DNA of 64,000 nucleotides from Thermoplasmatales archaeon BRNA1 (lineage in GTDB: Archaea > Thermoplasmatota > Thermoplasmata > Methanomassiliicoccales > Methanomethylophilaceae): positions 1,116,001 to 1,180,000 of the forward strand of contig CP002916.1 in NCBI GenBank assembly GCA_000350305.1. The letters run 5' to 3'. Shown here piece after piece: positions 1 through 64,000 of this stretch. Every line of letters starts with the position of its first letter. Position 1 is the stretch's first letter. Position numbers and translations under genes: made by a program. Below the pieces are notes generated by a model. The model was given only the letters and a program-made list of their open reading frames with translations, searched no databases and was not told where the DNA came from.

Positions 1-2056
1 CAACGGTCACGGTGACCGTTCCGTAAACCTCGGCGACCACGGTACGGATGCTGCTGGCAGGGAACTCCTCACCCTTGTAGGTCTTCAAAGGCGCAATCGA
101 TTCCCCGCCGCCGTAAACGTCGCCATTGACGGTGCCGCCGCTGATGGTCACGTTGATGTCTGCATAACAAACGGACGCACCCGTTGTGTCTGCGTAAGCC
201 TTTCCGTGCTTGTACAGACTCCCGTCAGGCTTCAGGACTACCTTCTCCAGCCCTCCGCGGCCCCCGCCGAACACGTCGTATTGGACCGTTCCCCCGCTGA
301 TGGTCACGTTGATATCGAGGTCGTTCCCAGGAGAACCCACCGTTCCTCTGAAACCCCCTCCGTAGACGAACCCGATGGTCCCGCCGTCTACAATGACATC
401 GATGCTCTTGCTCTCGTACATCAGCATCGAGGGGAGCCTCCAGACATCGAAACCCGCTCCGCAGAGCATACCGATCCTGATGCCGTCCGTGGCCACGACC
501 TGTGTGCCGATGACCCTTGTCGCGGTCGCATTCTCCTTTCCGTCGGTCAACCCTCCGCACATGGCGTGACGGACTATTGCGGAACCCGATGCCTCGATGT
601 AGCCGAATGTAGTCAGGGAATAAGTTCCAGACCTGCCTCCTCCCTGGGCATCCCAGACAGACGCGGTTCCGGAAAGGAATACGTGGGTCGACCCGATGAC
701 CTCCGCCTGGGTACTTCCCCCGACAACTGCGGCCGCTTCCCTGATTTGTACCCCGTAGTCTTCGGAATGCCCGACTGCCGCTGATGACCATGTGTCTCCA
801 GGCGTCGTAGCCCCGATGATGTAGAGGAATGTGCCGCCCTGCCTCGCCGTCACGGGCGCAAGATCGTAACTGGCATAGGCAGCACCGTAAATGGTCTTTC
901 CCAGCGGAACGTTCCCCGCGCACAGTGTATCTAGAACGGTCCCGCCCTTCAAGACAAGATATGTGGACAGCGGATTCCCGGACGATCCTATCGTCGAGCT
1001 GCCTCCCCCGATAACGTTCGCATATACTCCGCTGTGGATGATGACAAAGGTGCCGAGATTCACCGTGAGGCCATAGAGGCTGCTCTGATCCTGCGACTCC
1101 GATGTATAATACCCGGACACTATCTCCTTGCCGGTAACTGCAGCTTGGGTGATGTCTTCGGGCCCACCTCCGTACACCTGGGGGCCCGTGATGGTCATAT
1201 CGTTCAACGTCATATTGCTGCTAGTCAGTCCGGAGCCCATGATCAGCTTGTGGCCGCAGGCGAAGAACCCGTACCTGGTATCGTTTCCGTGGTTGTTTGA
1301 GAACTGAGGGTCTGACTTGGACTTCAAAACCACGTTGTCTACTATCGCATTGCCGCCGAGTGATATCTTGCCCCCGATGGTCAGTTCGATGGGGGAGAAC
1401 GAATTCGGATTGGAGTAGGCCGCATAAGTCCTGTACGTTCCCGTCTTGAAAGTGATGTTGCCTAAAGATACGTTCCCCGAGAAATGATACTGACGGACAT
1501 ACATGGGGTCGATGAAATCATATACACTGGACTCGCCGGCATGCCTAGTCTTATCGGAATCGTATGACACGGTGGCATTGCGAGTATTTCCGTTGCCCCA
1601 TGTGTCCGGGAACACCCAGAAAGCATACAGGCAGTCAATGGAAGAAGGGATGACATCTCCCGGATCGTAAATCTGACTGGCGTTGCTCGGAGTCCTCACC
1701 GTGGACCAGCCTGCGAACACCTTACTGAGGGTTACGTTCTTGCCATCATACCTGTAGGTTCCGCTGGGAGGGGTCCAATTTGTGGCCAGTTTCACTCCCG
1801 AATCGGAAAAATCACCCGTGAACGTTCCTTTCCAATACGCCGGATTGTATTCGGTGGCGATGATTCCCTCGTACGATACCGTAACTGTGACGTTATCGTT
1901 GGCGTTTTGGTTGCGGTAGTACGTGACTTCATGGGTGTATCCGTCCGCAACACTGTCACTGGAATTGTTCATCACCAAGAAACAGGAGATAACGAGGACA
2001 ACTACCGCTAATACGGATATGACTGCCCCCTTCCTGCGGTTCAAGATTGATGACAT
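1..2056 (-). CDS. Adhesin-like surface protein, C-terminus beyond window
   Basis: Reading frame open from ATG at 2056 to the window edge, about 685 residues. The N-terminus has a basic patch (NRRKG) followed by a hydrophobic stretch (about residues 10-29), so it is exported or membrane anchored; the basic-KG-hydrophobic arrangement resembles archaeal class III (pilin-type) signals, but a plain signal anchor is equally possible. The downstream part is rich in G, T, S, V and N with degenerate units of the form NVTISGGTV..DVYGGG, typical of beta-helical adhesin-like proteins that are abundant in gut methanogens. A TATA-like TTTATAA on the minus strand (about 2102-2110) lies upstream. Ligand unknown. 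Confidence 0.8.
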   Translation of the reverse strand, partial: MSSILNRRKGAVISVLAVVVLVISCFLVMNNSSDSVADGYTHEVTYYRNQNANDNVTVTVSYEGIIATEYNPAYWKGTFTGDFSDSGVKLATNWTPPSGTYRYDGKNVTLSKVFAGWSTVRTPSNASQIYDPGDVIPSSIDCLYAFWVFPDTWGNGNTRNATVSYDSDKTRHAGESSVYDFIDPMYVRQYHFSGNVSLGNITFKTGTYRTYAAYSNPNSFSPIELTIGGKISLGGNAIVDNVVLKSKSDPQFSNNHGNDTRYGFFACGHKLIMGSGLTSSNMTLNDMTITGPQVYGGGPEDITQAAVTGKEIVSGYYTSESQDQSSLYGLTVNLGTFVIIHSGVYANVIGGGSSTIGSSGNPLSTYLVLKGGTVLDTLCAGNVPLGKTIYGAAYASYDLAPVTARQGGTFLYIIGATTPGDTWSSAAVGHSEDYGVQIREAAAVVGGSTQAEVIGSTHVFLSGTASVWDAQGGGRSGTYSLTTFGYIEASGSAIVRHAMCGGLTDGKENATATRVIGTQVVATDGIRIGMLCGAGFDVWRLPSMLMYESKSIDVIVDGGTIGFVYGGGFRGTVGSPGNDLDINVTISGGTVQYDVFGGGRGGLEKVVLKPDGSLYKHGKAYADTTGASVCYADINVTISGGTVNGDVYGGGESIAPLKTYKGEEFPASSIRTVVAEVYGTVTVTV

Positions 2057-2205
2057 GAAATCCCTCAGTGCTGAACAAGGACGCTTTCGCGGCCGCGCGC
2101 GTGTTATAAAACTATTGGGAGGGGGGTTATTAAACTGTTCTCGCACGCTTTTTGTCAAGACAATGGCTTGATTATTTGTTGCATAACAAGATCGAAAGTT
2201 GTAAA

Positions 2206-2232
2206 GTGAAAAACGGCCCCTGGCGGGGCCGT
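2206..2232 (-). terminator. Hairpin plus T-run terminator of thrS
   Basis: Perfect 8-bp stem ACGGCCCC / GGGGCCGT with a 4-nt loop (2213-2232), followed on the minus strand by a run of T (2209-2213). It begins about 9 nt past the thrS stop codon, so it looks like an intrinsic-type terminator for that gene. Confidence 0.75.
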
Positions 2233-2240
2233 AAAATGTT

Positions 2241-3998
2241 TCAGTCCTTCCTCTCGGAAGTTTGTTTTCTGACCGTTTCGATGAGCTCCGAGGTCTTCAT
2301 GACGCCGAGGTCTCCTCTGTCGCGGTTCCTGACCGCGACGGAATCCCCGGACTCGGCCTCCTTCTCGCCGATGACGAGCATATAGGGGACCTTCTCAAGC
2401 TGGGCCTCGCGGATCTTGTACCCGATCTTCTCGTCGCGGGCGTCGTTCTCCACGCGGATCCCTGCGGCCATGAGCTTCTCGGTGACCTTGGCGGCGTAAT
2501 CCCTGCTCTTCTCGGAGACGGAGAGGACCTTGACCTGAACGGGTGCGAGCCACACCGGGAACTTTCCGGCGTAGTGCTCGATGAGGATCCCCATGAACCT
2601 CTCCACGGATCCGAAGACGACCCTGTGGATCATGATGGGATGGTGCTTCTCGCCGTCTGCCCCCACGTACTCGAGGTTGAACCTCTGGGGCATCTGGAAG
2701 TCCAGCTGGATGGTCCCGCACTGCCAGGTCCTGCCGATGGAGTCCTCCAGGTGGAAGTCGATTTTCGGACCGTAGAACGCCCCGTCACCCTCGTTGATCG
2801 AGTAGGGGAGCCCGATGGACTCCAGTGCGTTCTTCAGGCCGTTGGTGGCGTTCTCCCAGTCCTCGTCGGAACCCATGGAATCCTCGGGGCGGGTGGATAG
2901 CTCTACGTTGTACTTGAACCCGAACTGCTTGTAGACACGGTCGATGATGGAGACGACCCTCTTGATCTCGTCGCCGATCTGCTCGGGGGTGACGTAGAGG
3001 TGGGAATCGTCCTGGGTGAAGCACCTCACGCGGAACAGCCCGTGCAATGTGCCAGACCTCTCATGCCTGTGCACGATACCGAACTCCCCGAGCCTGAGCG
3101 GCAGATCCCTGTACGAGCGGGACTCGTTAGCGAACACGAGGGTGCTTCCGGGGCAGTTCATCGGCTTGATGCAGCAGGGCTGCTCGTCGATAACCGTGGT
3201 GTACATGTTGTCCTTGTAGTGGTCCCAGTGTCCGGACATCTCCCACAGGTGCTTGTTGAGGATGAGCGGGGTGGAGATCTCCTTGTATCCCTCGGGGTAG
3301 TGGATCTCCCTCCAATAGTTCAGGAGGATGTTCTTGAGGACCATCCCGTTGGGCAGGAAGAACGGGAATCCAGGCCCCTCCTCGGACATCATGAAAATGC
3401 CGAGTTCCTTCCCGAGCTTACGGTGGTCCCTCTTCTTGGCCTCCTCGATCATGTCGAGGTATTTCTGGAGCTCGTCCTTGTCCTCGAAGGCGGTACCGTA
3501 GATCCTGGTGAGCATCTTGTTGTGCTCGTCTCCCCTCCAGTAGGCTCCCGCCACGGAGGTGAGCTTGAATGCCTTGCACTGCTTTGTGTACAGGACGTGC
3601 GGTCCTGCGCAGAGGTCGACGAACTCGCCCTGTTTGTAGAAACTGATGACGGAGTCCTCGGGGAGGTCCTGGATGAGCTCGACCTTGTAGTCCTCTCCCC
3701 TCTCCTTCATGTATTCGATGGCCTCCGCGCGGGGCTTAGTGAAGGTCTCCAGCTTGAGGTTCTCCTTCACGATCTTCTTCATCTCGGCCTCGAGCTTGGG
3801 GAGGTCCTCCTCGGTGAATCCCCCGCTGCGGTCGAAGTCGTAGTAGAATCCGTCTGCGATTGCCGGCCCGATGGCGAGTTTCGTCTCGGGATAAAGTCTC
3901 TTAACGGCCTGTGCCAGTACGTGGGAGGTGGTGTGCCTGAGAACTTTGAGGCCGTCCTCCGCCTCCACGACGCTGCCGTCGCTCAATAACGCTTTCAT
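2241..3998 (-). CDS. thrS: Threonyl-tRNA synthetase
   Basis: Class II aminoacyl-tRNA synthetase charging tRNA-Thr. The start of the protein carries the HTTSH (HxxxH) editing-domain motif at about residues 23-27, then the catalytic core and a C-terminal anticodon-binding domain (ends near VRNRDRGDLG). There is no full N-terminal TGS domain, so at 585 aa it is shorter than typical bacterial ThrRS (about 640 aa) but of bacterial-type editing architecture. Start chosen at ATG 3998 because AAGGAAG sits 8 nt upstream; an in-frame start at 4028 would add 10 residues but lies only about 30 bp from the TATA-like AATAATAAAT near 4060. Stop followed by a clear hairpin terminator. Confidence 0.95.
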   Translation of the reverse strand: MKALLSDGSVVEAEDGLKVLRHTTSHVLAQAVKRLYPETKLAIGPAIADGFYYDFDRSGGFTEEDLPKLEAEMKKIVKENLKLETFTKPRAEAIEYMKERGEDYKVELIQDLPEDSVISFYKQGEFVDLCAGPHVLYTKQCKAFKLTSVAGAYWRGDEHNKMLTRIYGTAFEDKDELQKYLDMIEEAKKRDHRKLGKELGIFMMSEEGPGFPFFLPNGMVLKNILLNYWREIHYPEGYKEISTPLILNKHLWEMSGHWDHYKDNMYTTVIDEQPCCIKPMNCPGSTLVFANESRSYRDLPLRLGEFGIVHRHERSGTLHGLFRVRCFTQDDSHLYVTPEQIGDEIKRVVSIIDRVYKQFGFKYNVELSTRPEDSMGSDEDWENATNGLKNALESIGLPYSINEGDGAFYGPKIDFHLEDSIGRTWQCGTIQLDFQMPQRFNLEYVGADGEKHHPIMIHRVVFGSVERFMGILIEHYAGKFPVWLAPVQVKVLSVSEKSRDYAAKVTEKLMAAGIRVENDARDEKIGYKIREAQLEKVPYMLVIGEKEAESGDSVAVRNRDRGDLGVMKTSELIETVRKQTSERKD

Positions 3999-4393
3999 GA
4001 GGAATACTTCCTTTTCCCGCCCATACAACGGGCGTTGCCTCTCCCTATCCCCGTCCCCGATTTATTATTTGCGCACTCCTGGCCGAGCATCACGTCAGAG
4101 GATCATAATGCTCAACTGTGTTCATTCCAACAGTGCCAGATGTGGAATTATCTGAACATCGGACTCTGGCTGTCCCTTCATTTGTCGAACATGTTCGTAA
4201 TCACGTTAATTATCGAAAATCTGGTTTTTCCCCCGACCAATAAAGGGGAGAGGGATTCCGAGCCAGCCAGGCGCATGCGACAATAGAGCGCCCGGCTGGC
4301 GCCGAGGGATTGAACGGTCACGGGAGCGAAACAGGCATGCTGCTAGCCCCGGACTGCCCGCCACTTTATTCGATAACTGATTGGAGAGTTAAC
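3999..4393. other. Divergent thrS / permease intergenic region
   Basis: About 395 bp without a supported gene. It contains the thrS TATA-like box (minus, about 4060-4070), one copy of GTGCCAGA (4133-4140), an AT-rich stretch with the probable permease promoter (AATAAAGG, about 4238-4245) and a strong hairpin at 4262-4300 in the permease leader. Short in-frame upstream ATGs precede the permease start but none has a ribosome-binding site as good as that at 4394. Confidence 0.6.
4262..4300 (+). promoter_or_regulatory. Leader hairpin upstream of APC permease
   Basis: GCCAGCC-A-GGCGC pairs with GCGCC-C-GGCTGGC around a 13-nt loop: 12 base pairs with one A/C mismatch. It lies 94 nt before the permease ATG in what should be the transcribed leader. 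It could be a regulatory RNA element or an attenuator; I do not recognise it as a known riboswitch class. Confidence 0.5.
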
Positions 4394-5839
4394 ATGGTTG
4401 AAGAAAACGGACAGGCCTCGGGCAGCCAGCTCGAGCGCACTGTCAGCTGGAAGGACGGAATGTTCGTCGCCCTGGGAGTTCCTCTGCTTATCCTCCCCGG
4501 ACTGTACGACGTCGGATCCATGATCTGGGCCCTGTGTATCTTTACCTGGACCGTCGGAGTTCTTCAGGGATTCGTCCAGAACATCGCGTACGCCGAAATG
4601 GTTACGACATTCCCCCAGGCAACCGGAATTCCCGGTTGCGCACAGGCTGTTTTCCAGTCGGAAAACGCCGTAAAAGGTCAGATTGATAAGAGTAAGTTCA
4701 TCGGTGCATTCGCATCCTGGTGTTACTGGTTCGCGTGGACCCCCGTCGTCTACATCTTCTCCGGCCTGATTGTCGAGTACATCGGCGTCATGTTCGATCT
4801 CGACCTGTCCGACGTTGAGCACCTCGGCCTCAGCATGGCCGTCATCCTCATCGTCGTCGCAGGGATGTACATACTCGGATCCCGCGGCCTCGAGGGCGGA
4901 GGAAAACTCGCCCTCATCCTCGCCCTAATCTCCCTGATTCCGATCATCGTCATCCTGTTCGGTGACATCGGAGACTTCGAGTTCGACAACATCACCGACG
5001 CGTGGAAGTTCCCCACCCCCGGATACTCTGACTCCATGTCCATCGTCCTGATCCTCGGATGCTTCGGACTCGGACAGTGGTCCTCCTGTGCCTGGGAGAC
5101 CGCGGCCATCTACGGTCCCGAGTACAAGGACCCCGGAAGGGACACCCCCAAGGCCCTGTTCAGCTGCGGACTCATCTGCCTCGCGCTGTACTTCCTTGTT
5201 CCGTTCCTCATGTACGGTGAGATCGGACAGGTCGGACTCGAGGATGCCGGATACCACTCCCTCCACCCGATCGCCATCGCCGCATTCGGAAACATCGGAG
5301 GAAAGATCGCACTGGTCGTCCTGATCATCGCTATGATCCTCATCATCCAGACCGGATTCCTCGGATCCTCCAGGGCCCTGTACTCCATGTCCACCGAGGG
5401 CAACCTGCCTTCCTGGTTCGGAAAGCTCAACGAGCACGGCATGCCCGTCCACGCGATGCTCTTCGTCGCCGGATTCAACTCGCTTCTGATGTTCGTTCTC
5501 GAGGTTCTCCCGATGCTCGGAGCTGACACCTCGGTCATGACCGTCCTGTCCGCATCCGCAATGGGATATGCCATCGCGAACTTCGTCGCTCTCGCAGCGT
5601 TCGTGAAGTCCAGGAGGGATCCGCGCTTCAAGGACCTGCCCAGGCCCTTCCAGGCACCGTCGTTCTACACTTATGTGGGAATGATTATGTGCTGCCTGCA
5701 GATCGTCCTGCTGGTCTGTCTCGTCTACTGGAGCTACGTAGCCTCCGGAGACAGCGTCCTGCCTGCGATCCTCGGATGCGTCATCCTTCTCTGTTTCATC
5801 CCCGTTTGGGTCATGGAGCAGAAGAAGCAGATGGCCTGA
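4394..5839 (+). CDS. APC-family amino acid / polyamine permease
   Basis: Integral membrane transporter of about 481 aa with roughly 12 hydrophobic segments and the APC signature region near the N-terminus (LGVPLLILPGLYDVGSM; QNIAYAEMVTTFP). It imports or exchanges an amino acid or amine; the substrate is not readable from sequence. Start chosen at ATG 4394, preceded by GGAGAG at a normal distance; an in-frame ATG at 4310 would add a hydrophilic stretch without homology character. Monocistronic, with a structured leader before it and a hairpin terminator after it. Confidence 0.88.
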   Translation: MVEENGQASGSQLERTVSWKDGMFVALGVPLLILPGLYDVGSMIWALCIFTWTVGVLQGFVQNIAYAEMVTTFPQATGIPGCAQAVFQSENAVKGQIDKSKFIGAFASWCYWFAWTPVVYIFSGLIVEYIGVMFDLDLSDVEHLGLSMAVILIVVAGMYILGSRGLEGGGKLALILALISLIPIIVILFGDIGDFEFDNITDAWKFPTPGYSDSMSIVLILGCFGLGQWSSCAWETAAIYGPEYKDPGRDTPKALFSCGLICLALYFLVPFLMYGEIGQVGLEDAGYHSLHPIAIAAFGNIGGKIALVVLIIAMILIIQTGFLGSSRALYSMSTEGNLPSWFGKLNEHGMPVHAMLFVAGFNSLLMFVLEVLPMLGADTSVMTVLSASAMGYAIANFVALAAFVKSRRDPRFKDLPRPFQAPSFYTYVGMIMCCLQIVLLVCLVYWSYVASGDSVLPAILGCVILLCFIPVWVMEQKKQMA

Positions 5840-5852
5840 AAACTCTAAAACC

Positions 5853-5876
5853 GGCTTCGGGGGAGACCCCGGAGCC
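5853..5876 (+). terminator. Hairpin terminator after permease
   Basis: 10-bp stem GGCTTCGGGG / CCCCGGAGCC (one U-G pair) with a GAGA tetraloop, 13 nt after the permease stop, followed by a pyrimidine-rich tract. Confidence 0.65.
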
Positions 5877-5967
5877 TCACACTTCTCCTCTTTCTCACAG
5901 ACTCCGGAATGATCTGCGTAGAGCTCACGCTGACCTCCGACAATGCCCGATTTGAAAAAGTGCCAGC

Positions 5968-7218
5968 TCAGCCCAGTATTGCCTTGGGCAGATCTGCGAG
6001 GGCGACCTCTTTCTGATCCCCGCTCTCCATATCGCGGAGGGTGGCGACGCCCTTGTCGAGCTCGGCCTTCCCGATGATGACCGCGAAGCGGCAGGGGATT
6101 CCCGAGGCATATTTGAGTGCCTTGCCCATCTTCCTGCCCATCAGATCGATGTCGGCGGAGACGCCTGCGGCACGGAGCTGCGTCGCGACTGCGAAGGACT
6201 CCTTGCGTACATCATCAGAGACGGGGATGACGAAGGCGTCGATCCCCTTCCTGGAGTACCCGATGCCCTCTTTCTCCATGGCGAGCAGGATCCTGTCAAA
6301 ACCGATGGCGAATCCCGTGGAGAACACCTTCTCGCCGCCGAACAGTTCGGAGAGGGTGTAGGATCCCCCTCCGCAGATCTGCTTCTCGGCACCGAGAACG
6401 GGTGCCTCGGCCTCGAACACCATTCCGGTATAGTAGTCCAGACCGCGTACGACCCCCAGGTCGATCTCGAGATCGTCCACCCCCATCCTCTCAAGATAGG
6501 AGACGACCTCCCTCAGATACTCGCCGGCCTCCCCGATGGGGACCTTGTCGAGCACCTCGGTACCTCCGACGGTCTCGGTGAGCTCGAAGAGCGCATCGAT
6601 GTCCTCCCTCCTGACCCCTATGTCCTCGAGGATCGGACGTGCCTCCTCGTAGTTCTTCTTGTCAAGTTTCTGGAGGACCTCGGCGGTCCTTTCCTTTGGT
6701 ACACCGATGTCCGCGATCCTCTGCCTGAGGACCCCTATGTGTCCGATGCGGACCTTGTAGTTCTTCAGGCCCAGGGACTTAATCATGAAGGACGCCATGC
6801 CGATGGCCTCGGCATCGGTCTCGGGAGTAGCGGAACCGATGATTTCGGCTCCGAACTGGAAGAACTCGCGATACCTGCCGGACTGGGGCCTCTCGTAGCG
6901 GAAGCACTGTCCGAAGTAGAAGACCTTGATCGGCTTGGGATCGTTGCTCATGCCGTTGACGAAGGCCCTGACAACGGGAGCGGTCATCTCGGGACGGAGC
7001 GCGATATCCCTGTCCCCCTTGTCCTTGAAGTTGTAGAGCTCCTTTAGGACGTTGGGTCCGGAACGCAGGATGAAGAGTTCCGCCTCCTCGAAGATGGGGG
7101 TCTCGATTTCGCGGAAACCGAAACGAAGGGCGACGCTGCGGAGCGTAGCCTCGTATGAACGCCTCTTCTCGAGCTCGTCGGGCAGGAAATCCCTCGTACC
7201 GCGGGGGCATTGAATCAT
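5968..7218 (-). CDS. hisS: Histidyl-tRNA synthetase
   Basis: Class II synthetase for tRNA-His, 416 aa, normal family length. N-terminus PRGTRDFLPDE, motif 2 region FRYERPQSGRYREFFQFGAE, and the HisA motifs LDYYTGMVFEA and GGGSYTLSELFGGE are all present, followed by the C-terminal anticodon-binding domain. Transcribed away from hemA; a TATA-like TTTAATAA lies about 20-30 bp before the ATG. Immediately after the stop codon the minus strand reads GCTGGCACTTTTT, a near copy of the word TCTGGCAC followed by a T-run. Confidence 0.96.
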   Translation of the reverse strand: MIQCPRGTRDFLPDELEKRRSYEATLRSVALRFGFREIETPIFEEAELFILRSGPNVLKELYNFKDKGDRDIALRPEMTAPVVRAFVNGMSNDPKPIKVFYFGQCFRYERPQSGRYREFFQFGAEIIGSATPETDAEAIGMASFMIKSLGLKNYKVRIGHIGVLRQRIADIGVPKERTAEVLQKLDKKNYEEARPILEDIGVRREDIDALFELTETVGGTEVLDKVPIGEAGEYLREVVSYLERMGVDDLEIDLGVVRGLDYYTGMVFEAEAPVLGAEKQICGGGSYTLSELFGGEKVFSTGFAIGFDRILLAMEKEGIGYSRKGIDAFVIPVSDDVRKESFAVATQLRAAGVSADIDLMGRKMGKALKYASGIPCRFAVIIGKAELDKGVATLRDMESGDQKEVALADLPKAILG

Positions 7219-7272
7219 GCCACGACCATCTGATAGCCCTTATTAAACTTTTAACAATCCTGCCGAGATTGG

Positions 7273-7282
7273 TTCTATATAC
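7273..7282 (+). promoter_or_regulatory. TATA-like box of the hem operon
   Basis: TTCTATATAC about 60 bp before the hemA ATG at 7339; the in-frame ATG at 7294 would fall at the expected transcription start, which supports the downstream start. Confidence 0.5.
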
Positions 7283-7338
7283 CACGCGGTACTATGGGAG
7301 ATTCCAGTCCGCACACATATAGGACGAAAGTGGTCCAA

Positions 7339-8589
7339 ATGTTGGTCAGCCTTCACATAACACACACTTCTGCAGGGGGCATGGGGGCTCTCAACGATGT
7401 CATCCCGGCCATATCGGATGCCGTCGCCGAAGCTGTCAGAGCAGACAAGGATGTTAGGGAATACGTTCTGATACGTACATGCAACCGTCTTGAGGCATAC
7501 ATCGCGACCGATGACAATGTCCGTGTGAAGGCCATGCTGGACAGGACGGTCAGGAAGAACGTGGAGTTCGGCGACCGTCAGTTCTGGTACATCCTGGAGG
7601 ACAAAGCGTGCATCAAGCACCTGTTCACCGTCATCTGCGGCATCGATTCCCTCATCGTCGGAGAGGACCAGATCCAGCACCAGATCAAGGAGTCCTTCGA
7701 ACAGGCAAGGAAGGAGGGGCACGTCAAAAAGAAACTGTATGCCCTGTTCTGCAAAGCCCTGGTGGTCGGCAAGAGGGTCAGGACCGAGACCGACCTCAAC
7801 AAGGGTGCCGTATCCGTGGGATATGCCGCAATAGAGCTTGCGGAGAACCATATCGGATCCCTCGAGAACAGGTCCATCGCCATCCTCGGGGCCGGGGACA
7901 TGGCCGGAGTCATCGCCAAGAACCTCGCCGGCAAGAACCCGAAGACGGTCATCGTTAGCAACCGTACGTTCGAGAGGGCCCAGGAACTCGCCAAGGAGCT
8001 GAAGGGCACCGCCGTGGGACTCGACAGGCTGGGGGACATCCTCAGGGATTCCGACCTCATCCTGGTCGCGACCTCGGCCAAGCACGACGTCATAAAGAAA
8101 GCCGATGTCGAGTACGCCATGCAGCAGAGGGACGGCAGGCCGCTCCTCATCATCGACGTCTCCGTCCCGACAAACGTCTCCAAGGACGTCACCGAAATCG
8201 AGGGGGTGTCCCTCTCGACCATGGAGTCCCTGGACTCCATCGCCGCTGCCAACGTCGCCAAGAGGAAGGATGAGATCTCCCGCGCGGAATCCATCATCCG
8301 CCAGGAGATGGAGGACATCGACCGCGAGGAGAAACAGGAGGCCGCCGACCGCGCAATACGCGACCTCAGCCTGATGTTCGAGACCGTCAGGAAACGCGAG
8401 GCGGACGTCGCCAAGGGCATGCTCTCCTCCGAGGATTCCGCCGTCATCGACGACATGTCTCGCGCGCTCATCAACAAGATATTCTCAGAGGTCATCAAGA
8501 ACCTCAGGAAGGCCGCACTCGAGGAGGATGACCTCACTATCGAGGCGGCATCTAAACTATTCGGATTGGATTCAAAGGAGGACGAATGA
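7339..8589 (+). CDS. hemA: Glutamyl-tRNA reductase
   Basis: First committed step of C5-pathway tetrapyrrole synthesis: reduces Glu-tRNA(Glu) to glutamate-1-semialdehyde with NADPH. Catalytic Cys in RTCNRLEAY (about residue 51), the family signature GIDSLIVGEDQI, and an NADP-binding domain with GAGDMAGVIA are present; a coiled-coil dimerisation region forms the C-terminus. Start set at 7339 (MLVSLHITHTSAGG), the usual N-terminus; 7294 is an alternative. The stop overlaps the hemB start (ATGA). Confidence 0.95.
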   Translation: MLVSLHITHTSAGGMGALNDVIPAISDAVAEAVRADKDVREYVLIRTCNRLEAYIATDDNVRVKAMLDRTVRKNVEFGDRQFWYILEDKACIKHLFTVICGIDSLIVGEDQIQHQIKESFEQARKEGHVKKKLYALFCKALVVGKRVRTETDLNKGAVSVGYAAIELAENHIGSLENRSIAILGAGDMAGVIAKNLAGKNPKTVIVSNRTFERAQELAKELKGTAVGLDRLGDILRDSDLILVATSAKHDVIKKADVEYAMQQRDGRPLLIIDVSVPTNVSKDVTEIEGVSLSTMESLDSIAAANVAKRKDEISRAESIIRQEMEDIDREEKQEAADRAIRDLSLMFETVRKREADVAKGMLSSEDSAVIDDMSRALINKIFSEVIKNLRKAALEEDDLTIEAASKLFGLDSKEDE

Positions 8590-9587
8590 ACATGTTCCCG
8601 ATCAACAGAGGAAGGAGACTCAGACAGACACCCGCCATCAGGGGGCTCGTTCGCGAGACCAGGCTCGATGCCTCGGACCTGATCCTGCCGCTCTTCTTCG
8701 ATGCAAACATCTCCGAAATTAAGTACACCGATTCCATGCCCGACGTCCCCACCTATCCCCTGTCCGGATACGCGGACATCGTGAAGGACGTCATGGACAG
8801 CGGCGTATCCTCCGTCCTCGTCTTCGGGGTCCCCGCCCGTAAGGACGGAGAGGGTTCGGACGCATACTCGGACGACGGGGTAGTCCAGGTGGCGATCAGG
8901 GGGCTCAAGGCCGCCCTGAAGGATCCCCAGGACCTCATCGTCATCTCCGACCTCTGCATGTGCGAGTACACCGACCACGGCCACTGCGGCATCCTGAGGG
9001 AGGACGGCGACGTCGACAACGATGCCACCATCGAGTACTATGGAAGGATCGCCGTGTCCCAGGCAAAGGCCGGAGCGGACATGATCGCCCCCTCCGGGAT
9101 GATGGACGGGCAGATCGACGCAATCAGGAGCGTCCTCGACGCCGCAGGGTTCCAGGATGTCCCCATCATGGCCTACTCCGCGAAATACCAGAGCGCCTTC
9201 TACGGCCCCTTCAGGGACATCGCCAACTCCGCCCCTACATGCAGCTGCCACGCAAAGAAGGACCGCGCCACATACCAGATGGACCCCGCCAACAGGCGCG
9301 AGGCCCTCAGGGAGATCGCCGAGGACCTGGACGAAGGGGCAGACATCATCATGGTCAAACCCGCCGGACCCTACCTCGACATCGTCAGGGAGGCCGCGGA
9401 CACCTTCCCCGTCCCGATCTGCGCATACCAGGTCTCCGGGGAGTACGCCATGACCAAGGCCGCCGCCAAGAACGGATGGATCGACGAGGAGCGCATCATG
9501 ATGGAGTCCCTCCTCGGCATCAAGAGGGCGGGAGCCGACATGATCATCACCTACTACGCCAAGGTTGCGGCGAGGATGCTGAGGTAA
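8586..9587 (+). CDS. hemB: Porphobilinogen synthase (ALA dehydratase)
   Basis: Condenses two 5-aminolevulinate molecules to porphobilinogen. 333 aa. Metal-binding Cys-rich segment DLCMCEYTDHGHCG near residues 121-134 (zinc type), Schiff-base lysines in AYSAKYQSAFYGPFR and MVKPAGPYLD. Starts inside the hemA stop and is followed 4 nt later by hemL; translational coupling is likely. One of the few genes here ending in TAA. Confidence 0.96.
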   Translation: MNMFPINRGRRLRQTPAIRGLVRETRLDASDLILPLFFDANISEIKYTDSMPDVPTYPLSGYADIVKDVMDSGVSSVLVFGVPARKDGEGSDAYSDDGVVQVAIRGLKAALKDPQDLIVISDLCMCEYTDHGHCGILREDGDVDNDATIEYYGRIAVSQAKAGADMIAPSGMMDGQIDAIRSVLDAAGFQDVPIMAYSAKYQSAFYGPFRDIANSAPTCSCHAKKDRATYQMDPANRREALREIAEDLDEGADIIMVKPAGPYLDIVREAADTFPVPICAYQVSGEYAMTKAAAKNGWIDEERIMMESLLGIKRAGADMIITYYAKVAARMLR

Positions 9588-9591
9588 ACAC

Positions 9592-10869
9592 ATGAACCGC
9601 GGAAACTCCAAGGAGGACTACGAGGTCCTCAAGAAGATCACGCCCGGCGGGGTCTCCAGCCCCGTCCGTGCGTTCGAGCCCTATCCGGTCGTCATGGACT
9701 CCGGACAGGGATGCATCATCACCGATGTGGACGGCAACGACTACATCGACCTGTGCATGGCATACGGCCCCCTCATCGTCGGACATTCCTGCCCCCGCGT
9801 CACCAAGGCCGTCAGGGACCAGACCCGCAAGGGCAGCGTCTTCGGCACCCCCAGCGAACCCGAGCTGAGGCTTCTGGAGAAAATCACGTCCGTGGTCCCC
9901 TCCGCCGACATGTGCAGGCTCGCCAACTCCGGTACCGAGGCCACCATGCATGCCGTCAGACTCGCCCGCGGATACACCGGGCGCAACGGCATCGTCAAGC
10001 TCAACGGCGGATTCCACGGCGCACACAACACCATGCTCGTGGCCGCTGGGTCCGGCAGCGTCAGCGGAACCCCCAGCTCCCTGGGCGTACCCGCGGACGA
10101 TGTCAGGAACACATACCTCGTGGAATACAACGATGCGGGCTCTTTCGAGTCCCTCCTGGATTCCAACGAGGACATCGCCGCCATCATCATGGAGCCCGTC
10201 ATGGGCAACGTCGGGGTCGTACCCCCCAAGGACGGATACCTGAAGGAGATGAGGAAGATTACCGAGAAACACGACGTGCTCCTCATCTTCGACGAGGTCA
10301 TCACCGGCTTCAGGGCCGGACCGGCAAGCGCCCAGGGCCGCTACGGCGTCACCCCCGACCTGACCACCATGGGCAAGATTATCGGCGGAGGGTACCCCGC
10401 CGGTGCGTTCATGGGAAAGAGGAAGATCATGGAGATGGTCGCACCCGCCGGACAGGTCTATGCCGCGGGGACCTTCGCCGGAAACCCCATCTCGTCTGCG
10501 GCAGGACTGGAGACCATCAACATCATGGCCGAGTCCGGACGCTACGACAGCCTCGAGAAGAGGACCATGGACCTCGTCGCCCGCATGCGCGATGCCCTCG
10601 AGGACAGCGGCATCCCCGGATGCGTACAGACCGTGGCATCCATGTTCTCTGTATTCTTCGGACCCGGGGAGGTCACCAACGGCAATGAGGCCCAGACCGC
10701 CGACCGCGCCGCCTTCGGAAGGATGTTCAACTACATGCTCGACCGCGGAGTGTACCTCCCGCCGGGACCCCTGGAGGTCGAGTTCATGTCGGCAGCGACC
10801 GACAGCGAAGCCTGCGACAAGATCGCCCGCACTTTCGAAGGCTTCCTCAAACAGGAGAAGAGACAATGA
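9592..10869 (+). CDS. hemL: Glutamate-1-semialdehyde 2,1-aminomutase
   Basis: PLP enzyme converting glutamate-1-semialdehyde to 5-aminolevulinate. 425 aa with the N-terminal TPGGVSSPVRAF signature, LIFDEVITGFR (PLP Asp) and the PLP lysine in TTMGKIIGGGYPAGAF. Third gene of the hem operon; stop overlaps the hemC start by ATGA. Confidence 0.96.
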   Translation: MNRGNSKEDYEVLKKITPGGVSSPVRAFEPYPVVMDSGQGCIITDVDGNDYIDLCMAYGPLIVGHSCPRVTKAVRDQTRKGSVFGTPSEPELRLLEKITSVVPSADMCRLANSGTEATMHAVRLARGYTGRNGIVKLNGGFHGAHNTMLVAAGSGSVSGTPSSLGVPADDVRNTYLVEYNDAGSFESLLDSNEDIAAIIMEPVMGNVGVVPPKDGYLKEMRKITEKHDVLLIFDEVITGFRAGPASAQGRYGVTPDLTTMGKIIGGGYPAGAFMGKRKIMEMVAPAGQVYAAGTFAGNPISSAAGLETINIMAESGRYDSLEKRTMDLVARMRDALEDSGIPGCVQTVASMFSVFFGPGEVTNGNEAQTADRAAFGRMFNYMLDRGVYLPPGPLEVEFMSAATDSEACDKIARTFEGFLKQEKRQ

Positions 10870-11729
10870 TCGTAGGATCGAGAGAGAGCCAGCTTGCAAT
10901 GCTGCAGACCGAGGAGTTCATCAGACGCCTCAAGAAGAAGATGCCGGAGATCGAATGCGAGACCAGGGGCATCACATCCTCCGGGGACATCGACCTGAAG
11001 ACCAGCCTCAAGGACATGGGCGGCACCGGCGTATTCGTCAGGGAGCTCGACGACCTCCTGAAGAAGGGCGAGATCGACGTCACCGTCAACTCGCTCAAGG
11101 ACATCCCTGCGTTCATCGACGAGGAGCTCACCATCGGGGCAGTCCTCCCCAGGGCCGCCGTCGAGGACGCCCTCTACCCCATCCCGTGGGAGAAGCTCTC
11201 CTGCGGTGCCATCGTCGGGACCTCCAGCATGAGGAGGGCGATGATGATCCGGGCCAGGAAACCCGACATCAGGATCAAAGACATCCGCGGCAACATGAAC
11301 ACCCGCCTCCAGAAGGTCAACGATGAAGTCTACAACGCCATCGTCGTCGCCAAGGCGGCCATGGATCGCATGGGCGAGGACCTCAACGTCTACCCCATCG
11401 ACAAGAATATCGTGATCCCCGCCGCAGGACAGGGTGCCATCGCCGTCGAGTGCAGGAAGGACGACAAGGAGACCCTCGAGATCCTCAAGAAGGTCGACCA
11501 CGCCAAGACCCGCATCGAGGTGACCTTCGAGAGGGACGTCCTCCGCTACATGAACGCGGGATGCTCCTCCCCCATCGGCGTCAACGCCGAGGTCACCGAG
11601 GACGATGAGATCAAGGTGCTCGCGGCATCCTTCGTCCCAGACGTCCCCGTTAGGCTCAGCGAGACCTTCCCCGTCGATGATGCTCCGGAGAAGGCCAAGG
11701 AAATCGCCGCAAAACTCATGAGGAAGTGA
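10866..11729 (+). CDS. hemC: Hydroxymethylbilane synthase
   Basis: Polymerises four porphobilinogens into hydroxymethylbilane. 287 aa. N-terminus IVGSRESQLAMLQTEE, Arg-rich GTSSMRRAMMIRARKP, and the dipyrromethane cofactor Cys in YMNAGCSSPIGV are visible. ATGA overlap with hemL; followed closely by sumT. Confidence 0.96.
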   Translation: MIVGSRESQLAMLQTEEFIRRLKKKMPEIECETRGITSSGDIDLKTSLKDMGGTGVFVRELDDLLKKGEIDVTVNSLKDIPAFIDEELTIGAVLPRAAVEDALYPIPWEKLSCGAIVGTSSMRRAMMIRARKPDIRIKDIRGNMNTRLQKVNDEVYNAIVVAKAAMDRMGEDLNVYPIDKNIVIPAAGQGAIAVECRKDDKETLEILKKVDHAKTRIEVTFERDVLRYMNAGCSSPIGVNAEVTEDDEIKVLAASFVPDVPVRLSETFPVDDAPEKAKEIAAKLMRK

Positions 11730-11734
11730 TTCGA

Positions 11735-12478
11735 ATGGCAGGCAAAGTCTATCTCGTCGGTGCCGGACCCGGTGATCTGGGTCTTTTCACCATCAAAGGA
11801 ATGCAGGTCCTCCGCGAGGCCGACGTCGTCATGTACGACGCACTCGCCAACCCCGAACTCCTCGAGGAGTGCAAAGAGGGTGCCGAACTCATCGATGCCG
11901 GGAAGAGGGCTGCCGACCACCACCTCAGGCAGTGGCAGACCAACGACCTTCTGGTCGAGTACGCCAAACAGGGCAAGACCGTCGTCCGCCTCAAAGGAGG
12001 GGACCCCTTCCTATTCGGACGCGGTGCAGAGGAGGCCGAGAAGCTCAGGAACGCAGGCGTGGAAGTCCACGTCGTGCCCGGGGTATCCTCGTCCATCTCC
12101 GTCCCCGAACTGGCAGGAATCCCCGTCACCCACCGCGACCACGCTTCGATGGTCACTTTCATCACCGGACACGAGAAGAGCGACCGCAGCGAGGACAGGG
12201 TCGACTGGGCATCCCTCGTGAAGGGACACGGCACCCTTGTCATCCTGATGGGTCTCGAGAACGCGTGCAACATCTCCAAGGGACTCATCGAGGGAGGGAT
12301 GTCCCCCGACTTCCCCGCCGCCATCATCTCCAAGGGATCCACCCCCGACCAGAAGGTCTTCAAGACCGTCGTCTCCAAACTCGCCGAGACCATCGAGAAG
12401 GACAAGGTCGAGACCCCCGGGATCATAGTCGTGGGGACCGTCGTGAACCTCCGCGACGTCCTCGGGGACCTCGTATGA
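11735..12478 (+). CDS. cobA: Uroporphyrinogen-III C-methyltransferase
   Basis: SAM-dependent methylation at C2 and C7 of uroporphyrinogen III to precorrin-2, the branch point to sirohydrochlorin, F430 and B12. About 247 aa. Signature VYLVGAGPGDLGLFTIKG at the N-terminus, VRLKGGDPFLFGRG and the later GLENACNI region match the family. ATG at 11735 preferred; a GTG at 11726 overlapping the hemC stop is possible but would place the GAGGA too close. No fused HemD domain: hemD is the next, separate gene. Confidence 0.95.
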   Translation: MAGKVYLVGAGPGDLGLFTIKGMQVLREADVVMYDALANPELLEECKEGAELIDAGKRAADHHLRQWQTNDLLVEYAKQGKTVVRLKGGDPFLFGRGAEEAEKLRNAGVEVHVVPGVSSSISVPELAGIPVTHRDHASMVTFITGHEKSDRSEDRVDWASLVKGHGTLVILMGLENACNISKGLIEGGMSPDFPAAIISKGSTPDQKVFKTVVSKLAETIEKDKVETPGIIVVGTVVNLRDVLGDLV

Positions 12479-13266
12479 TATCGGTCGGATTCACCCGCCC
12501 GCCGGAAAGGATCGCGGAAGCAGAGCAGGAGATCAGGAAGAGGGGGATGCAGCCCTACGGCGCCCCCTCCCTGGTATCCGTCCGCGGAAGGGACTCCGTC
12601 TTCGAAGAGATAGAGGAGACCCTCTCCTCCGGCGAGGCGTACTTCACCGTGTTCGCATCCATCACGGCCGTCGAGTGCGTCGTGGAAGAATACGGAAAAG
12701 AGAAGGTTCTGGCACTTTTATCAGAGACCAATGTCGCCTGCACCGGACCGAGCACCGAGGCCGCCATGCAGAGGCTGCTCGGACGCGGATGCGACCTCGT
12801 ACCCGAGGTCTACTCCGGGGTCGGCATCGCCACCGAGATCGCCGACGAGGTCTGCGACAAGACCGTTCTCATCCTCCGTTCCGCCGAGGGCGACGGCGGA
12901 ATCGTGACCATACTCGAAGAGGCGGGGGCGGTCGTGCTCGACGAAGCCGTCTACGCGATGGAACCCGCTCCGTTCTCTCCCGCGCATTCCGCACTCCTCG
13001 ATGCCCTCGGGGACGGGGAGATCGACGTCATGCTCTTCACCAGCCCCAAATCGTTCACCATCCTCCTCGAGCAGGCGGAGAAGTGGCTGGGCGCGGGGAG
13101 GGCACATTCATCTCTGGAATCGGTATGCAAGATGGCCATAGGCCTGCCCACGTCGAAGGCGATGGAGAAATACGGTCTGGAACCCCAGATCCTTCCCGAG
13201 AAATCCACCTTCGCCGGCATGCTCGATGCCGTCGAGGAAAATGCATCGCTCTTCAGGCGCGCTTGA
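12475..13266 (+). CDS. hemD: Uroporphyrinogen-III synthase
   Basis: Cyclises hydroxymethylbilane with D-ring inversion. 263 aa, family size. Sequence is diverged, as usual for HemD; the C-terminal pattern DVMLFTSPKSFTILLE and CKMAIGLPTSKAMEKYGL (normally FTS..V..F, AIG..TA.A....G) supports the assignment together with its place as last gene of the hem operon. ATGA overlap with sumT. The 3' end overlaps the convergent DRG gene by 14 bp. Confidence 0.9.
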   Translation: MISVGFTRPPERIAEAEQEIRKRGMQPYGAPSLVSVRGRDSVFEEIEETLSSGEAYFTVFASITAVECVVEEYGKEKVLALLSETNVACTGPSTEAAMQRLLGRGCDLVPEVYSGVGIATEIADEVCDKTVLILRSAEGDGGIVTILEEAGAVVLDEAVYAMEPAPFSPAHSALLDALGDGEIDVMLFTSPKSFTILLEQAEKWLGAGRAHSSLESVCKMAIGLPTSKAMEKYGLEPQILPEKSTFAGMLDAVEENASLFRRA

Positions 13267-14365
13267 CGATGATGCAGAGGACGTCCTCATCCTGGAGGAC
13301 GTGGTCCATCCCGACGGTCTGACCGGGGAACTTCGCACTCTTTCCCCAGACCTGTGCATAGCGGAACGCGTTGCGGAAGTCCCTGTGGATGAGCTCCGCA
13401 ACGTCCCCGACGTTGTTGCCCCTCTTGACGATGAGGGGCTCCTTCATGTCCGCCTCCTGCCCCTGGGGCTTCAGGTAGATGCGGATCATGTCGATCTGGT
13501 CGTAGATCTCCTGCTTCAGGGCGTCCATGTTGTATCCGGTGGCCGCGGAGACCCCTACGGACTTGAACTGCTTGTGCATCTCCTGGACTGCCTCCAGCTG
13601 TCCGGGCTTCGCCAGGTCGACCTTGTTGATGGCCATGACCGCCTTGATGTAAACGCGGTTCCCTGCAAGGACGTCAAGGAGCTGCTCGGTGTCGATGTCC
13701 TCACGGATGACGACGGTACAGTTGATGTGGCCGAAGGCGGAGATCATCTCCCTGGCCGTCTCGACAGTGATCTTGGTGAGGGGCAGGGTGGGCTGGATGT
13801 TGATACCTCCCTGCTGGGTGGTGATGATGTTCACGTCGGGAGCGGTCTGGTTCAGCCTGATCGCGGAGTTGTAGAGCTCCCTCAGGAGGACATGCATGTC
13901 GGGCTGGAAGATGTCGACCACGAGGAGGATGACGTCCGAGGACCTGGCAGCTGCGATAACCTCCCTCCCCCTTCCCTTTCCGCGGGATGCGTCCTTGATC
14001 AGTCCGGGCATGTCCAGGATCTGGATCTTCGCATGATTGTACTCCATGACTCCGGGGACGACGTCGAGGGTGGTGAAGTGGTATGCACCCACCTCGGAGT
14101 GGGCACCGGTGAGCTGGTTCAGAAGGGTGGACTTACCGACGGAGGGGAACCCGACCAAGGCAACGGTTGCGTTTCCCGCCTTCTTGACGTAGAATCCCTT
14201 GGTGCCGCCGGATGCCTTGGAGGCCTCGAGACGCTTCTCCTTCTCGGCAGAGAGCTTGGCGATCCTCGCCTTGATCTTGCCGATGTGACCTTCGGTGGCT
14301 TTGTTCTTCTTGGTGTTGGCGATTTCCTTCTCCAACTCGGCAATCTCGTCGTCGATTGAACCCAC
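13253..14365 (-). CDS. DRG-type GTPase (Rbg/Obg-HflX superfamily)
   Basis: Archaeal homologue of developmentally regulated GTP-binding proteins, ribosome associated. N-terminal helix-turn-helix region with KNKATEGHIGKIKARIAKL, G1 GFPSVGKSTLLN, G3 DMPGLIKDA, G4 NKVD, and a C-terminal TGS domain. Start set at GTG 14365: GGAGG lies 8 nt upstream, and the alternative ATG at 14404 coincides with the edge of the TATA box, so it cannot be in the mRNA if that box is used. Confidence 0.9.
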   Translation of the reverse strand: MGSIDDEIAELEKEIANTKKNKATEGHIGKIKARIAKLSAEKEKRLEASKASGGTKGFYVKKAGNATVALVGFPSVGKSTLLNQLTGAHSEVGAYHFTTLDVVPGVMEYNHAKIQILDMPGLIKDASRGKGRGREVIAAARSSDVILLVVDIFQPDMHVLLRELYNSAIRLNQTAPDVNIITTQQGGINIQPTLPLTKITVETAREMISAFGHINCTVVIREDIDTEQLLDVLAGNRVYIKAVMAINKVDLAKPGQLEAVQEMHKQFKSVGVSAATGYNMDALKQEIYDQIDMIRIYLKPQGQEADMKEPLIVKRGNNVGDVAELIHRDFRNAFRYAQVWGKSAKFPGQTVGMDHVLQDEDVLCIIVKRA

Positions 14366-14403
14366 TTCAGGCCTCCTCCCTGTTCTTCCGTACAATACCG
14401 CCA

Positions 14404-14417
14404 TATTTTATAATATG
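14404..14417. promoter_or_regulatory. Bidirectional TATA box
   Basis: TATTTTATAATATG is nearly palindromic and reads as a TATA box on both strands. Rightward it sits about 25 bp before ATG 14436 (leaderless mRNA expected); leftward it serves the DRG GTPase. Confidence 0.5.
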
Positions 14418-14435
14418 TGACAAGATTGCCGACCC

Positions 14436-15575
14436 ATGGCAATGATTGGCGGATCCGGATTCATGGCCAAGGAGTTCGGGCCCATCACCTACGGACAGCT
14501 CATCGGAATATCCATCGCGTTCCTCATCGGACTGGTGGTTCTCGTCTCGATGGGCGGCAACATCCTCGGATGGATGATCGCGGCCGTCCTGCTCTTCTTC
14601 ATCCCCCACCTGTTCGGGGCCGGTCCGAAGACCAGGGTCGTCTACGGTGCCGCATTCTTCGGCTTCGCCCTGGTTATCGGGGGCGCCCTGGTCAACCCCG
14701 CGGCAATCGATGCCCTCGACGACACCGAGGCCGATGCGGAGGGAAGCTTCGGAGCGGTCAGCATCTCGTACGACGGTACCGGCGGACTCACAATCACCTC
14801 CTCATGGAGCACCGACAAGGACCACTCCGCCAACAAGGCATATGCCGTCGTCGACGGCATGAGCAGGATCGTCTTCGGAGGCATCTATCTGGATTCCACC
14901 CTGAACAAGGCTCCCGTCTATGAGATGACCGGCACCACGGCCCTCACCTGCAACGTCCCCGCCGGCGACCTGGACATGGACAAGATCTACTACATCGTCC
15001 TCGTCGAATACCATCAGAACGAGTCCGGCGATTGGGTCCAGGACCTGGATACCAAATCCAACGCGCTCTGCACCGGCGCATACTTCACCGGGAGCGAATC
15101 CACCATGGCCTGGTACGGAGCCGCATACGGTCTCGCCTACACCATGGCGATCTTCTACTTCCTGGTCCTCGCAACATGGTTCATGAGGCACAGGCTCCTC
15201 AAGACCCGTAAGAAGATGGAGGCCCAGGGACGCCTCTACCCCCAGGGATACGGACGCTGCACCTTCTGCGGTTCCATAGTCCTCCCCGGGGAGGTCGAGT
15301 GCAGGAAGTGCGGCGCTTACATCGACCGCCCCGAGTCCATGAAGAAGCAGAAGCACGACATGTTCCAGTGCACCAACTGCGGTGCCGAGGTCCCCGGCAA
15401 CGCCGACGTCTGCCCCAAGTGCGGTGCGAAGTTCGACGGCGTCGAGAACGAGGTCCAGCACATAGACGGCACCGTCGACGTCAGCGACGAGTCAGTGGAG
15501 TGCCCCTTCTGCGGTGCGGTCGTCCCCGCGAACGCAGACCACTGCCCCAAGTGCTTCAAGAAGCTCCGCGAGTGA
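14436..15575 (+). CDS. Membrane protein with three C-terminal zinc ribbons
   Basis: 379 aa, no named family recognised. Two or three hydrophobic segments lie in residues 20-90, a soluble segment follows (about 95-225), then a further membrane helix (about 230-255, YTMAIFYFLVLATWFM). The C-terminal 110 residues hold three CxxC...CxxC zinc ribbons (CTFC..CRKC, CTNC..CPKC, CPFC..CPKC). Predicted soluble segment outside and ribbons inside the cell. Partner and function unknown; preceded by a bidirectional TATA box. Confidence 0.85.
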   Translation: MAMIGGSGFMAKEFGPITYGQLIGISIAFLIGLVVLVSMGGNILGWMIAAVLLFFIPHLFGAGPKTRVVYGAAFFGFALVIGGALVNPAAIDALDDTEADAEGSFGAVSISYDGTGGLTITSSWSTDKDHSANKAYAVVDGMSRIVFGGIYLDSTLNKAPVYEMTGTTALTCNVPAGDLDMDKIYYIVLVEYHQNESGDWVQDLDTKSNALCTGAYFTGSESTMAWYGAAYGLAYTMAIFYFLVLATWFMRHRLLKTRKKMEAQGRLYPQGYGRCTFCGSIVLPGEVECRKCGAYIDRPESMKKQKHDMFQCTNCGAEVPGNADVCPKCGAKFDGVENEVQHIDGTVDVSDESVECPFCGAVVPANADHCPKCFKKLRE

Positions 15576-15686
15576 TTCCAAATCCCTTCCCGCCTCCGGG
15601 CGGGTTATCATTCTTGACAGTCTGGCACTTGTGTATTCCGGAGTGTCGGCGCACATATTAAAAGCAATAGAACCATACACTCGGCG

Positions 15687-17741
15687 ATGGGAACAGACGG
15701 CGCTCCGTCCGAAAGGACTGGTGTCCGCAGAGCAACGGCCGAAAGGCTCGCGGACAAGCAGCATGAGATCTCGGTCACGGAATTCTTCGAGAAGAACAAG
15801 CAGATCCTGGGTTTCGACTCCAGGCAGAAATCGCTCCTGATGGGGGTGAAGGAGGCCGTCGACAACTCCCTCGATGCGTGCGAGGAGGCCGAGATCCTCC
15901 CCGACATCATCGTCAAGGTCGAGAAGACCGGGGATGACGAGTACAAGGTCTCCATCGAGGATAACGGACCGGGTATCGTCCACCGTGCCATGCCCAACGT
16001 CTTCGGGAGGCTGCTCTACGGGAGCAGATTCCACGCCATGAGGCAGTCCAGGGGACAGCAGGGTATCGGAATCTCCGCCACCGTCATGTACGCCAACATC
16101 TCCACCGGCCACCCCGCCCACATCCAGTCCAGGATCGAGGGCGAGGACGAGGTCGCGTGGGGGATGGACATCTCCATCGACACCAAGACCAACCGTCCCG
16201 TCGTCACCAACGACCGTGCCTTCAACTGGGAAGAGAAGGCCCACGGGACTTTCATCGAATACATCACCAAAGGACGCTACATCACCGGCCGCCAGTCCAT
16301 CTTCGAGTATCTCAAGGAGACCGCCATCGTCAACCCCCATGCCAAGATAGTGTTCCACGACCCCGACGGCAAGATCTGGACCTTCGAGAGGGCCACCGAG
16401 ACCAAGCCTCCGAAGGCGCAGGAGATCAAGCCCCATCCCGCAGGCATGGAGATCGGGGACATGATGACCTACTCCTCCCTCACCCAGACCAAGACCGTGA
16501 GGGACTTCCTCCGCCTGGACTTCTGCCGCATGACCGCAAGGCTCGCCGAGGAGGTCTGCGCCAAGGGGAAGGTGGATCCGGATTCCGACCCCCACGCACT
16601 CGGAAGGGAGGGTTCCATGGGACTCATAAAGGGAATCTCCGAGGTCAAGCTCATGGCCCCTCCGTCGGAATGCCTGTCGCCCATCGGCGAGACCCTGATC
16701 AAGAAGGGTCTGATGCACATCCTTGACGGGGAGAAGCCCGAGTTCTACGCCACCCCCGTGACCCGTCCCGCCCATGTCGTGAACGGCAACCCGTTCACCG
16801 TCGAGGCCGGAATAGTGTACGGGGGCCAGATCCCCGCCGAGGGACAGGTCACCGTCATGAGGTTCGCCAACCGCGTCCCGCTGCTCTTCCAGCCGGGAGC
16901 GGACATCATCACCAAGGCCATCGGGGAGATAGACTGGAGGAGATACGGCCTGGAGCAGAGGGGAGGGAAAGGAGTCCCCTTCGGGCCCGCCATCTTCCTG
17001 GTCCACGTCGCCTCCACCAAGGTCCCCTTCACATCCGAGGGAAAGGACGCGATCGCGGCCATTCCAGAGATCGAGGAGGAGATCATCACCGCGCTCAAGG
17101 GATGTGCCAGATCCCTCAAGTCCCATCTCAACAAGATGGCCAAGAAGGATAAGACCCACGAGAAGTTCGACATCGTCCAGAAGATCCTCCCCGACCTCGC
17201 CAACAAACTCGCGGAGGAACTGGGACGCCCGGTTCCGGACATCTCCCGCACCATCTCCAAGATCATGAACGTGGTGTGGTTCGAGCCCGAGAGGAAGCGC
17301 GAACAGGAGAACAATTCCGTGCGGTTCACCTACACCATATTCAACTACACCGTACGCCCCCACACCTTCATGGTGCACCTCGCCCTGCCCCCGGAGTCCG
17401 TCGGCGATGCCGTCACCAAGAGCGAGTTCTTCGACTCCGTGAACAAGGACGGGAAGGCCCAGTGGATCATCAGGGACCTCCAGCCCACCAGCTCGGTCCA
17501 GCTGTCGTTTGAGCTGACAGGGGACATGGCGGACACCTTCGACATGGACGAGGTCTACATCTCCGGGATCAACCCCGTCATCGTGATGGGCGCCGAGTCA
17601 CTCCCGGGAGACTGGGGAATAAAGGGAATGGAGATCACCGAGGAGATCGACGAGGACTTCGTCGAGGACACTGACGATACCGAGGAAGCCGAAGCGGCCG
17701 AAGAGGAAGAGTTCGAGAAGGAGGCGAGCGACGATGAATGA
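15687..17741 (+). CDS. top6B: DNA topoisomerase VI subunit B
   Basis: GHKL-ATPase subunit of the type IIB topoisomerase that relaxes and decatenates DNA. 684 aa. Bergerat fold motifs: [15 protein letters not shown] (N box), IEDNGPGIV (G1), [25 protein letters not shown] (G2). Transducer domain follows, and an acidic E/D-rich tail ends the protein. The start of top6A overlaps by 8 bp, so the A2B2 subunits are co-translated. The gap before it carries a copy of TCTGGCAC (15621-15628). Confidence 0.96.
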
Positions 17742-18822
17742 CAGACAGCAGGATGCCCTGAACAAGCTCACCGGCGTTGCCGAGGAGCTTTACGACGCCT
17801 TCGAGCAGGGCGAGATCCCCAAGATGGTCCTTCCCCTCAGGGCGAAACGCAACATCATATTCGATCCCAAGACGCAGGTATGGAAGTACGGCGACCTCAA
17901 GACCGTCCGCACCGCTAAGACCGTGCAGGGCGCCACCATGATGCTCCGTACCGCCTACACCACCAAGTTCATAAACGACATGATCAGGGACAACAAGAGC
18001 TCCACCCTAAGGGAGATGTACTACGTCTCCGAGGGATGGAACAACGCCAAGTTCCACTCCGAGGATGAGAGCAACCTCCTTGTCGAGGACCTGGAGACCA
18101 TCTCCAGCTGCCTCAGGGAGGACTTCAAGCTCAGACCCGAGGAGAGGGGTGCCCACGTCTACGGCAACGTGAACTTCCGCACCATGACCAAGAAGGGCAT
18201 GAAGACGTTCAACTGCATAGACGATGTCGCCGAGGCCGGATTCCCCATCCCCTATTCCGTGGAGAAGGAGACCTTCGAGATCGAGTCCCACGATGCCAAG
18301 TTCGTCATGGCGCTCGAGACCGGTGGAATGTATGCCCGTCTCATCGAGAACGGGTTCCCCGAGAAATCGGGCGCGGTGCTCGTACACCTTTCCGGACAGC
18401 CCGCGAGGGCCATCAGAAGACTCCTCAAGAGGCTCAACGAGGAACAGGGTCTCCCCATCGTCGTCTTCACCGATGGCGACCCCTGGTCGTTCAGGATCTT
18501 CGCGTCCATCGCATACGGTGCGATAAAGACTGCACACATCTCCGATTACCTCGCGACCCCCACCGCGCAGTTCATCGGGATCACCGCGTCGGACATCCTC
18601 AACTACGACCTCCCGACCGACAAGCTCAATGACAAGGACGTCGGTGCCCTGAAGGCCGAGCTTTCCGACCCAAGGTTCACCGACGAATTCTGGGACACGG
18701 AGATCCATGCCATGCTCGACATGGGCAAGAAGGCTGAGCAGCAGTCTCTGGCCAAGTACGGTCTCGACTACGTCACCGACACGTACCTGCCGGAGAAGCT
18801 CACACAGCTCGGACTCTGGTGA
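17734..18822 (+). CDS. top6A: DNA topoisomerase VI subunit A (Spo11-like)
   Basis: Cleaves and rejoins DNA through a tyrosine. 362 aa. The 5Y-CAP catalytic tyrosine lies in [13 protein letters not shown] (about residues 90-102), and the Toprim domain shows [14 protein letters not shown] with the Mg-binding acidic residues. Overlaps top6B in a different frame. Confidence 0.96.
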
Positions 18823-18835
18823 GGGGTGAGACGAG

Positions 18836-19819
18836 ATGAAGGTGTTCGTTTACAACTATCGCGAATTCGACGAGGCGAAATACTTCAGGAAGTTCGCGGA
18901 GGACTTCGGTTTCGAGCTTGGCTACACCGAGCAGGACCCGACCATGGACACCTGCCATCTCGCCGACGGCAGCGACTTCATCTCAGTCATCACCACCCCC
19001 ATCACCCCCGAGATGATGGACCGCTTCAAGGCGGGCGGTGTGAAGATGATCTCCACCCGTACCATCGGCTACAACCATATCGACCTGGAGTACGCCAAGA
19101 AGATCGGCATGGCCGTATCCCACATCACCTACGACCCGGAGGGTGTCGCTGAGTACACCGTCATGATGATGCTCATGGTCGTCAGGAAGATCGTACCTAT
19201 CCTGGAGCGCTGCGCCCGTAACGACTTCACCCTTAAGGGGGTCCTCGCCGGCAAACTGAAGAACATGTCCGTCGGGATAATCGGTGCAGGGAAGATCGGG
19301 GTCACCGTCCTCCGCGACCTCTCCGGTTTCGGCTGCAGGCTCTATTACTGCAACAGGAGCATGAATGCCGAGGCGGAGAAATACGCCGAGCGTCTGTCCA
19401 TGGACGAGATCTTGGGCGCCTGCGATATCATCTCCCTCCACCTGGAACTCAATCAGGAGACCTTCCACATGATCGACGAGAAGGCGATCTCGAAGATGAA
19501 ACGGGGATCCGTTTTGGTCAACACCGCCAGAGGGCCTCTTGTGGATACGGGCGCCCTCATCAAGGCATTGGACAGCGGACAGCTGGGGGCCGCCGCCCTC
19601 GACGTCATCGAGGACGAGTTCGGACTCTACTACAACGACTGCACCAAGATGGAGATTAAGAACCGCGCGCTCAACGAGCTCCGCGGCCGTGACAACGTTC
19701 TCCTCACCCATCATATGGCATTCTATTACGAGAACGCCGTCCGCGACATGGTGTACAACTGCCTGTACGGCATGAAGATGCTCGCCGAAGGCAAGGACAT
19801 TCCCTACCGCCTCGCCTGA
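18836..19819 (+). CDS. D-2-hydroxyacid dehydrogenase (D-lactate dehydrogenase / VanH-like)
   Basis: NAD-dependent reduction of a 2-keto acid, probably pyruvate to D-lactate. 327 aa. Rossmann motif VGIIGAGKIG, catalytic Arg in NTARGPLVDT, Glu in DVIEDEFGLYYND, His in LLTHHMAFYYENA. The long D-LDH/VanH-type active-site sequence fits D-lactate dehydrogenase better than phosphoglycerate dehydrogenase. Starts 13 bp after top6A. In gut methanogens such genes often look bacterial; transfer is inference. Confidence 0.88.
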   Translation: MKVFVYNYREFDEAKYFRKFAEDFGFELGYTEQDPTMDTCHLADGSDFISVITTPITPEMMDRFKAGGVKMISTRTIGYNHIDLEYAKKIGMAVSHITYDPEGVAEYTVMMMLMVVRKIVPILERCARNDFTLKGVLAGKLKNMSVGIIGAGKIGVTVLRDLSGFGCRLYYCNRSMNAEAEKYAERLSMDEILGACDIISLHLELNQETFHMIDEKAISKMKRGSVLVNTARGPLVDTGALIKALDSGQLGAAALDVIEDEFGLYYNDCTKMEIKNRALNELRGRDNVLLTHHMAFYYENAVRDMVYNCLYGMKMLAEGKDIPYRLA

Positions 19820-19871
19820 TTAAAAAGTGCCAGATTGTAAATGGAAGGGGGCCGGGGCCCCCGGAGGCCGC

Positions 19872-21422
19872 TCAGTTGTAGGCGGCCTGGTTGAACCTGT
19901 TTATGACGAACTGCTTGTCCATCGATGCGAGGAACTGGCCGAGCCTGGGTCCCGCGGTCTGGCCGAGTAGCAGGGTGTAGATGACCTTGTAGGCGTTCTT
20001 CAGACCGATGGGCGATTCCTTTCCGACCTCGGATATGATGTTCCCGATGGTGTCGGCGTCCCAGTTGCAGTCGTTCATCCTGGCGACAAGGGTCTGCAGG
20101 AACCCCTTGTCGTTCATCATGAGCTGGGTCCCGGCAGGGATGGTCTGCTGGACAGCGAACTTGACCTTGTCGGGAGCGAAGGCCTTCAGCCAGAACTCGA
20201 GGCACTGGCACCTGGTCTTGATCCTCTCGATATCCTCCACAGTGGCCTCGGACAGGTCGATGGTCCTCTCGATGACCTTGACCTGGGCTTCGAAGTCGTT
20301 GGGGGCGATCTGCACGACGTTGCAGAGGTGCCTCATGGATACCTCCACGGGCTTCTTCTTGGGAACGTGGTTGTGCTGTGCGATTTCGTAGGCGCGGACG
20401 GTGTTCTCCTCGGACTCGCTGAACTCGCCGGAGAAGAAGGCCTCCTCCATGCGGTCGTACTCGTCGGACATGTCGAGAAGTCCGAGTCCGGAGTCGTAGT
20501 CTATCGCCCTAGAGGGCTGGACCCTGAGGAACAGGTAGTTCAGGACCTCGGGAGGGGTCATCCTAATGGCATCGAGTCCGGTGACGGAGGATCCGGTGGA
20601 CTTGTGCATCTGTCCGACCCCCTTGAGCTGGACGAACTCGTAGGGGATGGGATAGGGCGCTTCGGCGCCGAAGATCTCCCTGACGATCCTCTTTCCCGTG
20701 TCGTAGGAACCTCCGGCGGCAGCGTGGTCCTTTCCGAAGGGCTCGGCGGAGGTGCCGAAGATCAGCCACTTGGCGGGCCACTCGCATCTCCAGGTGAGCT
20801 TTCCGTCGTCGGTGCGGATGTCCGCCTTTCCGCGGAATCCGCAATCGCACTGGTATTCGACGTACGGGTACTCGTAGGTCTCGAAAATGGGCTTGGTGTA
20901 CCTGCCGCACTTGGCGCACAGGGGGTTGTAGGGGGCGTAATCGGGATTCTCGGGCTTGCCGCTGACCTCGTGGAGGATTCTGATGATGTCCTGCCTCTTC
21001 TTGAACGTCAGGTCGATCGCCTTGTCGAACTTGCCCTCCTTATAAAGGTCGGAGGTCCAGATGATCTCGCAGTGGACCCCGAGGGAGTCGACTGCGTCCA
21101 GGAAGGGCTGGACGAAGTGGTGGGCGTAGTTCTTGTGCTTGCCGCAGGGGCAGGGGATCCTGCTGATGGGCATGCCCACATAGTTCTCGTACTCGGGAGG
21201 GAGGAAGTCGTACCTCTTCCTCAGGGGATCGAAGGAGTCGATGAGGTAGATGAGCCTGACATCTTTGCCGAGCCCCTCCACTGCGCTGCGGATCGACTCG
21301 CCGGTGATGGCTTCCCTGAGGCTGCCGACATGGATGATTCCGGTAGGACTGATGCCGGTGGCGATGAGCGGGTGCTCTGCCTTCTCGGCGATGTCCTTGG
21401 CAATAACGTCTGCCCAGTGCAT
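19872..21422 (-). CDS. lysS: Class I lysyl-tRNA synthetase
   Basis: Charges tRNA-Lys; class I LysRS is the usual archaeal form. About 516 aa. HIGH-like motif in TGISPTGIIHVGSLREA and KMSKS-like motif in MHKSTGSSVTG; Cys-rich zinc region CPCGKHKNYAHH and CAKCGRY...CDCGF. Start at ATG 21422 (MHWADVIAKDI); an upstream TTG at 21440 is unlikely. A GC-rich inverted repeat and GTGCCAGA with a T-run (minus sense) follow the stop. Confidence 0.95.
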   Translation of the reverse strand: MHWADVIAKDIAEKAEHPLIATGISPTGIIHVGSLREAITGESIRSAVEGLGKDVRLIYLIDSFDPLRKRYDFLPPEYENYVGMPISRIPCPCGKHKNYAHHFVQPFLDAVDSLGVHCEIIWTSDLYKEGKFDKAIDLTFKKRQDIIRILHEVSGKPENPDYAPYNPLCAKCGRYTKPIFETYEYPYVEYQCDCGFRGKADIRTDDGKLTWRCEWPAKWLIFGTSAEPFGKDHAAAGGSYDTGKRIVREIFGAEAPYPIPYEFVQLKGVGQMHKSTGSSVTGLDAIRMTPPEVLNYLFLRVQPSRAIDYDSGLGLLDMSDEYDRMEEAFFSGEFSESEENTVRAYEIAQHNHVPKKKPVEVSMRHLCNVVQIAPNDFEAQVKVIERTIDLSEATVEDIERIKTRCQCLEFWLKAFAPDKVKFAVQQTIPAGTQLMMNDKGFLQTLVARMNDCNWDADTIGNIISEVGKESPIGLKNAYKVIYTLLLGQTAGPRLGQFLASMDKQFVINRFNQAAYN

Positions 21423-21554
21423 AATAACCAATCGCGCCAATAGGGCTTATCTAAAAATGTTTTTCGCTCAATTGCGCGCGCGAAAGGATGTACATACGGC
21501 GGCCGGCGCTCACGCTAACTTGTCTGAATACCATCATCTGGCACTTATCGACGG

Positions 21555-22706
21555 TCAGCCGTTGATGATGTTCACGGAGATATTCCCGTACCCGCCGCCG
21601 TTGATGAAGTCCGCGGATGCCTTCGCACTCTCCACCATCACGGGGTCGCAGATAAGCAGTGCATCGTTGCCGGCTATGCACTTCATAGTGCAGTTCTCCG
21701 GCCCGTTGTAGACGAAGTCGATACCTGCCTTGGACTTATGCTGGGCACTCCTTGCGGACAGTCCATAGAGCCCGGTCGACATGCCCTCCAGCCCGTGCTG
21801 GGCGATGAGCTCGTTGATGTCCGCATCCGGACCGACGGTGAGGATGTTCAGGGTTCCGAACTTCCCGGACTTGTTGCCGGCGATCTTGGCGGATATCTGG
21901 GTCTGTGCTCTGGGGAAGGGCTCCGTATCCACGGTCCCGATGCTCGAAAGGCCCTGGTTCATGAGGAACACCGAGGGACACAGGAGGCCAGAAAGGTATA
22001 CGGATGTCTTGTCCGAGTAGAACGGTTCGGGAGCTCCGGAGTAGACGCACTTCCCTTTCTGCATCACGTGGATCTCATCCGCCCAGGAATACGTCAGATT
22101 GGTATCGTGGGAGGACATTATCACGGTAACGCCCGTGCGGTGGAGCTGCTCGGCGATCTCCATGACCTCATAGGCCATCTGGGGGTCGAGGCCGGCGGTA
22201 GGCTCGTCCATGATGAGAACCTGGGGTTCCATTGCAAGGACCCCTGCAAGGGTGATCCTCTTCCTCTGACCGTAGGAGAGCTTCATTATGGGCGATTTTT
22301 TGAACTCGCTCATACCGACGGCGAAGAGCGCGTCGTCGACGCGCCTCTCTATCTCGTCCTTCGGGAGCTTCATGTTCTCCGGACCGTAGGCGACGTCCTG
22401 CTCGACGTTGGGCCTGAACAGCATGTCGTTGGGATTCTGGAAGAGAATGGAGACCTGGGAACGCATCTTGATGATGTTCTTGTGACGGTAGGATACGGGG
22501 GATCCGTTGAAGAGGACGGTCCCCTCATCCGGCTTGTACAGGGCGTTCAGGACGCTGAACAGCGTGGACTTCCCGGCGCCGTTGGCTCCCAGAATGGCGG
22601 TCTTCACGCCTTTGCCGATCCTCATGTTGACGTCGTTCAGTACCAGCGGGCCCTTGCGGTCGTACCTGTAGGACACGTGGTCGGCCTCGAGGACGTACTC
22701 CGTCAC
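21555..22706 (-). CDS. cbiO: Energy-coupling factor ATPase CbiO (copy 2)
   Basis: Cytoplasmic ATPase powering the CbiMNQ metal importer. Walker A GANGAGKST, Q-loop FQNPND, signature LSYGQRKRI, Walker B VLIMDEPTAGLD, H-loop SSHD. About 383 aa, longer than normal CbiO (about 280): roughly 120 extra C-terminal residues (after LLCPSVF) of unknown fold shared with the upstream copy. Starts with GTG at 22706, overlapping the stop of the first cbiO (GTGA), with GGAGGTG upstream. Confidence 0.93.
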   Translation of the reverse strand: MTEYVLEADHVSYRYDRKGPLVLNDVNMRIGKGVKTAILGANGAGKSTLFSVLNALYKPDEGTVLFNGSPVSYRHKNIIKMRSQVSILFQNPNDMLFRPNVEQDVAYGPENMKLPKDEIERRVDDALFAVGMSEFKKSPIMKLSYGQRKRITLAGVLAMEPQVLIMDEPTAGLDPQMAYEVMEIAEQLHRTGVTVIMSSHDTNLTYSWADEIHVMQKGKCVYSGAPEPFYSDKTSVYLSGLLCPSVFLMNQGLSSIGTVDTEPFPRAQTQISAKIAGNKSGKFGTLNILTVGPDADINELIAQHGLEGMSTGLYGLSARSAQHKSKAGIDFVYNGPENCTMKCIAGNDALLICDPVMVESAKASADFINGGGYGNISVNIING

Positions 22707-23803
22707 TGGACCACCTCCAGTTCGATCTCGCACCCGAACTCCTTCAGGGCCTCCGCCTGCTGGCGGACAATGGGGCTGTAGATCGAATCGTAGAATAGGA
22801 TGGAATCCCTCCCGAGAACCGCCTCGGTGAAGCAGGAGTCAATACCGTCGAAGTAGAAGTCTATCCTCTCCTTCGAGAGTTCGTATCTCGTGTCGGACCC
22901 GTACACCCCTATCTTCGCACCGGACTCCGCATCCTTCACCGCACTCTGGTATTGTGCGAGCGTATCGTCACAGCACGGAACGCAGAACACGCGCCCGGGC
23001 CTTTGGGTGCCCTTGGCGAACTTGGAAAGGAACTCGCATACGTTGTGCGGATAGGGCACATGCGGGACCCCGTTGATGTTGGAGATCTCACGGTTCATGT
23101 TGAACGTCGAAGGCGAAAGCAGACCGCAGAGGTGGACCTCCTCGGAATTGCCGTAGAAGTCCTCCGAGGATCCGCTGAACACCTTCTTCCCGTGACGGAG
23201 AACGGCCACGCTGTCCGCCCATGAATATGCGAGGTCCACGTCGTGGGTGGATATGAGGACGGTGACGCCGCTGAGGCTCATCTTCTCGGCTAGCTCGATG
23301 ACCTCCATGGATGCCTGGGGGTCCAGACCCGCGGTCGGCTCGTCCATGATGAGGACCTCCGGCTGGACGGCTAATGCCCCGGCTATGGCGATCCTCTTCC
23401 TCTGTCCTCCGGACAGCTGCTGGAGGGGGCGCCTGCGGTACTCGGTCATGCGCACGTCCCTGAGGGCCTTCTCGATGCGGGCATCGACCTCGTCCCTGTC
23501 AACCCCGAGGTTGAGGGGGCCGAATGCGATGTCCTCCTCCACTATGGAACAGAACATCTGCTCGTCGGGATTCTGGAGGACGACTGCCACATCCGAACGG
23601 ACGCGGGTGAGTCCCTCCTTGGTGTATTCGATGGGCTGCCCTCTGTAGAGGACCTCCCCTTCCTGGGGTTTGTAGACCCCTGTGAGAGTGTAAAACAGAG
23701 TGGTCTTGCCGGCCCCGTTCGCACCGAGGATCGCGGTACGGGACCCCTCCTCTATCTCGATGTTGAATCCGTCGAGGACCTTCGGGAGTCCCGGGTGGTG
23801 CAT
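22703..23803 (-). CDS. cbiO: Energy-coupling factor ATPase CbiO (copy 1)
   Basis: Paralogue of the downstream gene: Walker A GANGAGKTT, Q-loop LQNPDEQMF, signature LSGGQRKRI, Walker B VLIMDEPTAGLD, extra C-terminal domain. Two different ATPases suggest a heterodimeric ECF motor. Odd start: the first ATG (23803) removes the usual first beta-strand, while the in-frame sequence upstream encodes NLFELRDVSF, as expected of an ABC N-terminus, back to a stop, with no ATG, GTG or TTG. A CTG at 23830 would restore it. Confidence 0.9.
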   Translation of the reverse strand: MHHPGLPKVLDGFNIEIEEGSRTAILGANGAGKTTLFYTLTGVYKPQEGEVLYRGQPIEYTKEGLTRVRSDVAVVLQNPDEQMFCSIVEEDIAFGPLNLGVDRDEVDARIEKALRDVRMTEYRRRPLQQLSGGQRKRIAIAGALAVQPEVLIMDEPTAGLDPQASMEVIELAEKMSLSGVTVLISTHDVDLAYSWADSVAVLRHGKKVFSGSSEDFYGNSEEVHLCGLLSPSTFNMNREISNINGVPHVPYPHNVCEFLSKFAKGTQRPGRVFCVPCCDDTLAQYQSAVKDAESGAKIGVYGSDTRYELSKERIDFYFDGIDSCFTEAVLGRDSILFYDSIYSPIVRQQAEALKEFGCEIELEVVQ

Positions 23804-23840
23804 GAAGCTGACATCTCTGAGTTCGAACAGGTTCGCCGTC

Positions 23841-24665
23841 TTACCACCCCATGTAAGGTGCGAATATCTCGGTCATGTCTATCCATCCCTCGGTGTACTC
23901 CCCCGCGAAGTAGAGGGCCACTATGCACGCGACAGAGAGCGCGATCCACTGCCAGCCGAGGGAACGGGGCATGCGGTATATGGGGAAGTATCCCTGGTAG
24001 TTCCTGCAGGCGAGGGCGGCCTCGGACTTCTCCCCCAGCTCCAATGAGAAAATGAATGTCCCGGTCATCGCTCCGGCATACGACTTGATTGCGGTCTTGG
24101 TCCCGTTGTATCCGAGACGGCACTGTGCCGCGTCGAGCATGACGAGGAACCTCTCGAGCAGGAGGAATGCGTACCTGTAGATCAGGACTATGAGCTCACA
24201 TATCTCGATGGGGCACTTGATGCTCCTAAGGGCATGCGCCAAATGCGGTATCGGGGTGGAACTCGCGAAAGAGAGCATAAGGGTAACCCCGGCAACCGCC
24301 CTGAAGAAGATCAGCCAAGCCTTCTGGAAACTCGAATCCGTCATATGGATGGTGAACCAGAGGAACTTTCCGTCCCAGAGCGCGGGGTCGCTGGAGTCCC
24401 CCATGATGGATATCATCCCGCTCCCGAGGACCATGATGAGTATAGCCTCCCCGATACCCAGTGCCAGGATCAGGGGGATCTTGAAATTGGTGGAATAGGC
24501 CATGAGCACAAGGCCTACTGTGAATGTGATTATTGGGACCACGATACTTTTCGTAACGAGGCCCATTATCAGAAGTGATAGGACAAAAATAAGTTTGCCG
24601 AGAGGTGCCCAATCGACCATTCTAGAGCTGTAAGCCAACTCATCCATCTGGACCTGTTCCGACAT
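23841..24665 (-). CDS. cbiQ: Cobalt/nickel ECF transporter transmembrane protein CbiQ
   Basis: EcfT-type membrane coupling protein, 274 aa, with five or six hydrophobic segments in the N-terminal two thirds and charged coupling-helix region (RSIKCP..., AALACRNYQGYFP near the A-R-G type motif). Lies between cbiN and the two ATPase genes, as in cbiMNQO operons. Confidence 0.9.
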   Translation of the reverse strand: MSEQVQMDELAYSSRMVDWAPLGKLIFVLSLLIMGLVTKSIVVPIITFTVGLVLMAYSTNFKIPLILALGIGEAILIMVLGSGMISIMGDSSDPALWDGKFLWFTIHMTDSSFQKAWLIFFRAVAGVTLMLSFASSTPIPHLAHALRSIKCPIEICELIVLIYRYAFLLLERFLVMLDAAQCRLGYNGTKTAIKSYAGAMTGTFIFSLELGEKSEAALACRNYQGYFPIYRMPRSLGWQWIALSVACIVALYFAGEYTEGWIDMTEIFAPYMGW

Positions 24666-24689
24666 GGCACGTCCCGGCTGTGAATTGGT

Positions 24690-25016
24690 TTACTCCTTAT
24701 CGTCTCCGCCCTGTTCCATCTTCTTCTTCATGGAGTTGGCTCCGATGAAGTATCCGATGATGATGGCACCGATCGCGGCCTGAACGGCGAAGAGCATGGA
24801 CTCAGTCTCTCCGGGAAGCTCGTAATCTTCGTCCCCGGTGATGATGGTGAGGATGTCTCCGGTCCAAGCCTCGTATCCGTACTTGTCGGCTTCCTCTCCT
24901 CCGGCGTCATCGGAACCTCCGAACTCGCCGTTGACCAGAGCAAGCGTTGCGACGCACATGACTGCGATGACGATGAAACATCCGAGGTACAGTTTCTGAT
25001 CCTTTGAAAGGGCCAT
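24690..25016 (-). CDS. cbiN: CbiN-like cobalt transport accessory protein
   Basis: About 108 aa with one N-terminal and one C-terminal membrane helix around an acidic extracellular loop (GGSDDAGGEEADKYGYEAWTG), the CbiN layout. ATG at 25016 preferred, with GGAGG 7 nt upstream inside the end of cbiM; a GTG at 25022 overlaps the cbiM stop region. CbiN helps metal loading of CbiM. Confidence 0.85.
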   Translation of the reverse strand: MALSKDQKLYLGCFIVIAVMCVATLALVNGEFGGSDDAGGEEADKYGYEAWTGDILTIITGDEDYELPGETESMLFAVQAAIGAIIIGYFIGANSMKKKMEQGGDDKE

Positions 25017-25018
25017 AC

Positions 25019-25705
25019 TCACTCCTCCTTGGCGAAGGGGTTGACGGAGTTCTTGTCAGCAATCTCGAAGACGTCGGGCCTGGTGGTGGACAGGTAGTGG
25101 GCGAACATTCCGAGAACGATTCCCTCGATGATTGCGAGGGGAACCTGGGTGACAGCATAGACGCTCATGAAATCGATGAATGCCTCGCCGAAATTGGCGT
25201 TGTTGGCGGTGACGACGTTGAGGGTCATCTGGATGGCGGTGACAACGTAGGTCATCAGGTCAGCCACGGCTGCGGCGCATGCCATGGAGACGAATACACC
25301 GACGTTGGTCCTCCTGAGGATCTTCCATACGATCAGTCCGAAGAAGGGACCGATGATACCCATGGAGACACAGTTTGCTCCGAGAGTGGTAAATCCTCCG
25401 TGGGCGATGAGAAGCGCCTGGAAGATCAGGACGATGGTCGAAAGAACTGCGCAGACCCCTACTCCGTAGAATACGACTGCGATTCCGGTTCCGGTCGGGT
25501 GAGCGCTCGACCCGGTAACGGACGGCAGTTTGAGGGAGGAAATCAGGAAGATGAACGCACCGGAAAGGGCGACGATCATTTTCTGGTCAGGATGATCCCT
25601 TAGGATCTGCCTGAGTTTGATCACTCCGATGTAGAAGAAGGGAATCATTACTATGAACCATACGAGACACCAAATGGGCTCGAGGTATCCTTCCATAATG
25701 TGCAT
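25019..25705 (-). CDS. cbiM: Metal-binding ECF S-component CbiM
   Basis: Membrane substrate-capture subunit, 228 aa. Mature N-terminus MHIMEG supplies the metal ligand His2; SAHPTGTGIAVVFYG and LLIAHGGFTTLGANCVSMG match the family. Cobalt versus nickel cannot be separated by sequence alone, but the promoter shares an inverted repeat with the cobalamin operon, which favours cobalt. First gene of cbiM-N-Q-O-O. Confidence 0.93.
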   Translation of the reverse strand: MHIMEGYLEPIWCLVWFIVMIPFFYIGVIKLRQILRDHPDQKMIVALSGAFIFLISSLKLPSVTGSSAHPTGTGIAVVFYGVGVCAVLSTIVLIFQALLIAHGGFTTLGANCVSMGIIGPFFGLIVWKILRRTNVGVFVSMACAAAVADLMTYVVTAIQMTLNVVTANNANFGEAFIDFMSVYAVTQVPLAIIEGIVLGMFAHYLSTTRPDVFEIADKNSVNPFAKEE

Positions 25706-25722
25706 ATGTAGTACTCCATTGC

Positions 25723-25747
25723 CGGCGTTCTGTGAGGGGCGCCGGTT
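25723..25747 (-). promoter_or_regulatory. Hairpin in the cbiM leader
   Basis: Minus-strand CCGGCG pairs with CGCCGG around a 12-nt loop, just before the cbiM start. No cobalamin riboswitch features are visible; role unknown. Confidence 0.35.
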
Positions 25748-25767
25748 GAATCACACAACCTATATCT

Positions 25768-25800
25768 GTGGATGCGGAATCCAATTCCAATATATAAAAT
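25768..25800 (-). promoter_or_regulatory. cbiM TATA box and inverted-repeat operator
   Basis: The minus-strand TATA (ATTTTATATATT, 25787-25800) is followed in the direction of transcription by the inverted repeat GTGGATGCGGAATCCAA (plus sense, 25768-25784). The same element in the same position occurs at the cbiD/cbiX promoter (37306-37322). Confidence 0.6.
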
Positions 25801-25810
25801 GGCCCATACA

Positions 25811-25856
25811 TCCAACTAATCCAACTACTTCCAAGTGAATGTATAATAAATCCAAT
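25811..25856. repeat. Phased TCCAA repeats upstream of cbiM promoter
   Basis: TCCAAC/G starts at 25811, 25820 and 25830, and TCCAAT at 25851, with two further TCCAA at 25780 and 25786 in the operator. Spacing near 10 bp puts the first three on one DNA face, suggesting a binding array. Confidence 0.4.
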
Positions 25857-26082
25857 CAACGACTCGACAACGGCAATGAATGTTCCATAATCTGATTCTC
25901 AACATACAATCATTCCAATCTGGCTCATATCGAATTTGATCCAGACTCGACGATCCGCGAAATTTCAGAATACTGATTGGCAAAAGCAACATACCTAAAA
26001 CATATGAATGAAAAACAGGTATTACTTATGACAAATAATTACACTCAGAGTCACCGATTACGGGGCCTTCTGCCTCCAACTA

Positions 26083-26092
26083 AATTTATATA
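26083..26092 (+). promoter_or_regulatory. TATA box of Sec61-beta gene
   Basis: AATTTATATA centred about 28 bp before the ATG at 26116, implying a leaderless transcript. Confidence 0.5.
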
Positions 26093-26115
26093 ATAATCTC
26101 TCATTAGACGGCTTA

Positions 26116-26283
26116 ATGGCAAAAGAGAAGGGAGAATCCTTTTCCTCATCCGCAGGACTCATGAGGTACTTCGATTCCGAAGACGACAAGGGGATCAAGC
26201 TCGGCCCCAGGACCGTCATCGCGATCGCCATCGCGTTCACCGTCCTCATTCTCGTCCTGCCCGTTTTCATGCCGATGAACTGA
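26116..26283 (+). CDS. secG: Preprotein translocase subunit Sec61-beta (SecG)
   Basis: Small tail-anchored subunit of the archaeal SecYE-beta channel, 55 aa. N-terminal half contains the family signature SSAGLMRYFD followed by GIKLGPRTV, then one transmembrane helix (about residues 33-52) and a very short end. Found by reading the gap between cbiM and the antiporter gene. Leaderless promoter. Confidence 0.92.
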   Translation: MAKEKGESFSSSAGLMRYFDSEDDKGIKLGPRTVIAIAIAFTVLILVLPVFMPMN

Positions 26284-26338
26284 TACGGACCTTCCGTCTC
26301 AGAACGACCCAACGTCCAGCGGAAGCGCTGTCCCGCAC

Positions 26339-27664
26339 TCAGATGCGGTCGCCCGCGGTGATACTGAACTCCTCAGGATACCTCTTGCGGAACACCTTGG
26401 TGAGCAGCGGAGGCGCGATGACCGTGGTGGCGACAGCCATGAGGACGATCACGGTGTAAAGATCGCCGGAGAGCGCCTGGGTGCCGTCGGACAGGACTAT
26501 GCTGAGTCCGATGGAGGCGACGATGATCCCCACCTCGCCCCTGGGCACCATTCCGACCCCGATGATGCTGACGGAGTTCTTGTCCAGGGAAGCGTCCCCG
26601 AGCTTCGCTCCGAGTCCGCAGCCGACGAACTTCGAGATGACGGCGAGGATGATGACGATCACCACGTCGATGATGATGGTGGTGTCGCTGAGCTGGCTTG
26701 CATCCACCTGCATACCCACGTTGAGGAAGAAGAAGGAGATGAACACAGTGGTGACGGTCTCGAACTTCTTGTCGAGCCCGGACTCCCATGCCTTGTTGGC
26801 GAAGAGCATTCCCGCCAGGAAGGCACCGATGATGGCCGCGAGGCCGATGAACTCCGCAAAGGTCGCGAAGGCGAGACAGACGATGAGGGCCACGACCAGG
26901 TCGTTGTATCCCTGGGGGGACCTCTTGTTCTTCTCCATATAGGCGAGCTTGCGCCTCTCGTTCCAGTCGTCGAACTTCGGAACCAGGACCTTGGCGGCCC
27001 AGATGGTGATGAGCACGAACCCGATGGCCTCGACGATGATGATTAGGATGCTCGAGATGGAGACGCCGGAATCGGATCCCGCAACACCCTTGACGATGGC
27101 GAGAACGATCATGCCCAAGACATCGTCGATGACTGCGGCCCCGATGATGATACGGGACTCGCGCTTCTCCATGAGGTGCATGTCCTTGATCACACGGGCG
27201 GTGATGCCCACGGATGTCGCGACCATCGCGGCCGCTAGGAACATGGCATGGTGGAAGTTCCCGTCCTGGAACATGATGAATGCGAATCCCAGGACGAAAG
27301 GCACTACGACTCCCAGAACGGCGACTAGCATGGCGCTCTTACCGACGTTCAGGAGCTGCTCGACTTTCGTCTCCAGACCCACCGAGAACAGCAGGAATAT
27401 CACTCCCAGCTCGGCGGCCACGTAGAGCACGCTGTAGAATTCCGTGGTCTCCAGGTCGCCTGGGTTGGCCCCTACGGCGGGGACGGCGGCGTGCAGAAGC
27501 TCCACCAGGGTCTCCCCGTCCCAGATGACGATGTTGGCGATCAGGATTCCGACGATGATCTCCCCGATAAGTCCCGGTACACCGAAGTGCTCGAAAACGC
27601 GGTTGCCGACACGGGCAAGCGTGAAGAGCACGACGAGCATCATCGCGATGGGGAGAAGTTCCAT
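26339..27664 (-). CDS. Na+/H+ antiporter, CPA2 family (NapA/KefB-like)
   Basis: 441 aa, about 12-13 transmembrane segments. Conserved GVPGLIGEIIVGILIA near the N-terminus, and the ion-binding double Asp in AAVIDDVLGMIVLA (about residue 178), which marks electrogenic NapA-type exchangers. Lacks a C-terminal TrkA-N domain, unlike KefB/C. Probably sodium or pH homeostasis. TATA box at about 27688-27697, near-leaderless. Confidence 0.9.
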   Translation of the reverse strand: MELLPIAMMLVVLFTLARVGNRVFEHFGVPGLIGEIIVGILIANIVIWDGETLVELLHAAVPAVGANPGDLETTEFYSVLYVAAELGVIFLLFSVGLETKVEQLLNVGKSAMLVAVLGVVVPFVLGFAFIMFQDGNFHHAMFLAAAMVATSVGITARVIKDMHLMEKRESRIIIGAAVIDDVLGMIVLAIVKGVAGSDSGVSISSILIIIVEAIGFVLITIWAAKVLVPKFDDWNERRKLAYMEKNKRSPQGYNDLVVALIVCLAFATFAEFIGLAAIIGAFLAGMLFANKAWESGLDKKFETVTTVFISFFFLNVGMQVDASQLSDTTIIIDVVIVIILAVISKFVGCGLGAKLGDASLDKNSVSIIGVGMVPRGEVGIIVASIGLSIVLSDGTQALSGDLYTVIVLMAVATTVIAPPLLTKVFRKRYPEEFSITAGDRI

Positions 27665-27757
27665 ACTCTCCCTAATACGCGCGGGTTTTATAATATGAGC
27701 GCCCGCGGGACCCTGTAAGTAGCATTAGTCAAATATCGCGAATACGATTGCGATGGT

Positions 27758-28759
27758 ATGGCGCTGAAAGCTGTGGTATGCCCCGAGTGCGGAGGCACCG
27801 TTCAGATGGACGAGGGCCTCAAGAAGGGTTTCTGTACATACTGCGGCAAGCCGATCGTCAACGACGGCACGGCGAGGGTTGTCCTCGACGATTCCGAGAC
27901 CCGCAGGAAGGACGTCGACAACCTGCTGACACTGGCGAGGATCGCCTTCAAGCAGAACAATTTCGTCGATGCCCGCATGAAGGCAGAAGAGGCGCTAGCC
28001 ATCGATGCCCGCTGCACCGACGCATGGATTATCAAGGCCTTCGCCAGCCTGTATCTCGCGGACAAGGAGACCGCTTTCAACGCCGCAGACACCGGCTTCG
28101 AGCTGGCCGAGGACAGGAACGCATACTTCGAGATCATGAGTGACGGGTTCAACCGTTTCCTCCTGAGTCCGTACGCGAACAACACTCTGACCGAAATCGC
28201 GAAAAAGCACCTGAAGAAGTTCGACTACGAGAGAAAACTCGGAAAGGCGGAATCCAAGAACGCGTTCATAGAGGATCTCTTCAGGGATGCTGACACACGG
28301 CGCACGGCCATGATCCTCGACAACGGCGCCCTTGCCTTTGAGGGCAAGGACTCCGTGGAATTCAACAGGAGGGCCCTGCTTGCCATCATCAACGATTACG
28401 AGTACGCCATGGATTCGGTAGACGCCGAGACCGAGGTCTCCCCCGCGGACATCACCGCCCGCCTGGTGTCCCTGATGAAGTTCATATCCTCGTCCACGGG
28501 CTCCGAGGGCACATACGGCGCTGAGATGATCAAGCTGTACAACATGGTGGACAGGAACTACGTCAACATCCGCAAGCTGTCCCATGTGCGTAACGAGATC
28601 TACTGGGACAATCATCCCGACCGCTGGGAGGAGCTGAACAGGAAGCTCGCGGAACTGACCGCCAAGCGTTCCTCTCTCAAACTTTTCGACAGGGCGGGCA
28701 AGTCGGAGATCGACGCCGAGATAGAAGCTGTGAAGAGGGAACTCGGAGCGGATTACTGA
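27758..28759 (+). CDS. Zinc-ribbon protein with helical repeat region
   Basis: 333 aa, cytoplasmic. The N-terminus is a zinc ribbon (VVCPECGG ... FCTYCGKP, residues 7-30). Residues about 45-150 are helical and TPR-like (FVDARMKAEEALAIDARCTDAWIIKAFASLYLADKE is split over two helices), and the rest is helical with no recognised motif. Common type in Methanomassiliicoccales as an uncharacterised protein; function unknown. Confidence 0.82.
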   Translation: MALKAVVCPECGGTVQMDEGLKKGFCTYCGKPIVNDGTARVVLDDSETRRKDVDNLLTLARIAFKQNNFVDARMKAEEALAIDARCTDAWIIKAFASLYLADKETAFNAADTGFELAEDRNAYFEIMSDGFNRFLLSPYANNTLTEIAKKHLKKFDYERKLGKAESKNAFIEDLFRDADTRRTAMILDNGALAFEGKDSVEFNRRALLAIINDYEYAMDSVDAETEVSPADITARLVSLMKFISSSTGSEGTYGAEMIKLYNMVDRNYVNIRKLSHVRNEIYWDNHPDRWEELNRKLAELTAKRSSLKLFDRAGKSEIDAEIEAVKRELGADY

Positions 28760-28776
28760 GAGAACAACACAGGTTT

Positions 28777-28799
28777 GCCCGCCCCGGGCAAGGGCGGGC
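28777..28799. terminator. Hairpin between convergent genes
   Basis: 8-bp stem GCCCGCCC / GGGCGGGC with a 7-nt loop, between the zinc-ribbon gene (+) and the acidic protein gene (-). No T-run on either side, so a terminator role is only probable. Confidence 0.45.
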
Positions 28800-28840
28800 G
28801 GATGTTGTGTTGGTTGGTTGCGTTCTAGAAGGGGTTTGGA

Positions 28841-30331
28841 TCAGTCGTCGAACAGTCCGTCGATGACGGCGGCGACGGCAGAAGTGTCAATACCTGCGGG
28901 ACTGAGGGCCGAGGGCTTCTCCCCGGCCTCCTCGATCTCTGCCTCTGGCACAATTGTCTCCTCGACCGTCTCTACGGAAGGTTCGATGGTTCTGAAAGTA
29001 AACTTCTCGTCGTACGACTCGAGTCCGTCATCGGGCAGGGCGAAACTCAGATCCTCGGAGGTGCTGAGCTCGACCTCCTCGTCGACGAGTCCGGGAACGA
29101 AGGCCATCAGGTAGTCGCGGTTCTCGTTCCTGATCTCGTAGCAGGGTTCGGGTTCGGTGGTATCGACGATCTCGGCGCCGTCGTCGTGGAACACCCGAAG
29201 CTCCTCGGCCCCGGTTCCGGAAGTGAGCGCCATCTGGGGTCCGAGCAGGTTGCCTCCGATTCCAACGATGTCGTCGGTGAAGGAGGAAGAGTCGCTGACC
29301 TCGGACTCTCCCTCTGCATACAGTCCATCCACCTCGGGTGCGGCGACGGCCGGCACCTCCTCGGGCGCGGAGAGCATGAGCGGGGACTCCTGAACGAAGA
29401 CCGCATCGTGCTTGATCGCGACGTCGACCTCGCTCTCACGGAGCTCCTCCGCCTCTACCTCTGCATCCATGTCGGGGATCTCGGCCTCCAGAACGGCCGA
29501 CTCCTCGGCTGCGGCGGGAACGAACTCCGCCTCGGGTACATCCGCCATGGCAGCGATGTCGAACACAGGTTCCTCGGCCGCAGGCTCTGCGGCGGTCTCG
29601 TCGACGACGGGTGCCGCCTCGATGAGGGGGATGTCCTGGACGGTCTCCACATCGGGTGCGGCCTCGATGACGGGAATCTCCTCGGTGACAGCCTCGACGA
29701 CAGGGATCTCCTGAACGGATTCGACGACGGGCTCTGCCTCGGGCATCGCCTCGACGACGGGGACCTCTTCGGACGCTTCAACATCCTCGATGCTGACGAC
29801 GGGTGCTCCCGCCTCGATCTCGACGGTCTCGAAAGTCGGGGCCGCCTCCTCGGCGACCTCCATGGTGAAGGACTCGGGCTCCGCGGTCTGTCCGACCGCA
29901 GGCTCCGCCCTCTTCTTGATCGTGAACTGGTCGTAATCGACCGTCTCGTAAACCGGCCTCTTCCTCGCATTGACGAAGAGATCCGCGGGCTCCTCGAAGC
30001 GCACGGACTTCCTCTGCGAAGCCGGAAGGTTAGCTCCCTCGCCCATGTCGCTCTTCAGCGGCCTGATGGTGGGGGCATATTCCTCGTCATCCTCGAAGTA
30101 GACCTTCTCGGTAGGCTCGGAAATGAAAATCTTCTGCGACCCGGCACCGACCTCAACCATGCGGTATCCTTCGGTGAGTCCCCTGATGTTCTCCTTGCCG
30201 GAGAGGGCCTCGGTCTGCTTGGTCTCTTCGCTGCTCTTGAGGTTCAGCGCTCCGGCTATGCCGTCGGTGAACCTCTTAAATACTCTCGAGAGAGAGTTCC
30301 CACTAGTAGAGTGTGATCCCAACACACGCAT
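28841..30331 (-). CDS. Acidic repeat-rich protein, unknown function
   Basis: About 496 aa. A basic N-terminal 30 residues (SRVFKRFTDG) is followed by a long low-complexity region dominated by E, V, A and P with degenerate units such as EIPVVEA, EIPVIEAAP and DIPLIEAAP (about residues 190-250), then a slightly more ordered C-terminus (YLMAFVPGLVDEE). No signal peptide or membrane helix, so probably an intrinsically disordered cytoplasmic protein. ATG 30331 preferred over the TTG at 30361, which lies in the promoter area. I do not recognise a family. Confidence 0.75.
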   Translation of the reverse strand: MRVLGSHSTSGNSLSRVFKRFTDGIAGALNLKSSEETKQTEALSGKENIRGLTEGYRMVEVGAGSQKIFISEPTEKVYFEDDEEYAPTIRPLKSDMGEGANLPASQRKSVRFEEPADLFVNARKRPVYETVDYDQFTIKKRAEPAVGQTAEPESFTMEVAEEAAPTFETVEIEAGAPVVSIEDVEASEEVPVVEAMPEAEPVVESVQEIPVVEAVTEEIPVIEAAPDVETVQDIPLIEAAPVVDETAAEPAAEEPVFDIAAMADVPEAEFVPAAAEESAVLEAEIPDMDAEVEAEELRESEVDVAIKHDAVFVQESPLMLSAPEEVPAVAAPEVDGLYAEGESEVSDSSSFTDDIVGIGGNLLGPQMALTSGTGAEELRVFHDDGAEIVDTTEPEPCYEIRNENRDYLMAFVPGLVDEEVELSTSEDLSFALPDDGLESYDEKFTFRTIEPSVETVEETIVPEAEIEEAGEKPSALSPAGIDTSAVAAVIDGLFDD

Positions 30332-30432
30332 CCCATCCTTGGGATATACTATGTTAAGCAAGATACTTAAATGTAGTTACCAACTAAACTAAGTAAGGGG
30401 TCGTGTTTTAGGAAAAAACGTTGGAAAACGTT

Positions 30433-30816
30433 TCAGCTGCGCACAAAACGGACATAATCCGCCTTGCCCGTGCCCTCGATCTCGAACATCATCGAGCGGA
30501 GGTCATCGGCACTGCAGCTTACAATCATGACCTCGAGGCATTTCTTGTCCTTCAGGTGCGAGTGGAGCTGTGTCTTGATGGCGTTGACATAACGCGCCTG
30601 GATGGTGCTCATCCATGGGTCTGCGTGGTCGTGCCTGATGGTGATGAGAACCCCCTCCACCGAACCCTCGAGTTCCTTCAGGTCCTGCACCTCGGAAGTG
30701 GCTAGGTTGATGGCGGTGCGGACGGCATCGCTCCTGCCCTTGAGGCCGTATAGCTTCTGTATCCTGTCGAGGTCCTCGATGTTGTCCTCCCCGAGGGACA
30801 CGCTGATGACTGCCAT
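30433..30816 (-). CDS. nikR: Nickel-responsive regulator NikR
   Basis: Ribbon-helix-helix repressor, 127 aa. N-terminal RHH DNA-binding domain (VISVSLGEDNIEDLDRI ... GRSDAVRTAI) and C-terminal ACT-like nickel domain with ligands in QLHSHLKDKKCLEVMIV (H-x-H plus Cys) and an upstream His in IRHDHADP. Tetramer binds palindromic DNA when Ni is bound. Divergent from a ZIP transporter gene with a long palindrome between them, which is its likely own operator. Confidence 0.95.
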   Translation of the reverse strand: MAVISVSLGEDNIEDLDRIQKLYGLKGRSDAVRTAINLATSEVQDLKELEGSVEGVLITIRHDHADPWMSTIQARYVNAIKTQLHSHLKDKKCLEVMIVSCSADDLRSMMFEIEGTGKADYVRFVRS

Positions 30817-30858
30817 GGTACCTGATTGACGGCCCTGTTAATAATCTGTCTCCCAAAA

Positions 30859-30899
30859 GTTAATAACAATCGGCCGCTGGGGAAGCGATTGTTATTAAC
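30859..30899. promoter_or_regulatory. Palindromic operator between nikR and ZIP transporter
   Basis: Perfect 14-bp arms: GTTAATAACAATCG at 30859-30872 and CGATTGTTATTAAC at 30886-30899, spacer 13 nt. It lies between two TATA-like boxes (GATTATTAAC for nikR at about 30835-30844; CTTAATAAT for the ZIP gene at about 30912-30920). Position and symmetry fit an NikR tetramer site that would control both genes. Confidence 0.65.
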
Positions 30900-30942
30900 A
30901 TGACAGAAAGTTCTTAATAATGAGTCGGGGAACAGGGGCATC

Positions 30943-31719
30943 ATGGACGAATTCCTGACGCTCCTCATCTACATCGCCGTGCTTTTCGCGGTCTCCCTTG
31001 CGGCCGCAAGGCTCCCCTACTTCATGAACTCGCAGGAATCCCGTCTGCACCTGATGATCGCGTTCAGCGCCGGCATCATGATCGGCGTCCTGTTCGTCAT
31101 GCTCCTCCCGGAGGCCCTCGAGAGGACCGAGGACGGAGGTTACGAGTACACCTGGGCGGGATACATGATCCTTGCCGGAGTCATCGTCGCCCTGCTGTTC
31201 GACTGCCTCGTCAAGCACCTCATGCCAGAAGGCGACAACGAGGAACGCGATCACGACATTACATCCATGTCCGCCTTCCTCGGCCTTGCGATCCACTGTT
31301 TCTTCGACGGTCTTTCTCTGGCCGCCGCGTTCGTCGCCGGCGAGGAGATCGGGGTCCTCGTGCTCATCGCACTGTGCCTCCACAAGGTCGTCGTGGTTTT
31401 CTCCCTGTCCACCACCATGTCCATGGGTTCGAAGAAGGATGAGGCCTGGAAATACCTCGTTCTGTTCTGCCTGATAACCCCCCTGGCCGCCATCCCCTCC
31501 TATCTGGTCATCGACGGGCAGGACATCGGCTTTGCCGGACTTGCGCTGTGCTTCTCCGTGGGAATCTTCGCGTTCGTCACCCTGTGCGACATGCTGCCGG
31601 AGTCCTTCCACGAGAACGAGGGCTCCACCCAGCGCCTGGGATTGCTCATGCTCGGTATCGCAATCGTGATCGCTGTCGCGCTGATATCCCACGAACTGAT
31701 GGGCGGGGTCGAGATCTGA
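30943..31719 (+). CDS. ZIP-family metal transporter
   Basis: 258 aa, about 8 membrane helices. The metal path motifs are visible in helix IV, GLAIHCFFDGLSLAAAF (H...DG), and helix V, ALCLHKVVVVFSLS (HK), matching the GufA/ZupT branch that carries zinc and other divalent metals. A His/acidic loop (EGDNEERDHD) precedes helix IV. Sharing a palindromic control region with nikR suggests nickel is among its substrates (inference). Leaderless promoter. Confidence 0.9.
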   Translation: MDEFLTLLIYIAVLFAVSLAAARLPYFMNSQESRLHLMIAFSAGIMIGVLFVMLLPEALERTEDGGYEYTWAGYMILAGVIVALLFDCLVKHLMPEGDNEERDHDITSMSAFLGLAIHCFFDGLSLAAAFVAGEEIGVLVLIALCLHKVVVVFSLSTTMSMGSKKDEAWKYLVLFCLITPLAAIPSYLVIDGQDIGFAGLALCFSVGIFAFVTLCDMLPESFHENEGSTQRLGLLMLGIAIVIAVALISHELMGGVEI

Positions 31720-33069
31720 TTACCTCGAACCGTACATCTGGCACTTCTTGACGAAGCGGTACGCTATGTCGGGGTTGCTGTAATAGTACAGGTGGGGGAA
31801 GCCGGCCGCAAGACCGTCCTTCTCATGCCCGCACGTGTAGGTCTTGCCGGAGGATTTCACGGCAGTCCATGACTCCCCGGGGTTCGAGCTGTCCCAATAA
31901 TGGAACTCATGGCCCTTGGCACCGGACCCCAGGATCGAATCCCTGGATCCGGATGTGAGGGCGACATATCCGAAGCGGGTGAGCTTGCCGGTGTTCCTGA
32001 CCTCTCCCTGAATCACTCCCGCCATGGGCCAGACCTTGCCGTCGGCATCCTCCATCCTCTCATGCAGATACATGAATCCGCCGCACTCCGCGAGGCAGGG
32101 CATTCCCGCATCCACCTTGCTCTTGAGATCCTGGAGCATGGATTTGTTGGAGCTGAGGGCTTCGCCGTGAAGCTCCGGATATCCTCCGGAGAGGATGATG
32201 CCGCATACTCCGTCTGGGATCTTCCGGTCGTGCATCGGCGAGAAGCGCACGATCTCCGCACCGCACTCCTCGAGGAGGGCGATGTTGTCCTCGTACGTGA
32301 AACAGAACGTGTCGTCGTAAGCGAGACCGATCTTCACCTTCCCGTCGATGACTCCGTGCTCGGGCTCCTCGGCGTCGATGTCGGAGGCGCCGTTGGCGAT
32401 GTCGATGAGGGCATCGATGTCGAGGGTCTCCTCCAGCCTCTCGGCCAGGGTGTTGAGGTTCTCCTTCAGTTGGGAGACCTCGTCCGGAAGGACAAGACCC
32501 AGATGCCTGGATTCCAGCACCAGGTCCTTCATTTTCGGCACGTACCCGATGACTTTGAGCCCGATCTCCCTCTCGATGATAGGGGAAACGTCGGCGTACA
32601 CGCCGGGGCTCATGTTGTTGAGGATGACTCCCGCGATCCTGTTCTTGCGGAACTCCTTGAATCCCTTGATGGTGGCGACGCAGGAGATCGATGTCCCCCT
32701 GGTGTTCACCAGGAGGATCACGGGTGCCTCAAGTTTCTCCGAGACCTCGTAGGAGCTGCCCCTGGTATCGCCGGAACGCATTCCGTCATAGAATCCCATG
32801 ACGGCCTCGATAACGGAGATGTCGGAGGGCTCGGCGGACCGCTTGAAGATGTACTTCAGGGTGCCGTCGTCGCAGAAGAACGTGTCCAGGTTCCTCGACC
32901 TGGTCCCGATGACCCTGGCATGGAACATGGGATCGATGTAATCCGGCCCGCATTTGAACGATGAGACCTTCATCCCCCTGTTCACCAGTGCCTGGAGGAT
33001 CCCGCAGGTGACCAGGGTCTTGCCGCTCCCGCTGGCGGGGGCGGTTATCATGAAACGGGGAAGGCTCAA
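31720..33069 (-). CDS. cbiA: Cobyrinate a,c-diamide synthase
   Basis: Glutamine-dependent ATP amidase that amidates the a and c side chains in anaerobic B12 synthesis. P-loop APASGSGKT, KCGPDYIDPMFH, and a C-terminal triad glutaminase with the Cys in CLAECGGFMYLH. About 449 aa. Start taken as TTG 33069 (SLPRFMITAP), which overlaps the upstream stop as TTGA; ATG 33051 is the fallback. It is the cobalamin counterpart of cfbB at 48473-49816. Ends in TAA. Confidence 0.92.
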   Translation of the reverse strand: MSLPRFMITAPASGSGKTLVTCGILQALVNRGMKVSSFKCGPDYIDPMFHARVIGTRSRNLDTFFCDDGTLKYIFKRSAEPSDISVIEAVMGFYDGMRSGDTRGSSYEVSEKLEAPVILLVNTRGTSISCVATIKGFKEFRKNRIAGVILNNMSPGVYADVSPIIEREIGLKVIGYVPKMKDLVLESRHLGLVLPDEVSQLKENLNTLAERLEETLDIDALIDIANGASDIDAEEPEHGVIDGKVKIGLAYDDTFCFTYEDNIALLEECGAEIVRFSPMHDRKIPDGVCGIILSGGYPELHGEALSSNKSMLQDLKSKVDAGMPCLAECGGFMYLHERMEDADGKVWPMAGVIQGEVRNTGKLTRFGYVALTSGSRDSILGSGAKGHEFHYWDSSNPGESWTAVKSSGKTYTCGHEKDGLAAGFPHLYYYSNPDIAYRFVKKCQMYGSR

Positions 33070-35069
33070 AGGGGCTTCCCCCTGAACACCGCTATGTAGA
33101 CCGGGTTCTGGGCGGTCATGAGGTTGTAGTGTCCTAGGTGCCTCGATGTCGCGACGTTGAGGCATACCACCTCGAGCTGCTCCACGGCACACTTGTCGGG
33201 GAGCCTGAGGACCTCGGAGATGGTCTCGAGGGTGACCGAGTTGACCACGAGGCGGACGTTCGGGTTCTTCTCCAGGACGGCCATGACGATCTCGTCGAGG
33301 TTCCCGGACGAACCCCCTATGAACACGTGGGTGGGTGCGGGGAGGGAGGCCAACGCGGAAGGTGCCAGACCTCTGATTACCTGAACATTGGGTGTGGCGA
33401 ACTTCTTCTTGTTTGTCTCGATGAGATCGGCGGCCTCGGTCTCCTTCTCGATGGCGTAAACGGTGCCTTCCACCGCAACCCTTGCCATCTCGATGCTGCA
33501 GGATCCGGTTCCCGCCCCTACATCATAGACGACGGAGTCCTCGGAGAGCTTGAGCTTGGCAACGGACAGCGCCCTGACCTCGGATTTGGTCATCGGGGCA
33601 TCGCCGCGTATGAATTCCGAATCGGGAATGGATATGGGGTTGGTCCTGTCGCACCTGGGGTTGAGGACGACGGCCGCGCACAGGGTGCCGAGTTCGGCGC
33701 TGGCGACCTCCTGCGGGGTCCCGAAGACGAAGTTCTCCTCCGGATATCCGAGGTCGGACCCCACTATGACGGATACGTTGGAGAATCCGTACTCGCACAG
33801 CCCGGCACACATCTCCTTCACTCCCTCCTTCCCGTTCAGGAGGAAGAAGCACGCGGGGCTCCTGCGGACTTCCCCGACGATGTTCGCACCCTTCCCGTGT
33901 GCGCTGACCAGACGGACGTCCTGCCACGGGATCCCCGCTCTGGCACAGAGGTATTGTACGGACGAGATGCCACAATACGCGAAGGTGTCGAACTCCTTCG
34001 GATCCACCGTTCCGAGTATGGAGCGGGCGGCACTGTAGAATCCCACGTCGCCCGAGAGCAGGACCGCGATGTTCCTGAACTCGGGATGCATGTTCAGATA
34101 GTCGAAGATACGGCTGGGCATGTACTCCTTGAGCTGCTGCTTGCCGATGGCCTCAGGGATCTCCAGCATGCGCTCCGCACCGACCACCAGGTCCGCCTCG
34201 CGGACGGCCGCCGACGCGGCCTCGGTGAGTCCGGTCCCCGGACCGACTCCGGTCCCTATTAGGGACATCTTCCTCCTCCCGACAGCACCGAAGTCGGATG
34301 CATCGGCGACATCCAGGAGGTCCAGCTTCTTGGCGAGATATTCCGTGGCCTCGTCGTAGGTCATCCCCTCCTTCTCCGGGGGGCGGCCGACGAGGACGAT
34401 GGTCGCCTTCGCCTTCCTGGCGGAACATACCTTCTCGGCGAACCCCCCGGGTCCGCCGGTGTCCTTGGTGACCAGATACTTCGCCTTTGTCTGCAGGAGC
34501 ATCCCGTAATCGAGTTCCTCGCAGAACGGACCCTGCATGGCGAAGAGGTTCTTCCCCTCGAATCCGAGTTCGGAGCACCTCTGCGCGACGCCCGGGAGGG
34601 ACAGTACCCTGGCGAACACACGGGACTTGTAATTCGGGATCGCGGTGTACTTCTCAAGATCCTTGCTCCCGGTGGTGACGAGGATGTTCCCGTCGGTCCA
34701 TTTCAGGAACTCGACCGCCTCGTCGATGGACTTCACCTCCCTGATGTCGTCGCCGGAGATTGGGATGGACGGCCTCTGGATGCGGATGTACTCCGCACCC
34801 GTATCGTGGCAGGCCTCCCTGATGTGGCCCGTGATGCTTGTGGCATAGGGATGGGTGGCATCCACGACGACGGGATACTCCCTCATTAGGTCCCTCATCT
34901 CCTCGGGGTCCAGCGGGTGCGCGGAGACCTCGATGTTCCTGCCCTTCGGCACGGACGTGGTCCCATAATCCGTGGCCACGCACGCGTGCACTTTGACGCC
35001 GGCGCGGTCGAGATAAGCGGAGATGGCACCCCCCTCGGTGGTGCCTGCGAAAACGAGTACCTGTTTCAT
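33066..35069 (-). CDS. cbiJET: CbiJ-CbiE-CbiT triple fusion (B12 ring enzymes)
   Basis: 667 aa with three complete enzymes. Residues about 1-253: cobalt-precorrin-6A reductase CbiJ (FAGTTEGG, DATHPYA, TKDTGGPGGF). About 268-470: CbiE methyltransferase, C5 methylation (MSLIGTGVGPG, VGAERML, LLSGDVGFYSAA). About 485-667: CbiT, C15 methylation and decarboxylation (VYDVGAGTGSCSIEMA). CbiE-CbiT fusions (CobL type) are known; with CbiJ in front the chain carries out successive steps from precorrin-6A to precorrin-8. ATGA overlaps both neighbours. Confidence 0.92.
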   Translation of the reverse strand: MKQVLVFAGTTEGGAISAYLDRAGVKVHACVATDYGTTSVPKGRNIEVSAHPLDPEEMRDLMREYPVVVDATHPYATSITGHIREACHDTGAEYIRIQRPSIPISGDDIREVKSIDEAVEFLKWTDGNILVTTGSKDLEKYTAIPNYKSRVFARVLSLPGVAQRCSELGFEGKNLFAMQGPFCEELDYGMLLQTKAKYLVTKDTGGPGGFAEKVCSARKAKATIVLVGRPPEKEGMTYDEATEYLAKKLDLLDVADASDFGAVGRRKMSLIGTGVGPGTGLTEAASAAVREADLVVGAERMLEIPEAIGKQQLKEYMPSRIFDYLNMHPEFRNIAVLLSGDVGFYSAARSILGTVDPKEFDTFAYCGISSVQYLCARAGIPWQDVRLVSAHGKGANIVGEVRRSPACFFLLNGKEGVKEMCAGLCEYGFSNVSVIVGSDLGYPEENFVFGTPQEVASAELGTLCAAVVLNPRCDRTNPISIPDSEFIRGDAPMTKSEVRALSVAKLKLSEDSVVYDVGAGTGSCSIEMARVAVEGTVYAIEKETEAADLIETNKKKFATPNVQVIRGLAPSALASLPAPTHVFIGGSSGNLDEIVMAVLEKNPNVRLVVNSVTLETISEVLRLPDKCAVEQLEVVCLNVATSRHLGHYNLMTAQNPVYIAVFRGKPL

Positions 35070-36112
35070 CTTGATCCCTTCCTGTCGGAGAAGTCCACTG
35101 CGAACTCCTCCTCTGCGATGGCGGCCGTCACTCCCTCTCCCGCGAACTTACGCAGGACCAGGCGGCCGTCCCTGGATGCCTTGACGGCGGACCTCTCGCA
35201 GACGCAGTCCACGGAGGTCACCGACCTGACGAAGTCGGATTTGGAGAACTCCCCGGGAACCGCATTGAGTTCCTCGGAGGTGTAGAATGTGATGGGGAGC
35301 CTGTGCTCCGCGGCGAACGAGAGGAGACCCTCCTCATCGCTCTTGATGTCGATGCTGGCACATGCCCTGATGCTCTTGATTGTGATGCCCGCTTCCTTCA
35401 GTGCGAGACCCACCCTCTCCTCGATGGCCTCCCTCGGGGTGCCCTTCTTGCATCCGATGCCGAGGACGAACCTGCGCGGGATTAGGCGCAAGGTGACAGG
35501 GAACGGCTTCTCGTCCTTCTCGCCGATGTACACTCCGGTCGGCGCATCCTTCCCTGATGACAGTTCCTTCGGCACCTCCCCCTTGATCGGGAAATCGGAG
35601 ATCAGGCCGACGGGCGACCCCTCGAGGATCCTCGCGGATACGTCCTTGGCGGGTTTCAGACGGTCGATGGAGAGCCCGTGGGTTACCGCGAACGCATCGA
35701 TGGAGATCTTGCCGTTGATATCGGTGGCGGTGGTGACCACGGGGGTCGCGCCTACGGAACCCGCTATGCGGAGAGAGAGTTCGTTCGCCCCGCCGATATG
35801 TCCGGATAGCAGGGGGATGCAGAACCTTCCGAGTTCATCGAGGTCGACGATGGCCGGGTCCACGTCCTTGGATTTGATGAAGGGGGCGATCTCCCTCACG
35901 GCGATTCCCACGGACCCGACGAACACTATCGCGTCGCACTCCTCGAATGCCTTCCTGGTCCAGGAGCGCATGGATTCGGAGACCTTCTCGATACCGAGGG
36001 TGTCCATCGTGGTCTTGGCGAAGAGACTGACGTCCTCCCCCTCCAGTGCATCCCTCACCGCCATCGCGGTGCGGCATCCGTTAGTCGAGAATGCAATCAC
36101 GTAAGCCTTCAT
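35066..36112 (-). CDS. cbiG: Cobalt-precorrin-5A hydrolase
   Basis: Opens the delta-lactone of cobalt-precorrin-5A, releasing acetaldehyde, in the anaerobic B12 route. 348 aa. N-terminal domain with FVGSVGIAVREIAPFI and PLLSGHIGGANELS; C-terminal domain with FVLGIGCKKGTPREAIE. ATG 36112 overlaps the cbiD stop (ATGA); the open frame extends further but that part is an out-of-frame shadow of cbiD. Confidence 0.94.
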   Translation of the reverse strand: MKAYVIAFSTNGCRTAMAVRDALEGEDVSLFAKTTMDTLGIEKVSESMRSWTRKAFEECDAIVFVGSVGIAVREIAPFIKSKDVDPAIVDLDELGRFCIPLLSGHIGGANELSLRIAGSVGATPVVTTATDINGKISIDAFAVTHGLSIDRLKPAKDVSARILEGSPVGLISDFPIKGEVPKELSSGKDAPTGVYIGEKDEKPFPVTLRLIPRRFVLGIGCKKGTPREAIEERVGLALKEAGITIKSIRACASIDIKSDEEGLLSFAAEHRLPITFYTSEELNAVPGEFSKSDFVRSVTSVDCVCERSAVKASRDGRLVLRKFAGEGVTAAIAEEEFAVDFSDRKGSR

Positions 36113-37260
36113 TCCTTCGCACCTACCTTTTCCAGAAGCCCCCTTGCGGACGGCGTCATGCCCAGGGTGCCGAACTCCGTGGAGAACACTATGGCCCCTA
36201 CCCCGATCCTCCCCTTGACGCGGTGGTTCATATGGAACTCTATTTTCGGAATCATCAGTTCCATGGTCGGCTTGATCAGCCCGACCTCGTCGAGACACTC
36301 GAGTGCGTCGTCCGTGGATATGCATCCCATGATCTTCTTGGCCGTCTCGGTATCCGCCCCTGCCATTATGGCGTTGGAAGCCATGATCTCCATACGGCTG
36401 TCGGCGTTGCGGGAGTGGGTGTTCATGATGCCTCCCGCGATCTTAACCAGCTTCCCCAGGTTGCCCACCAGGAGCACCCCCTCTGCGCCCATCTCGACCG
36501 CCATGTCGAGGAAGTCGCCGATGAAGTTGCTGCACTCCACGGGCTGCTGCCCTTCGAGCGCGGGGAAGTCCTTCACGAAATCCTTCCCGTAGTTGCCGGG
36601 GACGGTTAGCAGGAACTTCCTGCCGGGGGCCATGAAAACGCTCATCTCGGCCTTGATGCTTCCCAGCAGAGCGGTCTCGCTCATGGGCTCGACTATGCCG
36701 CTGGTCCCAATGATCGATATCCCGCCTTCGATACCGAGACGGGGGTTGAATGTCCTCTTGGCGATGGTCTCGCCGTCCTTCACGGAGATGACCACGTCGA
36801 ATGCGGGGGTCGTGCGGAAGGCGTCGCAGACATCGGTGATGCACTCCGTGATCATACTGCGGGGAACATGGTTGATCGCCGCGTTGCCGGGGGGCTGGTC
36901 GAGACCCTTGCGGGTGACCCTTCCCACGCCCTTCCCTCCGTCGATGTGTATGCCTTCCTCCGCGGAACGGGAGACCCTGCTGTAGATGAGCGCGCCGTTG
37001 GTGTCGTCGGCATCGTCACCGCCGTCCTTACGCACCGCGCAGCTCACCGCCCCCTCGGACATCTCGATGTCCTCAACAGAAATGTGCAGCGGGATCCCCC
37101 TGGGAGTCAGTATGTCGACGGTCTCGACCCTCTTGCCCGATATCAGCATCTCCGCGGCGGCTTTCGATGCGGCCGCGGCGCATGAACCGGTGGTGTATCC
37201 GCGGCGGAGCTTCTGTCCCCCGACGTAGATGTATCTGTCCTTTTCGTCGATAGCGGGCAT
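36109..37260 (-). CDS. cbiD: Cobalt-precorrin-5B C1-methyltransferase
   Basis: SAM-dependent C1 methylation in anaerobic B12 synthesis. 383 aa. Family signatures: LRRGYTTGSCAAAASKAAAEML at the N-terminus (interrupted here), GEGGHIDGGKGVGR-like IHIDGGKGVGRVTRKGL, and GTSGIVEPMSETAL. First gene of cbiD-cbiG-cbiJET-cbiA; other ring-contraction genes (cbiL, F, H, C) are not in this window. Leader about 40 nt after a TATA box shared with the divergent chelatase gene. Confidence 0.95.
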   Translation of the reverse strand: MPAIDEKDRYIYVGGQKLRRGYTTGSCAAAASKAAAEMLISGKRVETVDILTPRGIPLHISVEDIEMSEGAVSCAVRKDGGDDADDTNGALIYSRVSRSAEEGIHIDGGKGVGRVTRKGLDQPPGNAAINHVPRSMITECITDVCDAFRTTPAFDVVISVKDGETIAKRTFNPRLGIEGGISIIGTSGIVEPMSETALLGSIKAEMSVFMAPGRKFLLTVPGNYGKDFVKDFPALEGQQPVECSNFIGDFLDMAVEMGAEGVLLVGNLGKLVKIAGGIMNTHSRNADSRMEIMASNAIMAGADTETAKKIMGCISTDDALECLDEVGLIKPTMELMIPKIEFHMNHRVKGRIGVGAIVFSTEFGTLGMTPSARGLLEKVGAKE

Positions 37261-37305
37261 CTGAGACCTCTGGTGCCTCCAGATGATGAAGGCGGTTGGT
37301 TGATT

Positions 37306-37334
37306 TTGGATGCACTATCCAACTTATATAATTA
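37306..37334. promoter_or_regulatory. cbiD/cbiX shared TATA and inverted-repeat operator
   Basis: TTGGATGCACTATCCAA (37306-37322) is a 6-bp inverted repeat with a 5-nt spacer; it touches the TATA-like CTTATATAATTA (37323-37334), which reads on both strands. Leftward the repeat is just downstream of the TATA for cbiD; rightward the TATA is 25 bp before ATG 37352. Thirteen of 17 positions match the cbiM element. Confidence 0.65.
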
Positions 37335-37351
37335 TCACGCGATTACAAGGC

Positions 37352-38122
37352 ATGAACGGAATACTCGTGATCGCATACGGATCCAGCCTCCCCTACGCCG
37401 AGGCTGCCCTGAAGGCACAGTGCGAAAGGCTCCAGAACCTACGCTCCGAGAAGGTCTACTACGCGTCCCACAGGGCCAACAAGCCGCTCATCGCCGACAC
37501 GGTCAAACAGATCGCCGCGGACGGAGTGGACAGGCTCCTGGTCATCCCCTTCTTCATCGCCGATGGGGAGATCACCAAGGATTACATCCCCAGGGAGATG
37601 GGACTGAAGTCCTACGGGGACAGATGCCTCGAGGTGGACGGGAAGAAGATCGAGATCATCTGGGGGTCCGCCATCGGGACCGACCCCGGGATCGCGGACG
37701 TCATCATCAAGAGGATCAAGGACAGGAACGGGGATGCCGACACCCCCGTCCTGATCATCGGCCACGGTTCCAGGAACAAGGAGCTCCCGGAGGCTGTCGA
37801 GGCGGCGGCGGAGTCCGTGCGCCTTGCCGGATACAGGAACGTGAGGGTGGCTTACAACGAGTTCAACGGACCCTATATCGAGGACGTCTTCCCCGAGATG
37901 GTCGCACTCAATGAGGATGCGATAATCATCGTCCCCATGTTCATCGCATGCGGCCTCCATCTGAAGGTGGAGATCCCCGAGAAACTCGGCATCCCGGACA
38001 ACCGCGGCGGCATCGTGAAACACAACGGCAAGTCCATCGAGGTCCGCTACACCCCCGCCGTGGGCGAGGACGAATATGTGGCGGAAGTCCTTGCGAAAAG
38101 GGCCGCCAAAGCCTTCGACTGA
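37352..38122 (+). CDS. cbiX: Two-domain sirohydrochlorin chelatase, probably cobalt
   Basis: 256 aa with two CbiX-like halves: N-terminal GILVIAYGSSLPYAE and DRLLVIPFFIADGEIT, C-terminal VLIIGHGSRNKELPE and IIIVPMFIACGLHLKVEIPEKLG (active-site His). Archaeal CbiX/CfbA are usually single-domain, about 130 aa. Inserts a metal into sirohydrochlorin. Divergent from the B12 operon and under the shared operator, so cobalt is the likely metal, while the paralogue at 52122-52904 serves F430. Metal choice is inference. Leaderless. Confidence 0.87.
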   Translation: MNGILVIAYGSSLPYAEAALKAQCERLQNLRSEKVYYASHRANKPLIADTVKQIAADGVDRLLVIPFFIADGEITKDYIPREMGLKSYGDRCLEVDGKKIEIIWGSAIGTDPGIADVIIKRIKDRNGDADTPVLIIGHGSRNKELPEAVEAAAESVRLAGYRNVRVAYNEFNGPYIEDVFPEMVALNEDAIIIVPMFIACGLHLKVEIPEKLGIPDNRGGIVKHNGKSIEVRYTPAVGEDEYVAEVLAKRAAKAFD

Positions 38123-38126
38123 AAAC

Positions 38127-38906
38127 TCATTCGGGGACTGCTGCCAGACCGGACTTGTGTTTCATACAGGCGACCTGGCGGCGGATCTCCGCTGCCTTTT
38201 CCTTGGAGATGTTCGCACTCTTGGCCATTGCCTCGTCGTCGGCACCTCCCTCCATGAGACTGAGTGCGATGTCGAGGTCGTGATAGGTGATACCCATCTC
38301 CTCCTCGTCGGTCTGACCCTCCCAGAGCCCCGCGGTGGGGACCTTGTCGATGATCTCCTGCGGGACGCCGATGATCTTGGCTAGCTCCCAGACTTGGGTC
38401 TTGTAGATGCCGTGCATGGGCATAACATCCTCGGCGCCGTCGCCGAACTTGGTCATGTATCCCATGAGGAGCTCGCTGCGGTTGGTGGTGCCGACGACCA
38501 GATAGTTCTCCTTCTTCGCCTTGTCGTAGAGGACGATCATGCGGCAGCGGGCCATGATGTTGCCCTTCTCGAGGGGCGCCTCCTTACCCGTCAGGAGCAT
38601 GCCGGAAAAAGCGTCCACGGCAGGCTGTATGCTGACGGTGTTGTAGTTGATCCCCCAAGTCTGGCACATCTTCTTGGTCTGGATATAGTCCTCCGCGGAG
38701 GTGACCGCCGTGGGCATGAAGACGCACAGAACGTTCTCCCCTCCGAGAGCGTCCGCGCACAGCTTCGCGACGACTGCGGAATCGACTCCGCCGCTGATCC
38801 CGACTACCGCTCCCTTCGCCCCCGCTTTCTGAACGGTGGTACGGATGAAATCGGTGAGTTTGTCTGCATCTGACTTGGACATCTGACGGAGGGATCCCTG
38901 TGCCAT
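38127..38906 (-). CDS. nadE: NH3-dependent NAD+ synthetase
   Basis: Final step of NAD synthesis: amidates nicotinic acid adenine dinucleotide. P-loop-like VGISGGVDSAVVAKL; VGTTNRSELLMGYMTKFGDG and PTAGLWEGQTDEEEMG are family motifs. About 259 aa from ATG 38906, chosen because a TATA-like TTTTATTT lies about 28 bp upstream; ATGs at 38939 and a GTG at 38981 are possible. No glutaminase domain on the protein itself; a nitrilase-family gene lies divergently beside it. Confidence 0.92.
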   Translation of the reverse strand: MAQGSLRQMSKSDADKLTDFIRTTVQKAGAKGAVVGISGGVDSAVVAKLCADALGGENVLCVFMPTAVTSAEDYIQTKKMCQTWGINYNTVSIQPAVDAFSGMLLTGKEAPLEKGNIMARCRMIVLYDKAKKENYLVVGTTNRSELLMGYMTKFGDGAEDVMPMHGIYKTQVWELAKIIGVPQEIIDKVPTAGLWEGQTDEEEMGITYHDLDIALSLMEGGADDEAMAKSANISKEKAAEIRRQVACMKHKSGLAAVPE

Positions 38907-39020
38907 GGACAGGGTATCTATCAGATGAAATAAAACCATTTTTAGTCCCTCGGACGCGCAAAATGGATTCATTTTAGGCACCGTCTTTTAGTCTGGCACA
39001 TGTTGCTTTCATAACACGGT

Positions 39021-39030
39021 TTTATATACT
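39021..39030 (+). promoter_or_regulatory. TATA box of the nitrilase-family gene
   Basis: TTTATATACT centred 26 bp before ATG 39051, implying a leaderless transcript. Confidence 0.5.
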
Positions 39031-39050
39031 GTCTTTACGATTGACGGCTC

Positions 39051-39815
39051 ATGGGAATTAGGATAGCGATATGTCAGATGGGAGACTCGGGAAGCCCCGA
39101 GGATAACCTCAAACGTGCCGAGGGCGCGATCCTTCAGAACGAGGCGGACCTCTACGTCTTCCCCGAACTGTTCCTTTCGTCCTACGACACCACGACCTTC
39201 AACCCCGAGGACACGCCTACCGCCGAGAAACGCCTCCGTCTGCTCTGCGGCGAGAGGGACTGCGCGGTCGCCATCGGCGCGCCCGTCCAGTGGTACAACG
39301 GTGTAACCGATTCGCTTCTTTTCATCACCCCGACGGAGACCTTCAGGTACGACAAGATTTACCTAGCCAACTTCGGCATCTACAACGAAAGCGCCTTCGA
39401 GCCCGGGAAGAGCCCCGCCATCGTCGAGTGGAAGGGCATGAAGATCGGGCTCGAAATCTGCTACGACGTCACCTTCCCGGAGCTCCACCGCTTCTACGCG
39501 ACCCACGACTGCGACATCGTCATCGTCTCCGCCGCGTCTGCGGAACCGTCCAAGAAAGTCCTGATGAACATCCTGCCAACCAGGTCCGTGGAGAACACCG
39601 TGTACACCGTGTACGTCAACTCCATCGGGAAATTCAAGGACACCTAGTTCTTCGGAAGCTCCGGCCTCTACTCCCCCCTCGGAGAGAAGGTCGCGTCCAT
39701 GGGCGAGGAGGACGGAGTCCTCATCACATATGCCGACGAGGCAGTGGTCCAGAACGCACGCACCCAGAGGCCCCAGCTCAGGGACCTCAGGAACGACATC
39801 CTTTGGATCGCCTGA
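39051..39815 (+). CDS. Carbon-nitrogen hydrolase with in-frame amber (pyrrolysine) codon
   Basis: Nitrilase-superfamily amidase, 254 aa if TAG at 39645-39647 is read through. Catalytic triad: Glu in LYVFPELFLSS, Lys in DKIYLANFG, Cys in GLEICYDVTFPEL. The TAG falls at residue 199, directly before FFGSSGLYSPLGE, the conserved strand and turn of the fold, and the same frame runs 55 more codons to TGA at 39813. Stopping at TAG would remove conserved core elements. The simplest reading is pyrrolysine (or another amino acid) at UAG. May supply ammonia in nitrogen or NAD metabolism next to nadE (inference). Confidence 0.85.
39645..39647 (+). other. In-frame TAG codon, candidate pyrrolysine site
   Basis: Single amber codon inside the nitrilase-family gene; coding character continues without a shift on its 3' side. 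No complete gene in the window uses TAG to stop. Confidence 0.8.
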
Positions 39816-39881
39816 ACACTTTCACGCCCCTCCGGGGGCACCAAACCTTTTAATGTAAGGACCAGATAGGGTCGCCCAACG

Positions 39882-39965
39882 GCCGAGATAGCCCAGCCCG
39901 GTAAGACGCAAGCCTGGAAAGCTTGTGGGAGTATTCCCTCGGGAGTTCAAATCTCCCTCTCGGCG
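39882..39965 (+). tRNA. tRNA-Ser (GGA)
   Basis: Acceptor GCCGAGA / TCTCGGC, anticodon stem CAAGC / GCTTG with loop CTGGAAA giving anticodon GGA, a long variable arm (GGGAG..TTCCC region) typical of tRNA-Ser, T-arm GGGAGTTCAAATCTCCC. Discriminator G at 39965, CCA encoded at 39966-39968. TATA-like TTTTAATG about 30 bp upstream. Confidence 0.95.
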
Positions 39966-40036
39966 CCATTCTTCTACCTCACTTCCCCGGTTATAACATC
40001 ACATGGTCTTTATCCGACCAGAACTGTTTACCGCCT

Positions 40037-40365
40037 ATGACAACAATGTACTGTCCGCATTGCAGACGCAATGTGGACGTCTCAAGATGGACCGGCGGGC
40101 GCGTCCTCATCCTGATTATCCTCCTGATCCTGGGCGTCATCCTTGGAATCATCTACCTGATCTACGTGTGCTCCATCACCGAGAAGTGCCCCTATTGCAA
40201 CACCCCCGCACTGCAGATGGAGGCCCCCGCTTCGGACCTGCCGACAGTTCCGCAGCCCCCTCCGGCGCTCAGGCGGATACCGTCTACTGCACCGAGTGCG
40301 GAGCAGCCAACAGGCGCGGCTCCAAGTTCTGCAGCTGCTGCGGTTCCCGTCTGAGGAACGACTGA
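40037..40365 (+). pseudogene. Zinc-ribbon membrane protein gene with frameshift
   Basis: The first frame (from ATG 40037) encodes a zinc-ribbon start MYCPHCRRN, a membrane helix (about residues 22-43) and CPYCNTP, then after a proline-rich linker loses coding sense. In the -1 frame the sequence goes on as VYCTECGAANRRGSKFCSCCG to a TGA at 40363-40365, a complete second zinc ribbon. One extra C in the run CCCCC at 40259-40263 would join the two. Either a real frameshift mutation, a homopolymer sequencing error, or (less likely) programmed shifting. Confidence 0.7.
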
Positions 40366-40377
40366 CCGGGTTCCGCG

Positions 40378-40386
40378 AAAATATAT
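40378..40386 (+). promoter_or_regulatory. TATA box of UvrA-like gene
   Basis: AAAATATAT about 28 bp before ATG 40410; leaderless transcript expected. Confidence 0.45.
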
Positions 40387-40409
40387 CGTGCATCGCCGAT
40401 ACACGGCGC

Positions 40410-42689
40410 ATGGCGGATCGTGCTATCGAGATACGCGGAGCGTCGGAGAACAACCTGAAGGGCATCGACGTCGACATCCCCAAGGGCAAGATCGTTGTTC
40501 TTGCAGGGGTCTCCGGTTCCGGGAAGTCCTCCCTTGCCTTCGATACCGTCGCCAAGGAGAGCCACCGTCAGTGGCAGCTCTCGTATCCGCTGTACCTCCG
40601 CAACCGCATGCCCCGTTACGAAAGGCCTGCTGTGGAGAGCATTAACAATCTCACTCCCGCCATCGTCGTCGACCAGAAGATCCTCGGTGCCAACTCCCGT
40701 TCCACCGTGGGCACCGCCTCGGACATCGCACCCCTGGTCAGACTCCTCTTCTCCAGGATCGGAAAACCCTCCGCCGGCCCCGCCATCGCATACTCCTTCA
40801 ACCACCCCCTCGGCATGTGCCCCGACTGTCACGGCATCGGGAAGAGGCTCACCGTCGACATCGACAAGATGCTGGATCTGGACAAAAGCATCAACGAGAA
40901 CGCCATCAGATTCACGCAGTTCTCCACTGGATCCTGGCAGGGGTGGCTTTACTATCACTGTCCCGTCCTCGACCCCGCCAAGAAGCTCCGCGACTACAGC
41001 GAGACCGAATGGAAGAACCTCGTATACGGGCCGGACACCACGGTCAAGATGATGTACATCTCCAACAACACCGGCCTGGGGCAGTACACCGATTACGAGG
41101 GGATCGTGCCCCGCTTCAACAGGCTGTACCTCAGCAGGGATATCTCGCTCCTCAGTAAGAAGATCAGGGATGAGGTCGCCGAGTACAGCATCGAAGGGCC
41201 CTGCGACACCTGCGGCGGCACCGGACTGAACCCGAAGGCCCTTGAGTCCAGGATCCTCGGGTACAACATCTCCGACATGTACGACATGCAGGTGAGCGAC
41301 CTCCTGCCCGTCCTGCAGAGGATCGACGACCCTCTCGGAAAGGCCATCGCAAGGCAGATCTCCGACAGTCTGGCACATATGGTGGACGTCGGTCTTGGAT
41401 ATCTTTCCCTGTCCAGGAGGACGGACTCCCTCTCGGGAGGCGAGGTCCAGAGACTGAAGATGGTCCGCCACCTGGGAAGCAGCCTCTCAGACATCACGTA
41501 CATCTTCGACGAGCCCACCGCCGGACTGCATCCCGAGGACGCATCCAGGATAGGAAAGCTAATGATGGACCTGAGGGACAAGCACAACACCGTCCTAGTG
41601 GTGGAACACAACCGCCTTATGATCAACCTGGCGGATCATGTCATCGAGATAGGCCCCCTGGCGGGAGAGCACGGCGGGGAGGTGGTTTTCTCCGGTCCGC
41701 TGTCCGAACTGAAAAGGGCGGACACCCTCACCGCCAAGGCACTCCGCAACAGGTTCTACATCAACAGGAACCCCCTCCCGTGGACGGACGGGTTCGAGGT
41801 AAAGAACGCGAATCTCCACAACCTCAAGGATGTCAGCGTCACGATTCCGAAGGGGATCCTCACCGCGGTCACTGGCGTGGCCGGGTCCGGGAAATCCACC
41901 CTCATCTGTCAGGTGTTCGCCTCCCGGCACCCCGAGGCCATCGTCATAGACCAGAAACCCATCGGCTCCACATCCCGTTCCACTCCCGCGACGTACACCG
42001 GGGTCTTCGACCGCATTCGGAAGCTGTTCGCCGAGGCAAACAACGTGGGCCTGGAGTGGTTCAGCTTCAACTCCAAGGGAGGCTGCCCCATCTGCAAGGG
42101 CAAGGGGGAGATCGTCCCCGACGTAGCCTTCGCAGACCCCGTCGCAATCCTCTGCGAGGGGTGCCAGGGCAAGAGATACAATGATCTGGCACTTTCCTAT
42201 AGGTACAAGGGCAAGACCATAGAGGAGGTCAACAACCTCACCATAGAGCAGGCGATGGAGTTCTTCGAGGACCGCCAGATCAGGAGCCGTCTCCAGTGCC
42301 TCATGGACGTCGGAATGGGCTACATGACCCTCGGACAGCAGACCTCCACCCTGTCCGGCGGCGAGAACCAGCGCCTCAAACTGGCCTCCGAGCTCCACAG
42401 GAAGGGTGCGATCTACGTTCTGGACGAACCCACTTCCGGCCTCCACGCCAAGGACGTCGGGAACCTGCTGTCCCTGCTGAGGAGGATGGTGGCCGCCGAC
42501 AACACCGTGATCATCGTGGAGCACAGGCTCGAGATGGTCTCGCAGGCGGATTGGATCATCGACATGGGCCCCGAGGGAGGAAACCTCGGAGGGAGGATAC
42601 TTTTCGAGGGCACCCCGGAGCAGCTGCTGTCCTGTCGGAATTCATACACCGCGAAGCATCTCCGCGATGCCATGGACGGAAAGGAATAA
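40410..42689 (+). CDS. UvrA-like tandem ABC ATPase (short, UvrA2/DrrC type)
   Basis: 759 aa with two ABC cassettes: Walker A GVSGSGKSS and GVAGSGKST; signatures LSGGEVQRLKM and LSGGENQRLKL; zinc Cys pairs CPDCHG..CDTCGG and CPICKG..CEGCQG. At 759 aa it is about 180 residues shorter than true UvrA (about 940) and lacks the UvrB-binding insertion, so it is more like the UvrA2/DrrC group linked to drug tolerance or unknown DNA binding. No uvrB or uvrC is nearby. Start ATG 40410 fits the TATA box. Confidence 0.88.
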   Translation: MADRAIEIRGASENNLKGIDVDIPKGKIVVLAGVSGSGKSSLAFDTVAKESHRQWQLSYPLYLRNRMPRYERPAVESINNLTPAIVVDQKILGANSRSTVGTASDIAPLVRLLFSRIGKPSAGPAIAYSFNHPLGMCPDCHGIGKRLTVDIDKMLDLDKSINENAIRFTQFSTGSWQGWLYYHCPVLDPAKKLRDYSETEWKNLVYGPDTTVKMMYISNNTGLGQYTDYEGIVPRFNRLYLSRDISLLSKKIRDEVAEYSIEGPCDTCGGTGLNPKALESRILGYNISDMYDMQVSDLLPVLQRIDDPLGKAIARQISDSLAHMVDVGLGYLSLSRRTDSLSGGEVQRLKMVRHLGSSLSDITYIFDEPTAGLHPEDASRIGKLMMDLRDKHNTVLVVEHNRLMINLADHVIEIGPLAGEHGGEVVFSGPLSELKRADTLTAKALRNRFYINRNPLPWTDGFEVKNANLHNLKDVSVTIPKGILTAVTGVAGSGKSTLICQVFASRHPEAIVIDQKPIGSTSRSTPATYTGVFDRIRKLFAEANNVGLEWFSFNSKGGCPICKGKGEIVPDVAFADPVAILCEGCQGKRYNDLALSYRYKGKTIEEVNNLTIEQAMEFFEDRQIRSRLQCLMDVGMGYMTLGQQTSTLSGGENQRLKLASELHRKGAIYVLDEPTSGLHAKDVGNLLSLLRRMVAADNTVIIVEHRLEMVSQADWIIDMGPEGGNLGGRILFEGTPEQLLSCRNSYTAKHLRDAMDGKE

Positions 42690-43538
42690 TCACACGACAT
42701 AGGTCCGTACCGGAACGAACCTGTTCCCGTGGTAGACCACCGGCGAACCGGATTTGGAAACGCGGACCTCGACGCAGTCCTGCGAGCAGAAATCGATAGG
42801 TTCCGCGGAGACATCCAGGCCCAGTTCTTCCTTGATCGCCGATTTCGCTTTTCCGGCGGTGGCCTCCGGGCCCTTCAGTCCCTTCGGGTATCCCAGCATG
42901 AAGTGGCCTCCCTCCCCGTTCGCCAAAGCCGCAACTGTGCAGATCAGCCTCTCGCTCCAATCGGGATACGTGCTGTCCACCCAGACCGGGGAGTCCCCCT
43001 CCGGGATCTCTGGAACCCCGAGATGCTGGGCGACGGTGCTCTCCTCAAGGGTCTTGCAGACAATCTCCGATGCGGCTGTGATCTCGTCGGCGGTGGAAAT
43101 CGTCGCATCGTGGGCGAAGTACGGGATGATCTCCCTGTCCAAAGCGCCGAAATAGGTGGACATGACGCAGTACTGGGAGACCGTGCCGCACAGGAGGATC
43201 ATGTCGTAGCCGAGCTTCCTCAGAACATCCTCCAGATCCGTCTCCTTGAACGAATTCATTGTGTGCTTGGTGACCACGATGTCACCGGGCTCCACGGCGA
43301 GTCCGCGGAAGTACTCGTCCCCGTCGGTACCCTCATAGGGACGGCAGTGGGTCACGCCCTCGTACTGGACAACCACCACGGGGCGTCCCGCCTGGCGGAA
43401 CATGAACATCAGGCGGTTGATGCGGAACACCAGCTCATCGACCTTCTCGGACCAGTCGGGACGGTCATTGCAGAACTTGCGCTGTGCGTCGATGACGACC
43501 AGACCCATCTTCTTGCCGTAGAGGTCCGTGATGATCAT
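42690..43538 (-). CDS. Isochorismatase-family hydrolase fused to AlbA_2/Schlafen-like domain
   Basis: 282 aa. Residues about 10-190 are an isochorismatase-like cysteine hydrolase: Asp in GLVVIDAQRKF, Lys in VVTKHTMNSF, Cys in GTVSQYCVMSTYF. Residues about 198-282 resemble the AlbA_2 (Schlafen, divergent AAA) N-terminal fold: LICTVAALANGEGGHFMLGY, later YHGNRFVPVRTYVV. Substrate could be nicotinamide or another amide. TATA at about 43555-43565 suggests a leaderless mRNA. Confidence 0.75.
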   Translation of the reverse strand: MIITDLYGKKMGLVVIDAQRKFCNDRPDWSEKVDELVFRINRLMFMFRQAGRPVVVVQYEGVTHCRPYEGTDGDEYFRGLAVEPGDIVVTKHTMNSFKETDLEDVLRKLGYDMILLCGTVSQYCVMSTYFGALDREIIPYFAHDATISTADEITAASEIVCKTLEESTVAQHLGVPEIPEGDSPVWVDSTYPDWSERLICTVAALANGEGGHFMLGYPKGLKGPEATAGKAKSAIKEELGLDVSAEPIDFCSQDCVEVRVSKSGSPVVYHGNRFVPVRTYVV

Positions 43539-43616
43539 ACACCCGGGATGGTCTAATGTATATAATCGGTTTTCGATGCTGGCACTTTTTTATTGTTGCA
43601 TGTGCATCACCCACCC

Positions 43617-43961
43617 ATGAAGATCAAGTACAGCCACGCCGGACCCGGCAAGAAGCCCGCTCCCAAACAGTGGGAGGTCTGGCTCGCCGATGCGCCTTTC
43701 GGACCCGGAGGCAAGGTAAAGAGATGCCCCGTCGCCGTAGGCAAGAGGGGCAACGCCGGATGGACTGTCTACGAGATCATCCCCGCCGGGGAGAGGGGAG
43801 GCAGGGATGCCCTGCTGACCGATCTCCTCCGTGCCGGACAGGACCGCCCCGGGGTGGTACGCGTCTCCCCCTCGGCCACCGTACAGGGCACCGCGTTCGT
43901 CCAGAAGATGGGCGAGCTGGTCCAGGAAGACATCCGCCAGATCATCTCCGGTCTGCGCTGA
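43617..43961 (+). CDS. Small protein, possibly PemK/MazF-like
   Basis: 114 aa, basic. The segment WEVWLADAPFGPGGKVKRCPVAVG is reminiscent of the GDIVLVDFPF...KRRPALV start of PemK/MazF proteins, but the C-terminal half (RDALLTDLLRAGQDRPG) does not match clearly and no antitoxin gene is next to it. Treat as hypothetical. Promoter TATA-like TTTTTTATT about 28 bp upstream overlaps a GCTGGCAC word (43578-43585). Confidence 0.7.
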   Translation: MKIKYSHAGPGKKPAPKQWEVWLADAPFGPGGKVKRCPVAVGKRGNAGWTVYEIIPAGERGGRDALLTDLLRAGQDRPGVVRVSPSATVQGTAFVQKMGELVQEDIRQIISGLR

Positions 43962-44034
43962 TTCCGAACCTCTTCCGTGCCCCTTTCGCGCGCGGGAGAC
44001 CAACTTATAAAACGTCCACCGCATACCCTGTCGC

Positions 44035-44739
44035 ATGGCAGATCAGATCATGGCCGAGAAGCACCTCAAAGAGGGCATCGAGGCATTCGAGAACAAGAAG
44101 TACGCCGAGGCCTACAGCGCCATCAAGCAGGCGGCCGAGGAAGGCAGTGCCGAGGCGCAGTTCCGCATGGGCGGCTACAGTTACTGGGGACAGATTGTCC
44201 CGAAGAACGAGGAGGACGCCCTGAAGTGGTTCCGCAAGGCTGCGGACCAGGGACACCTCGCGGCTATGACCGAGGTCGGAAGGATGTACGCCTACTCCGA
44301 CGGGGTCGCACACTCCCCCGACCTTGCGTTCAAGTGGACCTACAAGGCCGCCCAGGCCGGAAGCATGCAGGCCTACTACAACCTCGGCACCCTCTACGAA
44401 CAGGGGATCGGGGTCAGCAGGGACCTCCCCAGCGCCGCCCAGATGTACAAGGTGGCCGGCGACGGGGGCATCTCCGACGGATACCACTGCCTCGCGCAGC
44501 TCTACCACGCCGGAAAGGGCGTCCCCAAGGACAGGAAGGCCGCCGCGGGATACTGCATCAAGGCGGCGGACATGGGCAACGCCCAGGCATGCATCGACAC
44601 CGCCATGTGCTACTACGACGGCGACGGTGTCGAGAAGGACGACAAGATCGCCCTCTCCTACTTCCAGAAGGCGCTCGACCTCGGACGCTCCGAGGTCCAG
44701 AAGTACATCGATGCCATCAAGGCAGGCCGCCCGATCTGA
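44035..44739 (+). CDS. Sel1-repeat protein 1
   Basis: 234 aa made of about six Sel1-like repeats (36-residue helical hairpins with A.A...LG..Y..G.GV..D...A..W..KAA), for example AEAQFRMGGYSYWGQIVPKNEEDALKW split over a repeat. No signal peptide, so predicted cytosolic scaffold. First of four tandem Sel1 genes. Confidence 0.9.
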   Translation: MADQIMAEKHLKEGIEAFENKKYAEAYSAIKQAAEEGSAEAQFRMGGYSYWGQIVPKNEEDALKWFRKAADQGHLAAMTEVGRMYAYSDGVAHSPDLAFKWTYKAAQAGSMQAYYNLGTLYEQGIGVSRDLPSAAQMYKVAGDGGISDGYHCLAQLYHAGKGVPKDRKAAAGYCIKAADMGNAQACIDTAMCYYDGDGVEKDDKIALSYFQKALDLGRSEVQKYIDAIKAGRPI

Positions 44740-44744
44740 TTAAC

Positions 44745-45446
44745 ATGGCAGGAAAAACAGCAGAACAGTACCGCGAGGCCGGACTCGAGGCCTTCAGACA
44801 GAACGATCTGACCAACGCGTTCGCGCTCCTCCTCCAGGCTGCCAAGGAGGGGGATGCCGAGGCACAGTACCGCATCGGCGAGTTCTACTACTGGGGACGG
44901 GTCGTCGGCAAGGACGAGAAGGAGGCGTTCAAATGGTTCCGCAAATCTGCCAAGCAGGACCATGCCGGAGCCATGAACGAAGTTGGCCTCATGTATGCAT
45001 CCGGAACACAGACCCAGCGCTCCCCGGACAAGGCCCTGGAGTGGATGAAGAAGGCCGCCCTGAAGGGATTCCCCCAGGCGGTCTACAATCTCGGAACGTT
45101 CTACGAGAGGGGCATCGGATGCCCCGTGGATTATAAGAGGGCGGTCAAGCTCTACGAGATGGCCTCACAGGTGGGTCTCCCTTCCGCGGACTACTCCCTC
45201 GCCAGACTCCTCCACGACGGCACAGGATGCAAACAGGACATCCCCCGCGCGGCGGAGCTCTGCAAGAAAGCCGCCGACAAGGGTCACGCCCAGGCGATGT
45301 ACGACACTGGCCTCCTCTACTACAACGGGGACGGATTCGAGAAGGACGACGGGGAGGCCCTCATCTACTTCCAGAAGGCCCGCCTCAACGGCATCGCCGA
45401 CGCGAAGAAGTACATCGACGAGATCATGGAGAAAAACTCCGAATGA
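44745..45446 (+). CDS. Sel1-repeat protein 2
   Basis: 233 aa, close paralogue of the preceding gene (both start with an A-E-x-x-x-E-G-x-E-A-F helix and share the YYWG..V.KDE.EAFKWFRK pattern). About six Sel1 repeats. Starts 6 nt after the previous stop; its own stop overlaps the next start (ATGA). Confidence 0.9.
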   Translation: MAGKTAEQYREAGLEAFRQNDLTNAFALLLQAAKEGDAEAQYRIGEFYYWGRVVGKDEKEAFKWFRKSAKQDHAGAMNEVGLMYASGTQTQRSPDKALEWMKKAALKGFPQAVYNLGTFYERGIGCPVDYKRAVKLYEMASQVGLPSADYSLARLLHDGTGCKQDIPRAAELCKKAADKGHAQAMYDTGLLYYNGDGFEKDDGEALIYFQKARLNGIADAKKYIDEIMEKNSE

Positions 45447-46267
45447 ACGCCGAAGAAGTCCGGAGACAGTGCAAGGAGGATCCCGAGTTCATCCTTGCCG
45501 TGGAGGAGTACCGCAGCGTGGACTATGTCTCCGCCTACCAGCGTTTCTGCAAGATCGCGGCCAAGGGCAACGTCATCGCACAGTACACGGCGGCGATGAT
45601 GAACGTCGACTGCGACAGGATCGAGAGGAGCCCGATCGAGGGCTACCGTTTCATGGAGATGGCCGCGGATTCCGGCTATCCCGGGGCACAGTACTGCATG
45701 GGGATATTCTGCTCCACCGGTTTCGGTTGCAACGCGTCCCCCGAGAAGGCCAAAGACTGGTTCCAAATGGCGGCGGAACAGGGTCACGTCCAGTCCCAGA
45801 ACGAGCTGGGGGTCATCTACCGCGAGGGCAAGGGCTGCAAGAAGGATGACGACCTAGCCTTCGAATGGATATGGAAGGCCGCGATAGGCGGGGACCCCAA
45901 CGCACAGTACAACCTTGCCGTCATGTACGAGACCGGCGAGGGCACATCTGTCTCCATGGGTGATGCGTTCAAGTGGTATTCGCAGGCCGCATCCCAGGGG
46001 ATCACCGAGGCCCAGTACTGCCTCGGTGCACTGTACCATCTCGGCAAGGGAACCGCCGAGAACCATACCAAAGCGGCATTCTGGTACGGCGAGGCCGCCC
46101 GTTCGGGGCATCCCGACGCGGAATACAACCTTGGCCTGATGTACATGGAAGGGGACGGCATCCCCGCGGATTACGAGAAGGCCTCGGCGCTGTTCGAAAG
46201 CGCCGCTAGCAAGGGTATCAAGGATGCACGCGATGCCCTGAACAAAGTAAGAGAAATGATGGAGTGA
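45443..46267 (+). CDS. Sel1-repeat protein 3
   Basis: 274 aa with about seven Sel1 repeats (e.g. GAQYCMGIFCSTGFGC, AEYNLGLMYMEGDGIP). The N-terminal 50 residues (EDPEFILAVEEYRSVDYVSAYQ) are less repeat-like. No signal peptide. Third gene of the block, 6 nt before the fourth. Confidence 0.9.
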   Translation: MNAEEVRRQCKEDPEFILAVEEYRSVDYVSAYQRFCKIAAKGNVIAQYTAAMMNVDCDRIERSPIEGYRFMEMAADSGYPGAQYCMGIFCSTGFGCNASPEKAKDWFQMAAEQGHVQSQNELGVIYREGKGCKKDDDLAFEWIWKAAIGGDPNAQYNLAVMYETGEGTSVSMGDAFKWYSQAASQGITEAQYCLGALYHLGKGTAENHTKAAFWYGEAARSGHPDAEYNLGLMYMEGDGIPADYEKASALFESAASKGIKDARDALNKVREMME

Positions 46268-46273
46268 GAAACG

Positions 46274-46885
46274 ATGTCCAAACTACCGGTGATGGAAGAA
46301 GACGCGAAGGATCCCGAACTCGACAACGCCCTGAGACTCATCGAGAACGAATCCTACGACCAGGCGGTCATGTTCCTGAAAATGGCTGCCCAGAGGAACA
46401 ACCCCTCCGCGCAGTATGTCCTCGGACAGATGTACGCGTCCGGCAAGGGAGTCCCCGAATCCATGGAGGAAGCCGTGAAATGGTTCAGGAAGGCTGCGGA
46501 AAACGGTATGCCCTACGCCAACGCGGACCTCGGGGTCTGCTACTTCAACGGCATGGGCGTCGATGCCGACGTCAACACCGCCCTCGAATACTTCAGGACC
46601 GCGGCCGAGAGCAACGTCCCCGAGGCCCAGCTCTGCCTGGGGAACATGTACATCACCGGCGACGGAGTGAAGAAGGACCAGATCGAGGCGGTTAAGTGGT
46701 TCAGGAAGGCGGCGGAGAGGGGCAACGTAGACGCGCAGTTCAACATGGGCGCCGCCTACGAGAACGGAGACGGTGTCGACAAGGACCTGAACGAGGCTCT
46801 CCGCTGGTACAGACTCGCCGCGGAGCAGGGAGACGCCTCGGCGAGAAAGATGGCCAAGAGGCTCGAGAAGACGCTCGGCATCTGA
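46274..46885 (+). CDS. Sel1-repeat protein 4
   Basis: 203 aa with five Sel1 repeats (SAQYVLGQMYASGKGVPES; AQLCLGNMYITGDGVKKDQ; AQFNMGAAYENGDGVDKD). Last gene of the block; followed by T-rich sequence with a TCTGGCTC variant word (46922-46929). Confidence 0.9.
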   Translation: MSKLPVMEEDAKDPELDNALRLIENESYDQAVMFLKMAAQRNNPSAQYVLGQMYASGKGVPESMEEAVKWFRKAAENGMPYANADLGVCYFNGMGVDADVNTALEYFRTAAESNVPEAQLCLGNMYITGDGVKKDQIEAVKWFRKAAERGNVDAQFNMGAAYENGDGVDKDLNEALRWYRLAAEQGDASARKMAKRLEKTLGI

Positions 46886-47021
46886 ATAAACCCCTTCTCG
46901 AAAACCCCTTTCTTTTTCCAATCTGGCTCTTTTGTTTCTCGGAATATTAACCCGATGCGGGCGATGGAATGCAGGACATGAAAAGGGCTTGCAGGAAGGA
47001 ACCAGGATAAAAGGACATGAG

Positions 47022-47094
47022 TGCTCCCGACGGGATTTGAACCCGTGTCGAAGCCTCGAGAGGGCTTCATGATTGGCCGCTACACCACAGGAGC
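47022..47094 (-). tRNA. tRNA-Glu (CUC)
   Basis: Acceptor GCTCCTG / CGGGAGC with one G-U pair, anticodon stem AAGCC / GGCTT with loop CTCTCGA giving anticodon CUC, T-arm CGGGTTTGAATCCCG, discriminator A, CCA not encoded. TATA-like CTTATTAAG about 28 bp upstream. Confidence 0.95.
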
Positions 47095-47140
47095 AGTATG
47101 ACTGCACAATATACCCTGCTTAATAAGCGTTTCGGACTGT

Positions 47141-47785
47141 TCAGAGACAGCCATTCCACTCGCCGTCGAATTCCGCCAGATACTCCAGCATAAACTCATG
47201 GCGATGTTCGGCCAATCTCCTTCCCTCGGCGGTGTTCATCATGTCCCTAAGGAGCAAAAGCTTCTCGTGGAAGTGGGTGATACTGTCCGGCGTCTTCGAG
47301 AAGTATTCCTCCTCGGACATCCCGCTCCTGGGACGGGAGGAGGGGTCGAACAACGGACGGCCGTGTTTTCCTCCATATGCGAACACACGTGCCACTCCGA
47401 TTGCCCCGATGGCATCCAGACGGTCAGCGTCCTGCACTATCCTGCCCTCCAGGGAATCGGGGACCTCCGAGTCCTTCCCTTTGAACGATATCTTGGCGAT
47501 GATCTCCTTCACCTGGAGGATCTCGTCCCCGGAAACCCCGTTGTCCCTGAGGAACCCCTCGGCCACCGGCAGGTTCTTCCAGTCCCCGCCCAGCTTGCGG
47601 TCGTCCACATCGTGAAGGAGGGCCGCCACGGCGACCAGGGTACGGTCCGCCTCAGGCTCAGTATCGCAGATCGACATGGCGATGTTGCGGACACGTACAC
47701 TGTGCCAGTAATCGTGTCCTGTGCTCTCGCCCTCGTAGAAGCCGCGGATGAACCTCTCCGCTTTCTCCGAGATACCGCCGTCCAT
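47141..47785 (-). CDS. HD-domain metal-dependent phosphohydrolase
   Basis: 214 aa. HD motif HDYWHSVRVRNIA (first His), AALLHDVDDRKLGG (HD), and QDADRLDAIGAIGVARVF (final Asp) as in the YfbR/YpgQ-type HD proteins. Cytosolic; substrate probably a nucleotide or other phosphoester. ATG 47785 fits a TATA box centred at 47810 that is shared with the divergent sirC; the longer open frame extends into sirC and is not real. Confidence 0.88.
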   Translation of the reverse strand: MDGGISEKAERFIRGFYEGESTGHDYWHSVRVRNIAMSICDTEPEADRTLVAVAALLHDVDDRKLGGDWKNLPVAEGFLRDNGVSGDEILQVKEIIAKISFKGKDSEVPDSLEGRIVQDADRLDAIGAIGVARVFAYGGKHGRPLFDPSSRPRSGMSEEEYFSKTPDSITHFHEKLLLLRDMMNTAEGRRLAEHRHEFMLEYLAEFDGEWNGCL

Positions 47786-47805
47786 GTTCCGACATGACGG
47801 ACAGT

Positions 47806-47814
47806 CTATTAAAG
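47806..47814. promoter_or_regulatory. Shared TATA box, HD gene and sirC
   Basis: CTATTAAAG reads as TATA on both strands and lies about 25 bp from each divergent start codon (47785 minus, 47835 plus), so both mRNAs would be leaderless. Confidence 0.5.
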
Positions 47815-47834
47815 CCGACGGCATATCCCCTTTC

Positions 47835-48482
47835 ATGAGTGACAGAGCCGTCCCGGTATTCTTGAAACCCTCGAAGGACAGGAAGATTGTTGTTTTCGGA
47901 GGGGGCAACGTCGCTCTCAGGAAATGCCGCCAGTTCGCCGGCTTCGACATCACCGTCATCGCGGACCGCACCGTCCCCGGGATCGAGGATGCCTGCGACA
48001 GGGTCGTCATAGAACACTTCGATTCATCGGACCTCGGACGCTACCTCGACGGTGCGTTCATAGCCATCGCGGCCACCGACAGCCAGTCACTTAACGCCGA
48101 GATCGCCAAGACCTCACTGTCCGCCGGAGTTCTCACGAACTCCGCACACGGGGGAGGGGACATCCTCCTGCCTTCATCGGTCAGGAAGAGGGGTTACACC
48201 GTCGCGGTGTCCTCCGAGGGATCCGTCCCCGCGTTCCCCCCGATCGTGGCGAAGGACATCGATGCGTTCCTCGGCGAGGAATACGACCTCATGCTGGACC
48301 TCCTGATCAAGATCAGACAGGACATCAAATCCGTCATCTCGACACAGCCCATGAGAGCGAAATGCCTCGCGGAGATCCTCGACAATGAGGACATCTGGCA
48401 CAACCTTAAGGACGGCGATACCGAGGGTGCAGAGAAGGCGGCTTTCGCCATCAGGGAGAAGTACTCGGACATTCACGAGTGA
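47835..48482 (+). CDS. sirC: Precorrin-2 dehydrogenase (sirohydrochlorin synthase)
   Basis: NAD-dependent oxidation of precorrin-2 to sirohydrochlorin, the last shared step before metal insertion for F430, siroheme and B12. 215 aa. Rossmann motif KIVVFGGGNVALRKC, then AIAATDSQSLNAEI and HGGGDILLPSSVRKRGYTVAVSSEGSVPAFP, the CysG-N/Met8 pattern. No methyltransferase domain (that is sumT at 11735). Convergent with, and overlapping by 10 bp, cfbB. Confidence 0.93.
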   Translation: MSDRAVPVFLKPSKDRKIVVFGGGNVALRKCRQFAGFDITVIADRTVPGIEDACDRVVIEHFDSSDLGRYLDGAFIAIAATDSQSLNAEIAKTSLSAGVLTNSAHGGGDILLPSSVRKRGYTVAVSSEGSVPAFPPIVAKDIDAFLGEEYDLMLDLLIKIRQDIKSVISTQPMRAKCLAEILDNEDIWHNLKDGDTEGAEKAAFAIREKYSDIHE

Positions 48483-49816
48483 TTGTTCTCTGCCGCTTCC
48501 GCGAAGCCCTTTGCCCAGTCGGGATTCGAGAGGCAGTGCTGGTGCATGTAGGTCCCGACCGTGTTGCGCACGGTCAGGCCGTCCCTGCCTCCGCAGATTC
48601 CCTCCCCGCGGGAGACCTCGAATCCGAAGGTGCTCCCCTCTGCGGGACAGACCTCGGAGTAATGATATTCGTGACCCTTCACCTCTCCCTCGAATAGTGG
48701 ATTGGAAGCGGTCGCACGAGTGATCATGTAGGTCGGACCGTGGCGTTTCCCGACCATATCGGCACGTGCGTCGAACACCCCTGCCATCCTGAACTTGGAA
48801 TCCTTCAGCTTCATGGAACCGCAGAGGGTCATGAGCCCCCCGCACTCACCGAGTACCGGGCAGCCCTCGTCGGACATGTTCTTCACACCCTCGAGGAAGT
48901 TGCTGTTCGAGGATATCTCCCTCGCGTACAGCTCCGGATATCCTCCGCCGAGATACGCCATGTCGGCATTCGGGATGTCCTCCCCGTCGGCCGGACGGAA
49001 GGTCTTCACCCTGATTCCCGACGCCTCCAGGCATTCGATGTTCTCCCTGTAGTAGAACGAATATGCATCGTCCATGGGTACGGCGGCTGTGAGTCCGGCG
49101 TTACGGGAGACGTACGGGGATTTCTCGGGAAGGTCCGTAGGGAACGACTCGGCGATATCCAGCAGACCGTCCAGGTCCACGGGGTCCACCAGATTCTCCA
49201 ATGGCTCGATCTCCCCCTTCTCGAATGTATGGAGGGTACGGAGCCCGAGGTACCTCTGGTCGAGGGCGTTCTTCCTGTCCTTGGGGATCTTCCCCAGGAC
49301 CCTGAGCCCTTTGCAGTATGTCTCGGCGACGACGTCAAGCTTGTCGGAATGCTGCTTCCCGGAGATGTTGTTGAAGATCACCCCCGCGATGTTCACGTCG
49401 GGATCGAAGGAGCGGAACCCGTTGACGATCGCGGCAGCGCTGCGGTTGAGCGAACCGGCGTTGACCACGAGGATGACCGGAAGCCCGAGAGTCTTTGCTA
49501 TGTGGGCGGTGGAACCGATATCCCCGTCGCCCTGGAAACCCTCATAGAGCCCTCTTACGCCTTCGATAATGCACAGGTCCGCACCCCTGGAGGCATAACC
49601 CACGAGATTCCTGATCGTGGCATCGTCCATCATGAAGGAGTCGAGATTCCTTCCGTGGCGTCCCGACGCCGCGGAATGATACATGGGGTCGATGAAGTCT
49701 GGCCCTACCTTGAACGGCTGTACCTTGTACCTCTTCGACAGAACGGACATCAGCCCAGTAGCTATGGAGGTCTTCCCAACCCCGCTGCCGGTGCCCGCGA
49801 TGACGAAGCCCTTCAT
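48473..49816 (-). CDS. cfbB: Ni-sirohydrochlorin a,c-diamide synthase
   Basis: Glutamine- and ATP-dependent amidation of Ni-sirohydrochlorin in F430 synthesis. 447 aa, CbiA family: P-loop AGTGSGVGKTS, FKVGPDFIDPMYH, and the class I glutaminase Cys in CPVLGECGGLMTL. Assigned to F430 rather than B12 because it ends the cfbC-A-E-D-B operon, while a second CbiA lies in the cobalamin operon. ATGA overlap with cfbD. Confidence 0.93.
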   Translation of the reverse strand: MKGFVIAGTGSGVGKTSIATGLMSVLSKRYKVQPFKVGPDFIDPMYHSAASGRHGRNLDSFMMDDATIRNLVGYASRGADLCIIEGVRGLYEGFQGDGDIGSTAHIAKTLGLPVILVVNAGSLNRSAAAIVNGFRSFDPDVNIAGVIFNNISGKQHSDKLDVVAETYCKGLRVLGKIPKDRKNALDQRYLGLRTLHTFEKGEIEPLENLVDPVDLDGLLDIAESFPTDLPEKSPYVSRNAGLTAAVPMDDAYSFYYRENIECLEASGIRVKTFRPADGEDIPNADMAYLGGGYPELYAREISSNSNFLEGVKNMSDEGCPVLGECGGLMTLCGSMKLKDSKFRMAGVFDARADMVGKRHGPTYMITRATASNPLFEGEVKGHEYHYSEVCPAEGSTFGFEVSRGEGICGGRDGLTVRNTVGTYMHQHCLSNPDWAKGFAEAAENNHS

Positions 49817-50904
49817 CTCTTGGTCTCCCTGACCAGTTCGCGGATGGTGTCCGCGGTCTCCAGATGGACTATGCCGTGCACTCCCATGACCATGGCGTGG
49901 CTGTTGACCTCGCCCACGGCGCAGGTGAAGTTCTGGTTGAGATAGTTGGCCAGCTCTCTCGGCTGGTCGGTGATGAGGATGTCGTCCTGCCTCAGGTCGG
50001 GGTACGCGTGGCAGATCCCCAGGAATATGCGGAGGTCGGGCTGGAACGCGTCGATCTCCTTCTTCATCCTGTCACCCACGACCGGATACTCGTCGAGTCC
50101 GCCGACCACTCTGTCGATAACGACCCCGTCGGCATCGAGTTCGGCATTGATCTCCGAGCAGTACCTGCGGATTCTGGGGAGGCCGACGCTACCGTCCATG
50201 TTGGCGACGAAGAGGGTCTCCCCTCCCAGCCTGCGCCTCGCCTCCTCGACCGCTACGAATAGATCGGCGAAGCGGTAGGCGAGCTCCTTCTTCGCGATCA
50301 TGCATACCGAGACCTTCTTCCCCTCCGAGAGGGCGGCGAGGACCCTCTTCGCTACGCTCAGCTTGGTGGGGCTGACCGCAGGGGACAGGTATGCCTTGCC
50401 TGCCATCCCGCGCTTCTTCTCGAGGTCGGTGGCCGCCTTCAGGAGGGCCGTCTGCCTGTCGCATTCCTCCTGGGGGATCACTCCCGCCTTGGCTCCCGCA
50501 ACGAGGGCCCTGATGGCCCCTTCGGTGTTGGCGCCGATGCAGCCGTGGCAGTCCACGTGGAAGACCTTGCAGTCCGGGCCCATGTCGACCCTGCGTACCG
50601 CGGCACCGATATCGTCTCCGATGATGGTGCTGGCACATGTACCGACTACCGCAACGACCTTGGGGTTGAACTCCCTCTTGACCTCGTTCAATGTGCGTAC
50701 CAGCGGGTCTATCCCGCCGAATATCAGGTCCTTCTCCTTCATCGCGGAGGTGACCACCCTGATGCCGTCGTTCTCCAATGGCCTGGAAGCCATGAAGCTG
50801 CACCCCGACGGCCCGTGTTCCACTATCACCTGCACATCCATGTCCCTGAGGGTGTATAGCGCGGCGACTATGGGATTCGGACGGGGGTGCATGACGACGG
50901 TCAC
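49813..50904 (-). CDS. cfbD: Ni-sirohydrochlorin a,c-diamide reductive cyclase, subunit D
   Basis: NifD-like catalytic component of the nitrogenase-like enzyme that reduces the ring by six electrons and closes the lactam to give seco-F430. 363 aa. Cys in EHGPSGCSFMA, VVGTCASTIIGDD and DCHGCIGAN are placed to bind the Fe-S cluster. Works with CfbC; lacks FeMo-cofactor features. ATGA overlaps on both sides. Confidence 0.94.
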   Translation of the reverse strand: MTVVMHPRPNPIVAALYTLRDMDVQVIVEHGPSGCSFMASRPLENDGIRVVTSAMKEKDLIFGGIDPLVRTLNEVKREFNPKVVAVVGTCASTIIGDDIGAAVRRVDMGPDCKVFHVDCHGCIGANTEGAIRALVAGAKAGVIPQEECDRQTALLKAATDLEKKRGMAGKAYLSPAVSPTKLSVAKRVLAALSEGKKVSVCMIAKKELAYRFADLFVAVEEARRRLGGETLFVANMDGSVGLPRIRRYCSEINAELDADGVVIDRVVGGLDEYPVVGDRMKKEIDAFQPDLRIFLGICHAYPDLRQDDILITDQPRELANYLNQNFTCAVGEVNSHAMVMGVHGIVHLETADTIRELVRETKR

Positions 50905-52118
50905 TGGTAGCCCTCCTTGACCATCATGACGACGGTCTTCCTGTCCTTAGGGATCTCGGGTTCCTCTCCGGAACCGTCAGTTATGATAATGTCCACACCG
51001 TACCTCGACGCGACTCCGGATATGAGGTCGCTGTCCATCTTGTCGCAGACCTTCTTCGAAACGGGGTCCACGATGAGCACGGCACCGTCCAGGGCACCCA
51101 TCTCCTTAAGGCAAGAGAGAGTGCGCTCCACGGACATGTGAGAGATTCCGGGGTTCCTGTCCTTCACGATGCGGACCCCGTCCTCCACGGATATCTGTCC
51201 CCTTCCGGGGACCCCGGGGAAGGATGCGAGGGCTCCGAGGACGATGTCCTGCGGGATGTCCATGACATCGCATATCTCCATCGCCATGGACATTGCGTCG
51301 AGATACTGGAGGGCGAGGTATGTTCCCTTCAGCTCGATCTGCCTGGTCCCGCGGTAATCGGCTTCGACCTTCAGGGGCTTCCCGAACTCGGGGGCTCCGA
51401 TGACCTTCAGGCGGCGCCCGTAGGTCCTGATGGGCTTGCCGTACTTCGCCCAGATGTCCTTCTCGGACTCGGGGACGACATTGATCCTGTCGGTGAGGAT
51501 GTCCTTCTTCCCGTCCTCGGCCTTCCTGGAGTTCTTGGCGATGCCGTAGTTCTCGAGGAGGTTGGTGATGCCTGCGATGTCGGCCCTTCCGGACCCTCCT
51601 AGGGAGACCTCGCAGACCAGGACCTCGTACTCCGTCCTGGGGAGGTTGAGGAGGGTGGAGGGAGCGATGCTCTGGAAGTCGGTGATGACGTGCTGTCCCT
51701 TCGCATAGGGCCCCATTCCCCTGGAGGTATGGAGGAACGTCCTCTTCCCGGCTGCGTCCAATATGTGTGCCAGCACATAGCATGTGCTGGTCTTTCCCTT
51801 CACTCCGGTGATCTCGATGCGGAACCTGTTGTCGTAGGGGTCGAACAGTTCGTGGACGGCATGGGACGTCCACATCACCTTGGCGCACCTGGCCTGTCCG
51901 ATGTACATGTCGGGGCAGTGGCAGGGCATCACGCACAGGTCGAAGTCCTCCGCAGGGGGCTCGTCGAGTATCCTGACACCCTTGTGGGCCATTCCCCTCA
52001 GGACATCCTTGGGAGTGATCTTGTAAACATCCACGGCGGTGACCTCGCAGCCTTTGGCGAGATATCTGTCGGCAAGGATCTTGCCCCCGTGGACGGTATC
52101 CAGAAGCAGAACTTTCAT
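50901..52118 (-). CDS. cfbE: Coenzyme F430 synthetase (Mur ligase family)
   Basis: ATP-dependent cyclisation of the propionate side chain of seco-F430 to F430. 405 aa. Mur ligase ATP-binding loop EITGVKGKTSTCYVLAH, then VLVCEVSLGGSGRADIAGITNL (central domain) and a C-terminal domain with PGRGQISVEDGVRIV. Much like MurF/CapB in fold but set in the F430 operon. Starts 3 nt after cfbA. Confidence 0.93.
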   Translation of the reverse strand: MKVLLLDTVHGGKILADRYLAKGCEVTAVDVYKITPKDVLRGMAHKGVRILDEPPAEDFDLCVMPCHCPDMYIGQARCAKVMWTSHAVHELFDPYDNRFRIEITGVKGKTSTCYVLAHILDAAGKRTFLHTSRGMGPYAKGQHVITDFQSIAPSTLLNLPRTEYEVLVCEVSLGGSGRADIAGITNLLENYGIAKNSRKAEDGKKDILTDRINVVPESEKDIWAKYGKPIRTYGRRLKVIGAPEFGKPLKVEADYRGTRQIELKGTYLALQYLDAMSMAMEICDVMDIPQDIVLGALASFPGVPGRGQISVEDGVRIVKDRNPGISHMSVERTLSCLKEMGALDGAVLIVDPVSKKVCDKMDSDLISGVASRYGVDIIITDGSGEEPEIPKDRKTVVMMVKEGYQ

Positions 52119-52121
52119 CGT

Positions 52122-52904
52122 TTACTCTCCGTAGAAGTCCGCCACCTTCGCATCGATGGATTCCAACAGGCGGACGTCGTCTTCCACAGGTGCCATGTAT
52201 TTCACGCAAATCATCTTTCCGCCGATATCGACCTTCCCGCCCTTGGAGTAATTGGAGATGCCGAGCTTCTCTGCTATCTCCTCCCCGAGGTGGACGCCGT
52301 TTGCGATGAACAGAGGGGTGACGATGACCTCATCGGTCTCCTTGGCGAGGGATGCGAGGGCATCGGAGATCTCGGGCCCGCAGAACTCGTTGAATCCGTA
52401 GGCGACGTGTCTGTATCCCATGTCGCCGAGCCTCCTGGCATTCAGTTCGACGATCTCCCTGTTGCTGTCGTGCATGTCCCTGGAACCGTGTCCGATGACC
52501 AGTATACCGGTGTCCTTGGAACCTCCGGCCTGCGCGATGCGGTCGGTGAGGATGTTGGTGAGCATGCGGGTCCTCCCGAATGCGGGGGCGACGGTAACCT
52601 TCACTTTGCGTCCGCCGATGTCTGCGACGCCGTGGGAGGTATGGCCGATGCCGAGCTTCTCGGGAATGAGCTCGAGGGTCATACGGCCCTCGGCGATGTA
52701 ATAGGGAATGGCAAGAACGTCGTCGATGCCGTCCGCTGCCATCTTGGCGATTGCATCGGGGATGGTGGGCTCGCTGATGCGGAAGTATGAGACGTAGATG
52801 TTCTTGCGCCCTCTGGCCCTGAGCCTTGCGGCTTGGCTCTCCAAAATGTCCGTGAGGTTTCCGGTACGCGTTCCATATCCGACAATCAATATTCCTTTGG
52901 TCAT
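52122..52904 (-). CDS. cfbA: Two-domain sirohydrochlorin nickelochelatase
   Basis: 260 aa, two CbiX-like halves: [15 protein letters not shown] and [24 protein letters not shown], then [16 protein letters not shown] and [23 protein letters not shown]. Inserts Ni into sirohydrochlorin, the first F430-specific step. Twice the length of the classical archaeal CfbA (about 130-145 aa). Second gene of the F430 operon, ATGA overlap with cfbC. Its paralogue at 37352 is presumably for cobalt. Confidence 0.88.
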
Positions 52905-53707
52905 TCACAATCACATCCTGTTTTATCCGAATCTGTCAATCTCATCCCGCCCGCGGAATCCTCCGACAGGTTGTACAATAACTGTGCCAGATGCCTGTAT
53001 TCATCTGCCTGTTCCGAATCCGGCGCTCCCGATACGACCGTGGTTCCGAGAGCCTCGCATTTCTGGACCTCGGGGCTCCTGGGGATCCTGTAGACCACTT
53101 CGGTACCGATCTCGGCGGCGGCCCTGTCCACCAATTCGTCCTCGCCCTCCACATTGCGGGAGTTCTGGATGAGGCCGCCGAAACGTGCGTAGCCGTCGGC
53201 ACGGAACCCGTTCACCGCCTCGGCGATGTTGGACGCCGCATACAGCGACATCATCTCGCCGGAGGTCACGACGAAGACGTCCCTTGCGTACCCGTTGCGG
53301 ATAGGCATTGCGAAACCGCCGCACACCACATCCCCGAGGACGTCGTAGACGATCACATCCGGGCGGTAGACTTCGATGGCATCGAGCCTTTCCAGCTCCT
53401 CGAAAGCGGCGATGATTCCCCTGCCGGCGCATCCCATGCCGGGCCTGGGGCCTCCGCACTCGACACAGAGGGAACCGTGGCTTCCCTCGGCGACGATATC
53501 CTCGAGCGAGATATCATCGTTCTCGCGCAGCACCTGCAGGACCGGATCCTTGCGGTTTGCACCTGCGAGGAGCTTTGTGGAGTCGGCCTTCGGGTCGCAT
53601 CCTATCTGAAGGACCTTGAGTCCCTTCTCGGCGAGTGCGTCCGTGACGTTGGCGGAGGTAGTCGATTTGCCTATGCCTCCCTTGCCGTAGATCGCGATTC
53701 TGCGCAT
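52901..53707 (-). CDS. cfbC: Ni-sirohydrochlorin a,c-diamide reductive cyclase, subunit C (NifH-like)
   Basis: ATPase and electron donor to CfbD, 268 aa. Walker [11 protein letters not shown], Fe4S4 ligands in [14 protein letters not shown] and [13 protein letters not shown], switch II region intact. First gene of cfbC-A-E-D-B. A TATA-like ACAATTATT (about 53731-53739) is about 25-30 bp before the ATG (leaderless), with a 9-bp inverted repeat directly upstream. A TCTGGCAC word lies in the 3' part of the gene. Confidence 0.95.
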
Positions 53708-53748
53708 GAGCGGAGGAAGGGGTCCGTAGTAATAATTGTATGGACTGT

Positions 53749-53790
53749 GAGTAACACTAAATCAAATAATTACTTGTTAGCGTGTTACTC
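53749..53790. promoter_or_regulatory. Inverted repeat upstream of F430 operon
   Basis: GAGTAACAC (53749-53757) and GTGTTACTC (53782-53790) are perfect 9-bp arms with a 24-nt AT-rich spacer, lying between the stop of the preceding gene and the cfbC TATA box. A GTGTTAC half-site is, to my knowledge, part of predicted NikR boxes in some bacteria; a link to NikR here is inference. Confidence 0.5.
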
Positions 53791-53792
53791 TC

Positions 53793-54350
53793 TCAGCTGT
53801 TGAAGACCGACTTCTCCTTGCTGATTCTGAGCGCCACTACGAACCCGACCAGCGCCAGAAGGAGGCCGGTGCTGTCACCCAGAATCAGAATGACGAAAGG
53901 AAGGGCGGCCGCGGCCATGCAGAGGTACACCGCCTGCTTCCAGTTGGATCTGCGAGTGCAGCATACCCCGCTGAGCAGGGCGAAGATCCCGCTGCCTATG
54001 AGCGATACTCCCATGACCCTCAGTGCCGCGGGACTGTAGGCCATCTTCCCGACCTCTATCATCGTGTCGGGGAATATAAGTGCCAGAGTGCCGTAGACCA
54101 TACTCGCTGCGACCCAGGCGAAAAGCAGAAAATTGGTAAAAAGATAGTTGGATCTCGCCACCTCCGCCGTGAGAGCGGAGACGGACTCTGCGGCAAAGGA
54201 TACGGGCTCCCCCGATGCTTCTTTGAAAACGTACTCGGCCCCGCAGAAAACGCAGAAGCCGTATTCCCCGTCGATGGGTGCGCCGCATTCGCGGCACACC
54301 CCCGGGTTCGTGTTCGGACAGGTCAGTATTCCACCGCCTACGCCGCTCAC
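53793..54350 (-). CDS. Zinc-ribbon membrane protein
   Basis: 185 aa. N-terminal zinc ribbon CRECGAPI..GFCVFCG (about residues 19-38), then three or four hydrophobic segments (NFLLFAWVAASMVYGTLALIF; VMGVSLIGSGIFALL; AVYLCMAAAALPFVILIL; LLLALVGFVVAL). Start GTG 54350 overlaps the uspA stop (GTGA), so the two are co-transcribed. Function unknown. Contains one GTGCCAGA word. Confidence 0.8.
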   Translation of the reverse strand: MSGVGGGILTCPNTNPGVCRECGAPIDGEYGFCVFCGAEYVFKEASGEPVSFAAESVSALTAEVARSNYLFTNFLLFAWVAASMVYGTLALIFPDTMIEVGKMAYSPAALRVMGVSLIGSGIFALLSGVCCTRRSNWKQAVYLCMAAAALPFVILILGDSTGLLLALVGFVVALRISKEKSVFNS

Positions 54351-54769
54351 TTGCGGCAGACCAGTACGGGGCAGTGGGCGAGTCTGACGACCTTCTCAGC
54401 GACGGATCCCAGCAGGACCCTCTGCATTCCGGTACGTCCGATGGTACCGCAGACCACCAGGTCGAAGTTCTTGGATTCCTCGACGATCGCTTCGGCAGGG
54501 TGTCCGGTGATGATCTTGGGGACTACCTCGACGCCGACCTCCTTTCCTCTGGTAACGACGTATCTGAGGGCGTCCTCGGCTGCCTTGATCATGTATTCGC
54601 GCTCTTCACCGAATCCGTATCCCTGGGCGACATGCCCGTAGCTGCCGATGTCGAAGACGCACAGGGCGGTTACCCTTGCTCCAGATCCCTTGGCGATCTC
54701 GAGTCCCTGGTCGACCGCGACCTTGTTGCTCTCACTCCCGTCCGTGGTGACCATTATCTCCTTGAACAT
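54347..54769 (-). CDS. Universal stress protein (UspA family)
   Basis: 140 aa single-domain Usp. N-terminal VTTDGSESNKVAVDQGLEIAK, and the ATP-binding signature G..G..........GS in CGTIGRTGMQRVLLGSVAEKVVRLA. Leaderless from a TATA-like CTTTAAAAC at about 54791-54799. Confidence 0.93.
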   Translation of the reverse strand: MFKEIMVTTDGSESNKVAVDQGLEIAKGSGARVTALCVFDIGSYGHVAQGYGFGEEREYMIKAAEDALRYVVTRGKEVGVEVVPKIITGHPAEAIVEESKNFDLVVCGTIGRTGMQRVLLGSVAEKVVRLAHCPVLVCRK

Positions 54770-54901
54770 GATGAATAAATCAACTTGGTTCCGTTTTAAA
54801 GTGAGTACGAACGTGTTCGACGTATCCTTCCCGCCCGCGAATTTATTATAACAGGCGCATTATAGGAAGGACATTGAAGGGACTAGGTCCCAGTGATTCC
54901 C

Positions 54902-55399
54902 ATGATGGTTAGCGCAGAGCTCTATGTCAGAGACCTTCCCGGCCAGCTCGTCGGTTCCCTGGAACCCATATCTATGGTGGACGGGAACATCGTAGGCGTG
55001 GTGCACGACCGCGAGCAGAAGCTGAACGACCGCATCCTGGTGAACGTCACCTTCGAGGTCGACAACAACGGTCAGCTGGAGGAGCTCAAGGCCATCTGGA
55101 AGTCCATGGACATCCTGATATCCAAGATCGGATCGGTCTACAAGACCTTCGCCATGGACTATCTCATCCTCGGCAAGTTCAACGCCGCCTACATGGACGA
55201 GCTCATCGATGCCGCAGGCAAGGCCGTCGGCATAGAGGACGTCGAGGTCAGCTACTCCGCCAGCGACAAGAGCTCCGGCAAGAGGACCGCCATGATCTCC
55301 GCCGAGGTCAGGTCCAAGGAGGACATCGAAGCCCTCGATTCGTTCTTCGAGGACGCCTGCAAGAAGGCCGGACTCACACTCATAAGGGGGCTGAACTGA
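54902..55399 (+). CDS. ACT-domain regulatory protein
   Basis: About 165 aa, with a tandem ACT-like fold (AELYVRDLPGQLVGSLEPISMVDGNIVGVVHDR at the start, split over strands). In archaea such proteins are encoded directly before homoserine dehydrogenase and are thought to sense an aspartate-family amino acid. ATG 54902 or 54905; GTG 54893 is possible. The stop overlaps the hom start (TGATG). Confidence 0.85.
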   Translation: MMVSAELYVRDLPGQLVGSLEPISMVDGNIVGVVHDREQKLNDRILVNVTFEVDNNGQLEELKAIWKSMDILISKIGSVYKTFAMDYLILGKFNAAYMDELIDAAGKAVGIEDVEVSYSASDKSSGKRTAMISAEVRSKEDIEALDSFFEDACKKAGLTLIRGLN

Positions 55400-56418
55400 T
55401 GAGGATCCTCCTGTCCGGATACGGAACCGTCGGGAAGGGATTCGCGGACGTCCTCGCCAAGAGGAGGGACCTCCTCGCGTCCCGTTACGGCGAGGAGAAC
55501 CTGCCCAGAGTAGTCGCCGTCATGGACTCCAGAACCGTCGCCAGGAACCCAGATGGGATCGACCTCAAGGCCCTGGAGGCCAGAAAGGCCGAGAAGGGTA
55601 CCGTAGGCGACGAGACCTACTCCGACTCCATCGCGGTCATGGACTCCGTGAGCTACGACCTCCTGGTGGAGGTCAGCCCCACCAACATCAGGGACGGAGG
55701 GGTCGGACTGAAGAACATCCGCCACGCCCTCGAGCGCGGGAAGGACGTCATCACCGTCAACAAAGGCCCTCTGGCACTCTGCTTCAGGGAACTCATCGAT
55801 CTCGCGCAGAAGAACGAGTGCAAACTCCGCTTCGAGGGTTCCGTCGCAGGTGCGATGCCCATCATCAACCTCTGCCACGAGAACCTCATGGGGGAGAAGG
55901 TCCGCTCCATCAGAGGGATCTTCAACGGCACCTGCAACTACATCCTGAGCAAGATGGACAAGGGACAGCCCTTCGAGCCCGCCCTCAAGGAGGCCCAGCA
56001 GAGGGGTTACGCCGAGACAGACCCCACCAACGACGTCGAGGGATTCGATGCGGCGGCGAAGGTCACCATCCTCGCCAACTCCGTGTTCCACAGGAACGTC
56101 ACCATCAGGGACGTCAAGATCACCGGCATCAGCTCGATCACCCCCGAGGCCGTCGCTCTCGCGGCCAGCCGCAACATGGTCATCAGACTCATCGGAGAGG
56201 TCTCCGACACCAAGCTCGAGGTCTCGCCCAGACTCGTCCCCAAGGGATCCCCGCTCGCCATCGGCGGCACCCTCAACGTGGCCGTCATCGACGCGGACCT
56301 GGCGGGACCGATCACCATAAACGGAAGGGGTGCCGGCCGCATCGAGACCGCATCCGCCATACTCAGCGACCTCCTGGCGATCATGGACCAGAGGATCGGA
56401 AAGAAACACAAGGCCTGA
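55399..56418 (+). CDS. hom: Homoserine dehydrogenase
   Basis: NAD(P)H-dependent reduction of aspartate semialdehyde to homoserine for threonine and methionine. 339 aa. Rossmann motif [14 protein letters not shown], catalytic Lys region [11 protein letters not shown], and [12 protein letters not shown] with [24 protein letters not shown]-like [16 protein letters not shown]. No C-terminal ACT domain; separate ACT proteins flank it. Confidence 0.95.
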
Positions 56419-56435
56419 ACACAGAGGCATCCAAC

Positions 56436-56714
56436 ATGGCAAACAACAGGACAATCATCACGCTGGTCGGAGCCGACCACGCAGGCATCATCGCCGCAGT
56501 CTGTACCTACTTCGCCGAGAACGACATCAACATCCTCGACCTCTCCATGACCACCGTCCAGGAGTTCATCAACATGATGATGATCGTCGACCTCTCGAAA
56601 TACAAGAAGTCCTTCCCCGAGCTTTCGAAGGACCTCGACGAGGTCGCCAAGAAGGTGGGCTGCACCATCCACGCCCAGCACGAAGACATCTTCAACATGA
56701 TGCACAGGATCTGA
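56436..56714 (+). CDS. ACT-domain protein, UPF0237
   Basis: 92 aa: two short ACT-like repeats, [30 protein letters not shown] and [11 protein letters not shown]0237 genes are found next to UPF0210 genes, as here (5 nt spacing), pointing to a shared, still unproven, regulatory role. Confidence 0.92.
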
Positions 56715-56719
56715 TTCCG

Positions 56720-58084
56720 ATGGTCGATATCAACGAGGTCATCGAGACCAACCAGATGGTCTCCAGCGAGAACCTCGATGTCAGGACCATCACGATGGGG
56801 ATCTCCCTTCTCGACTGCATCACGCCTGACCTCGATGTCCTCTGCGACAACATCTACGCCAAGATCACCGAGTCCGCAAAGAACCTCGTCTCCGTCGGGG
56901 ACGAGATCGCCCTGGAGATCGGGGTGCCGGTCATCAACAAGAGGATCTCCGTCACCCCTATCGCCATAGTCGGAGCCTCCGCCTGCAGGAAGACAGAGGA
57001 CTTCGTGGAGATCGCCGAGGCCCTGGAGAAGGCCTCTCAGAAGGTCGGGGTCAACTTCATCGGCGGATTCAGCGCCCTCGTTCAGAAAGGGATGACAGAT
57101 TCCGACCGCCTCATGATCGATTCCATACCCGAGGCCCTCGCCAAGACCGAGCACCTGTGTTCCTCGGTCAGCCTCGCTTCCACCAAGACCGGTATCGACA
57201 TGGATGCCGTGAAGCTCATGGGCGAGAAGGTCGTCGAGACCGCCCAGCTCACAAAGGACAGGGATTCCATCGGCTGCGCCAAGCTCGTGGTTTTCTGTAA
57301 CCCCACCGATGACAACCCGTTCATGGCCGGCGCCTTCCACGGCGTCACCGAGGCCGAGCGCGTCATCAACGTCGGGGTCTCCGGACCCGGCGTGGTCAGG
57401 ACCGCCATCTCAAAAGTCAGGGGCGAGAGCTTCGAGACCCTCTGCGAGACCATCAAGAAGACCGCCTTCAAGGTCACCCGCGTCGGTCAGCTCGTCGCGA
57501 AAGAAGCGAGTGCCAGACTCAACGTTCCGTTCGGAATCGTCGACCTCTCCCTTGCGCCTACCCCCGCCGTCGGGGACTCCATCGCCGACATCATCAAGGA
57601 AATGGGCATGGAATACTGCGGAGCGCCCGGAACAACCGCCGCCCTTGCGATCCTCAACGACCAGGTCAAGAAGGGAGGCATCATGGCGTCCTCATATGTC
57701 GGAGGGCTCTCCGGAGCGTTCATCCCCGTCACGGAGGACAGCTCCATGGCGGAGTCCGCGAAGATCGGCGCCATATCCCTCGAGAAGCTCGAGGCGATGA
57801 CCTGCGTTTGCTCTGTGGGGCTCGATATGATCGCCATCCCCGGCGACACCCCCGCCACCACCATCTCCGGAATCATCGCCGATGAGATGGCCATCGGAAT
57901 GGTCAACCAGAAGACCACCGCGGTCAGGCTCATCCCCGTGATCGGCAAGAAGGCGGGAGACAGCATCAGCCTGGGAGGTCTCCTCGGAGAGGCCACCGTC
58001 ATGCCGGTCAACCGCTACGGCTGTGCGGACTTCATCAACCGCGGCGGACGCATCCCCGCGCCTGTCCACAGCTTCAAGAACTGA
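56720..58084 (+). CDS. UPF0210 (DUF711) family protein
   Basis: 454 aa, resembling the formate acetyltransferase-related fold of the family. Conserved [14 protein letters not shown] near residues 20-33, [25 protein letters not shown], and glycine-rich [15 protein letters not shown]. No clear catalytic assignment. Fourth gene of ACT-hom-ACT-UPF0210, suggesting a link to amino acid control. Confidence 0.92.
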
Positions 58085-58104
58085 TCCTTACCGGCAATGC
58101 CGGG

Positions 58105-58132
58105 GAAGGCCTCCGGGCCTTCATTCCTTTTT
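58105..58132 (+). terminator. Terminator of hom/UPF0210 operon
   Basis: Stem GAAGGCC / GGCCTTC with a TCCG loop (58105-58122) followed by CCTTTTT (58126-58132), 20 nt past the stop. Confidence 0.75.
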
Positions 58133-58204
58133 CAAAATGGCAGATGGGCCGATTCAGATAGAACTTGGAAAACGGAACTGCCGTGTGCAGGAAAAAGTTG
58201 ATTC

Positions 58205-58220
58205 ACCCCTTACGGGGTGG
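58205..58220 (-). terminator. Hairpin after tRNA-Trp
   Basis: CACCCC / GGGGTG with a TTAC loop, on the minus strand followed by AATCAACTTTTT. It lies about 28 nt past the tRNA-Trp 3' end. Confidence 0.55.
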
Positions 58221-58247
58221 AGATAAGAGAACTTAAAGATGCGTAGG

Positions 58248-58419
58248 TGGGGACAGAGGGATTTGAACCCCCATAGGCGGGTTTCCACCACAGGGAGGAG
58301 CTACCTCCCCATGAAATTGATGAGTCATCGCTCCAGTTATTCATCATAACTTCAGCTAACTCAGTCAAATCACGCTCATAACTGGAGCCCGCTAGTCTAC
58401 CAGGTTAGCCTATATCCCC
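58248..58419 (-). tRNA. tRNA-Trp (CCA) with 99-nt intron
   Basis: Exon 1 58419-58382, exon 2 58282-58248. Acceptor GGGGATA / TGTCCCC, anticodon CCA after C-U, anticodon stem GCGGG / CCCGC, T-loop TTCAAAT. The intron (58381-58283) sits at the canonical position after base 37. CCA not encoded. The intron contains C/D-box-like motifs (see separate entry). Confidence 0.9.
58283..58381 (-). ncRNA. tRNA-Trp intron, probable box C/D guide RNA
   Basis: The intron carries ATGATGA (58341-58347, perfect box C/C'), CTGA motifs (D/D' type), and an 11-nt element (58330-58340) complementary to the anticodon and 5' splice site (58378-58388). With the following ATGA taken as a degenerate D box, the fifth guide base pairs with C34, the residue known to be 2'-O-methylated by the intronic guide of other euryarchaeal pre-tRNA-Trp. 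Confidence 0.6.
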
Positions 58420-58446
58420 AGTGTGTGACGCCGAGCGCGGTCGGCA

Positions 58447-58554
58447 TCACTTCTTGCGCATCTTTGCTGCTCTCTTTCTTCTCCTCATCTTTTTCTTACG
58501 CCATTTCCAACGCTGGTTGCCGCGTTTCTTCCAGGCGCGTGAGCCTCTCTTCAT
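58447..58554 (-). CDS. rpl41e: Ribosomal protein eL41
   Basis: 35 aa, extremely basic, reading MKRGSRAWKKRG... and ending in the eL41 core W.WRKKKMRRRKRAAKMRKK. Longer at the N-terminus than the 25-residue eukaryotic form. Found by reading the minus strand between two tRNA genes; probably co-transcribed with them. Confidence 0.85.
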   Translation of the reverse strand: MKRGSRAWKKRGNQRWKWRKKKMRRRKRAAKMRKK

Positions 58555-58595
58555 GATCTTTCCTCTCGTACCGTTTAGCGCAGACGGACGCTTGG

Positions 58596-58694
58596 CGGGC
58601 CCGTCGGGACTTTCGGTTCCTTTTTAGGGGACTTTCGAACCCGAGGCGTCTGGCTTAGAAGGCCAGCGCTATATCCTGGCTAAGCCACGGGCCC
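58596..58694 (-). tRNA. tRNA-Arg (UCU) with 24-nt T-loop intron
   Basis: Acceptor GGGCCCG / CGGGCCC, anticodon stem CTGGC / GCCAG, loop CTTCTAA giving UCU, T-stem TCGGG / CCCGA. The T-arm is interrupted by 24 nt (58610-58633). TTCG in the exon pairs with CGAA in the intron to make a 4-bp helix between two 3-nt bulges, a strict bulge-helix-bulge; cutting there yields the normal T-loop TTCGAAT. CCA is encoded at 58593-58595. Confidence 0.85.
58610..58633 (-). other. Noncanonical tRNA intron in T-loop
   Basis: Intron of the tRNA-Arg gene, between T-loop positions 59 and 60. Bulges AA^A and AG^U flank the TTCG/CGAA helix; the T-stem itself forms the outer exon helix. Confidence 0.8.
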
Positions 58695-58741
58695 TAGGCA
58701 CCCCATTTAATACTATAATTTAAAGGTAATGTTCCCCCGCA

Positions 58742-59317
58742 TCAGTTCTCGTTCTTCCAGTCGTAGTAGTAGTTGATCAGGGAAGGAGCATCGGCCAGCA
58801 GCAGACTACCCTCGATGATGCACACCGATCCGAGTATGAGGAGGATCGGCCAGCAGTTGAGGATCTTTCCGACCAGCTGGGTCAGTTTCTCCAGGAAGTT
58901 GAACACCATGTATACGACCGCTCCGACGACCACCGAGAGTATGATCCTCGGGTATCCCTCGGAAAGGATTTCGAGATCCCCGGAAAGACCTCCGAGGAAC
59001 ACGTACATCCATGCCATGGCGAGTATCGCGAGGAGCAGTGCGAACGGGACATCCCTCAGAGGGCGGATGAACAGAACGAATCCCGATAGTACGATCAATG
59101 CCGCATCGAAGGAGGACCATCCTTCGTAGCGTGTGACTCCGAAGAACATCAGGCAGATCCCGAGGATGAATCCGATCAGGACGCTGAGCTTGTAATATCC
59201 GCCTTCGTCATCCTTCCTGTACTCGTATACGATGAGGAAAGCCACAAGTCCGGCGGCCAGCATCAGGATCGCTGAAAGGTTGCCGTTGATAATGTCGTAG
59301 AGTCCATCCGTGTCCAT
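58742..59317 (-). CDS. Hypothetical six-helix membrane protein
   Basis: 191 aa with six hydrophobic segments (for example LSAILMLAAGLVAFLIVYEY, VPFALLLAILAMAWMYVFLGGL, ILSVVVGAVVYMVFNFL) and short loops. No recognised domain or catalytic residue. Leaderless from a TATA-like ATTTTTATTA at about 59339-59349. Confidence 0.75.
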   Translation of the reverse strand: MDTDGLYDIINGNLSAILMLAAGLVAFLIVYEYRKDDEGGYYKLSVLIGFILGICLMFFGVTRYEGWSSFDAALIVLSGFVLFIRPLRDVPFALLLAILAMAWMYVFLGGLSGDLEILSEGYPRIILSVVVGAVVYMVFNFLEKLTQLVGKILNCWPILLILGSVCIIEGSLLLADAPSLINYYYDWKNEN

Positions 59318-59380
59318 GCTGCTAGAATCTACTGTGCGTAATAAAAATTATCGGAAGGGAAGAAGAGAGGAGAAGAGGGG

Positions 59381-59446
59381 AGACGTTCGCGGAGAGTGAG
59401 AGTCGGCGGAGAGCTGAAAGCCGCCGTTTTTTTGGTGCGAACGTCT
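59381..59446 (+). ncRNA. Candidate structured small RNA
   Basis: Perfect 10-bp outer stem AGACGTTCGC / GCGAACGTCT encloses an inner stem CGGCGG / CCGCCG. On the plus strand the purine stretch between them (GGAGAGTGAGAG) can pair with TTTTTTT by A-U and G-U, making one long hairpin; on the minus strand that middle part cannot pair. Family not recognised. Confidence 0.35.
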
Positions 59447-59513
59447 TTAGATGCAGGAGGAAAAGGCACTGAGAGCGACCCCTTCTTCTCTGATTACCTC
59501 AAAGGATTACATT

Positions 59514-59547
59514 GTATATAAAAGGTTGGATAATGGTTCCATCCAAC
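59514..59547 (+). promoter_or_regulatory. Orphan TATA box with TTGGAT/ATCCAA operator
   Basis: GTATATAAAA (59514-59523) is followed by TTGGAT-N9-ATCCAAC (59526-59547), the same layout as the cbiM and cbiD promoters but with a 9-nt spacer. No gene is clearly transcribed rightward from it. Confidence 0.4.
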
Positions 59548-59613
59548 AAACATCCAATTATTCAATAAATGGACGTAAAGTGGTTGGTAGGACCATCCAT
59601 GCATAATGCCGTA

Positions 59614-59645
59614 AAAAAATGTGCGCGGGGAGACCCCGTGCACTT
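59614..59645 (-). terminator. Terminator of htpG
   Basis: Stem GTGC-A-CGGGG / CCCCG-C-GCAC with a 3-nt loop (59621-59643), followed on the minus strand by ATTTTTTT. Begins about 8 nt past the htpG stop. Confidence 0.75.
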
Positions 59646-59651
59646 CGGGTT

Positions 59652-61559
59652 TCAGAGCATGCTCAGGACAAGGTCCGAGTACTCAACGGGATTCGCCACC
59701 GGCTGTCCCGCCATGAGGCAGGCCTGTCCGTACATGACCTTGACGATCTTCTTGGCGCGCTCCCGGTCATCCTTGAAGGCGGCCTGCAGGGATGCGAAGA
59801 CCTGGGACTCGGTGTTGAGCTCCAGGACCCTTGCCGCCTTGACACCGTCTCCCGCCATGCCGGGCATCTCGCGGAAGTACTTCTCGGTCTCGAAGGTGAT
59901 GTTGCCCTGGGTGGAGAGCAGCACCGCGTGCGACTTCAGCTTGTGTGAGATCTTCACGTTGGCGACCTCGTCGCCGAGGGTCTCCTTGCAGAAGTCCAGA
60001 AGCTCCTTGTACTCCTCGTCCTTCTTCTCGGCCTCCTTCTTCTCCTCTTCGGACTCAAGGCCGAGATCCTCGGTAGTGACGTTGCAGAACTCCTTCCCGT
60101 CGAAGTCCCTCAGGACGTTGGCTACGAAGGAATCGATCTCGTCCGTGAACACAAGGACGTCGTATCCTTTGTCGATGACCTGCTCCGCCTGGGGAAGCTC
60201 CTTGGCGTGTGCCGCATTCTCCGCAGTGACGTAGTAGATCTTCTTCTGCCCCTCCGGCATCGCCTTGGCGTATCCGTCGAGGGAAATGTCCTTGTCCTCC
60301 TTGGCGGACCTAAACATGAGGATGTCCTTGAGGAGGTCGGCATCGCGTCCGTATCCGTCGACACAGCCGTACTTGATCTGCCTGCCGAAGGACTGCCAGA
60401 AGGTGGCGTATTTCTCAGGCTCGTCGGACATCAGCCTCTGGAGCTCCTTCTTGACCTGCTTGGTCAGGTAAGAGCCGACGGACTGGAGCTGGCGGTCGTG
60501 CTGCAGGACCTCCCTGGAGATGTTCAGCGAGAAATCGGGAGAGTCGACTACTCCCCTGACGAAGCGGAAACAATAGGGCAGAAGGTCCTCGCACCTGTCC
60601 ATGATTAGCACGCCGTTGGCATAAAGCTGGAGCCCGGGGCGGAAGTCCCTGGTGTAGAAATCGTACGGAGCCTTGGCGGGGATGAACAGCAGGGCCTTGT
60701 AGGAGACCGCTCCCTCAGCGGACACCCTGACGACCGAGACGGGGTCCTCCCAGTCGCGGAACTTGTCCTTGTAGAACTCGATGCACTTGTCATCGGGTGC
60801 CTCCTCCTTGGACTTCCTCCAGATGGGGACCATTGAGTTGATGACCTTGTCTACCTTCTTGGACACGAGCTCCCTCTTGGGCTCACCCTTGTCGTCCTTC
60901 TCGCCCGTCTCCTGCCAGTCGGACTCGTCGACCTCCATGTGGATTGGCCAGCGGATGTAGTCGGAGTACTTCTCTATCAGTTCCCTAAGCCTCTCTGTCT
61001 CCAGGAACTCGCTGTACTCCTCTCCGTCAGCGTCCTCCTTGATGTGCATGACGATGTCGGTACCGGGGGATTCCTTCTCGCACTCGGATATGGAGTAACC
61101 GTCGGAGCCAGAACTCGACCACTTGTTGGCGGTATCCGAACCGAAGGCCTTCGAGACGACATCGACCTTGTCTGCGACCATGAATGCGGAGTAGAATCCG
61201 ACACCGAACTGTCCGATGGCCTCGGAGTCCGCGTTCTCACCGAGACTCTCCTTGTATTCCAGTGTCCCTGAGTGGGCGATGTATCCGAGGTTCTTCTCCA
61301 TCTCCTCGGCGTTCATTCCGATTCCGTTGTCGGAAACGGTGACTGTGCGGGCGTCCCTGTCAATCTTCACGTCGATACGGAAATCGTCCCTTCCGATTCC
61401 CAGGGAGGAGTCCTCGAGTGCCTTGTAATTGAGCTTGTCTATGGCATCCGACGCATTGGAGATGATCTCCCTGAGGAAGATCTCCTTGTGCGTGTAGATG
61501 GAGTTGATCATCAGGTCAAGAATGCGCTTTGATTCCGTCTTGAACTGTCTTTTTGCCAT
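59652..61559 (-). CDS. htpG: Molecular chaperone HtpG (Hsp90)
   Basis: ATP-dependent homodimeric chaperone, 635 aa, full bacterial length. GHKL motifs: EIISNASDAIDKL, VSDNGIGMNAEEM, GQFGVGFYSAFMVADKV; middle domain with NISREVLQHDRQL. Hsp90 is absent from most archaea, so the gene was probably acquired from a bacterium (inference). TATA-like ATTTATAGA at about 61605-61615. Confidence 0.95.
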   Translation of the reverse strand: MAKRQFKTESKRILDLMINSIYTHKEIFLREIISNASDAIDKLNYKALEDSSLGIGRDDFRIDVKIDRDARTVTVSDNGIGMNAEEMEKNLGYIAHSGTLEYKESLGENADSEAIGQFGVGFYSAFMVADKVDVVSKAFGSDTANKWSSSGSDGYSISECEKESPGTDIVMHIKEDADGEEYSEFLETERLRELIEKYSDYIRWPIHMEVDESDWQETGEKDDKGEPKRELVSKKVDKVINSMVPIWRKSKEEAPDDKCIEFYKDKFRDWEDPVSVVRVSAEGAVSYKALLFIPAKAPYDFYTRDFRPGLQLYANGVLIMDRCEDLLPYCFRFVRGVVDSPDFSLNISREVLQHDRQLQSVGSYLTKQVKKELQRLMSDEPEKYATFWQSFGRQIKYGCVDGYGRDADLLKDILMFRSAKEDKDISLDGYAKAMPEGQKKIYYVTAENAAHAKELPQAEQVIDKGYDVLVFTDEIDSFVANVLRDFDGKEFCNVTTEDLGLESEEEKKEAEKKDEEYKELLDFCKETLGDEVANVKISHKLKSHAVLLSTQGNITFETEKYFREMPGMAGDGVKAARVLELNTESQVFASLQAAFKDDRERAKKIVKVMYGQACLMAGQPVANPVEYSDLVLSML

Positions 61560-61654
61560 ATGCTGTGCCTCTATGAGCTATGACAATTACAGTATTGCGG
61601 TTCTATAAATATCTTTCATATGTTCGCAACCTATGGTTACCAAGTGAAATCGAC

Positions 61655-61685
61655 ATCTGGTACATTCCCGGGAGCGCTCAGTTGA
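61655..61685 (-). repeat. 3'-end repeat element, copy 1
   Basis: 31 bp covering the stop of the zinc-ribbon/HTH gene and its trailer; 28 of 31 positions match 63479-63509 at the 3' end of purF. It includes a variant (TCTGGTAC) of the TCTGGCAC word. Confidence 0.6.
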
Positions 61686-62283
61686 AACTGCTTCCGCTCC
61701 TGCGGATGGGCTCGGAGAGCCTGCGGACTTCCTCGAAGGTGAGGCCCATCCTGCGGGCGATGGAGATCTCGCTCTCGCCGGACACGTATCTGGACATCAC
61801 CTCGGCATCGACCTTGTCGATGCCCTCGGAAACAAGAATGGATACCATGGCGGGGATACCGCCACCGGCCCTGAACGCCCTCTCGACCTGCTCGGCGACG
61901 CGTGTCGAATCGGTGACCGCGTCCTGACCGGATTTGGGATCGACGAACCAGTTGCCGCTTCCGCATGCCGGGCATGTGGCGGGGGCAGACCTGCCGACCC
62001 TGTACAGTGCCTTGTGCCCGCACGACCCGCAGATGAAGGTCTCCACATCCGCATCCCAGAGCTTGGAACGGCAGTTGGGGCAGCGGAGAGGGTCATCGGT
62101 CCTTCCCAGCCATTTGTGGCCGCAGCGCTTGCAGACGTGAGTCTTGAGATCGGTGCAGTTCCAAAGGATGCTGTTGCACCTCGGGCAGCGGCGCGGAACC
62201 GTGTTTCCGCGCTTCTTCCAACCATATCCGCACACTTCACACTTGTTGAAGTCCCCTTGTGCGGAATCAGTTGCGTTCAACAT
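61678..62283 (-). CDS. Triple zinc-ribbon protein with C-terminal helical/HTH region
   Basis: 201 aa. Three consecutive zinc ribbons in residues 14-114 (CEVC..CPRC, CKRC..CPNC, CGSC..CPAC). The C-terminal 80 residues contain EGIDKVDAEVMSRYVSGESEISIARRMGLTFEEVRRLSEPI, a helix-turn-helix-like segment split in two. Possibly a transcription or RNA-binding factor; no family recognised. Confidence 0.82.
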   Translation of the reverse strand: MLNATDSAQGDFNKCEVCGYGWKKRGNTVPRRCPRCNSILWNCTDLKTHVCKRCGHKWLGRTDDPLRCPNCRSKLWDADVETFICGSCGHKALYRVGRSAPATCPACGSGNWFVDPKSGQDAVTDSTRVAEQVERAFRAGGGIPAMVSILVSEGIDKVDAEVMSRYVSGESEISIARRMGLTFEEVRRLSEPIRRSGSSFN

Positions 62284-62420
62284 CTGTTGTTCATCAAAAA
62301 TCCCTATTATAATTGTATTCGGATTTGGTTAATATTGGGACAATTCTGCAGTACAATCTGGTCCCAAAGTGGCGGGTTTCCCATCAAAATACGGGCATTT
62401 TTTGTCCGCTTCCGCACGAA

Positions 62421-63026
62421 ATGAACAAATCGGATTACACCTTCCGGGATTTGATGACGGCGGAAAGCTGGAGGGATCGTCTCTCGGAAGGCGGATGGGT
62501 CGGGATGGAGGATCCCGATATCGACGGGTACAACGAAGCCATCGACGAATGTGCCGTAAAGCTCCACAGGTTCAACTCCTCGGCGGACCCCTGGGATGTG
62601 AAGAAACGTTTCTTCGAGGAGATCGTAGGATACGGGCTCGAAGATATGACGATCGTAAAATCCCCGTTCAAATGCGACCTCGGTTTCAACATCAAACTGT
62701 CCCACCACGTCCTGGTGAATTACGGCTGCACTTTCCTCGATACGGCGGAGATCCGCATCGGGGCACACACAATGGTCGGTCCGGATTGCCACATCGTCAC
62801 TGCGGTCCACCCCATGGATCCCGAGGGGCGTCGCGACTGGAAGGTCAGGGGAGAGCCCGTCCGCATAGGTCGGGATGTTTGGCTCGGGGCCAATGTGACC
62901 GTGCTGCCCGGCGTTACCATCGGAGACGGATGCGTCGTCGGTGCGGGAGCAGTGGTCACGAAGGATGTGCCAGACAATACGACGGTCGTCGGAAATCCCG
63001 CCAGGCCGATTGTCCGCCGCACATGA
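62421..63026 (+). CDS. Maltose/galactoside O-acetyltransferase family
   Basis: 201 aa. N-terminal Mac-type helical region, then left-handed beta-helix hexapeptides ([65 protein letters not shown], both split). Catalytic His in AVHPMD. Acetylates a sugar or similar acceptor from acetyl-CoA. Contains one GTGCCAGA word near the 3' end. Confidence 0.92.
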
Positions 63027-63335
63027 TCGTCGGGCGAGGCGGTAACGCTGTTTTGTCGAACGGGGACTGCCCGCTCCGTTCCGCCGGTCCGCACTCCGGA
63101 GCCGGCCTGATTGCGCCTGTCGGCAGTGTCGTAATACTCCCGCTGCGCCATCCCGATACTGTTCTGCTTTCTGGGTCCGGATTACTGTCCAAGAAAAAGG
63201 CCCCTCGATCCTGCCGACCTTCTCTGCGGCGAGGAAGACAAGATCCGGCATACTCCGACCAATTGAAAACGGCAGAGAATCGAACATGTAACGGACAATA
63301 TGTTTGGGTCCCGACAGGAAATCAAGAAAAATGAG
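63027..63335. other. Gene-free stretch before tRNA-Ala
   Basis: About 310 bp. Open frames exist on both strands but lack the codon pattern and family features of real genes here. No convincing promoter or hairpin noted. Confidence 0.5.
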
Positions 63336-63408
63336 TGGACAGGGCGAGATTCGAACTCGCGACCTCTACAATGCCAATGTAGCGATCTTCCAACTGATCT
63401 ACCTGCCC
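63336..63408 (-). tRNA. tRNA-Ala (GGC)
   Basis: Acceptor GGGCAGG / CCTGTCC (one G-U), anticodon stem CTACA / TGTAG with loop TTGGCAT giving GGC, T-arm GCGAGTTCGAATCTCGC, discriminator A, CCA not encoded. TATA-like CTTTATTAA about 30 bp upstream. Confidence 0.95.
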
Positions 63409-63478
63409 AGTTGTTGAACCCCTTTATCCTCACGTTGTTAATAAAGATTTCTAACCTGCGAAAAAAGAGAATACGGAA

Positions 63479-63509
63479 ATCTGGCACATTCCCGGAAGTG
63501 CTCAGTTGA
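63479..63509 (-). repeat. 3'-end repeat element, copy 2
   Basis: 31 bp spanning the purF stop codon and trailer, 28/31 identical to 61655-61685. Contains an exact TCTGGCAC (63480-63487). Confidence 0.6.
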
Positions 63510-64000
63510 TAGAGGGGAGATGGTCATCGAGCTTGGTCTGGAAGCGCTCTTCCTCGCCGTCGATGCGGGTGGGGTATTTGCCGGAGACGCATGCGAGGCA
63601 GAGGTCGTTCTCGGTCTTCCCGATGGCCTCGACGAGTCCATCCATGCTGATGTATCCGAGGGAATCCGCACCGATGATCTCCCTAATCTGCTCGACGGTG
63701 TTCCCGTTCGCGATGAACTGGTCCCTGGTCTTCATGTCGACCCCGTAGTAGCAGGGCGCGATGATAGGAGGGGATCCGATACGGACGTGGACCTCGGTGG
63801 CACCCGCCTTCCTGAGCATTCCGATGAGCTGCTTCAGAGTGGTCCCCCTGACGATGGAATCGTCCACAATGATGATCCTCTTGCCGTTGACGGTACTCTT
63901 GATGGGATTCATCTTGGTGGAGACCGCAAGCTCCCTCTCCTTCTGATCGGGAAGGATGAAGGTCCTCTCGGCGAACCTGTTCTTCATGAATCCCTCTTCG
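63502..64000 (-). CDS. purF: Amidophosphoribosyltransferase, C-terminal part
   Basis: First committed step of purine synthesis (PRPP + Gln to phosphoribosylamine). Only about 166 C-terminal residues are in the window; the frame stays open at the edge, so the glutaminase domain lies beyond. PRPP-binding loop RIIIVDDSIVRGTT and KNRFAERTFILPDQ are diagnostic, and the CxxC-like CLACVSGKYPT fits Fe-S type PurF. Confidence 0.95.
   Translation of the reverse strand, partial: EEGFMKNRFAERTFILPDQKERELAVSTKMNPIKSTVNGKRIIIVDDSIVRGTTLKQLIGMLRKAGATEVHVRIGSPPIIAPCYYGVDMKTRDQFIANGNTVEQIREIIGADSLGYISMDGLVEAIGKTENDLCLACVSGKYPTRIDGEEERFQTKLDDHLPSIN

Follow-up and report, generated by a model that had tools for sequence, protein, structure and literature searches.

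A nitrilase-family gene of Thermoplasmatales archaeon BRNA1 carries an in-frame TAG that is very probably read as pyrrolysine at a variable site

Does a TAG inside the coding frame of a nitrilase-family gene terminate the protein, or is it a codon for pyrrolysine (Pyl), the 22nd amino acid and a bulky lysine derivative? The question arises in Thermoplasmatales archaeon BRNA1, within a stretch of 64,000 nucleotides (hereafter the window). The organism is a gut methanogen from the bovine rumen and has a genome of 1.46 Mb (PMC5011839). The gene opens with ATG at 39051, passes through TAG at codon 199 and closes with TGA at 39813-39815, all in one frame (Table 1). An earlier note, made from the DNA letters of this locus, had described a coding frame and family sequence that continue past the TAG to a proper TGA 55 codons later. 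Both statements hold. Read through the TAG, the product contains a full CN_hydrolase domain (PF00795; 113.6 bits, cut-off 23.2; E = 1.3e-32; residues 4-237), and homology continues after codon 199. The above-threshold domain and the Glu-Lys-Cys triad E39, K102 and C137 place the protein in the nitrilase superfamily. The same frame, with one TAG inside, was found again independently and is the sole CN_hydrolase match of the genome. A tRNA-Ser (GGA) gene lies at 39882-39968, about 70 bases beyond the nitrilase stop codon.

Table 1 Features of the nitrilase locus, in positions of the window
Feature	Position	Strand	Remark
CN-hydrolase (nitrilase superfamily) gene	39051..39815	+	254 codons with TAG as sense, TGA end
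Amber TAG in frame at codon 199, candidate for pyrrolysine	39645..39647	+	Hypervariable column in homologues
55 codons 3' of the TAG	39648..39812	+	Conservation equal to that 5' of the TAG
Codon of catalytic Glu E39	39165..39167	+	Invariant in alignments A1 and A2
Codon of catalytic Lys K102	39354..39356	+	Invariant in alignments A1 and A2
Codon of catalytic Cys C137	39459..39461	+	Invariant in A1, nearly so in A2
nadE, ammonia-type NAD+ synthase	38127..38981	-	Divergent neighbour of the nitrilase; outside the recoding

Decoding of UAG as Pyl requires a dedicated tRNA and its partner enzymes, and a genome search for pylS, pylT and pylBCD, which the earlier note had proposed as a check, returned the complete set of five genes. 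pylS (262.7 bits; L035:8727-9548, minus strand) shares one cluster with pylC (338.7 bits) and pylD (192.2 bits), while pylB (426.6 bits; G000:C1:442315-443328) lies about 0.55 Mb from pylTSCD. This split layout is common to BRNA1 and Candidatus Methanomethylophilus alvus, where pylB is about 0.7 Mb away from pylTSCD (PMC3941956). A tRNA gene with a CTA anticodon, found by reading the sequence directly 5' of pylS, was identified as pylT; its anticodon-arm core, GTCTCTAAAACCTAGCCAGCGG, recurs unchanged in 10 further genomes of the genus but in none of the 12 genomes searched outside it. Since tRNA-Pyl is missing from the ARAGORN output and its cloverleaf does not emerge from a plain minimum-energy fold, the identity of this tRNA rests on sequence, position and the CTA anticodon. 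RamA also lies in the pyl region, as do two MtbB-type genes and MttB; all three methyltransferase genes are interrupted by an in-frame TAG of their own.

The release factor aRF1 is single-copy (L058:1492-2736, minus strand) and retains intact NIKS and YxCxxxF motifs, so that UAG decoding must rest on competition by tRNA-Pyl. Termination at UAG by aRF1 may persist, and some of the nitrilase product could be a 198-residue fragment. No stable conserved stem-loop was found 3' of the nitrilase TAG (fold z-score -0.28), and Rfam PYLIS gave no match there; its matches were confined to mttB and, at a weak level, mtbB. A cis-acting insertion element at the nitrilase was rejected on these grounds. Competition between tRNA-Pyl and aRF1 agrees with a review according to which Pyl insertion is driven by no specific mRNA context (PMC8211752).

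How TAG is used elsewhere in the genome bears directly on its meaning in the nitrilase. The earlier note had stated that no complete gene in the window ends in TAG; indeed, 58 genes were called, with 51 TGA ends, 6 TAA ends and a lone TAG, that of the nitrilase. We extended the count to 22 stretches, window included, which together cover 483 kb or one third of the genome (1,461,105 bases in total), using a simple gene caller and codon-pair statistics. Among 467 ends of genes of at least 60 aa, 420 were TGA, 40 TAA and 7 TAG. Coding sequence extended in frame beyond all seven TAG ends, as against 41 of the 460 TGA and TAA ends; in these 41, the extension is accounted for by an adjacent gene or by chance. 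The sampled 483 kb thus contains 0 true TAG ends among 467. Of the stop trinucleotides in the sampled DNA, 19.6% are TAG, and base composition therefore does not account for the missing TAG ends. Because every sampled TAG end runs on into coding sequence, TAG acts like a sense codon in this genome.

The seven TAG ends of at least 60 aa belong to methyltransferases, the nitrilase, a GNAT protein, a PHP protein and a thioesterase. With shorter calls included, the sampled 483 kb holds ten in-frame TAGs, distributed over two MtbB genes, MttB, the nitrilase, a GNAT acetyltransferase, PHP, a HAD hydrolase, a 4HBT thioesterase and, with two TAGs, TetR. The TetR-type regulator with its two in-frame TAGs is located at L041:4774-5322.

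In 200 kb from each of two further members of the genus, G011 and G013, true TAG ends were absent, against two and three such ends in the less related genomes G008 and G048. TAG-containing genes of G011 include an epimerase and a Sel1 protein; those of the ISO4-H5-like G013 are MttB and a B12-binding corrinoid protein, which is probably the reported mtaC of ISO4-H5. They match the lists published for M. alvus (Sel-1; PMC4153887) and ISO4-H5 (mttB, mtaC; PMC5011839). For the genus as a whole, we consider it probable that TAG is a plain 62nd sense codon, specifying Pyl and never acting as a terminator despite the UAG-reading motifs of aRF1, and that ordinary genes gain and lose Pyl neutrally. 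Kivenson and colleagues reportedly described such a Pyl code in archaea in 2025.

If the nitrilase is translated through its TAG, the downstream codons should have remained under selection. Nitrilase homologues occur in 95 of the 102 genomes of the taxonomic family, and an internal stop is absent from every orthologous match among them; TAG at codon 199 is present in this one genome only. The only other internal stops among the homologues, one TGA and one TAA, both lie in weak, distant matches, and a candidate internal stop in the L121 homologue was rejected as a normal C-terminal TGA taken in by the match coordinates. Compared with the three closest orthologues, the segments 5' and 3' of the TAG are 64/60, 64/64 and 62/65 percent identical. 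A named relative, at 63%, is Candidatus Methanomethylophilus sp. 1R26. Divergence at the three codon positions is equal on both sides (about 0.25/0.2/0.4-0.47), and the BRNA1 protein keeps all 10 residues (G202, S204, P209, G211, R237, R240, D245, R247, D249 and W252) that an alignment of 17 shows as invariant beyond the TAG. In a neutral walk that placed the observed number of nucleotide differences at random, a stop was gained in the 55 codons in 71-76% of runs, and amino-acid identity as high as observed had a P of about 0.0005 or less. The nitrilase has therefore been under constraint up to recent times.

These data also bear on the possibility that a recent nonsense mutation has turned the gene into an early pseudogene, from which only an inactive, truncated 198-residue protein is made. 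The absence of the TAG from every relative and the canonical motifs of aRF1 fit such an event, as does the predicted fold, whose last strands and helices the truncation would remove. Were the TAG mutation very recent, earlier constraint would leave the same signature as read-through. Against this, the TAG is the single lesion in 254 codons, with neither a second lesion nor the lost constraint expected of a pseudogene, and the family-invariant residues beyond it are intact. The pyl machinery is complete, every other sampled TAG in the genome is also an in-frame sense codon, and the pairing of the nitrilase with its nadE neighbour is conserved across the order. We therefore regard a pseudogene as unlikely. 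More doubtful still is that an error in sequencing or assembly produced the TAG from a sense codon: one base change would be enough, but the genome is a single contig, 99.7% complete, and random errors would generate all types of stop, not TAG alone, nor a genome without TAG terminators.

What, then, would Pyl do at residue 199? In the alignment of homologues at this site, which had also been proposed in the earlier note, the column proved hypervariable and no orthologue had TAG. Orthologues carry V, P, R, S, K, G, E, T, N, A, D or Q, and among the 254 columns the site takes 7th place for variability in the close set; in the wide set it comes 32nd. Modelled by AlphaFold from 38 sequences with Lys in place of Pyl, the protein adopts the complete nitrilase alpha-beta-beta-alpha fold (pLDDT 95.4; pTM 0.93), with mouse Nit2 (2w1v; TM 0.91) as the best PDB match and other amidases among the top-ranking solved structures. 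Residue 199 falls in a small predicted beta-hairpin formed by strands 193-195 and 198-200. According to the predicted fold, truncation at residue 198 would cost the protein three strands and two helices, from 205-207 to 241-245. In sequence, codon 199 comes after all residues of the catalytic tetrad E39, K102, E113 and C137 and lies outside it; the view that the TAG sits close to the active-site fold was thus overstated. For a catalytic Pyl of the methylamine methyltransferase type, a TAG conserved across orthologues and located in the active site would be expected; here the TAG occurs in no orthologue and the column is hypervariable.

The genomic neighbourhood of the nitrilase offers a hint at its function. 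nadE matches stand beside the nitrilase in about 50 related loci of Methanomassiliicoccales and other Thermoplasmata, and this pairing suggests a role for the nitrilase in ammonia supply or NAD metabolism. Other NadE enzymes have a fused glutaminase domain that supplies ammonia. By analogy, a stand-alone amidase could feed ammonia in trans to the ammonia-dependent NadE.

A further reading makes the TAG a regulatory switch, in which full-length amidase is formed only when Pyl, and with it methylamine metabolism, is active, coupling NAD or nitrogen metabolism to methylamine supply. The conserved nadE neighbour is compatible with this idea, a truncated protein would probably be inactive, and Pyl supply is tied by location to methylamine genes. 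A switch, however, needs conservation or regulation, and we saw neither: the TAG is found in no relative, the site is variable, an insertion element was not found nearby, and TAGs in many unrelated genes fit constitutive decoding. We accordingly do not favour a switch and hold it to be very improbable. Near-cognate read-through of UAG as Gln, Lys, Trp or Tyr is the least plausible reading, since the genome has a CUA tRNA dedicated to this codon, together with its synthetase, and needs no other suppressor tRNA.

Taken together, we propose, with a probability of roughly 0.85, that the TAG is read by tRNA-Pyl, so that the nitrilase-family amidase is made in full, with 254 residues, and carries at position 199 a Pyl tolerated at a variable site. 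In this scheme, a point mutation most likely created the TAG in a cell in which Pyl-tRNA was constantly available and TAG hardly or never ended genes; tRNA-Pyl would then decode UAG as pyrrolysine at residue 199, and the TAG would persist because this variable hairpin position tolerates Pyl. The earlier suggestion that UAG is decoded in a non-methyltransferase is thus very probable, given the presence of pylTSBCD, the lack of TAG terminators in the sample and selection past the TAG. The same note had offered two alternatives, a tolerated residue or a switch linked to Pyl supply. The evidence speaks for a Pyl that is neutral and tolerated, at a hypervariable hairpin site after the catalytic residues, rather than for a functional residue or a switch; scattered, unconserved TAGs and the lack of an insertion element argue against the switch.

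Amber-to-Pyl recoding outside methyltransferases is already published for close relatives, and the nitrilase would be a further, ordinary case. It would enlarge by one clean example the set of Pyl proteins that do not serve methylamine metabolism. The genome sample speaks for TAG as a general sense codon in the genus, where annotation with the standard code consequently truncates such genes. The enzyme is conserved, with a proposed Pyl at a tolerant position in one species and standard amino acids at that place in the relatives; it also provides a neutral-site test bed for studying the spread of an expanded codon across a proteome.

Mouse Nit2 (2w1v), a Nesterenkonia amidase (3hkx) and PH0642 (1j31) share the fold and the catalytic Glu-Lys-Cys with the BRNA1 protein, and we know of no amber codon in any of the three. 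In MtmB, MtbB and MttB, UAG is read as Pyl by the same machinery, which is present in this genome; Pyl is catalytic there and the TAG conserved, in contrast to the variable, non-catalytic site of the nitrilase. Methanosarcina Thg1, a tRNA-His guanylyltransferase, is likewise a Pyl protein outside the methyltransferases (cited in PMC8211752) and is unrelated to the nitrilase. Closer to BRNA1, ISO4-H5 has 46 genes with an in-frame amber codon, including mtaC, adenylate kinase and Cas3; the main text does not mention a nitrilase (PMC5011839). Candidatus Methanomethylophilus alvus, of the same archaeal family, resembles BRNA1 in having TAG in conserved non-methyltransferase genes whose homologues elsewhere lack it. 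Sixteen extra Pyl proteins are predicted in M. alvus, TAG accounts for 1.6% of its stops, and its TAG genes outside the methyltransferases include Cas1, DGGGP synthase, MtxX, an acetyltransferase and a Sel1 protein (PMC4153887, Table 7). A nitrilase is absent from that table, and the M. alvus-like G011 has CCG (Pro) at site 199. For M. alvus, Borrel and colleagues proposed that a newly arisen in-frame TAG is tolerated and stable wherever tRNA-Pyl is always working and genes avoid ending in TAG; the neutral-site Pyl decoding that we propose for the BRNA1 nitrilase would follow the same mechanism.
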